Made by a program: the position numbers and the translations under genes
Assembly: GCF_000006565.2 (NCBI RefSeq)
Contig: NC_031474.1
Coordinates: 2,639,662 to 2,703,661 of the forward strand
Length of the DNA: 64,000 bases
Direction: 5' to 3'
From: Toxoplasma gondii ME49
Lineage: Eukaryota; Apicomplexa; Conoidasida; Eucoccidiorida; Sarcocystidae
Part shown: positions 1 through 64,000 of the stretch, piece after piece
Layout: every line of letters begins with the position of its first letter
Numbering within the stretch: the stretch's first letter is position 1
Notes under the pieces: generated by a model
The model's input: the letters and a program-made list of their open reading frames with translations, nothing else
Told to the model about the DNA's origin: nothing
Database searches by the model: none

Positions 1-3000
1 CCTTGACGCTGAGGACGGGGACTTTTGCGGCGGCAGTGCCTGTAGTAATTAGGCATGAAAGCTCCGAAGGAGAGAAAAGTTCAGCCGGAAAGCTTTTCAC
101 AGGGACCTTTTGGATGGATGGAACTCTTGGGAGGCAGACGCCCCAGTGGATGTTCGCTTGCAGCAGCGAGAGCGTCTCTCCCGTGGCGAATGAGCAGGGT
201 GCCTGTATAGAACTCAACGAGGCGCCCGAGAGGGCGGAACCTCGCCGGCTGAAGATGTGATGCTAGATCGCATGCGGGAGAGATACGAGACACACGATGA
301 AGCGAGAAAGCCGAACTTGTGGTGAAGAAGAATATCTTGGTTGCCTGTGAAGTAGGGGTAAAGGGGAATGAAATACTTCCGGACGGGGAATTATCTCATC
401 TAGGTTTGGTGGGTCACCCTTGTCAGTCAGAAAAAGTCCCGCCTTGTGACACGAGGAAATTCCTTGTGTCAAGTGGAAAAAACGGATATAAGACGCAAGT
501 ATGAAAGATAGCGAAGGTCGCAGTGTGCGTGGAGTGTCGTTACAACTGGGTTGCAGCTCACAGCCGCTGTGGCTTGCACGACGCTGGGTCGGCAACCGAC
601 GATGTTAACAGCAAGAGGAGGAAGACTTCACTCAGCACGACTGTGGAGAGAGAAGATCGATAATGACTTTCAAGCGTCAGCTGCCGAAGCGGTAGCGGTA
701 TCTGAGACTCGGATGCAAGTCGACAATCGTAGAACAGTGTTCAAAGCGATTTGCTGGTCACTTCCTGCCACCATGCACACAGCTTGCCACCGCCGGGAAC
801 CGCGACTACGAGGGGGCAGCCAAGGAATGCAGGGCCCCGAAAGGGAAATACTCGCATGAGACAAGAAGTAGTAGTATTTTGTGTATAAAAACTTTTCCTG
901 ACGGGGACTCGAAACGTGTGCTTCAAGGTACAAACCTCTCAGAGCTGGAGGCGCAAAGAAGAACTCTCCCGTGAACTGCATGCACGTGGTTACCCTCCAG
1001 AGCCGAAGAGCGCCAGGAAATCGAGTTAGAGGGCCGAAGATTCGCCATTTTCCTACTGTTGTGACAGCCACCGAAGTCCAAACGGAACGATGAGAAGGAT
1101 ACAGCCGTCATAAATAACGACGTAGCATCGCGTCTCCTCAAACCGAAGCTCACAGTGGCGGTAAGAAGTACAGCTGCTCGGGTGTGCTGTGCCAGTGTGA
1201 AATTTTCTCTTTCCGTTCTCAAAAGCTGGATGGAGGCACAGCCGCAGTACTTACGCGCAAGCGACTATGAGAGTTTTGCAGCTGGCGCAGATGCTCGTTG
1301 GACGCACATCCAGTCGTTTCGTCTCGCAGGCTGCGCTCGTCGGAAACGTCGAGGTGTCACGAGAAAGCCACGGAATGAGACTCTCATATTGAAGAGAACT
1401 GCTGAATGGTACAAATAGACAAGTGACAGTCTACTCCAAGTGGATGCTTATGAGGTCACTGAACATTCACTTTTTCGTAGCCCTTCAAACTGCTAAAGGT
1501 GCGCAAAAGAATTCCGTGTACTGACGGGAGGTCCTCTTAACCAAGGCATATGGCTGAAAGGTGTACGCACCTTGCAAATGGCTCGCGCAATGTCTGGACT
1601 GCCCATCACGTTTCGTTGACCATGTGGATTTACTGCGATTATCGCGTGCAGAAACGGGATTATTTGCTTGAGAGCCTGCGGGGGAACGGGAGAGTAGTCC
1701 TCTGTCGCGATTCTCGTTTCTCGGGGCAGAGCGACCATCAGCAGTATTCGCTGGACAAAAGCGATACTCCGGGTAGTTTGAGCAGAAATCCATTGTTCCC
1801 TTTTCATACCGTCAAAAGCTGTACAGAACTTGGTACAAAGAAGTACCAGCGAATGCGGTATTTCTGAACCAACCCGGACGCAAAACAAGTTGTCACACCA
1901 CAACTGTTGTTTAGCATCAGATTCGAACTGTACATTGACCGTTCAACACAGGCCTCGCTTCCCCGCCACGCCATGGCATCTGTGCCTCAGTTTGTCCGAT
2001 GCATTTTGGTCATATTGCGACTTCGCGTAATTAAAGAGCTTCTGGATGGAAGATACTGTCAACGCGTTAACTGTGGCCCAGCGTTCGAAATTTTGCAAGG
2101 AAATGTCCATCGTGGGGATGCTTCCGACGTTCAACCCTTCCTCGAACGCTGCGTATGTTGTTCCGCTAAAGACTATTGATATGACGTATGTGATATTGAG
2201 GTGATCGGGTAGGCTCCCGCGGTGTATTGTGACGGTCGCACATGCCGGGACGATCGACAGAATCTAACGGCGGCGAAGTTCACTCTGTGTTGAGACTGCG
2301 CTAACAGTATCTCAGCCAATTTGTCTTGCATGCGAGCATGTGCAGGTTAAGCCACCGAACAATGACGCAAAGATGATCACAAAATAAGTGCTGGCTAAAC
2401 GAGAGGGAGGCCCTCGAACTGAGCAAGCTGCAGGTGCTGTTGAAGAGGGGCACCGTGCCTGTAGCATGCTTACCAGAAAGTTACAATTAGGTCTGGTTTG
2501 GTAGCCAGCTGCAAATGCCGTCAATACCCGCAGTTGTGTGCGAGCCAAAACACTGCCTGTCGCCTACAGTGGCATATGCGAACAAGGAGGGTACATCGCA
2601 GCTACACCTGGTGTCAGTTACAAGAGTGATATCAGAAGCTGCAAGTAGCGCAACCGACATCGAGTAAGTGTTCAACAAGTAAACAGTAATATGGGAGAAA
2701 TGAGATGTGTACGCATTACAGTCATGCTTTCAAGTGTTTTCCGCAACCATACACGAGAATTGCAAAGCCCCTGCGTCTCGAGTAAACCAATACCGGGTGG
2801 GTGTAGGACTGCTGGAATTAAGGAGATAACAGCATCCACCCGCCTACATGAAGACAGCCTACAAACGTAGACGAATTCGGAGGCTGTCGGCAGTAGGCGA
2901 AAGCAACAGCGATTGTTTTCCAGCACCTGAGACGAGAACGCTTGTGACGAAGCCTCATATGCCATGCTTGTTGTCCGTTTCACCTGCTGGTCACGAACCA

Positions 3001-3820
3001 TCTTTTCTCTGCGTTCTCTATTATGCACACTTTGTGGCTTGCAGTTCTCTGGCGTAGACGTTTAGCCAGAAGTAGAGTGTGGCTGCGGCTGTGCCGAGAA
3101 AAAGGCCACACCCCCGTGGCAGGCTGTTTTTCACCGATCCGTGAATTCTAAGCTGTCCAGTACCCTTCTAGAAGCTACATTGCTGGACGAAGACTGGCTA
3201 GCTCAAGAAGGGGAAAGCAGAAGTCACTAAGTGAACTGGAATGGATGTGGATGTAGGTCTCCCTACACCAGAGCCGCTTGCCGCGAGCACACAGCGGGAA
3301 GACCTGGCAAGACGGGTTGCTTTTTGGTTCTTTGCATGAACACTATGGCTGCGTAACTCTTTCCAATGTGGTTTCCACCCAGCTGCATTTTGTGTTGGAA
3401 ATGTTGTTTTATGTTTTGTATCATATGGTGACCATGCACCTTCAATTGTTCCTGTTATCCCTGTTTTTTCCATCTTAGCGGCACTAGCAGCACGCCGTTG
3501 GTCAGCGATGCGTCGGCTGAGCTTATCCCCTGGTGTGATCACGCTATGCGCGAAACATTTTCCGCACGAATTCTTCCGGCTTTCCACACGCTGTTTCAAT
3601 CTGTCCCTCCGTCAAGCCACTGCCCTGTAGGTCGACCACACGTTCACCTCGCAAAACGTCAGGCGGACGTCGAACACGCCAGAACGCGTCTGTGTGTGGC
3701 TCAACCATATTCCTGTCACATTTGGCTGGCTTCCACTCTCATAACTCATGCACGGCTACCGAATCGATGGTGTCTTCTCGTGTGTGCCCAGAGTGTCGGC
3801 CCAACCGAAACTGCAGTAAC
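1..3820. other. Gene-free left flank
   Basis: I see no convincing coding sequence. Open frames are short (under about 140 codons), overlap on both strands, and show no recognisable domain or consistent splice-phase chain. Base composition is fairly even, without the strong pyrimidine tracts that mark introns in the neighbouring genes. The last few hundred bases before 3821 probably hold the promoter and 5' UTR of the next gene, and the CAG just before position 3818 could be a splice acceptor of a 5' UTR intron. The stretch may also hold the end of a gene lying to the left, but nothing here proves it. Confidence 0.6.
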
Positions 3821-6568
3821 ATGGCGAACAGTCAGGATATCGTGATGCCGGGCACAAACGGTGTAAATCTGTCCGCACTTTCCGCTGCTGTGCACAACTT
3901 GCTGTTGCTCGATCCCGCTCAAGAAGCTGTACCACGAAACGGCGTGACATCAGTGCCATCAGTGGTCAACGCCGACGGCGTCGCCGTGTTGAAGTCTTGT
4001 GGCGGTATTCAACCCTCAGATCGGAAGCCTACGGAGCAATCAAGTCAACTTTCGAGTGAATTCTTTGCAGCAAACGAAGAGTCCGCATCTCATCGTTCGT
4101 TTCCTGCGTCTGTTGACGAGACAATAATTCCAGAAGGCACTGGTACGGTTGCCGTCCTCCAGCAAATGGCCGGTGGTCTCAGCTTGCTCGCTTTCCCAAG
4201 TCGCTCTGGAGAAGTGCCAAGACATCTCCCGCAGGAGACTGGAGTCACCTTAAGCGCCGAGGCGAGCCCCGACAGAAACAGGCCAGATGAGGATGGGAGT
4301 TCAGAGAGAAACGGCCTGACCGCCAAATCCGTCAGCAAATACTTGAGTGGTCCTAGCCAAGGCGAGGAACGGACTCGGAGCACTAGCAAACAAAGAAAAA
4401 CTCCCGGTACCAAGGCGGTATCGGCATTGCGAGACCACCCTAAGTCATCATCTGCAGGTGCCAGGCCTTCCAGCAAAAATGACATTCGAGTGCGTGCGGC
4501 AAAGAAGCGAGACCGCGGCCACCGCAAACCAGGGGACCAAAGGATTGAACGGCGGGGAGAAAGGGGTGTGCTTCACCAAACCACCAAGCCAGGCACACGC
4601 CGAAAAGCCGAGGAGCCGACTCCCAAGAAACTGAGACGGTCAAGTGCGGGTAGTGCCGTACGAGGGGAGGCAGGGGATGGCTCTGCAGGTTGCAAGCACT
4701 CGCAACAAAGCCACCAAATAGGTGGCATTGCCGCTACAACAGTGCGACGAAGAGACTTGACAGCAACAACGCCGGTTTCTAAGCCAGGCTGTCCCTCCCC
4801 GGGAGTTGCAAATGAAGAGGCCTGTGAAAGGACCAATCAGAGAACACATCAGACAGGACCCAACGGCGAAAATCATTGGATTCGCGGGGTTGACGCAACA
4901 GACGTCGCTGACAGTGCAGCTCCTGCTGTCCTTTCTCTGGACGAAATTGCGTTTTCTTCCTCTGACGAAGACGCAGCTTCGAACTCAGAACCTGAAACCA
5001 AGGCTACTCGTCGCAAGAGTAAGCTAGCGAAGCAGTCGAAAAAGAGTAAAGCTCCAAAGCCATTGGCATCTGTTGCCAACCCTGACGGACATGCTCCTCT
5101 CCCATCTGGCATCCATACCCTCCCAGGAGATTCCCCTTCAGATGCTGCTGCGCTACGAGGTGACACAAAACAAGCACCAGGTGGAGAAGGCTCTACACGA
5201 ACCACACACACGGGCGAAATAGCGGCACCGAATGTGATCCGAAGGCGACGGTCGGCAAGGCTCCACGAGCAAGAAGCGTGGGAACAGCCACTTCAAACGC
5301 CCGTGTCTTTTCCGACACCTCCTACTACTTCGTGTGAGACGACCGTGCCAGCATTTCGTGCGAAAAGCAAAGCCCTGATCCAGACAGGAAAGGAACAGCG
5401 CCTGGATACTGACATGCGAGGAATGGAAGCAGGGGGCTTGGCGGGGCATGCGCCGAGACAGACTGTTCGAAGGGAGAGAGATACGCAGGGAAAAGACACA
5501 ACGAACGCTGCTGTTAACCAAACAGATAACTTTGGAGGCCTTACACACAGCGGCAATGAAATACCTTGGAACTGTGGGCGATTCACAGAGACCCGCGAAT
5601 GTGCTTCAGGAGCTACAGGCGACTCGGCGCTTCTTCACAACCATCTGATCCGCCCAGTGCAAGTGTTCGCTGGTCTTTCACGAAATCCGGCGCCGTTTTC
5701 CTCATGCTCTCGCAAAGCCGGTGACGTTTCCCACTCTGTCATGCCTGTTGCCACGGATGCAGACATGATCTGTGTGAGGCCGCCGATTCTGGGTTCTGAG
5801 TTGGCAGTCGTCGTGCCGATGTGCTCACGTTACCCCGCTACACCGGAACTCACACACCGTTCTTCGTGCTCTGCCTCCTACGCCAGGCTTTGTCTCGACA
5901 AAGACCGCATGTTTCAGCCAGGCTCTCAGCCAGTCGAGTCCTGTGTCTCAACTGCTTTGAACGGCGTCGTTGCTGAATCGTCAGAGAGCCGATTCGTACC
6001 GCACTGCACGCGCTTTCTGGGCGTACCTGTGGACAGGGTTGGCCAAGGGGCGGCAGAGGAAAGGAAGCGAAAAATTCGAAATAGATCCTCACTCCCCTCG
6101 TCTAGCTCTCCACAGCTAAGTCGTCTTTCACGGACCCCAACTCGCTTACGAAACCCGGCAAACCCGAGTGGAGCTGCCAGCCTGGTGCAGACACGTCTCG
6201 TTGACCACGAAGTCGAGCTCCTTCGCCTGCGTTTGCGCCACGCCCGCGAACGACGGTGCCTGAAACGAAGAATATGCCAAGTGCAACTCGGCCACAAAGA
6301 GGCTCTGGAGCAATTAGAACGCGACTTCCGCAGTGAGATGTACAAGCTGGAACGTCGTCAGATGCTACAAGAAGAGCGCCACGACAGCGAACTGCGCAAA
6401 CTGGAGGAGCGCCACATGAAACGGGACGTGGACAGGGTCGTGAAACTTCTGGGTCAGCTGCGGCAGAGAATCAGCGCACGGAAAAGCACGACACCCGAAA
6501 CGCAACCCAGGAAACTGTCAAACGCCACTGGACGCCCACCTGCCACAAAGACTGAAATGGAGACTTAG
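3821..6568 (+). CDS. Disordered basic protein with C-terminal coiled coil
   Basis: Single open frame of 915 codons from the ATG at 3821 (context AACATGG) to TAG at 6566-6568. An in-frame ATG at 3767 would add 18 residues but has T at -3. I do not recognise the protein. Roughly residues 100-450 are rich in Lys, Arg, Ser, Thr and Gly, with basic clusters typical of nuclear proteins and one acidic SSSDEDAAS patch. A short RRRRSARL motif lies near residue 470. Residues about 790-885 are a long charged helix rich in Leu, Arg and Glu (for example LEQLERDF and LRKLEERH), predicted as a coiled coil. There is no signal peptide or membrane segment. A nuclear or chromatin-associated role is inference from composition only. 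It is convergent with the C2-domain gene downstream. Confidence 0.75.
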   Translation: MANSQDIVMPGTNGVNLSALSAAVHNLLLLDPAQEAVPRNGVTSVPSVVNADGVAVLKSCGGIQPSDRKPTEQSSQLSSEFFAANEESASHRSFPASVDETIIPEGTGTVAVLQQMAGGLSLLAFPSRSGEVPRHLPQETGVTLSAEASPDRNRPDEDGSSERNGLTAKSVSKYLSGPSQGEERTRSTSKQRKTPGTKAVSALRDHPKSSSAGARPSSKNDIRVRAAKKRDRGHRKPGDQRIERRGERGVLHQTTKPGTRRKAEEPTPKKLRRSSAGSAVRGEAGDGSAGCKHSQQSHQIGGIAATTVRRRDLTATTPVSKPGCPSPGVANEEACERTNQRTHQTGPNGENHWIRGVDATDVADSAAPAVLSLDEIAFSSSDEDAASNSEPETKATRRKSKLAKQSKKSKAPKPLASVANPDGHAPLPSGIHTLPGDSPSDAAALRGDTKQAPGGEGSTRTTHTGEIAAPNVIRRRRSARLHEQEAWEQPLQTPVSFPTPPTTSCETTVPAFRAKSKALIQTGKEQRLDTDMRGMEAGGLAGHAPRQTVRRERDTQGKDTTNAAVNQTDNFGGLTHSGNEIPWNCGRFTETRECASGATGDSALLHNHLIRPVQVFAGLSRNPAPFSSCSRKAGDVSHSVMPVATDADMICVRPPILGSELAVVVPMCSRYPATPELTHRSSCSASYARLCLDKDRMFQPGSQPVESCVSTALNGVVAESSESRFVPHCTRFLGVPVDRVGQGAAEERKRKIRNRSSLPSSSSPQLSRLSRTPTRLRNPANPSGAASLVQTRLVDHEVELLRLRLRHARERRCLKRRICQVQLGHKEALEQLERDFRSEMYKLERRQMLQEERHDSELRKLEERHMKRDVDRVVKLLGQLRQRISARKSTTPETQPRKLSNATGRPPATKTEMET

Positions 6569-9500
6569 TGCAGAAACCCAGGTCAAGAAACACCGTTTCC
6601 CACTGCACACAGCATGCGAAACCATCGGCACCTCCATGACTAGAAAAAGCAGTCGATTGAAAAGCAGCACAGAAAATGCCCAAAGGATGAATGCAGCTCT
6701 ACCACTGTTCGTACTTGCGTTCGTAGTTACACGATACGGCCGTGTCAGTTGCCACAGTGTGGAAGGAAAAGTATCGATCCTTCCGCGTTGGCAGACACTT
6801 CAACAGAACACATGAGTACGAATGGACATGCATACACTCGCATGACGCGAATATGGTGACTGTTAAAGTGCAAGCGGTTTTGCACCCGTCCATTCGTGGA
6901 GTTCATGTGGAAGAAGCGTTTTGTTGTTCTTCACGGAGTGTCCAACAAAGCAACGCACGCCCTAAGGCAACTCTTAGGGAGTCCGTGGCGTTGCATGTGT
7001 GCCGTTGCCGTGGATGAAACAACCTGACGTCCAGTCTGTGGATTTAGAATACTAAAGACAAAGAATATGGAGGACGCGACGGTCGGCCTCTCTGTGCAAG
7101 CAAATGACAGGATAGTCCGGTGGTTCCCTCTCGCAAGTTTCCTGCAAATGACGTCGGATTAGCTACAGCTGTGGGTAGTCCAGTTTTTGCATTCTAGCCA
7201 ACGACCGAAAATGTTACTCAAAACACTCCCGCATTTTCCATTTAGCCCGAAGCTCCCCAGATCCCTCCGGCTGAGAGTCGGCTCTAGTAATGGATCCAAG
7301 ATACATTCCGGTAGGACGGTTTGCGAATCACCGAGGCGATGGTAGAGGTGTTCACATTGCACAGATTCGATGTCACAGCGCTGTAACACAACCTTCACAG
7401 AACAACTTGGCCCGCAAACACTGCTGCAGTCACTAGGCAAAACAACCCTATTTCACGTGGAAAGTATCGAATGTCATTTTCGAGTGGTTGGCTTGTTGAG
7501 CATGCAACACCCTGAATTCCCATTCTGCAGCTACTTGTCTAGCTAGACGTTGGACGGTAGCAAATGCACCACAGTGCATCTGAACCATATGTAAACACTG
7601 TCTGGCTCCACTCGGAAGACGATCCAAATTTCGTACTTCTTTCATTTTAGCACTGTGAAGGCTCTGTTCGAAAAATGGTTGCACAACGCGGTCTCCTCGC
7701 GTGGTGCATGTCAAGCACTTGCAGGCAGACACTGCTGACATGCTACCGTCTACAGCATGACTAACATTCTGCAGGCTCAGCCGTCTTCCCCGGCCGTTCC
7801 TGCTCTAGAACGGACCGGCAAAATGCCATGAAACCCCATTGTTTAGCGCCTGTGCTCCGACTTGCTTGAGAACCGACTCAACTTGACGTTTCTGCGTGCT
7901 GGCTTCTAAAGAAAGAGCTTCGAACGCTCGTGCAATATGTATAAAGATGCTCAGCTGCGCTCGCATCTTGCCGCTGCGTTTTGCCTCTGCGATTCCTGTT
8001 TTCCTAAAAAAAAACTTCGAACGGCCACATGTTCAACGTGGTGCGAATGCCAGTGGCTCACCAAAACGCATTTTTTTTATCGATGGTGGTCCGTGAGCTC
8101 TCCGGGTTTGCACGACTCACTGGGAGCCAGCCAGTTCCACCAAACGCGAAAATCACCATGACACAACGCACACGTTTTGCACGAGGCTGCGCCACACACA
8201 ACACACGGCCGCCAAGATGTCAAGAAGACCGCGGCGACAATAAAAACGGGGAAACGAAGAGTCCGCCTTCCCCGTCTTTGTCAGAACAACTCAAAGTCAA
8301 CGATCCCACAAGGTGCGGGCGTACCTGAATTCACGAAACGCTGAAGCGAGAAAACGATTACCTGTTTACTCGATCCCAACCCGATTTGAATCGTGCACCA
8401 CAGAAAGGTCCTGACCGTCCGCTTCACCGACGGGCGCTTGTGTTGCAGAAAAATCCCTTTCTTCCACACTACTCTCACCCGCCCGAAAGACATTAACACG
8501 CTTTTGCTCCTCTAAACGGACGACGAATCTCAGACAAGGTACCGCATTCTCCACCGGAGAATACGAATGACCTTTTTTCCTGAAAAGCCTCCCGAAACGC
8601 ATACACTCGCGTTTCGCTGCGTTCCTTTTCTCTGCAACAGGGGGTTTGCCTCCGGAGGATTGGCCATCTCGACGCGTTTTTCACCCGACAAACATGCAAA
8701 GCAGCGTTCCTGGCGATCGATATTCTTCTCCCGACTCTTCCTGTCACAAGACGCACTTGCGGTTCTTGTGACCAAGAGATTACCCCTGAGTTCCGTAATT
8801 CCCATCCTTCAATTCGTTTCCCTCCGCAAAAAACTCCACACAAACCGATATGCACCTACACCGCTCGCACTCACCATACAGCTCTGTCTCACACACATCC
8901 TTATTTATAAAAGCATATCTACGTCTCAATAGAATTACACACCCTGAATATATATATATACCTACATACATTTATATATCTGTCTGTACAGACACACGTA
9001 CACCTATACGTGTAAGCTTAGCCTTCAGATACGCACTTGCAACTTAATGGCACAACATCTTTTCCGTAAAGAAGATTTGATTCCTCGCAATTTCCCCGCG
9101 CCCTTGTTTACTGCCACTGAATTTCTGCGAATTTTGAGTAACCGCAAATCCAGACAGGAACTTCGATTTCCGCATGTATTGGAGCCTCTGTCCGGTCGCT
9201 ACATAACACCGAGAAAGACGCGTATCCCTCGTCGAACGATCTCTCCGATCACTTCTTGCTCCGTTCTCCGTCTCGTTAACACACCGTCCTTTTCGCTTGG
9301 AAATCGGTTCTACAGTTCACCTTTTGTCTTCACAGGCCTCCTGTGCCTTCTCGCCTTTCCGCCGCCTCGTCCTTCGTTCCTCCGCATTCCCTCTTTCCTG
9401 ACCAACAGTCGCCCCCCTCTCTTCCCGCTCCTCTCTGTCGGCAACGTCCTCAGTTCTCGTTGTCCTCCACATGGCGTTCCCTGTCATGCTCTCCCACGAG

Positions 9501-9642
9501 TTCTCTGTTTCTATCCTTTCCCCGCAACTGGGTTAGTTCCTGCATCTTCCACCTTTGTTCACCTCTCAGCAGAGTGCTCTCGTCGCCACTGTCACGGCTC
9601 TTTAAACGAATCGACAAAGACCGAGGAAACCCCGTAGGAGCC
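6569..9642. other. Convergent intergenic region / 3' UTRs
   Basis: Spacer between two convergent genes. It should contain the 3' UTR of the upstream plus-strand gene and, from 9642 leftwards, that of the minus-strand C2 gene. A short AT microsatellite lies around 8946-8985. The plus-strand frame 9047-9637 is a C/T-rich stretch without domain features and lies directly antisense to the presumed C2-gene 3' UTR, so I do not call it. Nothing else stands out. Confidence 0.55.
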
Positions 9643-9935
9643 TCAAGCTGCTCGAGGGATGAAGGGTGAAGCTACGAGGTTCTGCCGCGTGCGCCGCTGG
9701 TGGCGCAGACGCAAGTAGGCGAGGCAGACAATGCCGAAGCGGAGACAAGGACTCAAAACGGGCATCCGGTGAATGAGAAGAAGAACCGCTAAAAAACAAA
9801 GCAAATAAAAACGCAGAAAACGACACACACGCATGCAGATAAACAGCGCAGAGACGACACACCAATGTCAAAATGGCAGGTGAAAATATGCAGACACCCA
9901 CATAAAAAAGACGAACGGCATACCAATAAGGCTCA

Positions 9936-9996
<61 letters not shown>

Positions 9997-12900
9997 ATGA
10001 AGGCATCGCCACATAGTCACACTCGCAGAGGTCCATGAATAGATCCCTGCGAGCACACACATGTACGTGAGTTAAATGCATGCGCATGAGTGTACGTCTG
10101 CGTCTCTGCTTGCGAAAAAACAGTTACCTGCGCCGCCGCAGCCAAAACGCAGCGCCAGGGCTGTGATGTCGGGTCGGTAGAAGGAGAGGAGCGAGAGCAG
10201 CCAGAGCACGCCAACAATCTGTGAAAAGAATCAAAAGAAACGGAATGTAGGCTTTGACAAGTGACGAACACCTGCAGAACCCACTCACACGCATGCTTAC
10301 ATACAACGGCATCACCGCTTCTTCTCGATGTGCACTGCACTTCACTCCATGCTACGGTGAGCGCACAGTTACAGACGCAAAAAACAAATCTGAAGTCGTA
10401 AACCAGGCACACTAAATGTGAGCGCTACAGTTGTGGATCGAAAAACAGTTGTCCACAGACAGTGTCTACTTCTAACGTGATAAATAACAACACACGGTTG
10501 GGAGTTTACGCCTCCACAGAAACTAACCATTTCTCTCCGCTGTCGCAATTTCTCGTGTGCATACAGAATGGCTGCTGTCACCCTCAGAAGGCGTTTCTGC
10601 GCACAACAACAGAAGAGGCAACTCAACGATGAAAAGCCGGACCCTACGTAAAGCAACTTAACCGCAGAAATGACCCGACACAGACGCATATATATATATA
10701 TATATACTATACATATAAACATATACGTGGATGTAGGTAGACATGTGTACGTATCTGGTTGGTGTCTGTGTGAGGTATGACCATGTCAACAAATATATGC
10801 ATCTACATATATCTGTCTGTTTACGAACACTTGCAGGTACAAAAGGACTGTCGGGGTTGCTACGTCGATTTACGTACAAGAATACGCAGTTTTACGCAGG
10901 CACGCGCCTTCGTCGGTCGGAATGTGCAAACATGTATGTATGCCATGACGATCCCTCCCACAATAAACGGCGTCCCAAAGTTTCGCTGGCAGCGGCAGAA
11001 TTGTCGACGAAAACGCAAGACGCTTGGAAAGAGCAAAGCCTCGAGAAAACCTCCTCCACACACTGTCACTAACACATTCATGCATACACACTTATGCATA
11101 TATATATATATATATATACAAATATACAAATATACATATATATATATATATATGAATATGCTTGTGTGGACACATGCATATGCCTTGACAAGTACACAGC
11201 ACTTGAGTAGCGACGAGTACGCATGAGCCTCAAGAGCCACTGTCTGTCTCTCTTGAATTTCAAGTGAGACGTTTTCCTCACATGGGCTCTGCGAAGTTGG
11301 AGATGAAGAGACTGAGGCACCGCGGAACTGAGGAGTGACTTGAGGAGAGAATCCTCCATTGTCGCTTCGTCGGAGTGTTGCTGATTCTCGAATGCCTGCA
11401 GCGAGGACGGTTTTTGCCCTGTGGATGGAGACAAAAATCCAAAGACGATCTCACAGCGGTGGAAAGGGAGACAAGAGCTTGGAGTATCGGGAAATGCTCC
11501 TTCTCTTTCGTCCTTGACTTTTCCTCGTTCCTTCTTCTTCCTCGGTCCCGTCTGAGTTGCGTGATACGCATTGTTTTGACACGTACTGGGTCTGCCACGA
11601 GAACGAGTGACATGTCCCTGTCTAGACAGCACGACGCAAAACTGTCGATCTGTTGTGCGTATGCATGCATGCAGATGCTCTCGGCAGGGGAACGTCTTGG
11701 CATTTCCAGCGCGAATTTCGGTCCACACATCACGCGCGACTCCTCTACATGTGTGGTCCCTGCGTTCTTCCACGCCTTTTTTTCCTCTTGTCAGAACAAA
11801 CGCATGCAGACAGCGAGACATGGCATCTGGCTCAGAATCCTGCGTTGCTCTCCCCACGAAGAAAGGAAATCTACAGCTCTGTACGGTCTTAGACGCAGGC
11901 GGCGTTGACTCGTGTGCCGAGCTCGCCGTATAAAACGCGCGTACAGCAGGCGTCGACTTCCCACTGCCATGTCCGCCCTCCACACCTCTGCCAGTTCCGC
12001 AGATACGCACGTTCGCTCTAGACCTGCTTCGCGCAACAGAAATGCCTTCTCTATTTCATAAACAGGACTCAAATCACAGAAATGTCTCTTCCTTCTCTGC
12101 CTTGCCGGTCGGGGGGTTGCGTCTCTCCGTACCTGTCAGCTGGGATTCTGCGCCTTTTCCAGGCTCGATTTTCTCCGTCTGTGCGTCGGTATCGAGTGCG
12201 GCTGCCGGAGGCTTTCTCTTCGCGTCTGTCAAAACAGAAGCTGCAGCAATCGCTGCTTCTGAGGTGTTAGATAGCGGAGTGAGGGAGAGCATGAGGCACA
12301 AGACACCCTGAAAAAAGGAAGAATTCACAGAAGAAAACAAACCAACTCAGTGGTAACGGCAAAGCGAAAACCGAGACACGGGAACCCCAGATGTTCCAGA
12401 GACACACTGGAAGCGACGAGGTAACAAGAACCACATGCATGTACTGGGACGACACCCCTTAAAAACTTAAAGAACATGTATATATATATATATATATATA
12501 TGCACGTGTGTGTGTAAGAATTTAAATAAATGTTACATATACATTTATAATTATATATATATGTATATGTATATGTACATGGACAGACAGAAAGATACAG
12601 GTGCTAATATGCGTGTACGCAACAGATGCATGCACACATAAAGGTACTTTTGTTCTCCACATGTATGGAGACAAGGAGTTTTCTGTTTCAATTTGCATTG
12701 TTTCTGACGGGTTCCTTGAGTCTGTTGAATTTCGTGTGTTTTCGTAGAATTCCCGTTTGCGCAGAGCTCTTTGCCCCGTGGATGTTCCGGCATGCCTAGA
12801 GAGTTTGCCTTGGTTCACAGCTCACCATCAAAAGGAAGAAAAGAGCGAAACTCATCTGGGGTTGCGCAGTGGCCAAGAGAACCCCCGCGAGACAGCACGA

Positions 12901-15900
12901 AGACACAAAGGGATTCTCCCAAGACGGAATTGCAGAAACGGTCTCAACCAGACCGCTCAGCACGCTGTACACACGCCGGAAACGGGCAAGCGAGGACACA
13001 CATACGGAAACAAAGAGACGCAACGATGAACGAGTCAGCAGAAACAAAGGGCAAACGGCGAAAAGAAGCGAATGTCAAACACAGCAACGCCATACGGATG
13101 TTTCGTCGACGTCGACAAGTCAAGGAAAATGTATGTCCTACACCCGGTGACAAATCTCACACGGCATATGTACACTAATGTATATATATGTATATACACA
13201 CGTATGTATATATGTGTATATATGTATCTATGAATATATATGTAAATATGTATATATAGAGCTAAAAATATTCTGAACGCTGAGTCATTCATCACATGCA
13301 AAAACTAGACACACATGTACAGAAAAGGGAGAAAATGCTTTCTTCTTGAAATAAAGAATTACCAGTCCCATGCGAGGTATTTTAGGCGCTTTGCGTCGTG
13401 CCAAAGTTTCCGGAAATTCAGGGGAGGAAGATAAGCCTCGTCTGCGGAGTCGACGATCGGCAGAGCCAAGGCACACATCTCGGAGAACCAGCTTCCTTGA
13501 GATCTGAAGACGCAGGACGAACGGATCATCCGACAACTTGAATCAAAAGACATCTTTTCAGGCGACACAGTGTCACTGACTCTTCCTCCCTCCATATCGA
13601 TATTCTTCTCTCAGAAGTGCGTTTTCTCTGTCTCGCCTTGTACGTCCTCCTCCCTCTTCCGACGCACGTCTCCTGCCCGGTGGTGTCGCTCTCTGTCTGC
13701 TTCTTGCGTTGCGGCCCTGCGCTTCTCGTCTCCCACCTGACTCCCCTCTTCTACTCGATTCTCTCCTTCTTCGGTCTCTCCTTTCTTCTTCTGCTCCTCC
13801 CCCGTGTTCTTCCCCGGCCTCCCTCTTTCTTCCTTCGCTGCACCTCTCGCCCCTGCATCGGCTTCGACTTTATAAATCTGCTTCGACGCCTTCCTCCAAC
13901 GCTGGTCTTACTTCTCAGAGCCGACGCGACCCTTGGGAGTGCGTCCGACGACTTGCATGTTGAACAGGCAGCGGAGGCGCGGACCGCAAGAGTAGCCCTG
14001 GGGCAGGAGAGCAGGTCGCGGCTTTTCTTCCCAGTCGTCGACGACGGTGGACTTCGACTCCATCGTGAAGGAAGAAGACCTGAGGCCTGAGACCTGCGGT
14101 GCAGAAGCTGCAGCTGCGGCCGCGACGTTCACTGTGCACGTTAGCAAGTCCACGTTGCCTGCGTCGACTTTCTCTGCACTCGCTTGAGCAGCCTCCCGTG
14201 CTTCGCGCTTCGCGGGAGCGTCCACTGTGCGGGGTATGGCGTCTGTTCTCTCCTTGGAGTTGGGCTGAGCCTGCGGTCCGCCTCCCCGCCCCTCTGCCGT
14301 CTCCTTGGCGCCGCCGTCAGAGCCGCGAGACGAGGTCTCTGCGTCGAAAATCTGCTTGGTCTGCAGGAGCTGCGCCGTCGCCTCCGGAGACACCAGACGC
14401 TTCTCTCCCAGAATGAAGGGAGAGTCCAAACCCTGTCCCGAAATCCACTCCTCGTTCTCTTCGCGAAGAAACTGAGGCGGGAACTCCACTCTGCAGCGAG
14501 ACGCAGAACAAAAACGCAGACACGTGACAACGAAATGGCAAGCGGCTCGTGCGGGGAAGAAAGCGAGAGACGAATGGAACAGCAGAGGTTGACAAGTTGA
14601 CACGGCACAAGAGAGTTCACCGACAAACCTTGTCATCGATGTGTGAGGACCAACGATCGACTCATCCACGCATAATCCCCCAAAACGAGACGGGGAGACC
14701 AAACGTGACACAGTGAGCACGTACGCCAGGTGACTTGTCGGCCGCAGACATCCCCGACAAACACCTCCGCCTGTGAGGCAAAGAACGTAACAACTGACGA
14801 TTTCCCCCCAAAACCGAGAAGATATGTCGTAGTGAACAGAGGGGTTTCAAAAATGAAGCACCTGTGTACAGACACCACGCCGCGACACACTTCGACTGTT
14901 TCTTCAGGAAACATGCACCACCACGTTTCAGAAATCCTGGCGAGACAAAACTCCTTACTCGAGGTCGTAGACCTTGGAGGGAATCATCAAGTGAATCGGC
15001 ACCTCAAAAACCCCCAGAAGGTCGTCGTCTGCAATGACTCCCAGAGTCACGTCTCGATTGAAGAGTTCCACGCGCAATACGCTGTACGGCTGGTGAATCT
15101 ATCCACACAGAACGCAAACTCGCACGAAAAAATGCTCGGCATTTCACAATCGCTGGCGGACTCACGCGGACGCCTTCAGCTGCAAACGATATCCAATATC
15201 GGTTGAACACAAGGCCTGACAGACACACAGTTGTCTCTCTTCTATACAGGGCGATCAGCGCATGTATTACAATCCCTTCGCTTTGAAACACACTTCCTTT
15301 TTCGCAGTAAGTGCCACCTTAAAGTAACAGAATCAGACATGCGTGAGTCGCCTCACACGTGGAAACCGAAGGTCTGAAAAAATATGATATGTCCACGCAC
15401 TGCAACCAGTGAGGCGGTGTACATACACTGCCGCACATCCACAATGATTTCGCAAGCCACCTGCACGCGCAAAACTATACTAACTACACTATATCTAGAT
15501 AGGTGATGAGGTATCCGGAGTGGATAAACGGCGTAGCTTGTTCCCCGCGTGGTTCTCCACGAAAAAACTGGGAGAATGTCGCGTGCATGCATGTGCATTT
15601 TTAGAGGTGCCACAGAGAGTGAAGACCCAAGACAGGCTTTTGAGCCAATTTCTGCATCCGTCTACTTTCCACCGTGCGTTTCGCTTCCCAACACTGAAAA
15701 CACTCGCGGACCTGAATTTCAATGCGCTCATTGAAAATGGTATTCGGTAGTTTTGCTTCGTCCTTCTCGCCCTTGACAACCGCGGCAGTGTCGTTGATCG
15801 CCTCGGGGGAAATATCAAGAACTGCGCTGCGGTAGACGGGGACGCCGTTCAGGCTCACGCGCACTGGGAACGAAAAACGCGAGACGGGAGAAAAGCGGCG

Positions 15901-16770
15901 ATTTTATGCAGGCTCGGGTTTACATGCATTCAAAACCGACTGCGGGAGTCATAAGGAGGACGGGGGGGAAGGTCAAGAACGTAGGGACCTTAACTGTAAC
16001 ATGCATTTTTGGCAGTTCCGCCTCAGCAGAGAGTGACTTTGTTGTATTTGATTTGAGGTGTACCAGAGTGGACAAACCCTCCATGTGTACAGAAACATTT
16101 ACAATGTGAGAATTATAATACACGGTCTAGCTATGATCTTAATGTTGTTAATGCACGATGAAAGCCTCCTGAGTGTAGGAATCTAAGCTGCAAAGATGGC
16201 TGAAATCCAGTGCCACTCGCTCTCTCAAGCATTGCTCGGTGAGGTGGTGCACGGTAGCCACAAAAAACGTAACCGAGGCGTAATACATCATCAGAATGGG
16301 CGATGGCGTATCAAGAGTAACCCACACACGGAAATTGTGTTCTGTCAGAAAAAACCATTCCTCTGTCGTGACTCACCGTATCCTCTTGACGGTGCCAAAC
16401 TGCTCACAGTGAAGTCTCGGCGTTCAGCGTGCGACAAGTTCGCTGCCTCTCCTGCCTGAGCTTCACCTCGAGGTGTCGTCAGTTGATGAAGTTCGACGGC
16501 TTCCGCCACATCTGTCACTTCTGGAAGGAGGTAAGCCAGCAAGATCTGCAGACGTCCGTACCCTTCCTGCGGACGAAGGGGAGAACAGTTGCAGTCAAAA
16601 GAAAACTCCGTTCTGCACATTTCCAGAGGTCGTCGCTCTGCGCATGGAATGCTCAGCTCAGGTCTTCAAACCAGACAAATGCACAGCGCTGTCACACTCC
16701 GCGCTCTGCAACATAGACGCACACGTCCACATACCCTACATATATACATATATATATGTATATATAGAAG

Positions 16771-16810
<40 letters not shown>

Positions 16811-17142
16811 TATGTGGAGACGAGTGAACATGGATGCTTGAATCTGGAGGCATGTACAGCGCCCTTTTCAAGAGTTCTTACCGTGACGAGCCCGTCACCT
16901 GCTTCGTCGGGCTGTGCGAGGCATTTCCACCAGCCAAAGCGTCCCGGGTTGAGAGTGTCTGCCGGACTGCGGAGTTCCTGACTCAGCGCATTTGCGGCAG
17001 TTTTCGCGCCCATGACCAGATGGTGCCCGAGAGGTAGCACGACCTGAGAATTGGTTGCAGACGAACTGGGAGCTGTGCACACGATCTGGTTGTGCATGCT
17101 CCCTCGTCGAGTCGGTTCCTTGTTCGGAGCAGCAGGTGCCAT
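9643..17142 (-). CDS. C2-domain protein with MCTP-like membrane C-terminus
   Basis: Twelve exons, all phase-consistent, 739 aa: 17142-16882, 16566-16377, 15863-15712, 15098-14959, 14490-13912, 13503-13363, 12964-12826, 12307-12133, 11418-11282, 10596-10528, 10218-10128, 9788-9643. The start ATG (17142-17140) sits in AAAAAATGG with an in-frame stop just upstream. Residues about 55-115 look like the last strands of a C2 domain (FGWWKCL, YGRLQILLAYLL). About 151-250 is a second C2 core (VRVSLNGVPVYRS, FNERIEIQ, VLRVELFNRD, DDDLLGVFEV). Residues 440-535 (LSGLVETV, SWENPF, then a hydrophobic stretch) and the pair of hydrophobic segments after 661 (IVGVLWLLSLLSFY, GIVCLAYL) match in order the C-terminal membrane domain of plant MCTPs, which tether ER to plasma membrane. 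The tether role is inference. The third exon ends at an atypical donor, CAG|GTCCGC. The missing front half of the first C2 suggests undetected 5' exons. Confidence 0.72.
9935..9994. repeat. (TA)n microsatellite
   Basis: About 60 bp of almost perfect alternating AT with a single interrupting G. It lies in the last intron of the minus-strand C2-domain gene. Confidence 0.95.
11095..11154. repeat. (TA)n microsatellite
   Basis: Interrupted AT repeat with CAAATA spacers, in the 685-bp intron between the ninth and tenth exons of the C2-domain gene. A shorter AT run at about 10687-10735 lies in the same intron. Confidence 0.9.
12477..12600. repeat. (TA)n-rich tract
   Basis: Several AT runs (12477-12500, 12539-12580) inside the intron between the seventh and eighth exons of the C2-domain gene. 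Confidence 0.85.
13175..13262. repeat. Degenerate (TATG/TA)n tract
   Basis: Imperfect TATATG/TATGTA repeats in the intron between the sixth and seventh exons of the C2-domain gene. Confidence 0.85.
16094..16153 (+). other. NUMT: coxI fragment
   Basis: One frame of this AT-rich patch translates to a peptide containing YNVRIIIHGLAMILMLLM. This matches the conserved early region of apicomplexan cytochrome c oxidase subunit I (YNV..T.HGL.MI...M). The match stops abruptly where the conserved Pro-Gly segment should follow, and upstream sequence does not continue coxI, so it is a short nuclear copy of mitochondrial DNA, common in Toxoplasma nuclear DNA. It lies inside the second intron of the minus-strand C2 gene, antisense to it, and is not a functional gene. 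Confidence 0.6.
16738..16813. repeat. (TA)n microsatellite
   Basis: About 75 bp of AT repeat with ATG and GAAG interruptions, in the first intron of the C2-domain gene. Confidence 0.95.
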
Positions 17143-19844
17143 TTTTTAGACAAGAAAGGCCTGTTGCGAGGAAAGCCGCGCGACCCAGCAGCAGCAGCGA
17201 CAGACAGATTCTTCGGAGGAGCAGGGACCCTCCAAGGCTTTAAAGCGCACGATGTGCGAAGAAAGCAGGAAAAGCCTCCCGTCGGAAACGACTGCGGAGG
17301 AAGTCGAAAGGGCAAAGCCAGCAGCCACAGAAAAGGCGGCGGAAGAGTCGGGAACCACACCTTTTGCCCGCCCTCTTTTCCGTGAAAAGATTCGGAGGAC
17401 TCAGAGTAAACTGAGAGTGTGGACTGTCAGACGGGTCACGGAAGAAGTGTCCCCGCGCAAACGAGCAGAAGCGCGATTTCTCGGTACAGGATTATTTGCG
17501 GAGCACAGGGCAACCAGCCGAAAAGCCGGCCGGCGGTTTCTTGAGTCCGGCAGGTGGAATGAGGTCGAGGAAACAGCCGCCTGGACAGATCTCCAGTCCG
17601 AATCAAAAACAGACGGCGCATTTAATTGGACGATCTTTCTCCTGGCACACATCGTTGCCTAGAGGCGACTTGTGCGTTGCTTTTTGCAAAAACGCGCCAT
17701 TCTGGAAAGCAGCTGGGATTCCCTTTCCCGTCGCTCTGCCGGAAAGAAACGCTGGCAAGCTAGCGGACCGCAAGTTAACCAGCTCAAGCAGGAGAGTTCG
17801 CAGGCGTTGATGACCAGAGACGACAGTCAAAAAATGGTCAGGTTTGCTCGAGCGGTTGGGGGAAACAGTATTCAGCTTTCACAACGCAAGGCAGGCGTGT
17901 GCAGCGCGGGGGGAGGGCGGACAAGAGAGCAGAAACGCGGAAGATCTGGCGACGACGCTGACGCTTTAACGTTGAAGAGACAGGGGACGCAGAAACATTA
18001 GCCGGAAAATGCGGAAAACCGGACATTTTAAAGTGCCTCGCGAGAGAACGGCGCGGTCACCTGCAACACCCTGCAACCTGCCGCAGAGTTACTGCTGGTA
18101 CAGAGAGAGTTCACTTTTGCTGGAAGAATGCCTTCCTGTTTCGGAAAAAAGGATAATCTCCTGGATGTCGTTTGGAATCTCCAGCTTTCTCGTTGAAAAA
18201 GACGCCTGCTCCTGGCGCCGATTTTTCGCTGACATGTGCGAGTAGAGGGCTACGCGCTGTGCCCCTGTGTACAGGTGACCGAACACGCGGTGGCGCTGAA
18301 AAGCATCTTTCGTTGCTTCACCACGAGTTCGGTAACCCGACGAACTGCGAAGAAGTCCGACGGAAGTGGCATGTCCTCTAAAGTCGCATGCGTTTAACCC
18401 CTTTGTAGAGCGCTAGAGAGACAGGTTTGACAGGTTTTGTGAGCTCGTGCGGAAGTGTAGCCATCCCAACTCGCGACACGGAGGAGTTTGGGGTTTTCAC
18501 CTCGTCCCCAGTTGCACACGAACGGGTCCTTCCGACAACAGGCATTTCGGGCCACATTCACACCACGCTTACACGGTGTTCTTTTGATGATTGACATGTT
18601 CCGGCGGAGGCGTAGACGACAGAAACTCCAGAACTACCAAATTTTAGTTTTAAGTCCATTTGTTCTCGATACACGCAGTCCTATCACATACCTCGCCAGT
18701 GTCAGCTGGGGCGGGGCATCTTTAAGACGCGTGTTAAAGCTTAACACCTTCAAAATGTGGTTCATACGCGCTCAAATGCGCTGTGAATAAACCGCTGAAT
18801 GAAATCTATTCCCCTAAAGTGAAAACGAAAAATCTCATCCACAGTCTTCCGCCAGTACGCAGGGAACTCTACGGCTTAGGGCAGAGCGGCAGAAAATAGA
18901 AAACCCCTATCGTCACTACTAAGATTCGGAACGCTCAGTCGAACACGACTGTGAGGCATTTGGTGTGTTTGTAAATGTCGCTGGGAACTACGGGCGGGGC
19001 TCTCCAGTGAGGTCACGAGGCATGCAATACCAATCAGATAACAACTGAAGCTAGACTCCCTGTTGTTACACCTAAAATGGGATGCCTAGGTTTCTATAAA
19101 CTGCCTTTATCTGACGAATATATACTACGACTGGGACTATCGGTTTAGATCTGGAAGGTCTTTGTTCATCCTACGTAAAGTGTGTAAACAGCGTACCTAA
19201 AGCACGAATATCTTTCGCTAACAGTACACGTTTATCTCGGGTGTAGCCTGTTGGAACGGCGGTCCCTGAGAAAAAGAAGTCGTTAAATACGGACATGTTT
19301 GTGTCTACTGCTGATCATCCGCCTCCGTCGGTATAGAAAACTATACGCAGCGTTGAGGCAGTAAACAGAGCACATAAAGTGGAATTGCCGTTTATTGTTC
19401 CTTTCACACATTGGTGACGAGAAACTCGTCTCTCAGCCGTCACAAGGGTATAAAAGTGAGTAGCAGTAATTTTTTCCAACGACGAGAGCCAGCGTCACCT
19501 CCGTCACACAACGACGCACAGTCAAAACTTTTGGATGCTTTACTGCGTGCGGATTCTGAGAGTTGATATGCTTTTGATGAGGTGTGTTGTATTTCGCAGG
19601 AAGACTGGTGGTATCCTTTGTGTTGGAGTAAGCCAGTTTTTTGCTAATTTATTCCGACCATTTCTTCCGTATCGCGTTGACAAAAGGGTTCCGCTGAATT
19701 TTTGGCTTCGATGCGTACCGTGCGTGTCTCTGGACCGACCGAGTGTTATAAGATAGTGTTCTTGAGACTTTGTATGCCCTCGACCCTCTCAACGCTTTTT
19801 GCCCCTTCCCTACGGTTTTGTCCTCCTTTTTTGAACGTGGCAGG
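17143..19844. other. Divergent intergenic region
   Basis: Lies between the start of the minus-strand C2 gene and the plus-strand gene at 19845, so it should carry both promoters and 5' UTRs. No phase-consistent exon chain was found. Because the C2 gene begins with an incomplete C2 domain, extra minus-strand exons could hide here. The minus frame around 17830-17603 (containing LRTLLLELVN) is the best candidate, but I found no splice pair joining it to 17142. Positions 19020-19330 are more AT-rich than their surroundings, with no assignable content. Confidence 0.5.
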
Positions 19845-20519
19845 ATGTCTCAAGTTCTTCTTGCGACGGGCGCCTTGACAGCCCTGAGTGTTAGTGGCTG
19901 CAGCCTGGGCTTGGCTTCTCGGCTGCTCTCTCACCTAGGCAGCTCTCAGAGGCGAAGCGAGGAACGGTCCGATACCGAAGGTTCTTCCAGCAGTTCGGCA
20001 CACGACGGGTTGACGAAATCTCTTCTGACAACTTTTGGAGCAGCTGCTGCCGCTGCAGTTCTTTTCAAAGGCGGCGACGTGATCGAGGCAGGCGCTCGCA
20101 CCTCGTGGACACTTGGAGGCGACAACACTCCCAGAGCCTTGGTGGATTTGTCGACGGTGATGAAGTTCCTCGCAGGCATATCTGTAGGATGGCAGGTCAC
20201 GCGTCTCCTGAATGGATTTTGCCGTTGGGAAGAAGCACAGGAGCCTCGGTTGGAGCAACGGTATGAAACCTTTGTGCCGAGGCCACCCGCGACAAACGAG
20301 GACCCCCAAGTGGACGACGAAACTCTAGTCAAGTCCACAGGCGCAGGACTCACCCTCGCGCTCTTGAGTGGCGGGGCTATGGGGCTGCTTTACTGCCGCT
20401 CGCTCGAAAGCAGCTTCGATGACGTTCTGTGGAACTCCAGAATGAACGTCGGAGCCACGCTTTTGACTGGAGCGAGTCTGGGTGTTGTTCTGCGATCGGG
20501 AAAGGCCTTGATGTCGTAA
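19845..20519 (+). CDS. Small multi-helix membrane protein
   Basis: Single exon, 224 aa, from ATG 19845 to TAA 20517-20519. I do not recognise a family. Five hydrophobic, Gly/Ala-rich segments are visible at about residues 4-28, 60-82, 103-122, 166-184 and 202-218. They are separated by a Ser-rich acidic loop (35-57) and a charged loop (127-163). The last two segments (TGAGLTLALLSGGAMG and MNVGATLLTGASLGVV) have small-residue packing like mitochondrial inner-membrane proteins such as the Tim17/22/23 group, but I cannot show homology. No clear cleavable signal peptide is seen; the first helix could be a signal anchor. The CAG directly before the ATG could be the acceptor of a 5' UTR intron. A mitochondrial location is inference. 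Confidence 0.72.
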   Translation: MSQVLLATGALTALSVSGCSLGLASRLLSHLGSSQRRSEERSDTEGSSSSSAHDGLTKSLLTTFGAAAAAAVLFKGGDVIEAGARTSWTLGGDNTPRALVDLSTVMKFLAGISVGWQVTRLLNGFCRWEEAQEPRLEQRYETFVPRPPATNEDPQVDDETLVKSTGAGLTLALLSGGAMGLLYCRSLESSFDDVLWNSRMNVGATLLTGASLGVVLRSGKALMS

Positions 20520-23273
20520 ATTAAAGTGCAGAGTGAAAATGAGAGCGTGTGATCGGGAAGTGACGGCGTAGAGGGCTCCTCAGGACCTCTGGCGAAGCAC
20601 TGAATACCTAATTCGTAGGAAGTTTCTAGGTGTTGCCATCGCAGCCTTTCCGCGCTCAAACGGGGAGTTTCTTTCACGGCGTTTGCTGTACCAATGCTTA
20701 TTTGTCGTGTGACGGTCGAAAATAACAGCAAGGGAAGCACCTGGCAGCTTGCCCACTGCTAGCGCTAACACCCAGCGTCCACATCACTGTCCGTGCTCAA
20801 TGTGCTAGGGTTCAGAGAGGGGAATGCTGATCATCCTTGGTCAGTGCTCCCAGGGGGCAAACGCGAGTGGAGGAGTGTGCACTCGTCTTCGTTTCTCTTC
20901 GTGTTGTAACAAGAATCGCAACTACTCGTGCCATATTCGGTTTGTGCGACAGCAGTTTTGCTGAGGGTGCTGAACAAAGGCATTTACGTGCTTTGGTGCC
21001 GGACAGAACTCGACCCTGCACTTCTCTACGTGCCTCACGCAAGGCAGCAGCCACTTCCAGCATCAACGGTAGATATGCTGCGCATGAACTTACATTCAGT
21101 GGCAGGCGCTTGCCACACCATGATTCCATATCGCATGTTTGCAAGTACGAAATGCAGTCTTCCACGAAGGACCAAAAACTGTCTCACTACCCGGAGAGAA
21201 ACTTCTGCGTTCTATGATAACGCCTTCCGGTCTTGCAGGTGTTCCGTCAATGACAACGGACGCTGTCCACTCGTGTGGGTGCACATTTCCAGATTCTTGC
21301 CAAATTGTACGCTTCTTAGTTGCACAGAAGCAGGGAAGCGCGTCAAGTGTTCTTTTGCTTCAGGGGGCTGTAACCGTCAGAGTTGTCAGTAAAAACGCAC
21401 TGTTTCGAGTCCCGAAAGGATCTAGAGTTTCTCTGCAAAGTCAGTCAACTTCGACAGGTGGATGTCGTCCACAAGCTCTCCGTCAGCAGCAACTAAGCGC
21501 AGTGAATCGTGGATTTTTAGCATTGACACACGCATTTTCAGTGCGGACACTACTAAAGTACAACCTACAAAAGGCAAGCCAAACTGCAACACAAAAAAGC
21601 GTTTCAATTTTTATCAGATAGGGAGTCTCCTCCTCGTAGCAAAGGTACGAAATATGGTATGCCTTCACTCGAGCACCCCAGAAACGCCGTCGTCTCTATG
21701 GTAGTGCCTATCCGAGGAAGGCAGTGACCAAGAGGCCGCCCCTTGTCTGTTAATAATTCCGTCCGGGTTCCAATACCATATTGGCACCTTGGCTACTTGG
21801 AGGATACTCTGTATCTGATGTAACATTAAAACGACTCTTTATAGTACGGGGATCCGGTAAACCGAGACCCTCAAGCCCTAAACCAGTAGTCCAAGTCGTC
21901 ATGCGGTATCCACGTCTACACTTCAGAATTCCTCATACAACTAGGAAAAACGAAGAGCTGGTCACAGCCCCGGCAACCTTCTCCTAAATCGAAACCTGGA
22001 AACTGAGGATATTGAAAGTTCTGGCAGCGCGCTTCCCGTTCGGGTCTTGTTCTGGTCGGACTCGAAGTCGCATGTGAGTGCATGCATGCAGGCTCGTACC
22101 GGTGAGCATGTACGAGCGCGGTGGCATTCTCGGTTCTGGCATCGAATTCGACTGCCAGGCCTCTTTACTTGGATAGTTTGCTCGCACAAGGAGCGGGAAT
22201 GTCTCTGCACGGTCCACAAGCTTTCGGGGATCTCCGAACTCTCCGTGAAAGTTAAGCGTTGAAGAACCAAGCCCAAGAAGTGTGCCTCAGACTCCCCGCT
22301 GTACCTGGTTTCTTCGTCCTCTCTTCCACCAGAGAGTCCTAACTGCCGAGAGCTGTCGCTTTTGATCTGGGTTCTCCCTTTCAGAAAGTTTCCTTTCGTC
22401 TATCAGGAACGCCTGGACGCGCTCCGCCCTCTCCGGTGCCTTCCGAGCTTGTCTCTGTTTTCAGGACATCCGACAGTTCTTCGTTTTTTTCGCTTGATTT
22501 TCACGGACATTTCGACATAAAGGTTCAGAAACCACTGCTTTACAAGGCTTGTCCTGATTCAAAGAGCCTCTTTCTCCAGAACTCGCCAGTCCAGTGAGCT
22601 GGGAGCACCCCTTTACGTTGCTACATTTCACGACTCTTCGCAGGAGGGGGGGAGAGAGGCAGTCTACTGGCTTTTCCCCGACACCGAACGGTTCCCACAC
22701 TTTTCTCAGATCGAATGGGTTCCCTTTTTTTCCGTTTCCATTAAATTTTCTTCGGATGCGGAAGCCAGCACGAGCTGGCGCTACCGTCTGAAAGGTCAAC
22801 GACGAGCATCGTCCTGCTGTGAAGGCACCTGAGCCTTGGGCACGTCGGCGGTCCTGTCGCAGGTCTTTCCAGATCACGTTTTCTTCGTTTTTTTCTTCTT
22901 CCCGGAGGCTACTTGGTTTGCGATCTATTGCGCGTCGTGTCTTCCCCCTCCTGATTACGTGCAAGCGAGAAAAACCTCTGTTTACCGGCGTCTCGACTTT
23001 TCGAAACCCCGTTCCTTCCCTCTCGGTTTCCGATCCTTCCTTGAAAGCCGGCCCGCTACGCCGTTGCCTGACTCCACGCCGGCCAGGCGCCCTCCTCGCT
23101 GCCGCGGAGATGTCCGGATCCAGTGTACAGGGCTCAACCACGTTTGCCTGTTTTCAGCGATCCTGTCCACCTTTGAAGACACTCGAGTATTGACACAGAC
23201 CTCTTTCCTTGGCCTTTCTCGGGAGAAGTCGGCTCTTTCTCTTTCTGTCCTTGTCTCCGCGTTCCCTGCGAAA
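20520..23273. other. Intergenic region upstream of DDX42-like gene
   Basis: No convincing gene. It holds the 3' end of the small membrane-protein transcript, a cob-like NUMT near 21784, a cluster of GCATGC words at 22080-22092 (a core motif bound by some ApiAP2 factors), and from about 22300 a pyrimidine-rich stretch that is probably promoter and 5' UTR of the helicase gene at 23274. The minus frame 22461-23141 is the antisense shadow of that pyrimidine-rich leader. Confidence 0.55.
21784..21843 (+). other. NUMT: cytochrome b fragment
   Basis: Translates to APWLLGGYSVSDVTLKRLFI, which matches the conserved segment of apicomplexan cytochrome b (W..GGY.VSD.T.KR.F). Just upstream, CCA-ATA-CCA-TAT is the expected preceding sequence but one base out of frame, and downstream the sequence switches to unrelated material. 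It is a decayed, rearranged nuclear insertion of mitochondrial DNA rather than a gene. Confidence 0.7.
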
Positions 23274-26200
23274 ATGGAGCACTTTTTCCTGCAGAAAGGC
23301 GCAGACGAGGAGGAGCGCCGCCCCAAGCTGTCGTTGCTCGGCGACCCCGAGCCGGCTGCCCCGCCGCCGGTCCCCGACGCAGACGAAGAAGATCCTCTGG
23401 AGGCGTACATGCACCAGATTTCCGAGCAAATCCAAGTTGAAGACGCGGCCATTCGCGAAAGACAAGAGCGAGAAGCCGTAGAAAAAGAAGCCGGCAGAGA
23501 CGCGTCTGGGACAGCGCAGCAAACGGACGCATCGTGTGGACGATACATCGACGACGATGACCCTCTCGCCGACAGCTACGCCTACGTGCTTGAGCAGCGG
23601 CAGAAGGTAAGGCTGGAAGCCTGAAGACGCGCCGAGTGGGCATGCTGCTCTCCGGCTGACCCAAGGGAGAAAAAAGAAGCTGAACGGGCCCTGCAGACTG
23701 AGCTTTTCAGGCTGCGACAGACTTTGCGCTTTCTGCAGAGATCTCGACCTAGCCGAGAGAGAAGGCCATTTGGCGAGCGACGACACTCAGGGGAGAAGCG
23801 GGGGCGCGCGATGAACTTCGTCCAGTCCGTGAATGCACTGCCGATGTTCACATCGGAGCTGCAGGCGCCGACTGCCTTCGCGTGCACAACCGGAGGAAGC
23901 GTGGAAGCCAGGGAAGGGAAGATGTACGAAGACGCGAAGCAAGATGAACTCGGTACATGGAGAGGAACAACGGGGAGTCAGTGGACGTGAGGCACAGGGA
24001 GTCGCACGAGACGGCGAAACGATAAAGAGGAAGGAAAAACAGTGGGCTTGAGACTAGAGGGAACTGGACGAACAAACATGATCAGCGGAGAGCCACTAGA
24101 CTCCACTGGATGCCTCATTCGCCCGCTGTGTGGATAGAAGTCTTTCCTTCGGTTTCTTCTTCTAAACAGGAGGCAGAAGCTCAAGCGGCGAATCTGTTGA
24201 AGTCGAGAAGAAAGAAAGCACGTGGAGGAGACTCAGACGACGACGGAGAAGAAGGCGATGTGCGGGGTACCAAACAGCTCGCTTCGGTCGATCACAGCAT
24301 GTAGGCGAGGGGGATGAGTCGAGTTCTCTCATGTTTCCTCCTTTCGTGGAACTTGTCTATTGATAGAAATAGCACAGCCCTCTGCTCCCTGGCGTTCCGC
24401 TCCTTTCTTGGCTCTCTGGCCTAACTGCTTCTCCTGGAGCTCCTGCCGCTCCTCGCTTCGGCTGTCACCACCCAGTGTCTGCTGCGTAAACTCTAAACCT
24501 TAATTTGTCCTCCCCCTGCGTTCTTTCTTTTATTCTTTCATTCTTTCTTTCTCCTCGGCGAGCCTCTCTTCGTCTCGCGGCGTCTGCCCCATGCCTCGTG
24601 GTGCGTTTCTGTTAGACACCACCAGGTGAGCAGGAGCCCTCTCTTTCGCCTTCCCCGTCGCTTTCTGCGATCTTTTCGTTTTTGTCGCGATGCTCGGTGT
24701 CCGCGCTGCTTCGTCAGACTCGTGTACCCGGAGTTTCAGCGCGACATTTACAAAGAAGCGGCAGACATCGGCAGCCTCTCCCACGAGGCTGTCGGAGAGC
24801 TCCGCGCGTCGTTACAGATTCGAATAACGGGTCTCAACGCCCCGCGCCCAATCGCCTCCTTTCTCCACCTCAAAGACTCTCTCTCAAAGGTAGGGAAGCG
24901 ACAAGACCGCTCATGCACCTGAGAAAAAAGGACGGAAAACAGAAAGAAATCCAAGGTGTCTGAGAGTGTCGCGTCGGGAAAGCGGTTGTGCTTAGGACGC
25001 TTAGGGTCGCCGCTACTGTCTTATTGCGTTTCTCGGCTTGGCGCCTTTGTTGAAAAGTCAACAGGAGCAGAAGAGCAAGAAAAAGGACGAAGCACGCGAA
25101 ACAGGTCATCTGTGTGTTCTTTCGAAGACTTGCATCTCTACTCTTCTCGTCTCTCTCTGTGTTTGAACTGCATCTTTCTTCTTCGCGCGGAGATGCGTGC
25201 TCTGGATCGCTGTCTTTTCTGGATCGCTCTCTTCGTTTTCCTTCCCTTCACTGAGTCGCCAGGAGTCTCGTAGTGGGCGTCGTGTACGACAGACTGCTTT
25301 TTCGTTCGAGTGTCACTTCACCATCTCCGGTTTTTCTTTCTCCATATAGGCGCTGTTTACTGGAATCAACAAGCGCGGGTTCACGCTTCCGACGCCCATC
25401 CAGTCCGCCGCCATTCCCTGTCTCATGAGAGGCAGAGATGTCCTGGGGTGTAGGCGAGAGAACTCCTTGGGGTGTCTGGCCGCATGTCATTTATCCACCA
25501 TCGCGTGTGTCTCCCTCTATTTTCATGTATCTGCATTCATGCACAAATGTGTGTATGTTTTTTTGACATGGGCAGAGAGCACAGAACACAAAAAGAGATA
25601 GAGGAGAAAGGAGAGAATGGACTGAGACAAAACGCTTGTTTTCGTTTTTTGCAGGTCGCCTTCCTGCAGAGGAAAACCTTCGAGTGCTCTGCTGCTCGAA
25701 GTCGTGTGTGTCGTTTTTTGCTCTTGCACTGTTCTTTGTTTTCCCTTTTTCGTCTCCCCGTCTCCCTTTCTTGTCTCCTGTCTTTCCGCTCGTCTCAAGC
25801 TTCCACGTGGTCTCTCGCTGCGGGGGTTCGCCGGTGTTTCTATTTCGTGCGTTTCTTGCGTTTTTTGCATCCGTTTGGTGTGTTCAGTGGCGGAGACGGG
25901 AAGCGGAAAGACAGCAGCATACTTGATTCCCCTTCTAGCTCGTCTGCAACATTTGAAGGAAGAAGAAAGATGGCCGAAGCGACATGTTGTCTACGCCGAC
26001 AATCGGCCGGACCCCGTCGGCGCCTCGCTGCGCGCTGGAGGCCCTGCAGCGATTGTTCTCTGTCCCACAAGGTCTGTCGTGTTTTCTTTGTGTATCCGTT
26101 TTTTCGTTTTTCGAGCCTAACAAAAGACAGAGCGTTCACCTTGTTTGTCGTCCCTGCTTTTCCTAGCTCTTTCCTCTCCCTTTTCTGTACCTCGGGAGTT

Positions 26201-27590
26201 TGATTTCTCTGGACCTGATGGAGGTGACGGGAAGCCCCACCACGGCGTTGCGTGGTTCCACTCTTTCGTTCACTTCGACTGCCGTCTTCTGTGTCGTTTT
26301 CCTCTTCCCCGTTTTTACTCGGAGTTCTTCTCAGTTTTTTCTTCTTCCGCGTTCTTTCGCTTCTCCTGTTGGTTCGTCGCCTCCCTCCACTGTGTCTGCC
26401 TGCGTGTTTTCGCTTTCGTCTATTTTTAGAGAACTGGCGGTGCAGATTGACGGGGAAGTGCACTCGCTCCTGGCGAAGGCGAAGGCGGGTGCGTCGCCTC
26501 TGCCTCTGAAACACGTTCTGCTGGCGGGCGGCTTCGACAAAGGCGAGCAGTTCAAGTCGCTGAAGGCAGGGGTCGATCTCGCTGTCGCAAATCCAGGTCG
26601 ACTCATTGATTTGGCGACGATGAAGGGCCTCGAGGACGCGCTGAAGTGGGTGGTCATGGTCGTCGTCGACGAAGCAGACAAGATGGTGGGGAGACGAGGG
26701 GAAACGCGGAGAAAAAAGAGGAGAAAACGCGAGGAAACAGAGAGAGCCAGTCCGACACTGAGAGACGGCGACTCGACGCGAGAGAAAAAGAAGAAGAATG
26801 GACAGAGGGAAGAAGAAACAGCAAAGAGAGGAGGGCCAAACCGGAAGAGAGAACAGAACGAGGATATGTCTACGACGAAAAAGAGAAAGATGCAGAACCA
26901 AGAGACAGGAAAAGATTGTTGTTTGCTTTCGACTTCGTCAGGTCCAAATGGGATTCGAGAATCAACTCCGGAGCATCCTGAACGCTGTCCGCCCAGATCG
27001 AATTACATGCATGTTCAGTGCAACGCTTCCCCAGCGATGTGAAGCCATCGGCAGGTGCGGAGACAATTGTTTTACGTAGCCTCGCAATTTGTCCTCGAAC
27101 ACAAATGATTTCTCATCGAAGAATCTACCTCGGCGTACTCGCCTTCCACTTTATCCCCTGAGGCGTACGGCTCTTTTGTGTTACCGGTCCATGCACAGGT
27201 ACTTATTTATATGCCTACCTCCGTATCTGTCTTCACGTCTCTTCGTTTTTGTACTCCGCATTCAAGGTCCTCTGCATAAGCACCTGTACGCGAGCTCCTC
27301 TGTCCTCAGAATTCCTCAGAATACCTGAACATGTAGGCATATATGTTCATAGATGTGTGTGTGCCCACGAAAGAAGCTTGAACGTTTCTGTCGGGGACGG
27401 AAGGTTCTTCGGAACTGCTCACATAGAGGAGGTGTAAATACACTCCGGTGGCTAGATGCGGGGCTTTGAAAAAACGGAGACACAATATTGAAGTCGAGCC
27501 GAAACAGTGGGGGGCTCGACAATATTCGGGTAGATATGTGCATTTTACGAAGATGTACTTTGCCCTTCATCTATATACATACGCATGCAC

Positions 27591-27675
<85 letters not shown>

Positions 27676-30600
27676 CATATATCCTTATAGAGAGCCTGGG
27701 TTTCTCGAAATGCTCGCTGCTCAGTCCCTTCGCCCTCGTTGTTGTTTCCGCTTCTTCTCACAGGCGCGCGGAGCCGATACGCTTGCCTGCATAAGTGCAT
27801 GCACCATGCTGATATCGCTGGTGTGTGCTGTCCTGTGTCTGTACACCCCAGATCCTGCTTTAGATTCAGTGACTTGATCATTCTTGTCTGCGTCTTTGGA
27901 TGTTTCGGACTGTTCGTTTCCTTCCAGACAGTTTCTGCGGAGCCCTGTGAAGATCACAATCGGCGAAGGCGGTCAGGTGGGCGGTTCGTATGCGTTGTGC
28001 GTTCTTCTCTGTGCGTTTCTTCATCGACGGATCTCGTCTTTCATGGTTGTGTTTCCAACGTCTTTTCTTTCCCTCGGTTCCCACCTGTCTCCAGTGTCCT
28101 CGGCGTCGTCGCTTCTCTCTCTTTTCCTTGCCAATTTCAACGCCATTTGCCTCTTCTCACCGTGCCCCTGCGCTGTGCAGAAGACACTCCGTTTTCTCTT
28201 AAGCGCATGCACGCACATCCACCTTCCTCTTCTTCCGTATCGCGCCCCCACTGTTTCGGCTCGTCTTCAATGTTGTGTCTCCGTTTTTTCAAAGCCTCGC
28301 ATCTAGCCACCGGAGTGTATCTACACCTCCTGTATGTGAGCAGTTCCGAAGAACCTTCTTTCCCCGACAGAAACGTTCAAGCTTCTTTCGTGTTGAAGAG
28401 GACCTCCGTTTCTTTACCTTTCTCCCGGATAGCATGTCCTGTGCTTCGTCTAAGGACCACCGCAGGAGTCCTGCTCTGACAGCTTGTACCAGTTCAGATT
28501 CCGTTTCTTGCCCCAACCAGGCGACTCTACGTCGGTTCTGTTTCGGGGCATTCCTCGTCCTGCTCGTTTGCTCTGCGCTTCCCAGGCAGCGAAATCCGTG
28601 GAGCAGAACGTAGCCGTTGTACAGAGCGAGGAAGCCAAGTTTCAGTGGCTGGCGTCGCATCTGTTGCCTCTCCTCGTGTCTGGGAGTGACCCGGACTTGA
28701 AAGAAGCTTCGGACAAAGACATCGCTGACAAAGGCCGAGTTGCTGTGGTTTTCTGCAACACACAACAGCGATGTGAGGACTTGAGCGTCCTTCTCGAGGA
28801 AGAGCTCTCGCTGCAGATGGAAGAGCTCGCTCGCGCCTCTCTCTCGAAGGCGTCGAACGGAGAAAGCGGACAAGGAAGAGCAGAAAAGGAGGAGAACTGG
28901 CGAGTGACGAGGAAGGTGACGGCGACGCAGGACCTAACGCAGAAAGAAAGTACAAAGGCTGCAGCTGCGCGCTTGCTCCAGATGGAGTCCGAAGCGGAGA
29001 AGCACGAGAAAGAGGGGAACAAACGGTTGAGGAAAAGCGCAGAGCAATCTTTCAAATGTGAGTTCTGCTTCACGAAACGGGGGTGGGGCCGGAGAGAAGG
29101 GGAAAACAAGGCTCGCGAGAGAAAGAAGGAAAGAGGAGAAAAGAACGAGGAGAGAAGAACGAGGAGAGAAGAAGCGAGGGTTGTCAGATGCCGGAACGCG
29201 GAACGTCAGTCGAACGTAGACATACAGGAGACATACAGGCACACAAAGAGACGAAAGGGGGTGTCCATGGCGCTGGGAGTTGTCAGTTCTGGGAAGGACC
29301 CTTTCGAGTTTCTCTGCAGTACTTTGCCCATCAAATGTTGGGAAAGGCAGAAAAACCGCTGTTCAAAGGGGTTCAGTTAAAACTGCGTGCGACTCTCGGG
29401 TCACTCCATCTCGAAGACTGTGCTCTTTGGAGTGAGTATGAACCAGTCGCGCTGTGACTCTGTCAGCGAGCGGGGAGCAAACAAATAAAACTTGTGGCGA
29501 CTTTGAGCGTGACCTGTCGAATGGACCAGTGCTGCGCAACGCGATTCTAAAAGCTTCACCTACTTCCATCTACACCTGTACGGCAACTGAACGCTTTTGC
29601 TTTCTGTCTGTTGTCTCTCGATCACGCTTCGCCCCTACTTCAAAGACGCTCTGATTTTCTGCGTGTTCGCTGTCTCCCCGCGTTTTTCCTGTCTCTGCAG
29701 ATGTCACTGTCGTCCACGGAGGCCTGAATCAGACAGAAAGACTGGCTGCTGTGCGCAGGCTTCACCGCCACATCTTGAAGGCACCTCCGCCTCCAGTGTC
29801 TCCTCGCCCTCTCCTAGATGTCTCCTCCTTGATCTCGCCCCTCGTGCTCGTCGCGACAGACGTCGCGGCGAGAGGCCTCGACTTCCCCGCTGGGCTCTCC
29901 CTCGTCGTCAGCTACGATGCCCCTCAAGAGGGCGAGGTGTACGTACACCGCATCGGCCGCGCCGGGAGAGCCGGGCGCCGCGGGCAATCTTTTGCCCTTC
30001 TTACCCGAACTGAGAAGCGCGCCGCTGCTCTTCTCGTCGAGGCGATGGAGGTACGGAGGCCACCGTGAGGACTGCAGAAAAGAAGTGAAATGGAGAGAGA
30101 AGACCGACTCCACGTTCGACTCACAGATTGCCTCTCTGCCGCCTTCTCTCGCGCCCTCTGCGGGAGGTAGAAAGCTTTTTCGTATTCTCGACATCTCGTT
30201 CATCTTTTCTCTGTCTGATCTGCATGCATGCCTCTCTCGCTCGTCTCCCTCTCATGTGTCTTTGTTTCTTGCTCGTTGTTCTATCTCGTACGTGCTCTTC
30301 GTGTCTTCGCTTCCGCTCGGGCTGTCCTCTCCCTAGTCGCTGTCTGACATTTGTCTCTCTCTCCAGTCGTCCTTTTTCTTTTTGCTGTGTGCTTGGTCTG
30401 TCGTTTTGTTAGTTTATCCCTTGCCTGTGTGGTCTCTTGGAATTTCGAATGTTGCCGCCTCTCCATTTTTTCTTCCAGGCTGTTGAACAACAAGCACCGC
30501 GGCAGCTGCTCGACATGGCGATGGGATACGGTGAGAGCAACCCTATGTCGGGGGGGAGGGTGTTGGGAAGTCACGGTTCTCAGCGTTTCGTCTGTCGCGA

Positions 30601-32454
30601 AGTCTTCTTTTCGAGTCGTTCTTCCTTCGGTTCTTCCTCTCTTTCTGCCAGGCTCTTCTCTGGACTTTTTTCTTGGCGTGGAACGACCTCCGCTTCTCTC
30701 TTGTCTCCGTGCTCCGTTGTCTTTCTCTTCCATTTATTTTTACCTGTGCTTTCTCCCGTGTCTTTCGAGGCCGGCACACGCATGCATCGGAATTCTCCCT
30801 TTCTATCTTTACTTTTTCCTTGGTTGTTTCAGCTCCTTTTCGAAACGCACGACTTGCAGGCATGAAGATGGAAGAGCCTGCACGAGGGAAGAGGAAAAAA
30901 GGTGATGTGCGCCCCTCGGCCAACGCCTCCTTCGGTCTTGGGTAGGTGTTATTGAAAAGACAAGTTTGCCGCATGTGGGCGGGTTCTTCCCTTTTATTGT
31001 GTCCGACTTATCGTCCTTCGCGCCTCCGCCTCGTCTGTTGCACGTCTCACAAGATCCGGAGTTCTCTTCCTCAACGTATCTCTCACTTGTTCTCTCGCTT
31101 CTGCGTCTCCAGAGACGTTTTCTGAGCCTCTCGGCTCTTTTTCTGCTTCACATCCTGCCTTTTCGGTGTCTCCCGCTCTTCCTTCTGCAACCGGTTCCGC
31201 TCTCCAGACCCTCTGTCGCCTTTGCCTGGGCTTCGGGGGCACTGGTGCTCCACATAAAGCCAGCACCGCAAAGGCGATCGACTTTTTCATGTCTGTGACT
31301 TCCGCGCGTCTCCGCGACGTGATGGTCTGTCTGTGTTCAGCTACACAGGTTCTCACTCAGAGAACAGCCCCTCAGACAGGTCGAAGAATACGTACACCGC
31401 AGCAACCTCTGCAGCAGCAGCAGCTTCTGCAGCAGCAGCGGCGATTTGCATGCAGAAGGAGAAGAATGCACAGGGAGGAGACTCGAGCTCTCTCACTTCC
31501 GGGACTTCGTCGAGTGCACACGCACCCGCGAAACGCGGGCGCTGGGACTCTGCCGAAGCTTCGAGAAAAAGCGAAACTTCAGGCGATCTGGTGACCCTCG
31601 AGCAGCTGTGTCCGGCGTCTTCGTCTCTCTCCTCCTTTTCGCTCTCTCAGCATGCAGATACAGGAAAAGCGGAGAACGGAGACACGAGGACGCTACCCCG
31701 AGTTGTGGGGATCGACGACGATCTGTCATCCGACGAGGAGGCCGTCCCCACTCCTGTGGCGCCGCCTGCGCGACCGGGTCTCCTGAATTTGAACAAGCGA
31801 GAAGAACGCAGGAGACAGTGGGCTGAGGAGGCTGAAGCTCGCCGCGAGCAGCAGCGCGAGAAGGAGCGAGAAGAACGCAGAAGCCGAGCGTCGCCGCCTC
31901 GGAAAGCCTTCACCGAACGGCGTCCTTTCTCCTCGGCAAAGAGTGAAGAACGCCGAACGGAGAATACGCAAGGAGGGCCAGGTTCGGGGGGGTCCACTGT
32001 CTCGTCAAACCGCCCGGTCGCTGTGCCGGAAACGAGCGGCTGTCTGGCTGCATCTGTGTGTGCAAATTCACCGTCGGCAGCGCCAGCAATGGTTGCGCAT
32101 GCAGGCGTGGAAGGCGGGGCAGACGCGGCTTCTCTCCACTCTGTCTACGCTGTGTCTCAAGCTCGGAACATCCCTGGGGAGCGACTCGCGGCGGTGGCTG
32201 GCCAGCACGAGTCTCAGTCGCGGCAGCCGACAACACTGTGGGAGGCAGGCCTCACAGCAGGAGAGGTGCAGAGAGGGCAAGGCCTTAGGGCGGGGGACTC
32301 TTTCTCATCGATGGGGTCTGCAGTTGCAGGATTGCCTTCACAGACTCCTTGCGGGACAGGAGGCGTCTCAGACCCCACAGCTGCGGCGGCGCTCGCAGCA
32401 GCCATCGCGCATGCACAGCAGGCAGCCGCGAAACGAGGTGTGGGCCGCATGTGA
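23274..32454 (+). CDS. DDX42: DEAD-box RNA helicase, DDX42-like
   Basis: Thirteen exons, every junction phase-consistent, 1135 aa: 23274-23606, 24170-24300, 24718-24889, 25350-25449, 25888-26071, 26430-26685, 26942-27054, 27928-27976, 28586-29057, 29701-30050, 30479-30530, 30860-30941, 31341-32454. The ATG lies in GCGAAAATGG. DDX42 hallmarks run in order: acidic DDPLA-type N-terminus, [23 protein letters not shown] motif GFTLPTPIQ, motif [51 protein letters not shown], then LLDMAM and GLGY as in metazoan DDX42. The family is an ATP-dependent RNA helicase tied to the U2 snRNP/SF3b complex in the nucleus. Oddities are an insertion of about 80 residues between motifs IV and V, an AG|GTCTGT donor inside PTRELA, and a 49-nt exon flanked by inverted repeats. 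The C-terminal 370 residues are Ala/Ser/Arg/Glu-rich and disordered. Confidence 0.92.
27367..27513 (+). repeat. Inverted repeat, copy 1
   Basis: About 147 bp in the seventh DDX42 intron. Its reverse complement recurs at 28245-28391 with roughly seven mismatches, about 95 percent identity by eye. The shared core includes GAAAGAAGCTTGAACGTTTC and CACTCCGGTGGCTAGATGCG. Confidence 0.93.
27484..27526. repeat. Short hairpin at repeat edge
   Basis: AATATT-GAA-GTCGAGCC on the left pairs with GGCTCGAC-AATATT on the right, leaving a GAA bulge and a loop of about 12 nt. It sits on the right edge of inverted-repeat copy 1, and the right arm is absent from copy 2. Confidence 0.8.
27591..27682. repeat. 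(TA)n microsatellite
   Basis: About 90 bp of AT repeat with a few GTATGTGTAC interruptions, in the seventh intron of the DDX42-like gene, between the repeat copy at 27367 and the 49-nt exon. Confidence 0.95.
28245..28391 (-). repeat. Inverted repeat, copy 2
   Basis: Reverse-complement partner of 27367-27513, in the eighth DDX42 intron. Together the two copies bracket the exon 27928-27976, so the pre-mRNA could fold into a stem of more than 140 bp across it. Confidence 0.93.
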
Positions 32455-35400
32455 GAGAAGGCGGTCGACAAAGGCGATTCTCGATACGCTTGTCAAGCTT
32501 CATAGACCTCGACGGCGACGAACCTCCAAGAGGCCAGTCCGAATTTAACGCTGAGTGCCAGACTTTAACGGCACAAACTGCACACGAGAAACTCGACGTC
32601 CAGAGCAGCCTCAAGCAGAAAATGAGGAAGCAGCAATCTACGGGGTGGTTTGTTTAGAGACGAGAGTGCTCGAATGCAGGGGATAAAGCATGAAAAAAGC
32701 ATGGAACGCGAATACGGCAGGTACAATTTAAAGAGGAGAGCAAGAATCCAGGGGAACCACTATATAGACGAGAGAGTAGAACCGCTTGCTGGTAACAGGC
32801 AGGAGACGAAAAAAAGAAGAGAAACAGGGCGTTGGACATGGAAGGAGATATGTTCTTCTGCGCAGTATAGCTGGAGTAAGAGCCAATTGAGAACTGCCGC
32901 GTGGACCTCTGGTTTGGTTTTGTATCTACTCACTGTTGCCCCCACTCCTTCCTGGAAGATGCACTGCCGTGGGAACAAGTTCGGAGGAGTTGGCATGTTC
33001 GTTTTTGCCTTTCCTTGCCATCATATTCTCATTGTCCCTGCCGTTAGTTCTCTTACTGGCACGGACTCATTTCCTGTTTGCGGAGGAACGAATACACTCT
33101 CCTACTTCCCAGTACCCTTAGCGTCTGTGTTTGAACCGCAAAGCCCCAATTCTCGGTTCGCTAGGCGTCCGGACTGGACAGTGCACTTCTCTGCCGTCCT
33201 TGCTCTCCCGATCGTCTGCTTGCTGTCTCGAGGAAAGACGGACAGTGAAATTCAACAGGACGGACGGTCTCAAGCAGTCCACTGAGTGGTGGTGTACAGC
33301 AGTTGTGGAGAATTGGTTTTCTTGACTCTCGCAACTGAGGTCAGAGTCGATATCCTAGCTACTAGAGTGTCTCTGTCTGCGTCCGAAAGAGACTCACAGA
33401 TAAGCTGACTGTTCGTGGAACTCTGCTGACACACTTCCACTTTGCTCCGCTTTCAGCAAAGCCCCCCGCAAAAAAGAGTTGTCATTCTCTGAGAACAACG
33501 CACATGTCCTCCACCCGTCCCCCTCGGGTGTTGCGGTCTTCTGATCTTTCATTGCCTTTTCCTCTCTCGGTCTCTCTGCGCTTCTCCAGCGCTTTTTGTT
33601 CTGCTCCTGCCACTTGCGTTCTGCCGATATTTGCGGCCAAGGTTCTCCTCTTCGTTGGTTGCCCACATGTGGCTTTTCCCCTTAACCCTCTTTTCGTTTG
33701 CAAAACAGAGAAACAGAATGCGTCGGGGGAGGGTGTCCTATATGTAGAGGGTAGGTAAGTACACACTGGCAAAAGAACATTTTGTTACGCAGCTTCGTGT
33801 CTGCTAAGTCGAGTTAAGCTCTCGTTTCGCGTCGTCCGCCACTCTCTAGCAGTGTCAAAATCTCACAGGACAACTGCTTGTTTCCTATCCCGCTTTTCCT
33901 CCTTCCCTGCTACACTACTAGAATGCCTCGTCATTGTGAGTTCTCACCAGTTTTCTGTATCCAGGTCTCTAGGTTTCCCTGGTTCAATTGTGTGCGTGTA
34001 ACCTATGGTGGGTGCTGTCGTTCACGCTCTTTGCTTACGAATCAGGCAAATTGTTCAGACCGCATGTCTTCGCACACTTTGACGTTATACTGACGGCGGG
34101 AGGAAACGTTTTAGAGAACAGAGACGTTGGTCCCGACGGTTTGGCTTTTTTCTGGGGAGTCTACCCTGCGAGTTAGACGGGCCGTCTACACCTTGTGGCT
34201 GCGTTTGTTCAAGAACTCGATTGACGGCAGGAGGCGAGCACTGGGTTCTGTGTAGCTATTTAAATCACTGCGTACTTGCGACCAGACCAAACGAGTTCAC
34301 TAAAAATGGTTGTAGGAAGCAGGAAAGCGCGTTAGTTTCTGGGGAAATGGATCCCGAATAGATGTGGTTTTTCTGTTCCTACGGGGCCTGCCGCTTCGCT
34401 GATGACGCCAGCCATCGCCGGCACAAAGTCGTCGAAAACAACAGCCGACACAGCGTTTCGTGACGGCTGGATAAGCGCCTCTTCCCCATGGTTTCTGTGC
34501 GGGGTCGATTACACAAACCGAGCGATGCGTGCGAAGTTTCAACGTGCCAATTTTCCAAAGACAAACTCTACCGGGTGTTTTGTAGCGCGGGGGTTGCTCC
34601 ACGCGGTACCTGTGAGCCGGTTAATGATATCCCTTCACAACGTACCTAAGTGGTATTTATTGCGCATTCTGCAGTGTTAAAGTAGTTCCATTCAAATTCA
34701 ATGGCTCGTCCGTATTTAGGTCATCACCATGTCAACGAAATATCAATACCGACCAGACGTCTTGCTGGCACCCACCAAAGAACGCAGAATTCTTGTTGCA
34801 GTGGAAGATTCAGGCAAAAACGTGTACCATGAACTTCGGCAACAGAAAGAAAAAGTACTCAGAATCGTGCACGAGACGCGAGGGAACAGTTATTAAAACT
34901 TCCCCATCCAAGCAAGTCCACCGTTACCTGGACTTCGGAACAGAGCCGCATTTCCCCACCTTCCGTCTGCATTTCTGTTGTCTCCCTAAACCCAGAGCAT
35001 AAGAGGCGAAAACCCCGTTTGGTAAACTTCTGAACATATCGGAAAAAGTCAGCTGATGACTTTAACTTTAAATTGCATATTTGAACCTCATGTGAGTTCC
35101 TGTTTTCTCGCGGATGTCATTTCTTCTCTGCCTCACCCCAACTAGAACAGCGGCCGTTCTTTGTGATTTTCTCAGACTCGCGTTCACGCTCCAAGGATCC
35201 ACAGAAAACCCGGTTGAACTTGCTTTTGGCGCTGAGAGCTGTTGACGCATACCGCACACCCTCTGATTTGTCTAAAGAATCGATGAATAAGTCGAAGACT
35301 CGGCCTCGTTTGATTGCTGTTCTCGTCAAGAGAGCGGGGCCCCGCTGCGCTGCTCCGCAGCTTCGTCAGGTACATCGTTTCAGAGAAGTGAACAATGATG

Positions 35401-36862
35401 AACAAAGACGGACGCAAAACAGCCGTTTGCCTCGCAGCAGGTTTCTCCCAAAGCACTGGAGAAGCCGTAGACGAAGGAAACGAGGCCAGTTCGACTTTTG
35501 GAAGGAAGCGTTGACTACCTCCTGTAATCTACTAGAGGTTGGTAATATTGCTGCCCTACTTGGCGAAAAGTGAAACGCCGAGAGTCTCTTCAAACGAGAA
35601 GCTCTTCTCGCGATTCTCAGTTCACAGTGTTGCAGCAAGTTTCTCGTATGTGGTGTGGGCTAAAATTTATCAAGACAAAAGCAGAATGATTTCATTGTGA
35701 TTCAAAGTCTTCAACATGGTTTACCAGTTTGATTGTCGGAGGCATTCACAACAGACGCTCTCCGTGTTCCGCCACTTAATCTTAATTTGTCATTCCAGAT
35801 GGTAGGAAAAAGATGCAACGTTTCGAGATGAAAATCCCATAGGCAGCATCTCGAGCACTCGTCTCCGTCGCACTCGCGGGGTATATTTGTCTTCATCAGG
35901 ACCCAAGAACCGTCAATTTAAAAACGTTATTCATTCCACTGTTCTCGTTTTCCTTTCGCCATACAGGGATTCACGAGATGATCTGCACACCAGATCCTCG
36001 AGAAAGGAAAAGTGGAAATTCAATTGAAGGGATGTTGCTTTGGCGTGGAGCCCGGTGTTGCGTCTTGTCCAGGAAACGCGCTGATGCACGTATTACCACA
36101 GTGAACCGACGCACATTTCAGAAACAATTTGCAGCTCTCAGCGTCTTGCATTCTCGTCCAAAAAGCGGGAACGACCGAGTGCTTCTGTATTCTTTTGTTG
36201 ATGGAGAGGTCAAATAGACGAGCACGTCCACATCTTCCCAGTTTCAGGTGATGCACATCGATGAAAGACAGGACGGAAGGGAAAGGCGACCCACATAGCC
36301 CTCAGCCTGGCTCAGTTGCATCATTCGTTGCAAAAGAATTTCCCAAGAAAGGAAAAAGCTTTGTATCGTGGCAAAAGTCGGCCGAATCCTCTTAACATCC
36401 GCCGGGCGCTTGTCCGTCTTTATCGAGTGTTCTGGACACCTCGGCAAGACTTGGTACGGTGCGACGAACGCAGCTATGTTAGTTAAGTGACTCGTCAGAG
36501 CAAGATGGGTTGTCTCCTCTGGGGCTTCGGTAAAAATTTAAAGCAGAATTGCCTCTCTATCTTTTCATGTTCCTGCTTCAGCACTTCCTGAACACACGAT
36601 TGCTTCAGCCTCAAAACGCAGTAGATTGAACAGAAGCCGGCGACATGACACGCACTGGCAGAAGTATGTAATCCGCTAACTCTTCCGTTCTTTTCTCAAC
36701 GAAAGTCTTCACCTGCCTTTTCACAGATCCTTCCTTCCTCAATCTCTTTGACTTCCTCTTTCAGCTTTCCTTTTTTCGGCCTCCTATGCCGACGCCCTCT
36801 TGACATTCTGGGGGCTTCCATGCGCTTTTTCGGCGGCTGCTTTCCAACCAGTACTTGTCACC
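32455..36862. other. Intergenic region, 4.4 kb
   Basis: No convincing gene. The plus frame 32650-33285 directly follows the DDX42-like stop and probably lies in its 3' UTR; it has no ATG at its start and no domain. The frame at 35163-35573 starts on a non-ATG codon and shows no family features. From about 36540 the sequence becomes pyrimidine-rich and leads into the next gene, so 36500-36862 is likely promoter and 5' UTR. Confidence 0.55.
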
Positions 36863-39800
36863 ATGACGACGTTTGTCTCTCCAGTTCCTAGCACAATCCC
36901 TTCTGAGTTTGCTGCTTCTCCGTGCGATGCCTCTCTTTTTTCTCCTCCGAATCCACCCCACGATGGCGCTGTCTGCGCTCCTCAGCTGCTCCGGCCGTGG
37001 CGCTCGTCCCTCGTCCTCTACAGCCAAAAGAATTTCTACTTCTTTTTGCATCGCTGGTCTTCAATGTATTCGCCGCTTTTACTCAGCTGGGATGCCTTCT
37101 GTCGCGTCTTTCTCCCTGCCGACGGTGCTCTCGTCGAGATGCGGAAACGCGATCTTCCCCACTCTCAATCGAGCCTCAGAGACAGAGGGCGAGAGGTCCA
37201 TTCGCCCCCACGCGTGCATGCATCAACTTCATGTGACGCCTCGCGACACCTACAACAGTCCTGCGAAAACGGATGTTTGCCGAGAAAGGCAACCCCCCGA
37301 GATCCCGCTGCGTCGGCGTCAACCAGAGAGTACTCGAGCGCGAAAGCACAGGGAGAAGACGTCTACGGCCGACCCGATGACGGAGCAGAAGGAGAAGAAC
37401 ACTGGCCATCAGTGAGACAGATGAGCCGGGATCTAGACGCCTCTGGACTGGAAGAAGAAGCCTTCAGGGAAACAGAAGAAAATCTGGAAAACCTCGCAGA
37501 GGATGTATGGGCAGCGTTTCAATGCGGGGGAGGCCTCGAGTCTCTTCAGCTGTTCGGCGCACTCGCCTGGATTCTGCCAACCTGCCTCAGGGGCAAGTGC
37601 AGAGCCCTCTGTCGGGTCTTCGACATCACCGGCACAGGTGAAGAACGCAGAAAACATACAATTGAAAAAGTGAGAGGGAGAAAGAGAACGCGTTGGTGGC
37701 GGAAGGGGAGAAACAGATAACGAGATTTCATGTTGGAAAGGGAAGCAGAGAAAGGTCGGATGACATTTTTTGTTGGCAAGAAGAGGAGCGAGCGAGGATG
37801 AGAATGGGTCAAGGAAGGAAGGAAGACGAATCAACGAGAGTATTCTCTGCCGCATACCACTGGATATTCCTTCACAAGTATTGGTTTCGCAAATGAAGTG
37901 AATCTACTTGACTTAGATCATCGCGTGCTCCCGTGTGGGACGTAGCTGCTCCATAAAAAGCAAAAAGAAGCGGTGTGTCAGTCTTCAGACTCTTCGCTGT
38001 CGAGAACCCAGTTCTTTTACAACCATTTAAACATTTTCTGTTTTGTTGGGTTTCGCCACAACTGTCTTCCTCTCGTTTCGTACCTTCCAGCCTCTCAGCT
38101 AACCATCTTCTCCTTCCTCGTATATCTTTGATTCTACTGTCATCCTGTGGGTCCCGTTTCACTCATGACTCCCATATGCCGCTCACGTTTCTCTTTGCTC
38201 TCGCCGCTCTCACTCTCTTCCTTGCGAGTTTGTTTTACTCCACTGAACTGCGCCTTCCTCAGGCAAGTTGACGTTTGCAGAGCTCTCGATTCTTCTGGAT
38301 AGAAGCCTGCAGGGACTCGGCCGCCTTCTGGCTTGTCCGGCACTTTCAGGTGTCGCTGCACCGTACAGCGCCGCGCTGCTCAGTCGAGCTGTAACGGCAA
38401 AGAACCATTCTATACGAGGAGTTCCAGGAGCTGCTGGAACGGACAATGGCGAGGAGAGCAACGGAAACCATGATCGAAATGGCGAAGCAAAAGATGAGAC
38501 AAACGAGGGGGCTGTTGTACACGTTGCTAACAACGAGCCGGTTCCCTGGAACTTCCTAATGGGAGTTCTACAAGAGGTACAAAACGTGAGAGAGAAGTCG
38601 ACGAAATACAGGGGAGGCAAATGTTTCGGTGTCGTCTTTATCTCCCTGGGGATGTTCTCATGCCTTATTGCTCGCTTCGCTGTTTCCTTTTCTGTGTAGC
38701 TTTGATTCTGCCCTCCACGCGTTTTTGCTCACGTTTCTCTTCGACCATTCACTTTGTATCTGTCCCAGTGTGGCACTGACACCTTCGCGAGTCGTTCGCC
38801 TTCTCTCTCTCTTTAGCTCTCGCTTCTGTCTTCTTTTCTTCCTCCTTTCGCTTTGTTTCTCTCTCTCTTCTGTGTTTTCCTGCTGTTTGTTCATTCTCCC
38901 CGCAGTCGTTGTTCCCTCCATTTGCCTCCCTGTCTACCACCCTCTCGCCTTCTCCCTCTTGTCCTTACACTCGAATTCTTACGCATTTGCCTTTTGTCCG
39001 CCCGTCCCGTTCACGTACACTCTTTTGTAGTCTTCCTCTCTAGGATTCTGTGTGGTTTTGACTGTCAGACTCTGTTTCTTTTTCGGTTCATCCGCGTTTT
39101 CGTCTCAGGTTGAGAGACGAATTTCTCTCTGTCTTCAGCCTGCGCTGGAGCTGGCAGACACGCTCCGTCTGACTCTTCCCAGCTTTGCTTTACCTTTGAT
39201 GTCTTCGCTGCGGCCTGGGTCTGTCTTTCTGGGGCACTATGAAATTCTTCGGCTTCTCCACAACAGCGCGAGAGTGCCTCACAGCCGCGTCGTGTTCAAA
39301 GCGCGAGAGAAGGCGACCGGACAGCTGTTTGCCCTCAAACTGGTCGTCAATCGAGAAGACAGAAGCTCCCTCAGACCCGGCCACTACAGGTGAGAGGCGG
39401 TGGCGCAAAAGAAAACGACTTCTCTCGTGGACGGGCGCTCAACAAAGGCCAACAGTGTTTGGCGTTTCAAGTCACTGGACCAGACACTCTCATTGTGTGG
39501 TTGGCAGAAAACTTCTCAGGCGACGAAATGCGCATGCTGAAGACAATACTGTGCCCCGTTCGAGGCCGTTCTTCACTGTCAGGCTGAACACCAGGCGTCT
39601 GACGGAATGGTCGCTTCCTCCCACTGTGGTGTGTCCACTTCAACGTCTCTCCAGACCTACGTCTCGCTACAGATACGTCTTGGCTCTCTCCCTCTCTCCC
39701 TATATCTGTGTCGATCTGTTGAACTAGCTATCGCAACAACTGCGTATTCATCTAGGCATAAATGAATCTGCCTAGTCATCTGTTCTGATCTGTATCTACA

Positions 39801-41891
39801 TATCTATCTCTGTATATCTGTGTCCGTCTGTTTGACTACATCGATCTGAATCTGGCAGTGTAAGTTTTTTATCTGCATGCGTTCGTGTATCGCAGTATAT
39901 GAAACTCGATAGAAGTGTATCGGGATGGGCCATCAATGTACAAAGGCTCACATGCCTATCAAAAGCGAAAGCGCATTCTTGTCTCTTTGCCACGGCTCCG
40001 AGGGTTTTTGAGTCTCTTGCTGCTCAGTGTAGAGACATATCTCGGCCGAAGGAACCAGCAGCCGAACGACGAGAATGAAATGTTCCCTTTCCGAAGCTTC
40101 TAGTGCATTTGTTGAGCCACACACTCTTTCTTTTCTCTTGCTCAGACCGTGCTCGTGGTGTTCCTCGTCGCCTGCCTCCCCAGCGCTTTGCCTCTCGTCT
40201 TTTCTGGCCGAAGCCGCCCACCTTCACAAGCGGACTCAGATACTGAGAGACGCCGGTCGTGCTCACACTGCGCGCTGCATTCTCCACGGAGAAATTCGGC
40301 CGTTTGCCTTCCAACTGCTTGCCTGGGAAGGCGGCGAAACGCTGGAAGCTTTCCTCAGTCGCAAACGGATCACACAGACACCGAAGTGTTCTTTCTCGGC
40401 TGTCTCTTCTGCTGTCTCCTCTGCTGTCTCCTCTTCGTCTCCTCAACTGCGAGCGCCAGCCTTTTCTGAGAAGACACTCGTGGATCTGTGGCTATCGCTC
40501 TTGTCCTTGTTGGAGGAGCAGCACCGAGTCGGCCTGACGCATGGGCAACTGCAGCCTCGAAAGATTCTTGTGCAGCAGCACAGAGGCGCCAGCTTCGCGC
40601 CGTGGATGAGTTCTGTGGAGGCGCCAGAATGCGTAGCAGAGGAAACGCAGCTCGCTGGCGGCAGCGGCTGCGAAGACGCACAGAGAGAGATCGACTCTCT
40701 TGCAGACTCGACGCTCGTTCTGCTGGACTGGCAACTCGGCATCGACGCCCGGGAGCCGGCAAGAACAGAGACGTCCGCCTCAAGTGCCGACACAAACGGT
40801 CCTCCCGCTGCGGCTGCTCTTTGCGGTAGCCGAGAGGAGACAAGTCCGTCCCTGCATGCAGCGGAGAGAGGCGCTGCTGGAAGTCTCGAGGACGAGGTTT
40901 CACACCTCGTAGCAGAGGCGAGAAGGCGCTTGCTATCGGCGAGGGCCTTGGGCGTTTCGCCGCGAGAAGTCGAGCAGGAACTCCCTTCGGTTGCGGGTGC
41001 TGGAGCGCTCGCAGGTGCGTACGCGCCTCCAGAGCAGCAGTTCCTGCAACTGTCTCTCGCGGCCGAAGCAGCCGCAGTCGGGAGAGGCGAGCGCGGTCTG
41101 TGTTCAAGCGAGAACGGAGAAGGAAGGGAGAGGGAAGGTGGAAGCACCAACGGACAGCGACGGAAGTCGCGGCCAAGATTTCCTTCTCTGGAAATCCGAA
41201 AGACTTGGGACCTCTACGCGACTGCGAGGCTCATTGCGGAGTGCGTGACTCTGGAGGCGCCTACGCCGCTCTCCTGTGCTCCGACGTTCTGGGAGCCGTA
41301 TGAGGCAGAGGACGGCGGCAAGAAAAGGGAAGACGAGGCGGGCGAGGATGGACAGGGAACCGGAAGAGAAAGCCGCCAAGCAGAGGAAAAAAACAAGGAC
41401 GAAAACCAGGAAGCGGAAGAGCGACTTGGGGATCGGTGGATGTCTGAGGAGGCACCGGGAGGTGGGGAGAGAGGGGGAGGATGGTGCGAATTGAGAGAGG
41501 AGAAAGAGCGGGCGTTCTGGGATGTAAGACGAAACGAGCAAGGAGTGAAAGAACAGCAACCATGGCAAAACTGCGTCTCGCCACACATCCTTGTCCAAGC
41601 AAGAGGATGCTGTCTGTCCTCCCTCACGACTGAACATACATCCCTTTCATCAGTCGACGAAGAACTCCAGATTCACTTCGAGCAGCGCATTCTCCCTTTA
41701 CATGCATACGGACTCTCCGATAATTTTATTGCCATCCTCAGCAAGTAATCAGAAAAAAACCTCAAATGAGTTACATCGGTCACTCGCAATCTTGAACCGG
41801 ATTATATACGTATTTACGTACCTACATCTATACTATATATATTTATGTCTATAAGTATACGTATATATATGTATATATATGTATATATATG

Positions 41892-41933
<42 letters not shown>

Positions 41934-44900
41934 TAGATATGCAGACGTAGAGAGATTGAAAGGCGACTCAGATGTCCCGCAACTAGTGGTTGGAAACACT
42001 TCAAAACTAGTAAAATGTAGCGTCCACAGACGTGTATCAGCTACAACGTATATGCATATATATATGCATGTAGATATGTATGCATATACATGGATACGTC
42101 TATATATACATATATATATATACATATGTATATGTATATGTATATATATGTATATGTATGTGTAAACGGTTTGTATGTATGTGTGCAAATTTTTGTGTGT
42201 GCTCATCGGCATCTAGGAGTATATGCATCTGTCTGAATGTGCCGTGGTATTTATAAAAGGGTATACGCGGACGAGCCGATCAGTGCTTAGACTCGCTTTC
42301 AGGAATTTTGGGGGAGAGGATGATCGCCACTATGTTTGCATACTTGAGTGCGGTTCCTTTCCAAGTAAACGGAGGCGGTCTCGTTTAGCATTTGCGAATC
42401 TACTTGTGCCCCGAGAATGGATGTATCCAAGCTCCCCCGGTTTTTCTGCTGCTTCTGCGTTTCCTTCTTCTCGTGTTTCTGTTTCTCCTTCTTCACCTCT
42501 TCTCATTTGCCTGCTCGCCCGCTTGGCCCATGTTCTTCTTTGCTGTGGCGAGCCATGTTGTTCGGGTGCTTTCGCTGTTTCGCCTTCCGCCTTATTTGGT
42601 TCACTCCGTTGTTCCACGGTCTCATTTCGTCTCTTGAGCAGAGCGCTGCATCCTGAAGCACAGAAGCGATTCAAAGAAGTTGAAGAGCTGAAAAATCTCC
42701 TCCAGGATCTGCAGAAGAATCTTCGCCACCTGCCTCGCGCCTTAGCTGATGCTGCGCAAGACTGCTTGCAGTCGATCCAAAGTTCGTCTCTTAAACATCA
42801 ACGTCGAGGACGAAATTCGCAAAAAATGGAGTCAATTGGAGCGCTACGCTTCCAGTCCTGTTGCGTAACTGGCAGTTCAGGGAAAGACATCCAGGAGAAC
42901 GAAAAGCTTGAAATTCCGGGAGTTTAGAGGCCTTCGTTGGGAGACCGTGGTGTCTCGTCAGAAAGTCACTTTTTCTCTCCTCTTTCCATCGTCGGTGTCT
43001 CGGTTCCTTCGTTCGCATGCTGTCGTGCTAATGTTACGCTGCAAATGCTTCTCCCGTCGCTGGAGAGAATGCTTTTTCTTCACCGTTTTATCCTCCACAC
43101 CAGAGGAGTCGTTTGTGTCGGAGGGAAGCAAGTACGCTGACAGGGAGACAAATGTCCAGTCGTAAGGGCATCTAAGGTGAACACGGTCTTTACGAAAGAT
43201 TGAAATGCTTCGTTGGAGCGCCGTAGCAATCACCACGAAGAACAGACAGAAAGATTATCCAAAGCAGAGACAACCTCGTCAAGACGCTAGCAGCTCGAGG
43301 GTCTGCCTTGTTCACGAAATGCTTTTCCACCCTTTTTATTTTCAAGAGATACTTTGGTCCTCTCTTGTTTTCTATCATTCACGGTTCTGTTCTTCGTTTG
43401 CTTTAGGACTACAGAGCTTCCGTGTCTAGTCTGCTGAATCGTGCTTATGTGCTGCTTCGATGCTCATTCTTTTTTTCCTTCCCAAGTTGCGTATCGTTCC
43501 CTCTTCCCCTGTACTTTGTTTGCAGTTTCCTCTTTGGTCTCGCCTGCACTGTTTCGCTCTTCGTTCGCTTTCTTTATTCTTCTCTCAGGTGTAGGAGAGC
43601 CGCTGCAACGCTCCACGCTGGTTGCGCCGGCGGTGGACTCCGCTGGCGGGCTTTCCTCTCCGTCGCTTACCTTCAAGGCCGCCACTGTCGCTTCGCCTGT
43701 CTTGTCGTCTCTGCCTCTGAAGCCATCAACGCCGAAACAAGTTACACTGGACCTTCGCGGCGTCAAGTTCGACCCCTTTCGCATTCGCTATCTAGCAAAG
43801 TTCGCCAGACATCTGAATGCCGAGACGATCATTCTCCCTACAGCTTCGTCCTCTCTCCGTTCACCACCGTCTTCGTCCCCGGCGTCGTCGCTTCCTTTCT
43901 CCTCCTCGTCGTTTTCTTCTGCCTCGCCAGTGAAGCAGCAGGAAGACACAAGAGAGGACGCCGAAGACCGTGGTTTCATTTCAGTGCCTCTCGCGAAGAT
44001 GCTGAATCCTGGAGAAACGCGACTAAGTCTCAGCGCAAAGGGTCTCTCCTCTTTGGAGGCGGCGCTCGTCGCCAGGACGCTTTTGGTGAGACACGACAGA
44101 AAGGCGAGGCAACGGTAGATGTTCATGTTTCTGTGCAAAGAAAGAGTCTGCTTGTCGGGGGCTCCTGAACACAGTCGAGAGAGGAAGACGCCGCCGTATG
44201 AATCAAACAGAGACGATGTGTACACGTTCAGACAAGACGCACATGCAACGAGTAAGCTGAACGGAACGTCCAGGCAAGGGACAGTCATGTGAAAAACGAA
44301 CTTAACAAAAACGCATGAAAAGAGACAGAAGGTGAACAGCACACAAACCGATACACGCATATATATATGTATATATATATATATATATATGACAAACCTG
44401 CCTCTCTAGAGACATACGCATTCACCAATATAAATTTATTCATGCGTATTTAGCGGAAGCGAAATAGTACAGAGAACGGCGTAGTAGAGGCAGACGATCG
44501 GGAGCAAGAAGAATCGATAAAAAAACAAGTCTATGTCTGAAACGAGTTTCACTTAAAGCTGTGGCGAACAGCGAGCCTTCTGTCTAATGGGCGTCCTCGA
44601 GTTGCGGTCGATATGCTTCATCATCCATTTTGGAAGTGGAATCTCAAGTGATGTTTCTTACTTCTCTTCACAGACGGCCTCCTGGATTGAAGAACTCCGC
44701 ATGAACGACAACGCCTTTGGCTCCGCGCCTGCATGCGCAGCGCCCTACGGAGAATCCCCTTGTGGGGAATCGGCACACCGCGAAGAAAAAAGCTGGCAAA
44801 GCAGCGCAGCCGCTCAACTCCTCGGCGTTTCCCTCACCTGCATGCGGAACCTACAAGTCCTCGACCTCAATCTATGCCACCTCTGTAAGTGAATCTGTCC

Positions 44901-47900
44901 TTTCGTACGTCCATATATATATATATATGTAACATATATATATATATATATATATATAACATACATATATATATATATAACATATATATATATATAACAT
45001 ATATATATATATATGTCAATCTGTGTATCTATCTACGTTTACATGTAGCTGGACGCATGTGAATGTCACCGACTTCTTCTGTAGCGGGCGGGGACCGTCC
45101 ACGTTGACGAAGTCTATCGGTTGCATAATTCCGCTTACCCCCATAATGTCTTCTCACTCAATGCGATACATGCTTTATCGTTTCCGAGAGTGCACTGACA
45201 CGATGGTAACGCGAACACTAAGGAGACGCCAGTCGGGCATCTGGGGATGATGATGCAAAGACGCTATTGTCTTTTTTCAGCTCCTCTCGACACTCTGCAC
45301 CTTCTCGAGTGTCTTCGCCGCTGTGCAAATCTTCGTCGCCTTCTCTTGAGCAACGCGCTGATGTGCGACTTCTCCGACGTCTCGTCCGCCAGTGCTCTCC
45401 CCCTCCCAGTCCATCATTCTGTGCGTTCGTCTCGTTCTTCTCGCTCTCGTTCTCCCTCGATCTCTCGCTCGTCTCTTCTCTCTTCTTCGCCTTCATCTGT
45501 TCCGAGAGTTGTACCAAGCGAAGGGAGCGGGGCCGCAGTCCAGAAGGACTTGGACGCCACGGCGCCCGTGCGACGCCGGCGCCTGACCTCCTCGGCAGAC
45601 GCAGGTCGCGCGGAGGAGACAGTAGACCTGGAGGTGCGAGGAAGCGGCGAGAGTGTCTGTCGCTTGGCGGCGACCGCGCTGAAACAAGATTGGTTAAAAA
45701 TGGAAGAAATCGACTTTAGTTTTGGTCAAATATCCGATGCTGGGCTTGCCCTGCTCGCGGACGCTATCGCCGTCCACGCGCGACTCCAGGTAAGAGGCAG
45801 GGAGGAACGAGTCGGCCCAGAGCACTTCGTATCGGAGGGAGAGAGGGTGAGAGAGAACTTCTGAGAGGCTCTCAACCAGTTTCGTTACGTCAAACATGGA
45901 TTGTCTCTCTGAGGCAGCCCAATTCTTTTGCGGCTCTTGCGCATGCCTTTCTGAGGCTTGGAATGTCGGAGGGAAGTTGCTTTGTCGTTATACAGGGGAC
46001 CGGCGCCTCTACTGGGAAAGGGATGCCCCATGCAACCTTTGCTTACAAGTTCAGAAACATGCTCAAAGTTCAGGACGAAGTTGTCTGGACGCGAAATCTA
46101 CACTCGCGATGCGTGTCAATTTCTGTGTTGTTTGCGTCTGTTTAGAATAGCGAGCAATGTCCTGGATCCTGTGCTCCCTTGGCATCGTTTCTCCAGTGAA
46201 TACTTGGTAACGCATCAGACTCTCATGGAGTGGTGTACGCGAGCGGGTGTCTGGACACGCGAAGCGTTCCTTAGGACTCTCTCTCTCTCTCTCTCTGACT
46301 CGGTCTCTTTTGGTTCAAACTTCTGCGCCTTTCTCGTTTTCCAAGGTCGTCAATCTCAGCGGCAACCCCATCACCGTCATCGGCCTGCGGTCCCTCTGTC
46401 GCGCTCTGGGCTCCAACCACAGCGTTGCGCTCCTGAGCATGAACAACGTTCTCGCTCTCGAGTCACGCGCCCCCGCGCCTTTCGCGTCTGATGCGTCACT
46501 TGCATCTTCGCCGGTTCTTCCCTCCACTGCCTCTCCGCGAACTTCTGCCCTGGGAACTCAAGCGTCTCTGCCGGACCTCCCTCGTTTGGACCAGGGATGC
46601 GCTTCGCCCTCGCCTGAGTCTGAAGGACGAAAATGCCTGGCAGGCTCTGGAGAAGGTCACGAGAGCTCGAGAGGCGGCGCAGCAGAAAAGGACGAGGCGA
46701 CCCTCCTGTATCAGATGATTCAGAGGGCCGTCGGCTTCAACGTCCAGTACAAGGAGCTTCGACGACACACCTCCGCATTTGAGAGTAAGCTGGAAAGAAA
46801 AAGAGGGCCGAGGGACGCTCAGCAGAAGTTCAAAGCTAGCGCGTCTGCGCTGAGAGCATTGAGCAAGGCGAAGAAAGAACGGGATGCAGGAGTAGGGGCG
46901 GTCGGGGAGAGAGGCTGGTCCAAGAGAGATTCTCCAATCTCGAGCTGTGCACCGAGCGTGGACCGTACAGTTGGAGATTCACAGCAAACATGCCTAGGAT
47001 AAAAACCGATGCGAGAACGCGCCTTGCTCTTACGAGAAAGAACGTGCAATGGGATGCGTCAGCTCTAAACAGAGAAGGAGGAGCGAAGAGAGGCTGGACA
47101 GAGTGGGGAAGGGGCGCACCCTTTCTTTTTTGACAGTAATTATTAAATTATTAAAACACCGTATATCAAAGGAACTAAATAGACGGAACTAATTCCAGGG
47201 AACGTGAATCTGCGTACCCTGTTCTGTTGGCTGTATTCGGTCCCCCGTTTCTGCTTCTCTTTGGAAACGCGGTGACACTCTCGGCGTCTGAGGTGAAACC
47301 GCCACATGCATCCTACGTCGTCGATGTTTTCCGATTTTCCCTGTCTCTTCCTCGTGGCGCCCTCGTTTTGAATTGGCTTCTGCATCCAGAGCTTTGCCTC
47401 CTTTTTTCTCTGGCCTCTTCTCTCTTCCCAGTTGCTGTCGGTGCGACTCTAATGTGCGAAACCCTCGCATCGTGGCTAGACGGGGACTCCTACTTGCAAA
47501 AGAAGCTGCTGGCGCGCCTGCACGATGTTCGCCAGCACCACAAAAGTGTCTCTTCTCGAGAAGTTCGTCTTCACCATGGAAGGAATTTCCAGAAGGAAGT
47601 TCCGCCTTTGGCGTCTTGCGCGGATCCGGGGAAGGACGGTAACTCATCTGGGCTCGACACCCCAGGCGACGGGTCAGCAAACGCGGTTCTCAAACCCGCA
47701 GTCCCCGACCCTCCGGCGACCGCTAGTTGGGCTCCAGGCGACGGCGGGAGGAGGCCGGCAGGCGCGCCCCCGAGTCTGACTGTGACCCTTGCAGGAGAGG
47801 AAGAAGAAGTTGATAATGAGGAAAGAGATGTGAATGAAAAGGAGGGCGAACGAAGAGGGCGTTTTATGGGGGACGAAAGGGCAGAACAGGACCCCGAAGA

Positions 47901-48378
47901 GGAACTGGAGTCCAAACCGCGTATACAACACTCCCGCCGCCTCGAGGAAAACAATGAAACGAAAGACGGGGTCCACAAAAACAGTCGTGTACGGTTTGCA
48001 TTGGACAATCCAGTGGGGGAGGCGTTCGTAGCTGGGAGCAACTATCAACTTGGACTGACACGGAGAGAATCAACAACCAAGTCTCTCGAAGAGGAGGACG
48101 AGGTCTATCTCGATCTCGAGATCGCGGTAGCCGACAGATTGCTAACGCGGGACGGCGCTGCGCTCCATCCGGGTCTCTTTCCTGCCTTCAAGCAAGTCGA
48201 CCTGAAAGAGTTGGCGGGTCTCCTCAACGTTTCTGCGAGGTGGAAGATGCCGGAAAGTGACAAGGAAGTTGAAGGCTGCGAGCACCACGAACCCCGAAAA
48301 CAGTCGGGGCCTCGAGCTGCAGGACATGAGGACGAAAAGGTCGAGGAGTTCGAAGCGAGAGACTTGAAGCCCGCGTGA
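36863..48378 (+). CDS. EF-hand-like / pseudokinase / LRR protein
   Basis: Ten-exon model, phase-consistent, 1906 aa: 36863-37637, 38263-38585, 39109-39389, 40146-41744, 42642-42781, 43589-44085, 44674-44884, 45281-45789, 46346-46784, 47432-48378. The start is GTCACCATGAC. Exons 1-2 splice to DITGTGKLTFAEL, a degenerate EF-hand loop. Exons 3-5 form a protein-kinase fold: EILRLLHNSARVPHSRVVF without glycines in the loop, beta-3 Lys in ALKLV (about residue 443), HGQLQPRK for HRDLKPEN, DWQ for DFG, then an intact APPEQ, a helix-F-like DLYATA and ALHPEAQKRF. The catalytic Asp, the metal Asn and the Gly of DFG are gone, so it should be a pseudokinase. Exons 6-9 carry ribonuclease-inhibitor-like LRRs (WIEELRMNDNAF, LQVLDLNLCHL, LQVVNLSGNPITVIGLRSL). 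Exon 10 is an acidic tail. The splice 42781/43589 (donor A|GTTCGT) is weak, so two genes remain possible. Confidence 0.65.
41832..41935. repeat. (TA)n microsatellite
   Basis: About 100 bp of AT repeat with ATG/TATG interruptions, in the fourth intron of the pseudokinase gene. A second AT/ATG tract follows at about 42046-42165 in the same intron. Confidence 0.95.
42046..42165. repeat. Degenerate (TATG/TA)n tract
   Basis: Imperfect TATATG/CATATA repeats in the fourth pseudokinase-gene intron, separated from the tract at 41832 by about 110 bp of ordinary sequence. Confidence 0.85.
44358..44391. repeat. (TA)n microsatellite
   Basis: Short AT repeat in the intron before the LRR exon at 44674. 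Confidence 0.9.
44913..45017. repeat. (TA)n repeat punctuated by AACA
   Basis: Four or five AT blocks, each separated by the same AACAT spacer, giving a higher-order pattern of (TA)n-ACA units. It lies in the intron between the LRR exons ending at 44884 and starting at 45281. Confidence 0.9.
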
Positions 48379-50735
48379 GGCGAGGGACATGACGGAGAGG
48401 AAGACCAACCGGTTGACAGAATGCAAGTGTGTCTGCGTAGTGCGGAGAGAGGTAAAATGAGAAGAGGAGGGAGGAGGGAACAGAGACACAGTACCTTCCT
48501 GCTTAGACGCTATGCGCGCTTCTCAGTGGCTGCGGAGACAGACGAAAGACGTTTTTCCACTTCGTCTTTTTTTGATTTGCTTTCGCGCCAAGAAGGACTT
48601 ACAACCTCCAGGAACGAGTCAGCTTCTTTCACCACTCCGTTGACAAAGGTTTTCAGCTCGATCTTGGTTATAAACAACGTCTGGACTCCGTTTTTATCGA
48701 ACTCCGTTTCTCAACTTGCAAACAAGGCCCGCGCGAGACACAGACGCACTTTGCCGAAGAGTGTCTGCAGGGGTCCGCCGAAATTCTTCGTCTCTGTCAC
48801 TCGGAGCATTTTCCCGACGCTGACCAAATACATGAGCACACATCTGCAAACACAGGAATAGATCTTTTCACACATTGATAGAAGCATCCCCGTAAACATG
48901 TACTGCAGAGTCATACATGCGTCTGCAGGAATTTTTGATTGGCTCCGCCGAGCGTATACCCGGCGTCGAGGAAAAGAAATCTGCTTGGGCACAAGGTCAA
49001 GTGGCCTCTTTCATGAGATGGAAACGTCGTTTTTCAGAAAGCGAGACTTTCTTTGAAGACGCGCCCTTTATGCAGCGCCTTTTGCTTACACTCTCTTTTT
49101 ACCAGACACAAGAGGGAGAGGCGTGGATGAGCCCAGCTCCTTGGGTCATTCCAACGGGTATCACCTTGTCAGAGCGTTGCTGACCCACTACTCGAATTCG
49201 GATCTGCACGCAAGCGGCCTTTACTCCTGGAACAATCGCAGCCAGATCATTCAGTTCTTGAACGAGTTCTTGAACGGATTCACGAGCTAAATCACTCATG
49301 TACCTCTCCGTGGAACGCGCTGTTGATACGGGAGCGGCTGCTCGCTTCTTTCCAGGGTGTCCATGGCTCTCGTTGAGCATTCGTGTCAAGTGCCTCTCAC
49401 AAAGAAAGCGTCAAAGTCATCTGCGTTTCATCACATCGGAGAGCTTGACTCATCTAGCCACCGTTCCCCACGGCTCCCATTCGGCTACTGTCTCGTGCAA
49501 TGCAGATGTAGATACCGTAGTGATGTGACGAGTAAACCTCTCACAATGCTAATACGACTGGTAGCAGCAATACATGCATTACGCGTAGAATGTAACCCAC
49601 GAGGAATAAGGTGAGCGTCTGAGAACATCGAACTCCATAATTTTCTGCCTTCCTCATTCCATGTATGCATGCACTACGGTTGAACATTTACTTACATATA
49701 TTTATATATATTTGAGTAGATGGTTCTGCACTTTATTTTAGGCAGAGTGAGAAAGCGTGCAGGCGTGTGGATGTTGGACATTGATGTACAAGCGAAATGT
49801 CTCCGGTCCATTTCTGAGGTGAAAACAAACTGACAAGAAGAGTTGGAGTCTTTGTTCTTGTTCTCTTTCTTTCTACTGATTTCTGGCCCCATCCTGCTGC
49901 CCAGAAAAGGACGAGTGTAGCCTTTGTGACTGGAAACGGTGAATCCACGCAAGGCACACCGGACAAGCGGGGTCTGTTCAGCCCCTCCTGGATCGCTCTA
50001 CAGTGTAAAGTGCAAAGTGAACCCAGGAACGACTGAGAAACCCAGAGAGTAGGAAGGTCTAAAGGCGTTCTGAGACCTTTACTAAATGAAAGAAGACACT
50101 GTGACGGCGCGGGACTATGCCGTTACTAACTGGTGACGAAAACACAAGCATGTAATTTCGAGCCAAGTGTCTGTTAACCGACGCATGCGCCACTTTGACA
50201 TGCACCTTGTAGCGTTTCCCCCATACGCACACATTGACAGATACATGTGTACACTGTATGAATATGCGCTTGTACATAAATATTTACGGACATTTTAGCA
50301 GACACAAATCAACGGCCCCAGGCTCATGAACCCAAGTCGGACAAATGTAGACCTACGTATCAATCTCCCTATATACAAATCTATGTCTGTCTCTCTATGT
50401 ATATCGGTAGAGACTGTTCTGAAATCATGTGCCTTTGCAAATTTAAATCGAACACCTAAAAGACATGCATAAATGATCTTCTGGACGGAGGCCACTCTCT
50501 ATTCCTGTCTGGAACTCTGAATGTGAAGGGAGGTTGCATTCTTTCTTCAAGTCCTTCTTCTCCCCTTCTTCTCTTGAGGTTGGAAAGCGAGACTCGCGCA
50601 CAGATGACATCCACAGGCACGATTTCTCCTGCTCGCATGTCTCCCCACTTCTGGAGGAGACTGATCATCACCACTCCTGCTCTTGTGAGGACTCAAGCGT
50701 CTCCTTTCCCCGACGGAGGCCACAACGCAGTTCCC
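48379..50735. other. Tail-to-tail intergenic region
   Basis: Spacer between the stop of the pseudokinase/LRR gene (plus) and the last called exon of the ankyrin gene (minus). Most should be 3' UTR. Minus-strand pieces that look mildly coding are 49299-49099 (66 codons from an ATG, containing SVQELVQELNDLAAIVPG), a frame at about 48900-48696 opening after a good acceptor at 48901, and 50674-50456. I could not connect them into a phase-consistent gene, so none is called. They could be a small minus-strand gene or extra ankyrin-gene exons. Confidence 0.45.
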
Positions 50736-53700
50736 TCAGACAATCGAATAGAAGGCGGCGCAGGGTCTGCAGAGCTTGAGGCCGGCGACGGCCGAGTCGA
50801 CGTCTCCTGCTGGCGGCTGACGTCCGGGCGTCTGACTTCTTCGACCTCTTCGTCGGCCTATATTCGGGGTTTTCGCATTTTGCGGAGACGCCGGAGCAAT
50901 CGGCAGGGCCGCTCGGTGCAGCGTGGGTCGCTGGCGGGTCGCCAGGCGCCGAAGCACGTCGAGGCGTCGCCGCAGGCGGAAGAGCGGAACGTAGGCAAGG
51001 ACTTGTTTTTGTTGAATCCAACTTGCATGCATGCGTGAGCGTTGGTGTTCGAGGCTCTGCAGCCGCGACACCCGATTGCGGCCTTTGTTTGCAGACGGAC
51101 TCGCCAAGAGCGAGAGGCGGGAGCCCTCGTCTCCTCGCTGCATCGCTTTTTCGCTGTCTGCGAACTGCATGCGGGGACTGTCCGAGCGGTGAGGGGCAGT
51201 CGAGAAAAGAGAGGAGTTCGCCGACTCTGGACTGTCGCATGCGCCCTCCGTGAGTAGAGACTCTTGAAGTGTGTCGTCATCCTGCGTTGGGAAGAGAGGC
51301 AGAAAGTCTCGAGAGAGACCGCGCTTTGCCGCAAGCGACTGCGTCTCTACGCGACATTCCATTCCACTGTCAGCGTCTCTCGAGGTCCCCGCGTCCGGCG
51401 CCAGTGGTGCCAAACCGTTCGCGTTAACCCCCTCTGCGTTCTTCTCTCCTTCTTGTCTAAGCGAAGGGAACTGCTCTGTCGTCCCGCTGGCTTGCACCCG
51501 GCGAAAACCTGGAAACAGACTGCGGAGACTCGAGAAGGACTTGTGTCCCCTCTTCCCCCACCGGCGAGCTGTACATACACTTGAGGAATCGCGTTTACAC
51601 GAACCTGCAGGGTCGGCTGTACATACACCTGACTCGGGAGGCTCGGTACGTCCTTGCAGAGCCAATGCCGTATGTCTTCGGAGGGGCGAAGTATTGCTTC
51701 TCCGAGACAGTGTGTATTTCCGCGAGGATTTGGCGAGCTGTCCAAAGAGGCCGGGGGACCGAAGCCAGACATGCGAAGAAGAAGAGGGAGAAGACGTATG
51801 ACTGATCCCTCCCATATCGAGAGCGTCGCCTCGTTTCTGCCCAGGCCAATCCAGAGACGCAACTGCCGCAGGACGAAACTCTACAGACTGAGGCGCACAA
51901 GAGTTTCTCTCTTCTCCCTTCTCTTCTCTTCTTCTGTCGCCGCCTGCCGCACATCTCTCCTCGTCTTTTTCGTCAACGCTCCCCCTCTCTGCATCTCCTG
52001 GTGGCTGAGTGCCTGGAAACGATGAAGTCAAAGACGCCTGTTCGGCCGCAGTCAGGAAGGTTTCTCGGTCTTCAAGGCCGGCAATTTGCCCTCCCGTCTG
52101 ATCGACAAGTTCCAGGTCTTCTGCCTCCTCTCTGACTGCCTGCGATTGCGAGTCCTGCTCCCCTGCTCTTCCTGTGTTCTCTCTGTCCCCTCGAGTCCCT
52201 TCTCGCCCCCATTCTCTCGCCCCCGCGTTGCATGCATCCGAAGACTCCTCAAGACTCGCTGTTTCCAAAACCGTCATAAGCGATTCCCCTGAGCTGTCTC
52301 CGCTGCTCTACAGAGTCAACACAGAAATCCGACAGAAAACAAATGCGCTAAACTTAAAGGGGCGAGCAACTGCCTTTGCTTGCATCTAATTGCAAGGGAA
52401 ATAGCCATTATGACCCTCACACCATATATATATATATATTTATACATTAATATCAATATTGACGTACGTGTAGATGAATGGGTCTCTCTTGGAACAGGAA
52501 CGGCAGTACATGCCTACCGACAGAAATACAAACGCATCCATGCAAAGACACATAAATATCTACACACCATAAATATGCATATATCTAAATTTATTCTCAA
52601 GGACTTGTTCACAGATACATACAAATTCGTGAGAACATGTATACGCCTACATGTGTAAAATGTATTTATCCCTATGTATAGAGATTGATAAATAAATAAA
52701 TAAAAACGTATTGATTTCTTGGTGTTCTACTTACGTCTGGCGGAGTCGGCTCAGGCACCTCGTCGACGAGATCTCCGTGACACATTTCCGGTTTCGACGG
52801 AGTTTGAATATCATTTTCTTCCTTGCATGCAATTTTCTGCAGAGGCTGATACCCGGATCGAAGCTCGCAGATCTGAGGCAAAAATGCAGAAGGCACACTC
52901 CAAAACTTGCAAATGCAAAAAAAACTGGCTCCGAGTTCGCGGCTCTGAAACAGACGCCGAGGAACTAAGACATTTCCTAATGCATGCAACCGATTTCCAC
53001 TCTGTTCCGAGGCGTCTGTACCTGCTCGTTTTGCATCTTGGGTGAGAGACATCTTCTCACCCAAACGAACAAAAAAGTCAAAATTGCTCTCCGTGTTCTC
53101 TACAGTCTCTCCGGCTCCCCCATTGCGTTCCTATAAAATATTGAATTTTTTTCATTTTTCTGTTTTCATTTGCAAGTGCATATACGCATAGACATATGCA
53201 TATATTTATATATATACAAAGATACATTTGCTTATAAATATATATATATATATAAACATATATTATCGTCTGCATGCGTATGAATAGATGCGACGGATTG
53301 TTTTGGGCACGAGAGCCCGAGGCTGGAAAGAGCAGATCTGTGATTGAGCAAAACTCCTTTTCGGTAAACCAGGTGTAATTCACATGTAAGACGTTCATTT
53401 GAAGGTTGTGGAAGTATGTGGTTGCCTCTTAAATCGAGGAAGCGCCAGCTGTGAAGAGATTTCGTTTCAGTTCCTGAATTTCGTCTGCGTCCTTGCTTCT
53501 GTTTGAAAACTTGTCTGCGATCTTCGCGTCTCCTCACCGGAGACGAGGAAGAAGAACGAAGAAGCAACAGAGGCTTTCTGTGTGCCGCTTCCAGGTCGGG
53601 GAGAATTGGGACTGAAGGAGAGTGCTCGAGCGTAACGATGCATGCAGAGCAATAGAAAAATCCGCAGCACCTAAAAAAGAGAGAAGACCATACCAGCTCA

Positions 53701-56700
53701 CTCCACACTTAGGCGCGGGCCGAGAGAGGTCTCTGACTGTACTGGAAGTAGGAGATCTCGTCAGGTCTTGAAAATGGCATTCGAACCATGATCGCAGATG
53801 GTTCACAGAGAATACCGTCTCGTCCGAGCAACGCCCGCCGTTGTTGAGAACAGAGACCATAGCTACACAACGCATGGTGATGAAGGAAAACGCACGAAGT
53901 TATCCGTGACCGGCGACCCAGAACATGTTTGAATTCTTTGAGAGAAATCCGAGCGTTCATTGATCGGTGCATGCGCTGTCGCTGCATGCAGATCCACCTG
54001 GCACTTTTCTCACACATGCGCGTATCCATTTTACCACTGCGGGCTTGATGGTTCTGTCCATCTCTCGACTGCATTGCCTGTTCACCGTCAAATCTAAACG
54101 CATGCGGCCTTGCTTTTCATGCGAACAGGTTCCGATAGTTGCATGCACGCGCATTGTCCGAGTGTCAGGCGGACAGGGCATCGCCTCGAACACAAGTAAC
54201 GAAACCTCCGGAGAGACGAAGAAAGGCTGGAAAGAAGACCTGTTCAGATGAACCGCTCCTTCTACACTATTCTGCTTCTAGTTCAAGAGACATCTACACG
54301 TGGATAGAGACCGGAGCCGCTTCTCACATAATCTTACTCGCAAATGGCGCCCTCTGCGCCAAGGAGGAGATTAACTTCCTCAATGCATGCGCGAGACGGG
54401 GACAGCTCCGTCTGTTGCGTGCTGCATCGAGAAGCCCACTGCTGGGGCGCAGCTCTCTGAAGGCGAAAACCTCCCAAAGCGTCGCCGCTCCCTCCTCCTG
54501 ATTTTCCAGAGCCTCTCTCGAGACTCTGGGGAGAGGCGCGAGGAGAGCAGCCAGACACAGAGGCTGAAGAGGGGGGCGAACGATGCGCTCCGCTGCTCTG
54601 CAAGGTGCAAGGAGTCGTGGAGAATGCGGAGGCAGCGGAGAAACATGCGGCAGCGCGACCCTCGACAGAGTCTGCGAGAGACAGCGTGGAAGACCGGGGG
54701 AGGCTAGAGTCGTTGAGGCGGATAGTGGCGCGGGGCGAGAGAGGAAGGAAAGAGGAGAAGGAGCAGCGGGAGAGAGAGGGAGAGCGGAAGAGCGATGAGA
54801 TAGCTGACCTGAGCTCCTCGCTGGAAACTTCGTCGCCACAGTCGCTGCACGTTAAGAAGCAAGAAGACAAAGTCGAGACCCCCAAAATCGATGCCGCCGA
54901 GGCAGGGAACTGAGGGGAGGAACCCGCACAAAAGAAAAGAGAAGAGAAAGACGAAGAAGAAGAGGGAGACGAAAACTCGCCGTCGAGACCGCGCTGTTCA
55001 CGGTGGACAACAGCGGCGCTCATGTCAGGTACGTCGCAGGCAAGAGAGGAAGAAACTGAGGAGGGGGAGACAGGCGAGGAAGCAGCAAAGAGAGGGTCGT
55101 GGGGAACCAGACCTTCCTCTGGTTGAGAGACCGCCTCTGCAACAGGCAGGAGAGACGAAGAGAAGGATCGAGTCACAGACGGGGATGCATGTAACTTTGC
55201 TTGCATCTCCGAGGGCGTTACCCCCCCAGAACGCAGACCGTCCAGCAGAGGTTCCGAGAGGACTCGCGCTGTCGCCTTCGACAGCGGAGACACGGGCGCG
55301 CCGGAACTCTCTCCTCGACTCAGAGATTGCTTCCACCCAAACGGAGACTGCACGGCCAGAGCGAAGGGAGAGATCGGAGAAGAAGAGGACGAAGCTTCTT
55401 CCAGGGGGAAGAGAGAGAGCGAGGACAGCGCAGCCGCGAAATGGGTGCGTAGGAGAGGAAGAAGAAGGACGTCCTCGGAGCCTGAGAGAAGGGGAGAAGA
55501 ATGGAAAAAGCAGATGCAAACATGTTGGGCTGGAAAGTATCGTGCGACCGGGGTAGAGCACTGAAGAGAAAGCGTATCGATATACTTGCGTATTTGGATG
55601 CAATACGGGGAGGCATGCTCTCGGGTGCATGCGTTTGGATACACAGCGGAAAGGCGCTGATTCATACGAAGAAAATAGAAAGGGAGGATCTCGAAAAAAG
55701 GCAGACTGGGGAACGACCCCTCGACTGAGGAAAGAGGATGAAAGACAACTGACCGATAGAGACAGCCTCTTCAGAGTCGAGATCAAAGCTATTTGGTAGA
55801 AAGGACGTCTGGACGGACCTCTTGCAAGACGAAGAAGAAGACTGCCCAGAAAGAGACAGAGAGAAGATGAGGCAAGAGCAAGGGGGAGAACGAGCAAGAA
55901 GAGGAAGAGGAAGAAAAACACAGGAAGGAGAAGAGCGAGCAGACAGAGCACAAATCAGGAGAGGAAGAGCGAGAAGGACAAATGCATCGATGGACGAAGG
56001 CGAAAAGACGAGAGAACATCAGACAAGGAGAGATGCGAAAGCAACTGAGACTGTGTGTTGAAAACAAAGACCCTTCCGTTCTATATCACGCTTACTGCAG
56101 CTTGTTCTCGCGGCTCTCCTGGCGACTAACGTCAGCATTGCGAGAGCTTCGTCTTGGGTCTCCTGGAAAAGCGCTGGCACCTCGATGAAGGAACTCGCAC
56201 TGAACGCCTTCTCTCCGGAAACCTCCTTTCGACTTCCGCCTTCCTCCGTCTTCTCATTTTCTCCACTCGTGGGCAGGCCCTGGGGTGTACGTACGCCAGA
56301 GGCAGTTCCCCTGGCGTCTCCGCGTCGCCTTCTTGCACCATCTGTTAAGTTGTCTTTTCCTATGAGACGCGCTGCGAGGCTCCAGAGACTTCTTGTCAGC
56401 GAGGTGACAGCAGCGCGACGATCTCTTAGGGGACTCTTTGGACGCAGACCATGTTTTGCGCTTCTCGGTCTTGTGATAAGGTCTCTGTCGAGCGTCAGCT
56501 CTGCCTTAACTCGTCCTTCCCTTTGTGCACTCTGCGTCCTTGAAGCTGACCCGCCAGTGGAAGGCTCTTCTTCTTTGCCCATTGTCTGTCTCCTTCGTCC
56601 GTAATGTTCGCCTCCACCGCAGCGTTCGCGCTCTTCGTCCACTGTCTCTGCTCTTCTCTTCTGTCGGGGCTTGGCTGCTTCCCCAGATCTTCCCCCCCTC

Positions 56701-59700
56701 CGAACGAGGAGAGAGAGAACGAGGCCGGCAGCCAGAACCGCAGGAGGCGGAAGGAAAGCCGATCTCAGCAGGAGAGACAGCGAACGAGCGTCAGCCTTCT
56801 GGACCGCTGTCGCGATAGCTTCCAACCGTGTGAGAAGCAGAATCTGTTCTTCGAGAGCAGAAGAGTCCCCTTCGTCCTCAGCTCCGGGCGCCGCCTCTCT
56901 CTCGCCTCGGCACACCGGGGAGGACAGGCAAGAGAAGCCTCTTTCCGGAGCTTCAACCTCCTCGACAGAAGAGAACGAGACGCGAGAGAAAGCCGACGTC
57001 AGAGAATGATAATACGGAGAAGCGGAGGAAGACGGAGAAGCGGAGGAAGACGGAGAGGAGGAGAAAGGCGAAGAGAAGGGAAGACACAGAATAGCATGTC
57101 CACTGACTGCACACGAGGGACATGAGACGAGAGGCTGATACAGCAGGCGAAGGAGAACCGGATAATGGCCTTCACGGACAGCTGCAACGACGCACTGAAG
57201 AAGAGCGAGGACCTGCAGACACACAGGCGCGATCAGAGGGAAGGCGAAGCAGATAAAGTCTCGAACCACGACACGGATAGAACTGGAGAGGGTCTCCGCC
57301 CGCGAAACAGGAGCAAAAAAACAATCGACAGAGAGGAGCAGGAACACAAGGACAACATTCAGACGAACGCGACGGGGCGGTAAAACGTGAGCAAAGACAG
57401 TCAGAGGCAATAGGGGACAGAGGAGGGGGACATGAGGCTGTCTCTTGCTGATTCCTCTCCCGAGCGAACCGGGAGCCTCCCTTTGGAGGACTAGGACTGC
57501 CTCCGCACAACATCTGTGAGTTCGGGAGTTCCCTGAGAACGAGGCTGCAGATGCGCGTCCTACCGTGGCGAACTGCGAACGGCGTCTCGTCGCTGTGTGT
57601 GCCTTCCCTTGTCCTCTCTGTGCTTCTCCAGGTTCCTCGATCTCCAGCCGTCCTTCACATCGGCAGGAATCCAGGGCGCAGTACAGAAGCATGTCACTCA
57701 GCAGGTGAAAGTCTCCACGCGAGCACGCAGCGAGGAGAGGAAAGACTCCTTCTCTGTTTCTCTGTCGCAGAAGGAGGCGCCGGGGGTCGAGCGAGACTTT
57801 CTCCGACGGACGACCAGAGGGCGGCGGGGACGACGAGGAGATGCTTGCCAACTCGCGGAAGTCCAGAGACATCAGAAAGTGGAGGAGATTTCGGCGAGAA
57901 AGCGAAGGCGAAGGAGTTGCCAAGCCGAGGAGAGAGTCCTGGAGAAAACGCATGCAGAGCGACTCGGCGACAAGGGATCGTCGGCTCACGCCTCGGTGGA
58001 GATCACGCCTCTCTGTTCATCAACCTCTAGGCGCATCACTTTCATGCCTTGGCTTGACTGAGCCAGAACATGAATTGTCCGTGAGGGGGAATCGAAGGGG
58101 GAAGAATTGCGAGAGAGGAGAAGACCGGCACAGTCGAAAAAGAGACAGGAGGGGAGAAGTCGGAGTCGAGACAGGACGACAGAGAGAGGAGAGCAGGAGC
58201 CGATGACGCGGAGAAAGGGAGAACGTCTCATATGCACAGGGAGTGTGGAGACGCGGGGGAACCTGAGAGAGCGATTGTGAGGATGACGCATATTTCTAAA
58301 TTTTATTGACGAAGTGAAAACATGTTGTTGGATAGGCGAGAAGTGGAGAAGGCATGAAGTACGTTCTGCAGAAGCCTACCGCCGGCGAGATGCCTTTCGC
58401 GAGAAGAAGCAGAAGAGAGTCGTGGAGAAGAGGAGTGCGCATCAACAAGGCGCACCGTTTTTCTCCTGAGAAAAGAAAGATATTCACAGCAAAAACATGG
58501 AAAAGACAAAGCTCAAGACAGGTTTGACATTCCCCAAATGAACTACGTGTCTACCCTGCGCTAAGAGGCTGTCTATCCTTCGCTGTCGCGAAACCACGTA
58601 AAGGTCTCTGTATGGAGGAAAGGCGCACTGTCGCGCGCGATTTGCTTCCAGAGAAACCTTGGCAGACTAGACGAATTAGGAAGATTCACCAAGACAAGAC
58701 CCCATCAGCACAGACACAGAGATAAATTGCACATGCTCACGAGACTCGACACACGAAGATGAATCCTTACATGTAGACAGCTAAACTTCTCGAGCGAAGC
58801 CGATCTCGATTCTCAATTGAAAAGAAAGTTCATCACTATCTCTCCTCAACACCAGAGAAGGAAACGAACGCAGAAGGCAAACGCTGCGCGTTTTTAGTCT
58901 CTCTCCATGAACATGAACGGATAGCGAGATATCGCGTGCAGTTCGGATCTCTGCATGCGTTCTTACTCGGCTGAAGGGTGTCGAAAATGAGGATCGCCAG
59001 ATCTTCGTGTCCATGGGCGACGGCGAGCATCAGGAGACTGCATGCATCCTGATCAGCTCGTCTCGCTCGGCTGCGCGCTCTTCTTCGACGTTGTCTCGAT
59101 ATCGCTCCTGTTCTGTCTTCTGGGAGAAGTCCCCACTCTCGTTCTTCCTCTTCGTCGCCATTCAGCCTGTCCAGAGATGCGTCGCGAATGCGCATGACCT
59201 TGTCTGCAGAGGGAAGTATTTCAGAGGAAACAGCGAGTCTCCCAGACTCTTCTGTCTCTTCGACCTTTCCTCTCACGCCAGAAGCGATGCCTGGAGTGTG
59301 GGATCGACGGCCATTCGTTCGCGACGTCGAGGATGAATCTGCGCAAATCTCCGCTCCTCCGTTAGACCGACCCTTTTCCGTCCCTCTGCTGTGATTCCGG
59401 AAACTCTGCGAGCACGCGACGTTTTCGTTTCCTCTCTCTGTCTCGCTGCCGTCTGCCAAAAGCCTCGCAGCTTCCCCCCCAGTTCCGAAAGACAACGGGG
59501 CTGCGACAGCGAGCGAGCCGCCTTCCTGGAGCTCCGTTTGTCGGCCTTGACTGTCCCACTGCTGCTTTCTCTCTGCCCTCTGTTCCGCCGAGGTCTGCTT
59601 CTTCCTCGGGATCTCCAGATTCCTCCCCTCAGCGTTCAGAGGGTCGGCGGGGAGCGCGTCTTCGTTCGTGCAGCCGGAGCTGTCGCGTCGCCAGAGAGGC

Positions 59701-62700
59701 TCGCCGGAGCCTCTTCGGAAAACGTGGAGGAAGCCTCCATGGCAAAAGGCGCACTCGCTGTCCTCCCAGTCAATGGTTTTTCTGTCTCGCCTCTCCATTC
59801 GCCGGCCGCGCTGCGTAGAGAGCACGCCGTCGCTCGAGTGGTCCAACGCGGGTGCGTCGCATGCCGGACAGACCCCGGCGAGATCTGCATGCAGCGTCTC
59901 GTGGGGTGTACATACACCCCGGGAGCTCGGGGGAGTCTCTCTGCTCTCTCGAGAAGCGGAAGAGAGGAAGGACGGCGAGTCGCAGCGAGACGTGGAGGCG
60001 AAGGAGAAGGCCGGAGAGAAAGCTGCGACAGACGCAGAAGAGCACGAGGGAGAAGAGCGACGACTTCCGCGTTCGGCCGAGGCAGGACAAGGGGACTCCG
60101 GAGCGCTGGAAGGAGACACGGTTCGCGTCCGAAGCCCCGACGCCCGACCCTCTGGAGACAACTCGCGGCATGAACTGGTAGAGCTTCTCTCCTGTCCTCG
60201 ACCTTTCCTCGTCGCTTCCCCGCGCTCTCCCATCTCTCGGCATTCGCGGCCGTTCGTACGGTTCCTTTCCTGCCGGATCCGTCCATCCCAGGCATCCTCC
60301 GGTTCCACGACTCTATCGTCGCTCGCAGACTCTCCTGGGGTGCGCGTACACCGTGGAGAGCCCGCTGGGCTGTACGGCCACCTCACTGTGCCGCGCCGCG
60401 CCCTTTGCGGCGCCTCATTCTCAAGAAAACACCCCAGCCGCATGTCTCGACAGTTGGAGAAAAGGGGGAGAAACGCAGCCGCTTTCAAGGAAACCAAGTT
60501 CTGCGAGAGAAGCGAAACCAAACGACAAGGTGGGCCTTCCACCGCTGCCGCTTCCAGCGCGTCCAGTCCCGAATGCAAAAGAGGTCGAGAGGCTCTCTGG
60601 ACAAAACCGACAGGCAGCGAAAGCGACACCGGAGCAGAGACAGGAGACTGCGGAAGGACAACCGACCGAGGTGAGCTGACAGGGCGAGAGGAATGAGCAG
60701 AAGACGGCCAAGGACGAAGATCTGCTTTAAATGCGGAAGGGGAAAGCAGAGAATCCGAGATCGGAGGAGACAGGGCTCGAGCCGCTGCGAAGCTCGACGC
60801 AACTGCAGCGGAAAGCGACGCGCCGCTGTAGGCCTCCAGGACGCGCCGCTCTGCATCAAAGAGAGGCGCCCTAAGTCTGCGGAAAAGAAAACAGAGAAAC
60901 GCTCGAAGCTGGAGAAGGCGGAAGCGACAAGCAGACGAGACGGAGAGGTGGTGACAGCGAAGAATGCAGCAACGGAAAGGAGACGCTTAGGACTTCCCCC
61001 CTGAGAGACAGAGACGGAGAAGAAGCGAAAAAAAGGACGGAGGTCGTAGCGAGGGAAAGATGAAGACGAAAACTGCGCGATACGTGGAGCTGAGTGTCAG
61101 CGCAAAAGAACTCACATTTGTACAACATTTGTAGAGAACAAAGAAGAAGGCGAGGGCGAGAAGGGATTGCAGTTATAAGCATACCTCTCGCAGGGGTCGT
61201 ACAGTTCAGCAAATTTGTTTTGATGCACTCGATCTTTGGAGAGTTTTGGAACAGCCTGCCCCGCCGTCGGCTGTGCCGTTTCTTCGTGGGTGACTCTCGC
61301 CTGTCCTGGGGCGTCTCCTCCTCGCATTTCTCCTGTTTGCGTTGGCCTCTCTTCACCGTCTGCTTTGGCCACAGAGTCTGCAGCGGGTCTGTTCCTTCCT
61401 TCGCATACGACGTCGACTCGCGTCTCCCCACACTCAGTTGCGTATGCAGCTTCTTCTGCAGTCTCCTTCGCGCGGCCTGGCCAGGCGTCTTCTCGGCTGA
61501 GAGAGCGACTGACCTCTTCGACGATGGTCGACACGAGCTGCGGGGAGAGCGCGCCTGGCCAGGTCGACAGAAACGACGAAGCATGCGTTTCTTCGAACTC
61601 CGTCGTTTGGTCTCCTCCATTCGCGGACTCTCGTCGACGTACTCCCTTCGCCTGCTGCCGAGACGCCGAGAAGACAGGGTCAGACGTCGCTGTTTCTTCG
61701 CCTTCAGATGGTCTCTCTTCCAGCCTGGCTTCGCCGAAAAACTCGTCCTCATCCATCAGATCAATCCTCTCAGCGGCTGCGTCGCCTTCGGAGGAACGCA
61801 GGAGAAAGTAATGCCCTTCCTTGTCGGCGCTTCCTCGATCCTCCAGAAGCGAAGGAGCTCCCTGGGCAGGAGTCTCGCCGACGCTCCCTCCCTCGGTGGG
61901 AGACACAGAGACAGGGAGAGGAAATGTCGGCGATACAGACGACGACGCAGAGGGTACAGAAGCTGAGGAAGATGAAGAGACAGAGGCTGAAAAAGGAGAA
62001 GAAGAAGTGACAGAAGCTGAGGAAGAAGAAGAGACAGAGGCTGAAAAAGGAGAAGAAGAAGAAGAGACAGAATCTGAGGCACAGGATAGAGAGAGAACGT
62101 GAGGACTCATAAGGGGGGTCGCGGAGTCCTTTTGAATCTCGGCATGCGACGGAGAAGAGAACGAGGAGGGAGACTGTGAAGCAGCGACTGGAAAAGAGGA
62201 AGAAGGAAAGGAGGAAGGATAGAACGGATCAGGAGATCCGTTGGGCTCCACCCAACAGACAGATCGTGTTACAGCGGGTTCCTGGCGATGAGACGCATGC
62301 AGGCGGAAGCGCTTGGAGAAACAGGCTGTGGAAAAAATTCAGAGACATGTCACTGAGCCTCAAGGTATCTCGTCTTCATCGACGACTTGATTCCGAAGCA
62401 CGACATCGAAACAGACTGCTTCTCTTGAGAGTCCTTGGCCTCATCCTTCTCCTGCCCTCAACAATTCCTCAACACACGGGGGAAGGCGCTCTTCCCTACA
62501 AGCCTAGAACCTGACGCTACACTGTCTCCGCTTCTCGTTTCTCTCTCCCTCTCCGTATATAAAATGTATCTATCTATCTATCTATCTATATATATATATA
62601 TATATATATTTGTCTTTATACAGATACACGTATGAATTTATATATACATATATATATATATATATGAATTTCGTTTTCTCAGCATGTAAAAGAGAATGGC

Positions 62701-64000
62701 CGCCGTCTGGATGACGCATGACGCCATTCCGATGTCTTGCCTTTCCGGGAGGATTTCCTTAGAGGCAGCCCCACACGGCAGAGCCCAGTCTCCTTCCTTC
62801 AGATGTCTCTCCCAACATCATACCGGATTGCCTTCGCTCTTTCGGTCAGCACTGAGGGAAGGACAAATGCGTGCAGCAAACAGTCTGGCTCTTGATGTCT
62901 CCTTTACCATTTCAACTTACAGCGAGCTGTGCGGTGAGTCACTCTCCAGAGATCAGCCTGATGTTGATGAAAAAGCGTCCTGTCGATCGCTTGCTGGTGC
63001 TGTCCCCTAGCCACAGCCTGGCAACAGCGGCCCTGCCGATTCCAGACTGAAACACTGGCTCCGCCGTCCAGAAGCTGCTGCACCACCTTCACATTCCCTG
63101 CATGCGCTGCAGAACAAAGAAACGGATACTAAAAAGTACACAAGTGCATGTATATATATATATATATAGACATACTTATAATTATACGTGTACCAACTGC
63201 ATATATATATATATATATATATATAAACTTCCGACGGCGCTTGCGGGAATGTCTGAACTGTCTAGCCAAGTGTATGTATACCTGAGTTCGTGACTGTGGC
63301 ATTCATCAAACGAGAAGTAGTCCCCGTGTGTCCGCCTGCCGCCTTTTTCAATCCACCTGAAACTTCCGTCCTTCCATTTATATATATATATATATATATG
63401 TATGTATATTTACACCTGAATGCAGCGACATAGCTGCTGACATATATTGGTATGTCCTCGAGTTCATGTATACGAAAGTCCGAATACATGGATATATGTA
63501 TATGTGTGTATGTGTAGAGAGGAACCACAAGTTGGTCGACGCGCTGAGGCGTCGCAACATGTCATGAGCAGTTTTGGATGCTGGAAATCTTCTTCACTTG
63601 ACTGGGACTGAACAAGACAAGATGAACGGGAAGCAACCGACCTGCAAGGTGGAGAGCCGTCCAGAGGTGCGTGCCGCCTCTTAGGTTGAGGTCGAAGGTG
63701 AATGGGCAAACGAACTTGAGTGATGTGTATTGGAGAATGTCGAAATCTCCAGCTTCCGCGAGAATGCCTGCCGGGAGCACTTCGTCTTCGTTCCATGTTG
63801 CGTTCTCTCTTGGATAAAGGCTTTCTGCTTCGCCGTTGACTTCCCGACGGAGTTCTTCGCTTCTTCTCGCCAGAGCAACGACTGCAGCCGTCACGGCCTC
63901 TGCCGCAACGACTCCTGCCGAGGAGGTCTGCAGCTGCTGCCACAGAAAACGAAGGCGAGCTTCGTCCCTGCCATAGACACAACTGGGAGATCTCTTGCGT
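50736..64000 (-). CDS. Giant ankyrin-repeat protein (5' end beyond window)
   Basis: Eleven phase-consistent exons, at least 2755 aa: 64000-63642 (partial), 63106-62921, 62325-61185, 60876-58967, 58012-57564, 57212-56096, 55481-54338, 53862-53743, 53670-53538, 52872-52735, 52307-50736. The first junction builds a textbook ankyrin repeat (TALHLA|AHAGNVKVVQQLLDGGA). Further ankyrin-like helices are DACSLLMLAVAHGHEDLAIL (end of exon 4), GVFPLLAACSRGDFHLLSDM (exon 5) and LLQCVVAAVREGHYPVLLRL (exon 6). Long Ser/Glu/Arg-rich disordered segments separate them. Exons 8-9 give a Cys-rich module (ICDYGLC, CCGFFYCSAC) resembling the middle of a FYVE-type zinc finger but lacking its basic RHHC part. No membrane segment or catalytic domain is seen, so a scaffold role is inferred. 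The exon-5 acceptor (58013) and the 72-nt intron 53671-53742 are the least certain boundaries. The stop is TGA at 50738-50736. Confidence 0.7.
61959..62069 (-). repeat. Tandem repeat encoding Ser-rich segment
   Basis: Two near-identical units of about 54-57 bp, starting at 61959 and 62013, in the third exon of the ankyrin gene. In the minus frame they encode repeats of the form SPFSASVSSSSSASV. Length variation between strains is likely. Confidence 0.85.
62563..62665. repeat. (TATC)n / (TA)n microsatellite
   Basis: (TATC)n run followed by AT repeats at 62588-62612 and 62637-62665, in the intron between the second and third exons of the ankyrin gene. Confidence 0.9.
63149..63400. repeat. Cluster of three short (TA)n tracts
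   Basis: AT runs at 63149-63170, 63202-63224 and 63379-63400, all within the intron between the first and second ankyrin-gene exons of this window. Confidence 0.88.

Follow-up and report, generated by a model that had tools for sequence, protein, structure and literature searches.

In Toxoplasma gondii ME49, a 49-nt exon of a gene encoding a DDX42-like DEAD-box helicase lies between two nearly identical sequences that occupy the adjacent introns in opposite orientation. This arrangement raises the question of whether the two copies pair in the transcript and thereby control the fate of the exon, or whether they record an event in the history of the locus that splicing largely tolerates. The gene resides in a 64,000-nt stretch of contig 8 (hereafter the window, to which all coordinates refer unless another contig is named), and comparisons were made against the T. 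gondii genome of 65,284,747 bases in 1959 contigs.

An inverted repeat pair in a helicase gene

Arm 1 (27366..27513, + strand) lies within intron 7, and arm 2 (28245..28392, - strand) within intron 8. The two 148-bp arms are identical in opposite orientation at 141 of 148 positions (95.3% complementarity), with seven mismatches and no indels; they are separated by 731 nt, and the boundaries of both are abrupt. A chance match is excluded by the expectation value of the second copy in a BLAST search of the organism's own genome (E = 3.5e-61) and by the exact complementarity of introns 7 and 8, which runs unbroken for up to 32 nt, as compared with at most 11 nt in 100 dinucleotide shuffles. The inverted pair around the helicase exon is real, and with an almost identical, inverted copy in each flanking intron it has the architecture familiar from Alu-like pairs. 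The initial annotation, which described inverted copies of about 147 bp with roughly 95% identity in the two introns around exon 27928-27976, was accurate in both respects, save that each arm is one base longer.

The own-genome BLAST search returned no third copy of the arm in the T. gondii genome. Wider queries that included the arm flanks recovered the same two places and no others, as did a search of the same genome with a 33-base pattern that allowed up to three mismatches. Copy counts from the genome search are lower bounds, very common words having been skipped. From the follow-up that the initial annotation proposed, the genome-wide search of the repeat unit was run, and it finds two copies, both in this gene. 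A survey of self-matches covered 264 kb of the 65.28 Mb total, comprising the window and 20 segments of 10 kb each, two of them adjoining the window and 18 taken from contigs 1 to 9, and retained matches of at least 40 nt with E <= 1e-3 and trimer entropy >3.5 with DUST on, rows removed by this filter being left uncounted. The arm pair has the top score among the seven self-matches listed after filtering. Of the other six, five are direct repeats; the sixth is an inverted pair rich in AT, 76% identical, whose two ends lie 25 kb apart, one of them within the intron 7 AT tract. Outside the window, the 200-kb sample showed no comparable inverted pair, so that, as far as this small sample goes, such pairs are not commonplace.

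The host gene (23274..32454, + strand) has 13 exons and encodes 1144 amino acids in our own gene model, which was built by eye from AG/GT sites, reading frames, and relatives. Among solved structures, the best match to a 599-aa part of the protein is DDX42 (8hk1, E 1e-71), in agreement with the DDX42-like identity proposed at the outset. DDX42 structures match at E 1e-71 to 1.2e-69 and DDX46 follows at E 4.1e-69, and thus DDX42 is preferred over DDX46/PRP5 by a small margin. The likeness to DDX42 helicases therefore consists in this best structural match and is qualified by its thin margin over DDX46, and a splicing role for the protein is only putative. Protein relatives were taken from three comparisons (the best 120 of 6711, the best 120 of 229, and 3 of 3, with about 8000 candidates scored in each), and they include two long proteins, P0121 from Neospora caninum (1164 aa, with 98% coverage at 66% identity) and P0122 from Besnoitia besnoiti (1333 aa, with 88% coverage at 63% identity). 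One T. gondii entry is found among the matches listed, the TgCatPRC2 protein P0001, which covers 52% of the query and is 100% identical to it there; a single-residue difference near the start suggests a different strain.

Predicted arm pairing and the 49-nt exon

Exon 8 (27928..27976, + strand) specifies the segment QFLRSPVKITIGEGGQ, which belongs to the helicase core. It is bounded by AG and GT, the reading frame continues when it is included, and it follows the SAT motif, which we take to be motif III. Skipping it shifts the frame, and the tenth codon past the junction is then a stop; the position, 49-nt length, and frame shift after motif III that had been described previously are all upheld. 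None of the 12 introns is longer than the upstream intron 7 (27055..27927, + strand; 873 nt), which contains arm 1 together with an (AT)n tract, a microsatellite of 46 copies with 88% matches that is situated between arm 1 and the exon (27591..27682). Intron 8 (27977..28585, + strand) measures 609 nt, or 461 nt without arm 2, and the other ten introns of the gene range from 256 to 643 nt.

Pairing of the arms, which the initial annotation had implied, is supported by prediction. The duplex of isolated arms has a predicted energy of -286.7 kcal/mol, as against -35.8 and -25.8 kcal/mol for the single arms. In a predicted fold of 1401 nt, the arms pair over nearly their full length in both the MFE and the centroid structures as judged by eye, giving a stable predicted pairing across the exon, in a calculation that has no shuffle control and ignores co-transcriptional order, proteins, and helicases. 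The intron 7 donor lies 311 nt from arm 1, which is 414 nt from the exon; a further 268 nt separate the exon from arm 2, and 193 nt separate arm 2 from the next acceptor. Because pairing of the arms would shorten the path from the intron 7 donor to the intron 8 acceptor from 1531 nt to 504 nt (stem excluded), the geometry suits skipping of the exon.

The differences between the arms show no sign of constraint for pairing. Three of the seven leave a G-U pair and four break the pair; about two G-U pairs would be expected without constraint, given that only four transitions can yield G-U and half of them should do so. The exon itself is retained among relatives. Six were compared, and all four that span exon 8 contain its segment, namely those from Neospora (P0121), Besnoitia (P0122), and Cyclospora (P0002), and an entry named DDX42 (P0010); in none of the six are exons 7 and 9 joined directly without exon 8. 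P0001 ends before the exon, and a partial Cystoisospora suis entry (P0017) begins just after it. The end of P0001 matches read-through of the intron 7 donor (27055-27079; CGDNCFT, then a stop), which may represent retention of intron 7, an assembly gap, or a gene finder that missed a tiny exon. Intron retention is described as common in T. gondii (PMC8561664, in excerpt). The break at the same exon in Cystoisospora leans toward a gene-finder miss, although that entry is partial and might have been truncated on other grounds. Gene finders may thus have overlooked the 49-nt exon in at least two coccidians.

It was proposed in the initial annotation that the repeats could form a switch by which a splicing helicase regulates itself. 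Pairing of the arms would loop out exon 8 and bring the outer donor and acceptor nearer to one another, producing a frame-shifted, unproductive mRNA in proportions that are perhaps tuned by the helicase. The strength of the predicted duplex and its appearance in the regional fold are consistent with such a switch, as is the early stop that skipping yields, and the 504-nt gap that would remain after pairing resembles the gene's ten other introns in length. Precedent comes from human cells, where inverted Alus in one intron made the downstream exon alternative rather than constitutive (PMC2533698, in excerpt), and thus RNA pairing can matter for splicing. The splice sites of the helicase gene point the other way. 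The exon 8 acceptor scores 10.9 bits, the highest of the gene's 12, whereas the acceptor after intron 8, which skipping would need, scores 2.0 bits, the second lowest; the donor of exon 8 (8.7 bits) ranks third of 12 and that of intron 7 (7.5 bits) fourth, all of these being rough scores obtained by leave-one-out on this gene's 12 introns. Of the genes that undergo alternative splicing in T. gondii and P. falciparum, fewer than 3% show exon skipping, although where it does happen it accounts for about two-thirds of those genes' isoforms, and intron retention reaches 60-68% among alternatively spliced genes in direct RNA sequencing of the two parasites (PMC8561664, for the portion of that study available). 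In addition, a single Alu caused nearly total skipping that was relieved by its inverted partner (PMC2533698, same excerpt), and so pairing is not always pro-skipping and the direction of its effect is not fixed.

The human Alu pairs resemble the T. gondii pair in being near-complementary intronic copies, less than 2000 nt apart, that are expected to pair. They differ in that Alus are dispersed elements, whereas only two copies of the arm are found in T. gondii; in that both Alus lie in one intron upstream of the affected exon, whereas the helicase exon has one arm on each side; and in that an effect on splicing has been demonstrated for the Alu pairs, whereas the T. gondii pair is known from its DNA sequence alone (PMC2533698, as far as excerpted). 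On splicing of this DDX42-like gene, the matches listed from open-licence literature contain nothing, an absence that is weak evidence. Taken with the strong acceptor, the presence of the exon in all four informative relatives, and the rarity of skipping, the lack of any sign of selection for arm pairing leaves the autoregulatory switch unsupported; the idea is weakened, and we consider it unlikely. A stronger version, in which a recent, lineage-limited inverted duplication places the exon of a splicing helicase under the control of a hairpin, with unwinding, possibly by the helicase itself, setting the share of productive mRNA, is very unlikely. If true, an apicomplexan would possess a splice switch in which an inverted repeat mediates autoregulation. 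Should the hairpin affect exon inclusion, nature would have supplied a clean test of looping-driven splicing in a splicing-related apicomplexan gene.

Small-RNA, circular-RNA, and repeat-based alternatives

The hairpin could instead act as a Dicer substrate, if an unspliced transcript carrying both introns were processed into small RNAs or if its cleavage lowered the level of helicase mRNA. The T. gondii genome encodes a Piwi domain and has, on contig 11, two RNase III segments with about 2.8 kb between them, and since small RNAs of this parasite map to introns and imperfect fold-backs (PMC2877743, in excerpt), processing of such a hairpin is conceivable. The arms occupy different introns, however, and splicing of either one would part them, which makes this a doubtful proposition. 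Back-splicing of the 49-nt exon into a circle is a further option that had been raised previously, and inverted Alu repeats in flanking introns can indeed promote circle formation (PMC13029200, a review, in part). In S. pombe, by contrast, skipped exons that yield no circle are significantly shorter, exon length being a strong predictor (PMC4479058, in excerpt), and an exon of 49 nt is at odds with this effect. The portion of the review's table that was available has parasite-derived circles for P. falciparum and a T. gondii cell-culture row that is host-derived (PMC13029200), and circles made by T. gondii itself are absent from the matches listed in open-licence literature, which again is weak evidence. 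A circle composed of this single exon is thus unlikely by analogy with yeast, and promotion of such a circle by the arms is extremely improbable; the suggestion is weakened.

Two near-identical copies with sharp ends might also be expected of a mobile or dispersed repeat, of the MITE or REP/SDR type, that had inserted twice. Such an element would have to be reconciled with the two copies found in the T. gondii genome, both of which lie in one gene, and with flanks in which no target-site duplication is visible by eye. The REP/SDR repeats known from T. gondii, like its loci of fold-back small RNAs, share with the arms the capacity of inverted repeats to form dsRNA in the same parasite, but SDRs are 91 bp long, dispersed in the genome, linked to mitochondrial-like sequence, and placed at the flanks of mitochondrial-like genes, whereas the arm unit was found at one locus only (PMC2877743, as excerpted). 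Double insertion is accordingly highly improbable, and a mitochondrial REP element in particular was rejected on the finding of no further copies in the genome. Misassembly of the second copy near the AT tract would find some encouragement in the position of that tract between the arms and in the gene model of another strain, which ends in intron 7; the copies nonetheless differ at seven sites and have different flanks, so that an assembly artefact is scarcely credible.

Two kinds of RNA gene were tried and rejected as identities for the arms. A structured RNA gene was dismissed since the arms fold no better than their shuffles (z between -0.30 and 0.50 for the four strands), and an H/ACA-like RNA was dismissed by eye alone, with no support in the arm folds. 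A search of Rfam over 24000-32000 (E <= 5) returned 21 rows, none of them an RNA family above its cut-off. Nineteen of these sub-threshold rows overlap the AT-rich segment at approximately 27535-27718 and were taken as low complexity, including RUF3 (E 1.2, 30.3 bits vs a cut-off of 80), whose match extends over the AT tract and the end of arm 1; sR49 (29753) and mir-791 (31206) make up the rest. Elsewhere in the genome, outside the window, an A_deamin match (PF02137, 41.3 bits) on contig 7 (3437500-3437853) might represent an adenosine deaminase acting on tRNA or RNA, and no editing is claimed.

A probable origin by local inverted duplication

Given two copies, flanks in which the eye finds no target-site duplication, and Rfam scores that all fall below their cut-offs, the pair is most simply explained as a local inverted duplication, and this account is probably correct: the event would date from about the time of the Toxoplasma-Hammondia split, and the resulting hairpin would be mostly tolerated by splicing. 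A 148-bp stretch of intron 7 would have been copied once, in reverse, into intron 8 (or vice versa) through a template switch during DNA repair or replication rather than by a transposon. Template switching at short range makes inverted copies (PMC7954356, in excerpt), and the arms correspond to such products in being a local, gap-free reverse-complement copy with sharp ends and without transposon hallmarks, except that the event at this locus is deduced solely from the T. gondii sequence. A target-site duplication might, conceivably, have decayed beyond recognition by eye. Although the hairpin can presumably form in the nascent transcript, exon 8, with its strong acceptor, would still be included for the most part, and the duplication would therefore be neutral or would at most cause slightly more unproductive splicing.

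The proposed age follows from the divergence of the arms, which is 7/148 (4.7%). Between T. gondii and H. hammondi, REP-529 repeats share 93.7-97.5% identity and so differ by 2.5-6.3% (PMC7830817, in excerpt), and the value for the arms falls within this range of difference, which, barring gene conversion and using a single repeat for calibration, would place the duplication roughly at the split of the two genera. By the same one-repeat dating, the duplication is probably missing in Neospora. Several observations sit less comfortably with a duplication of little consequence. No such pair occurs in the 200-kb sample, small as it is; placement around a frame-shifting exon of 49 nt invites a functional reading; and the TgCatPRC2 model P0001 stops inside intron 7, which could reflect real intron retention. 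The duplication is well defined and roughly datable, and any effect that it has on splicing should be readable in existing RNA-seq.

A possible trace of the copying event is seen at the 3′ boundary of arm 1, which is spanned by an imperfect palindrome (27483..27528), CAATATT-GAA-GTCGAGCC ... GGCTCGAC-AATATT. The 3′ edge of the arm coincides with the start of the palindrome's 3′ strand, which continues into the flank and is absent from arm 2, and the predicted fold is correspondingly -15.7 kcal/mol at arm 1 vs -6.1 kcal/mol at arm 2. That arm 1 ends at the edge of a palindrome that arm 2 lacks would make arm 1 the source of the copy, a weak claim given that the folding energy is ordinary (among 864 windows of 55 nt from the gene region, 18.6% fold at least as stably). 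At two of the differences between the arms, 27486 and 27494, it is arm 1 and not arm 2 that matches the flank of arm 1. Two sites are too few to carry much weight beside so ordinary a palindrome, but they fit a fold-back template switch and provide a hint of how the second arm may have been made.
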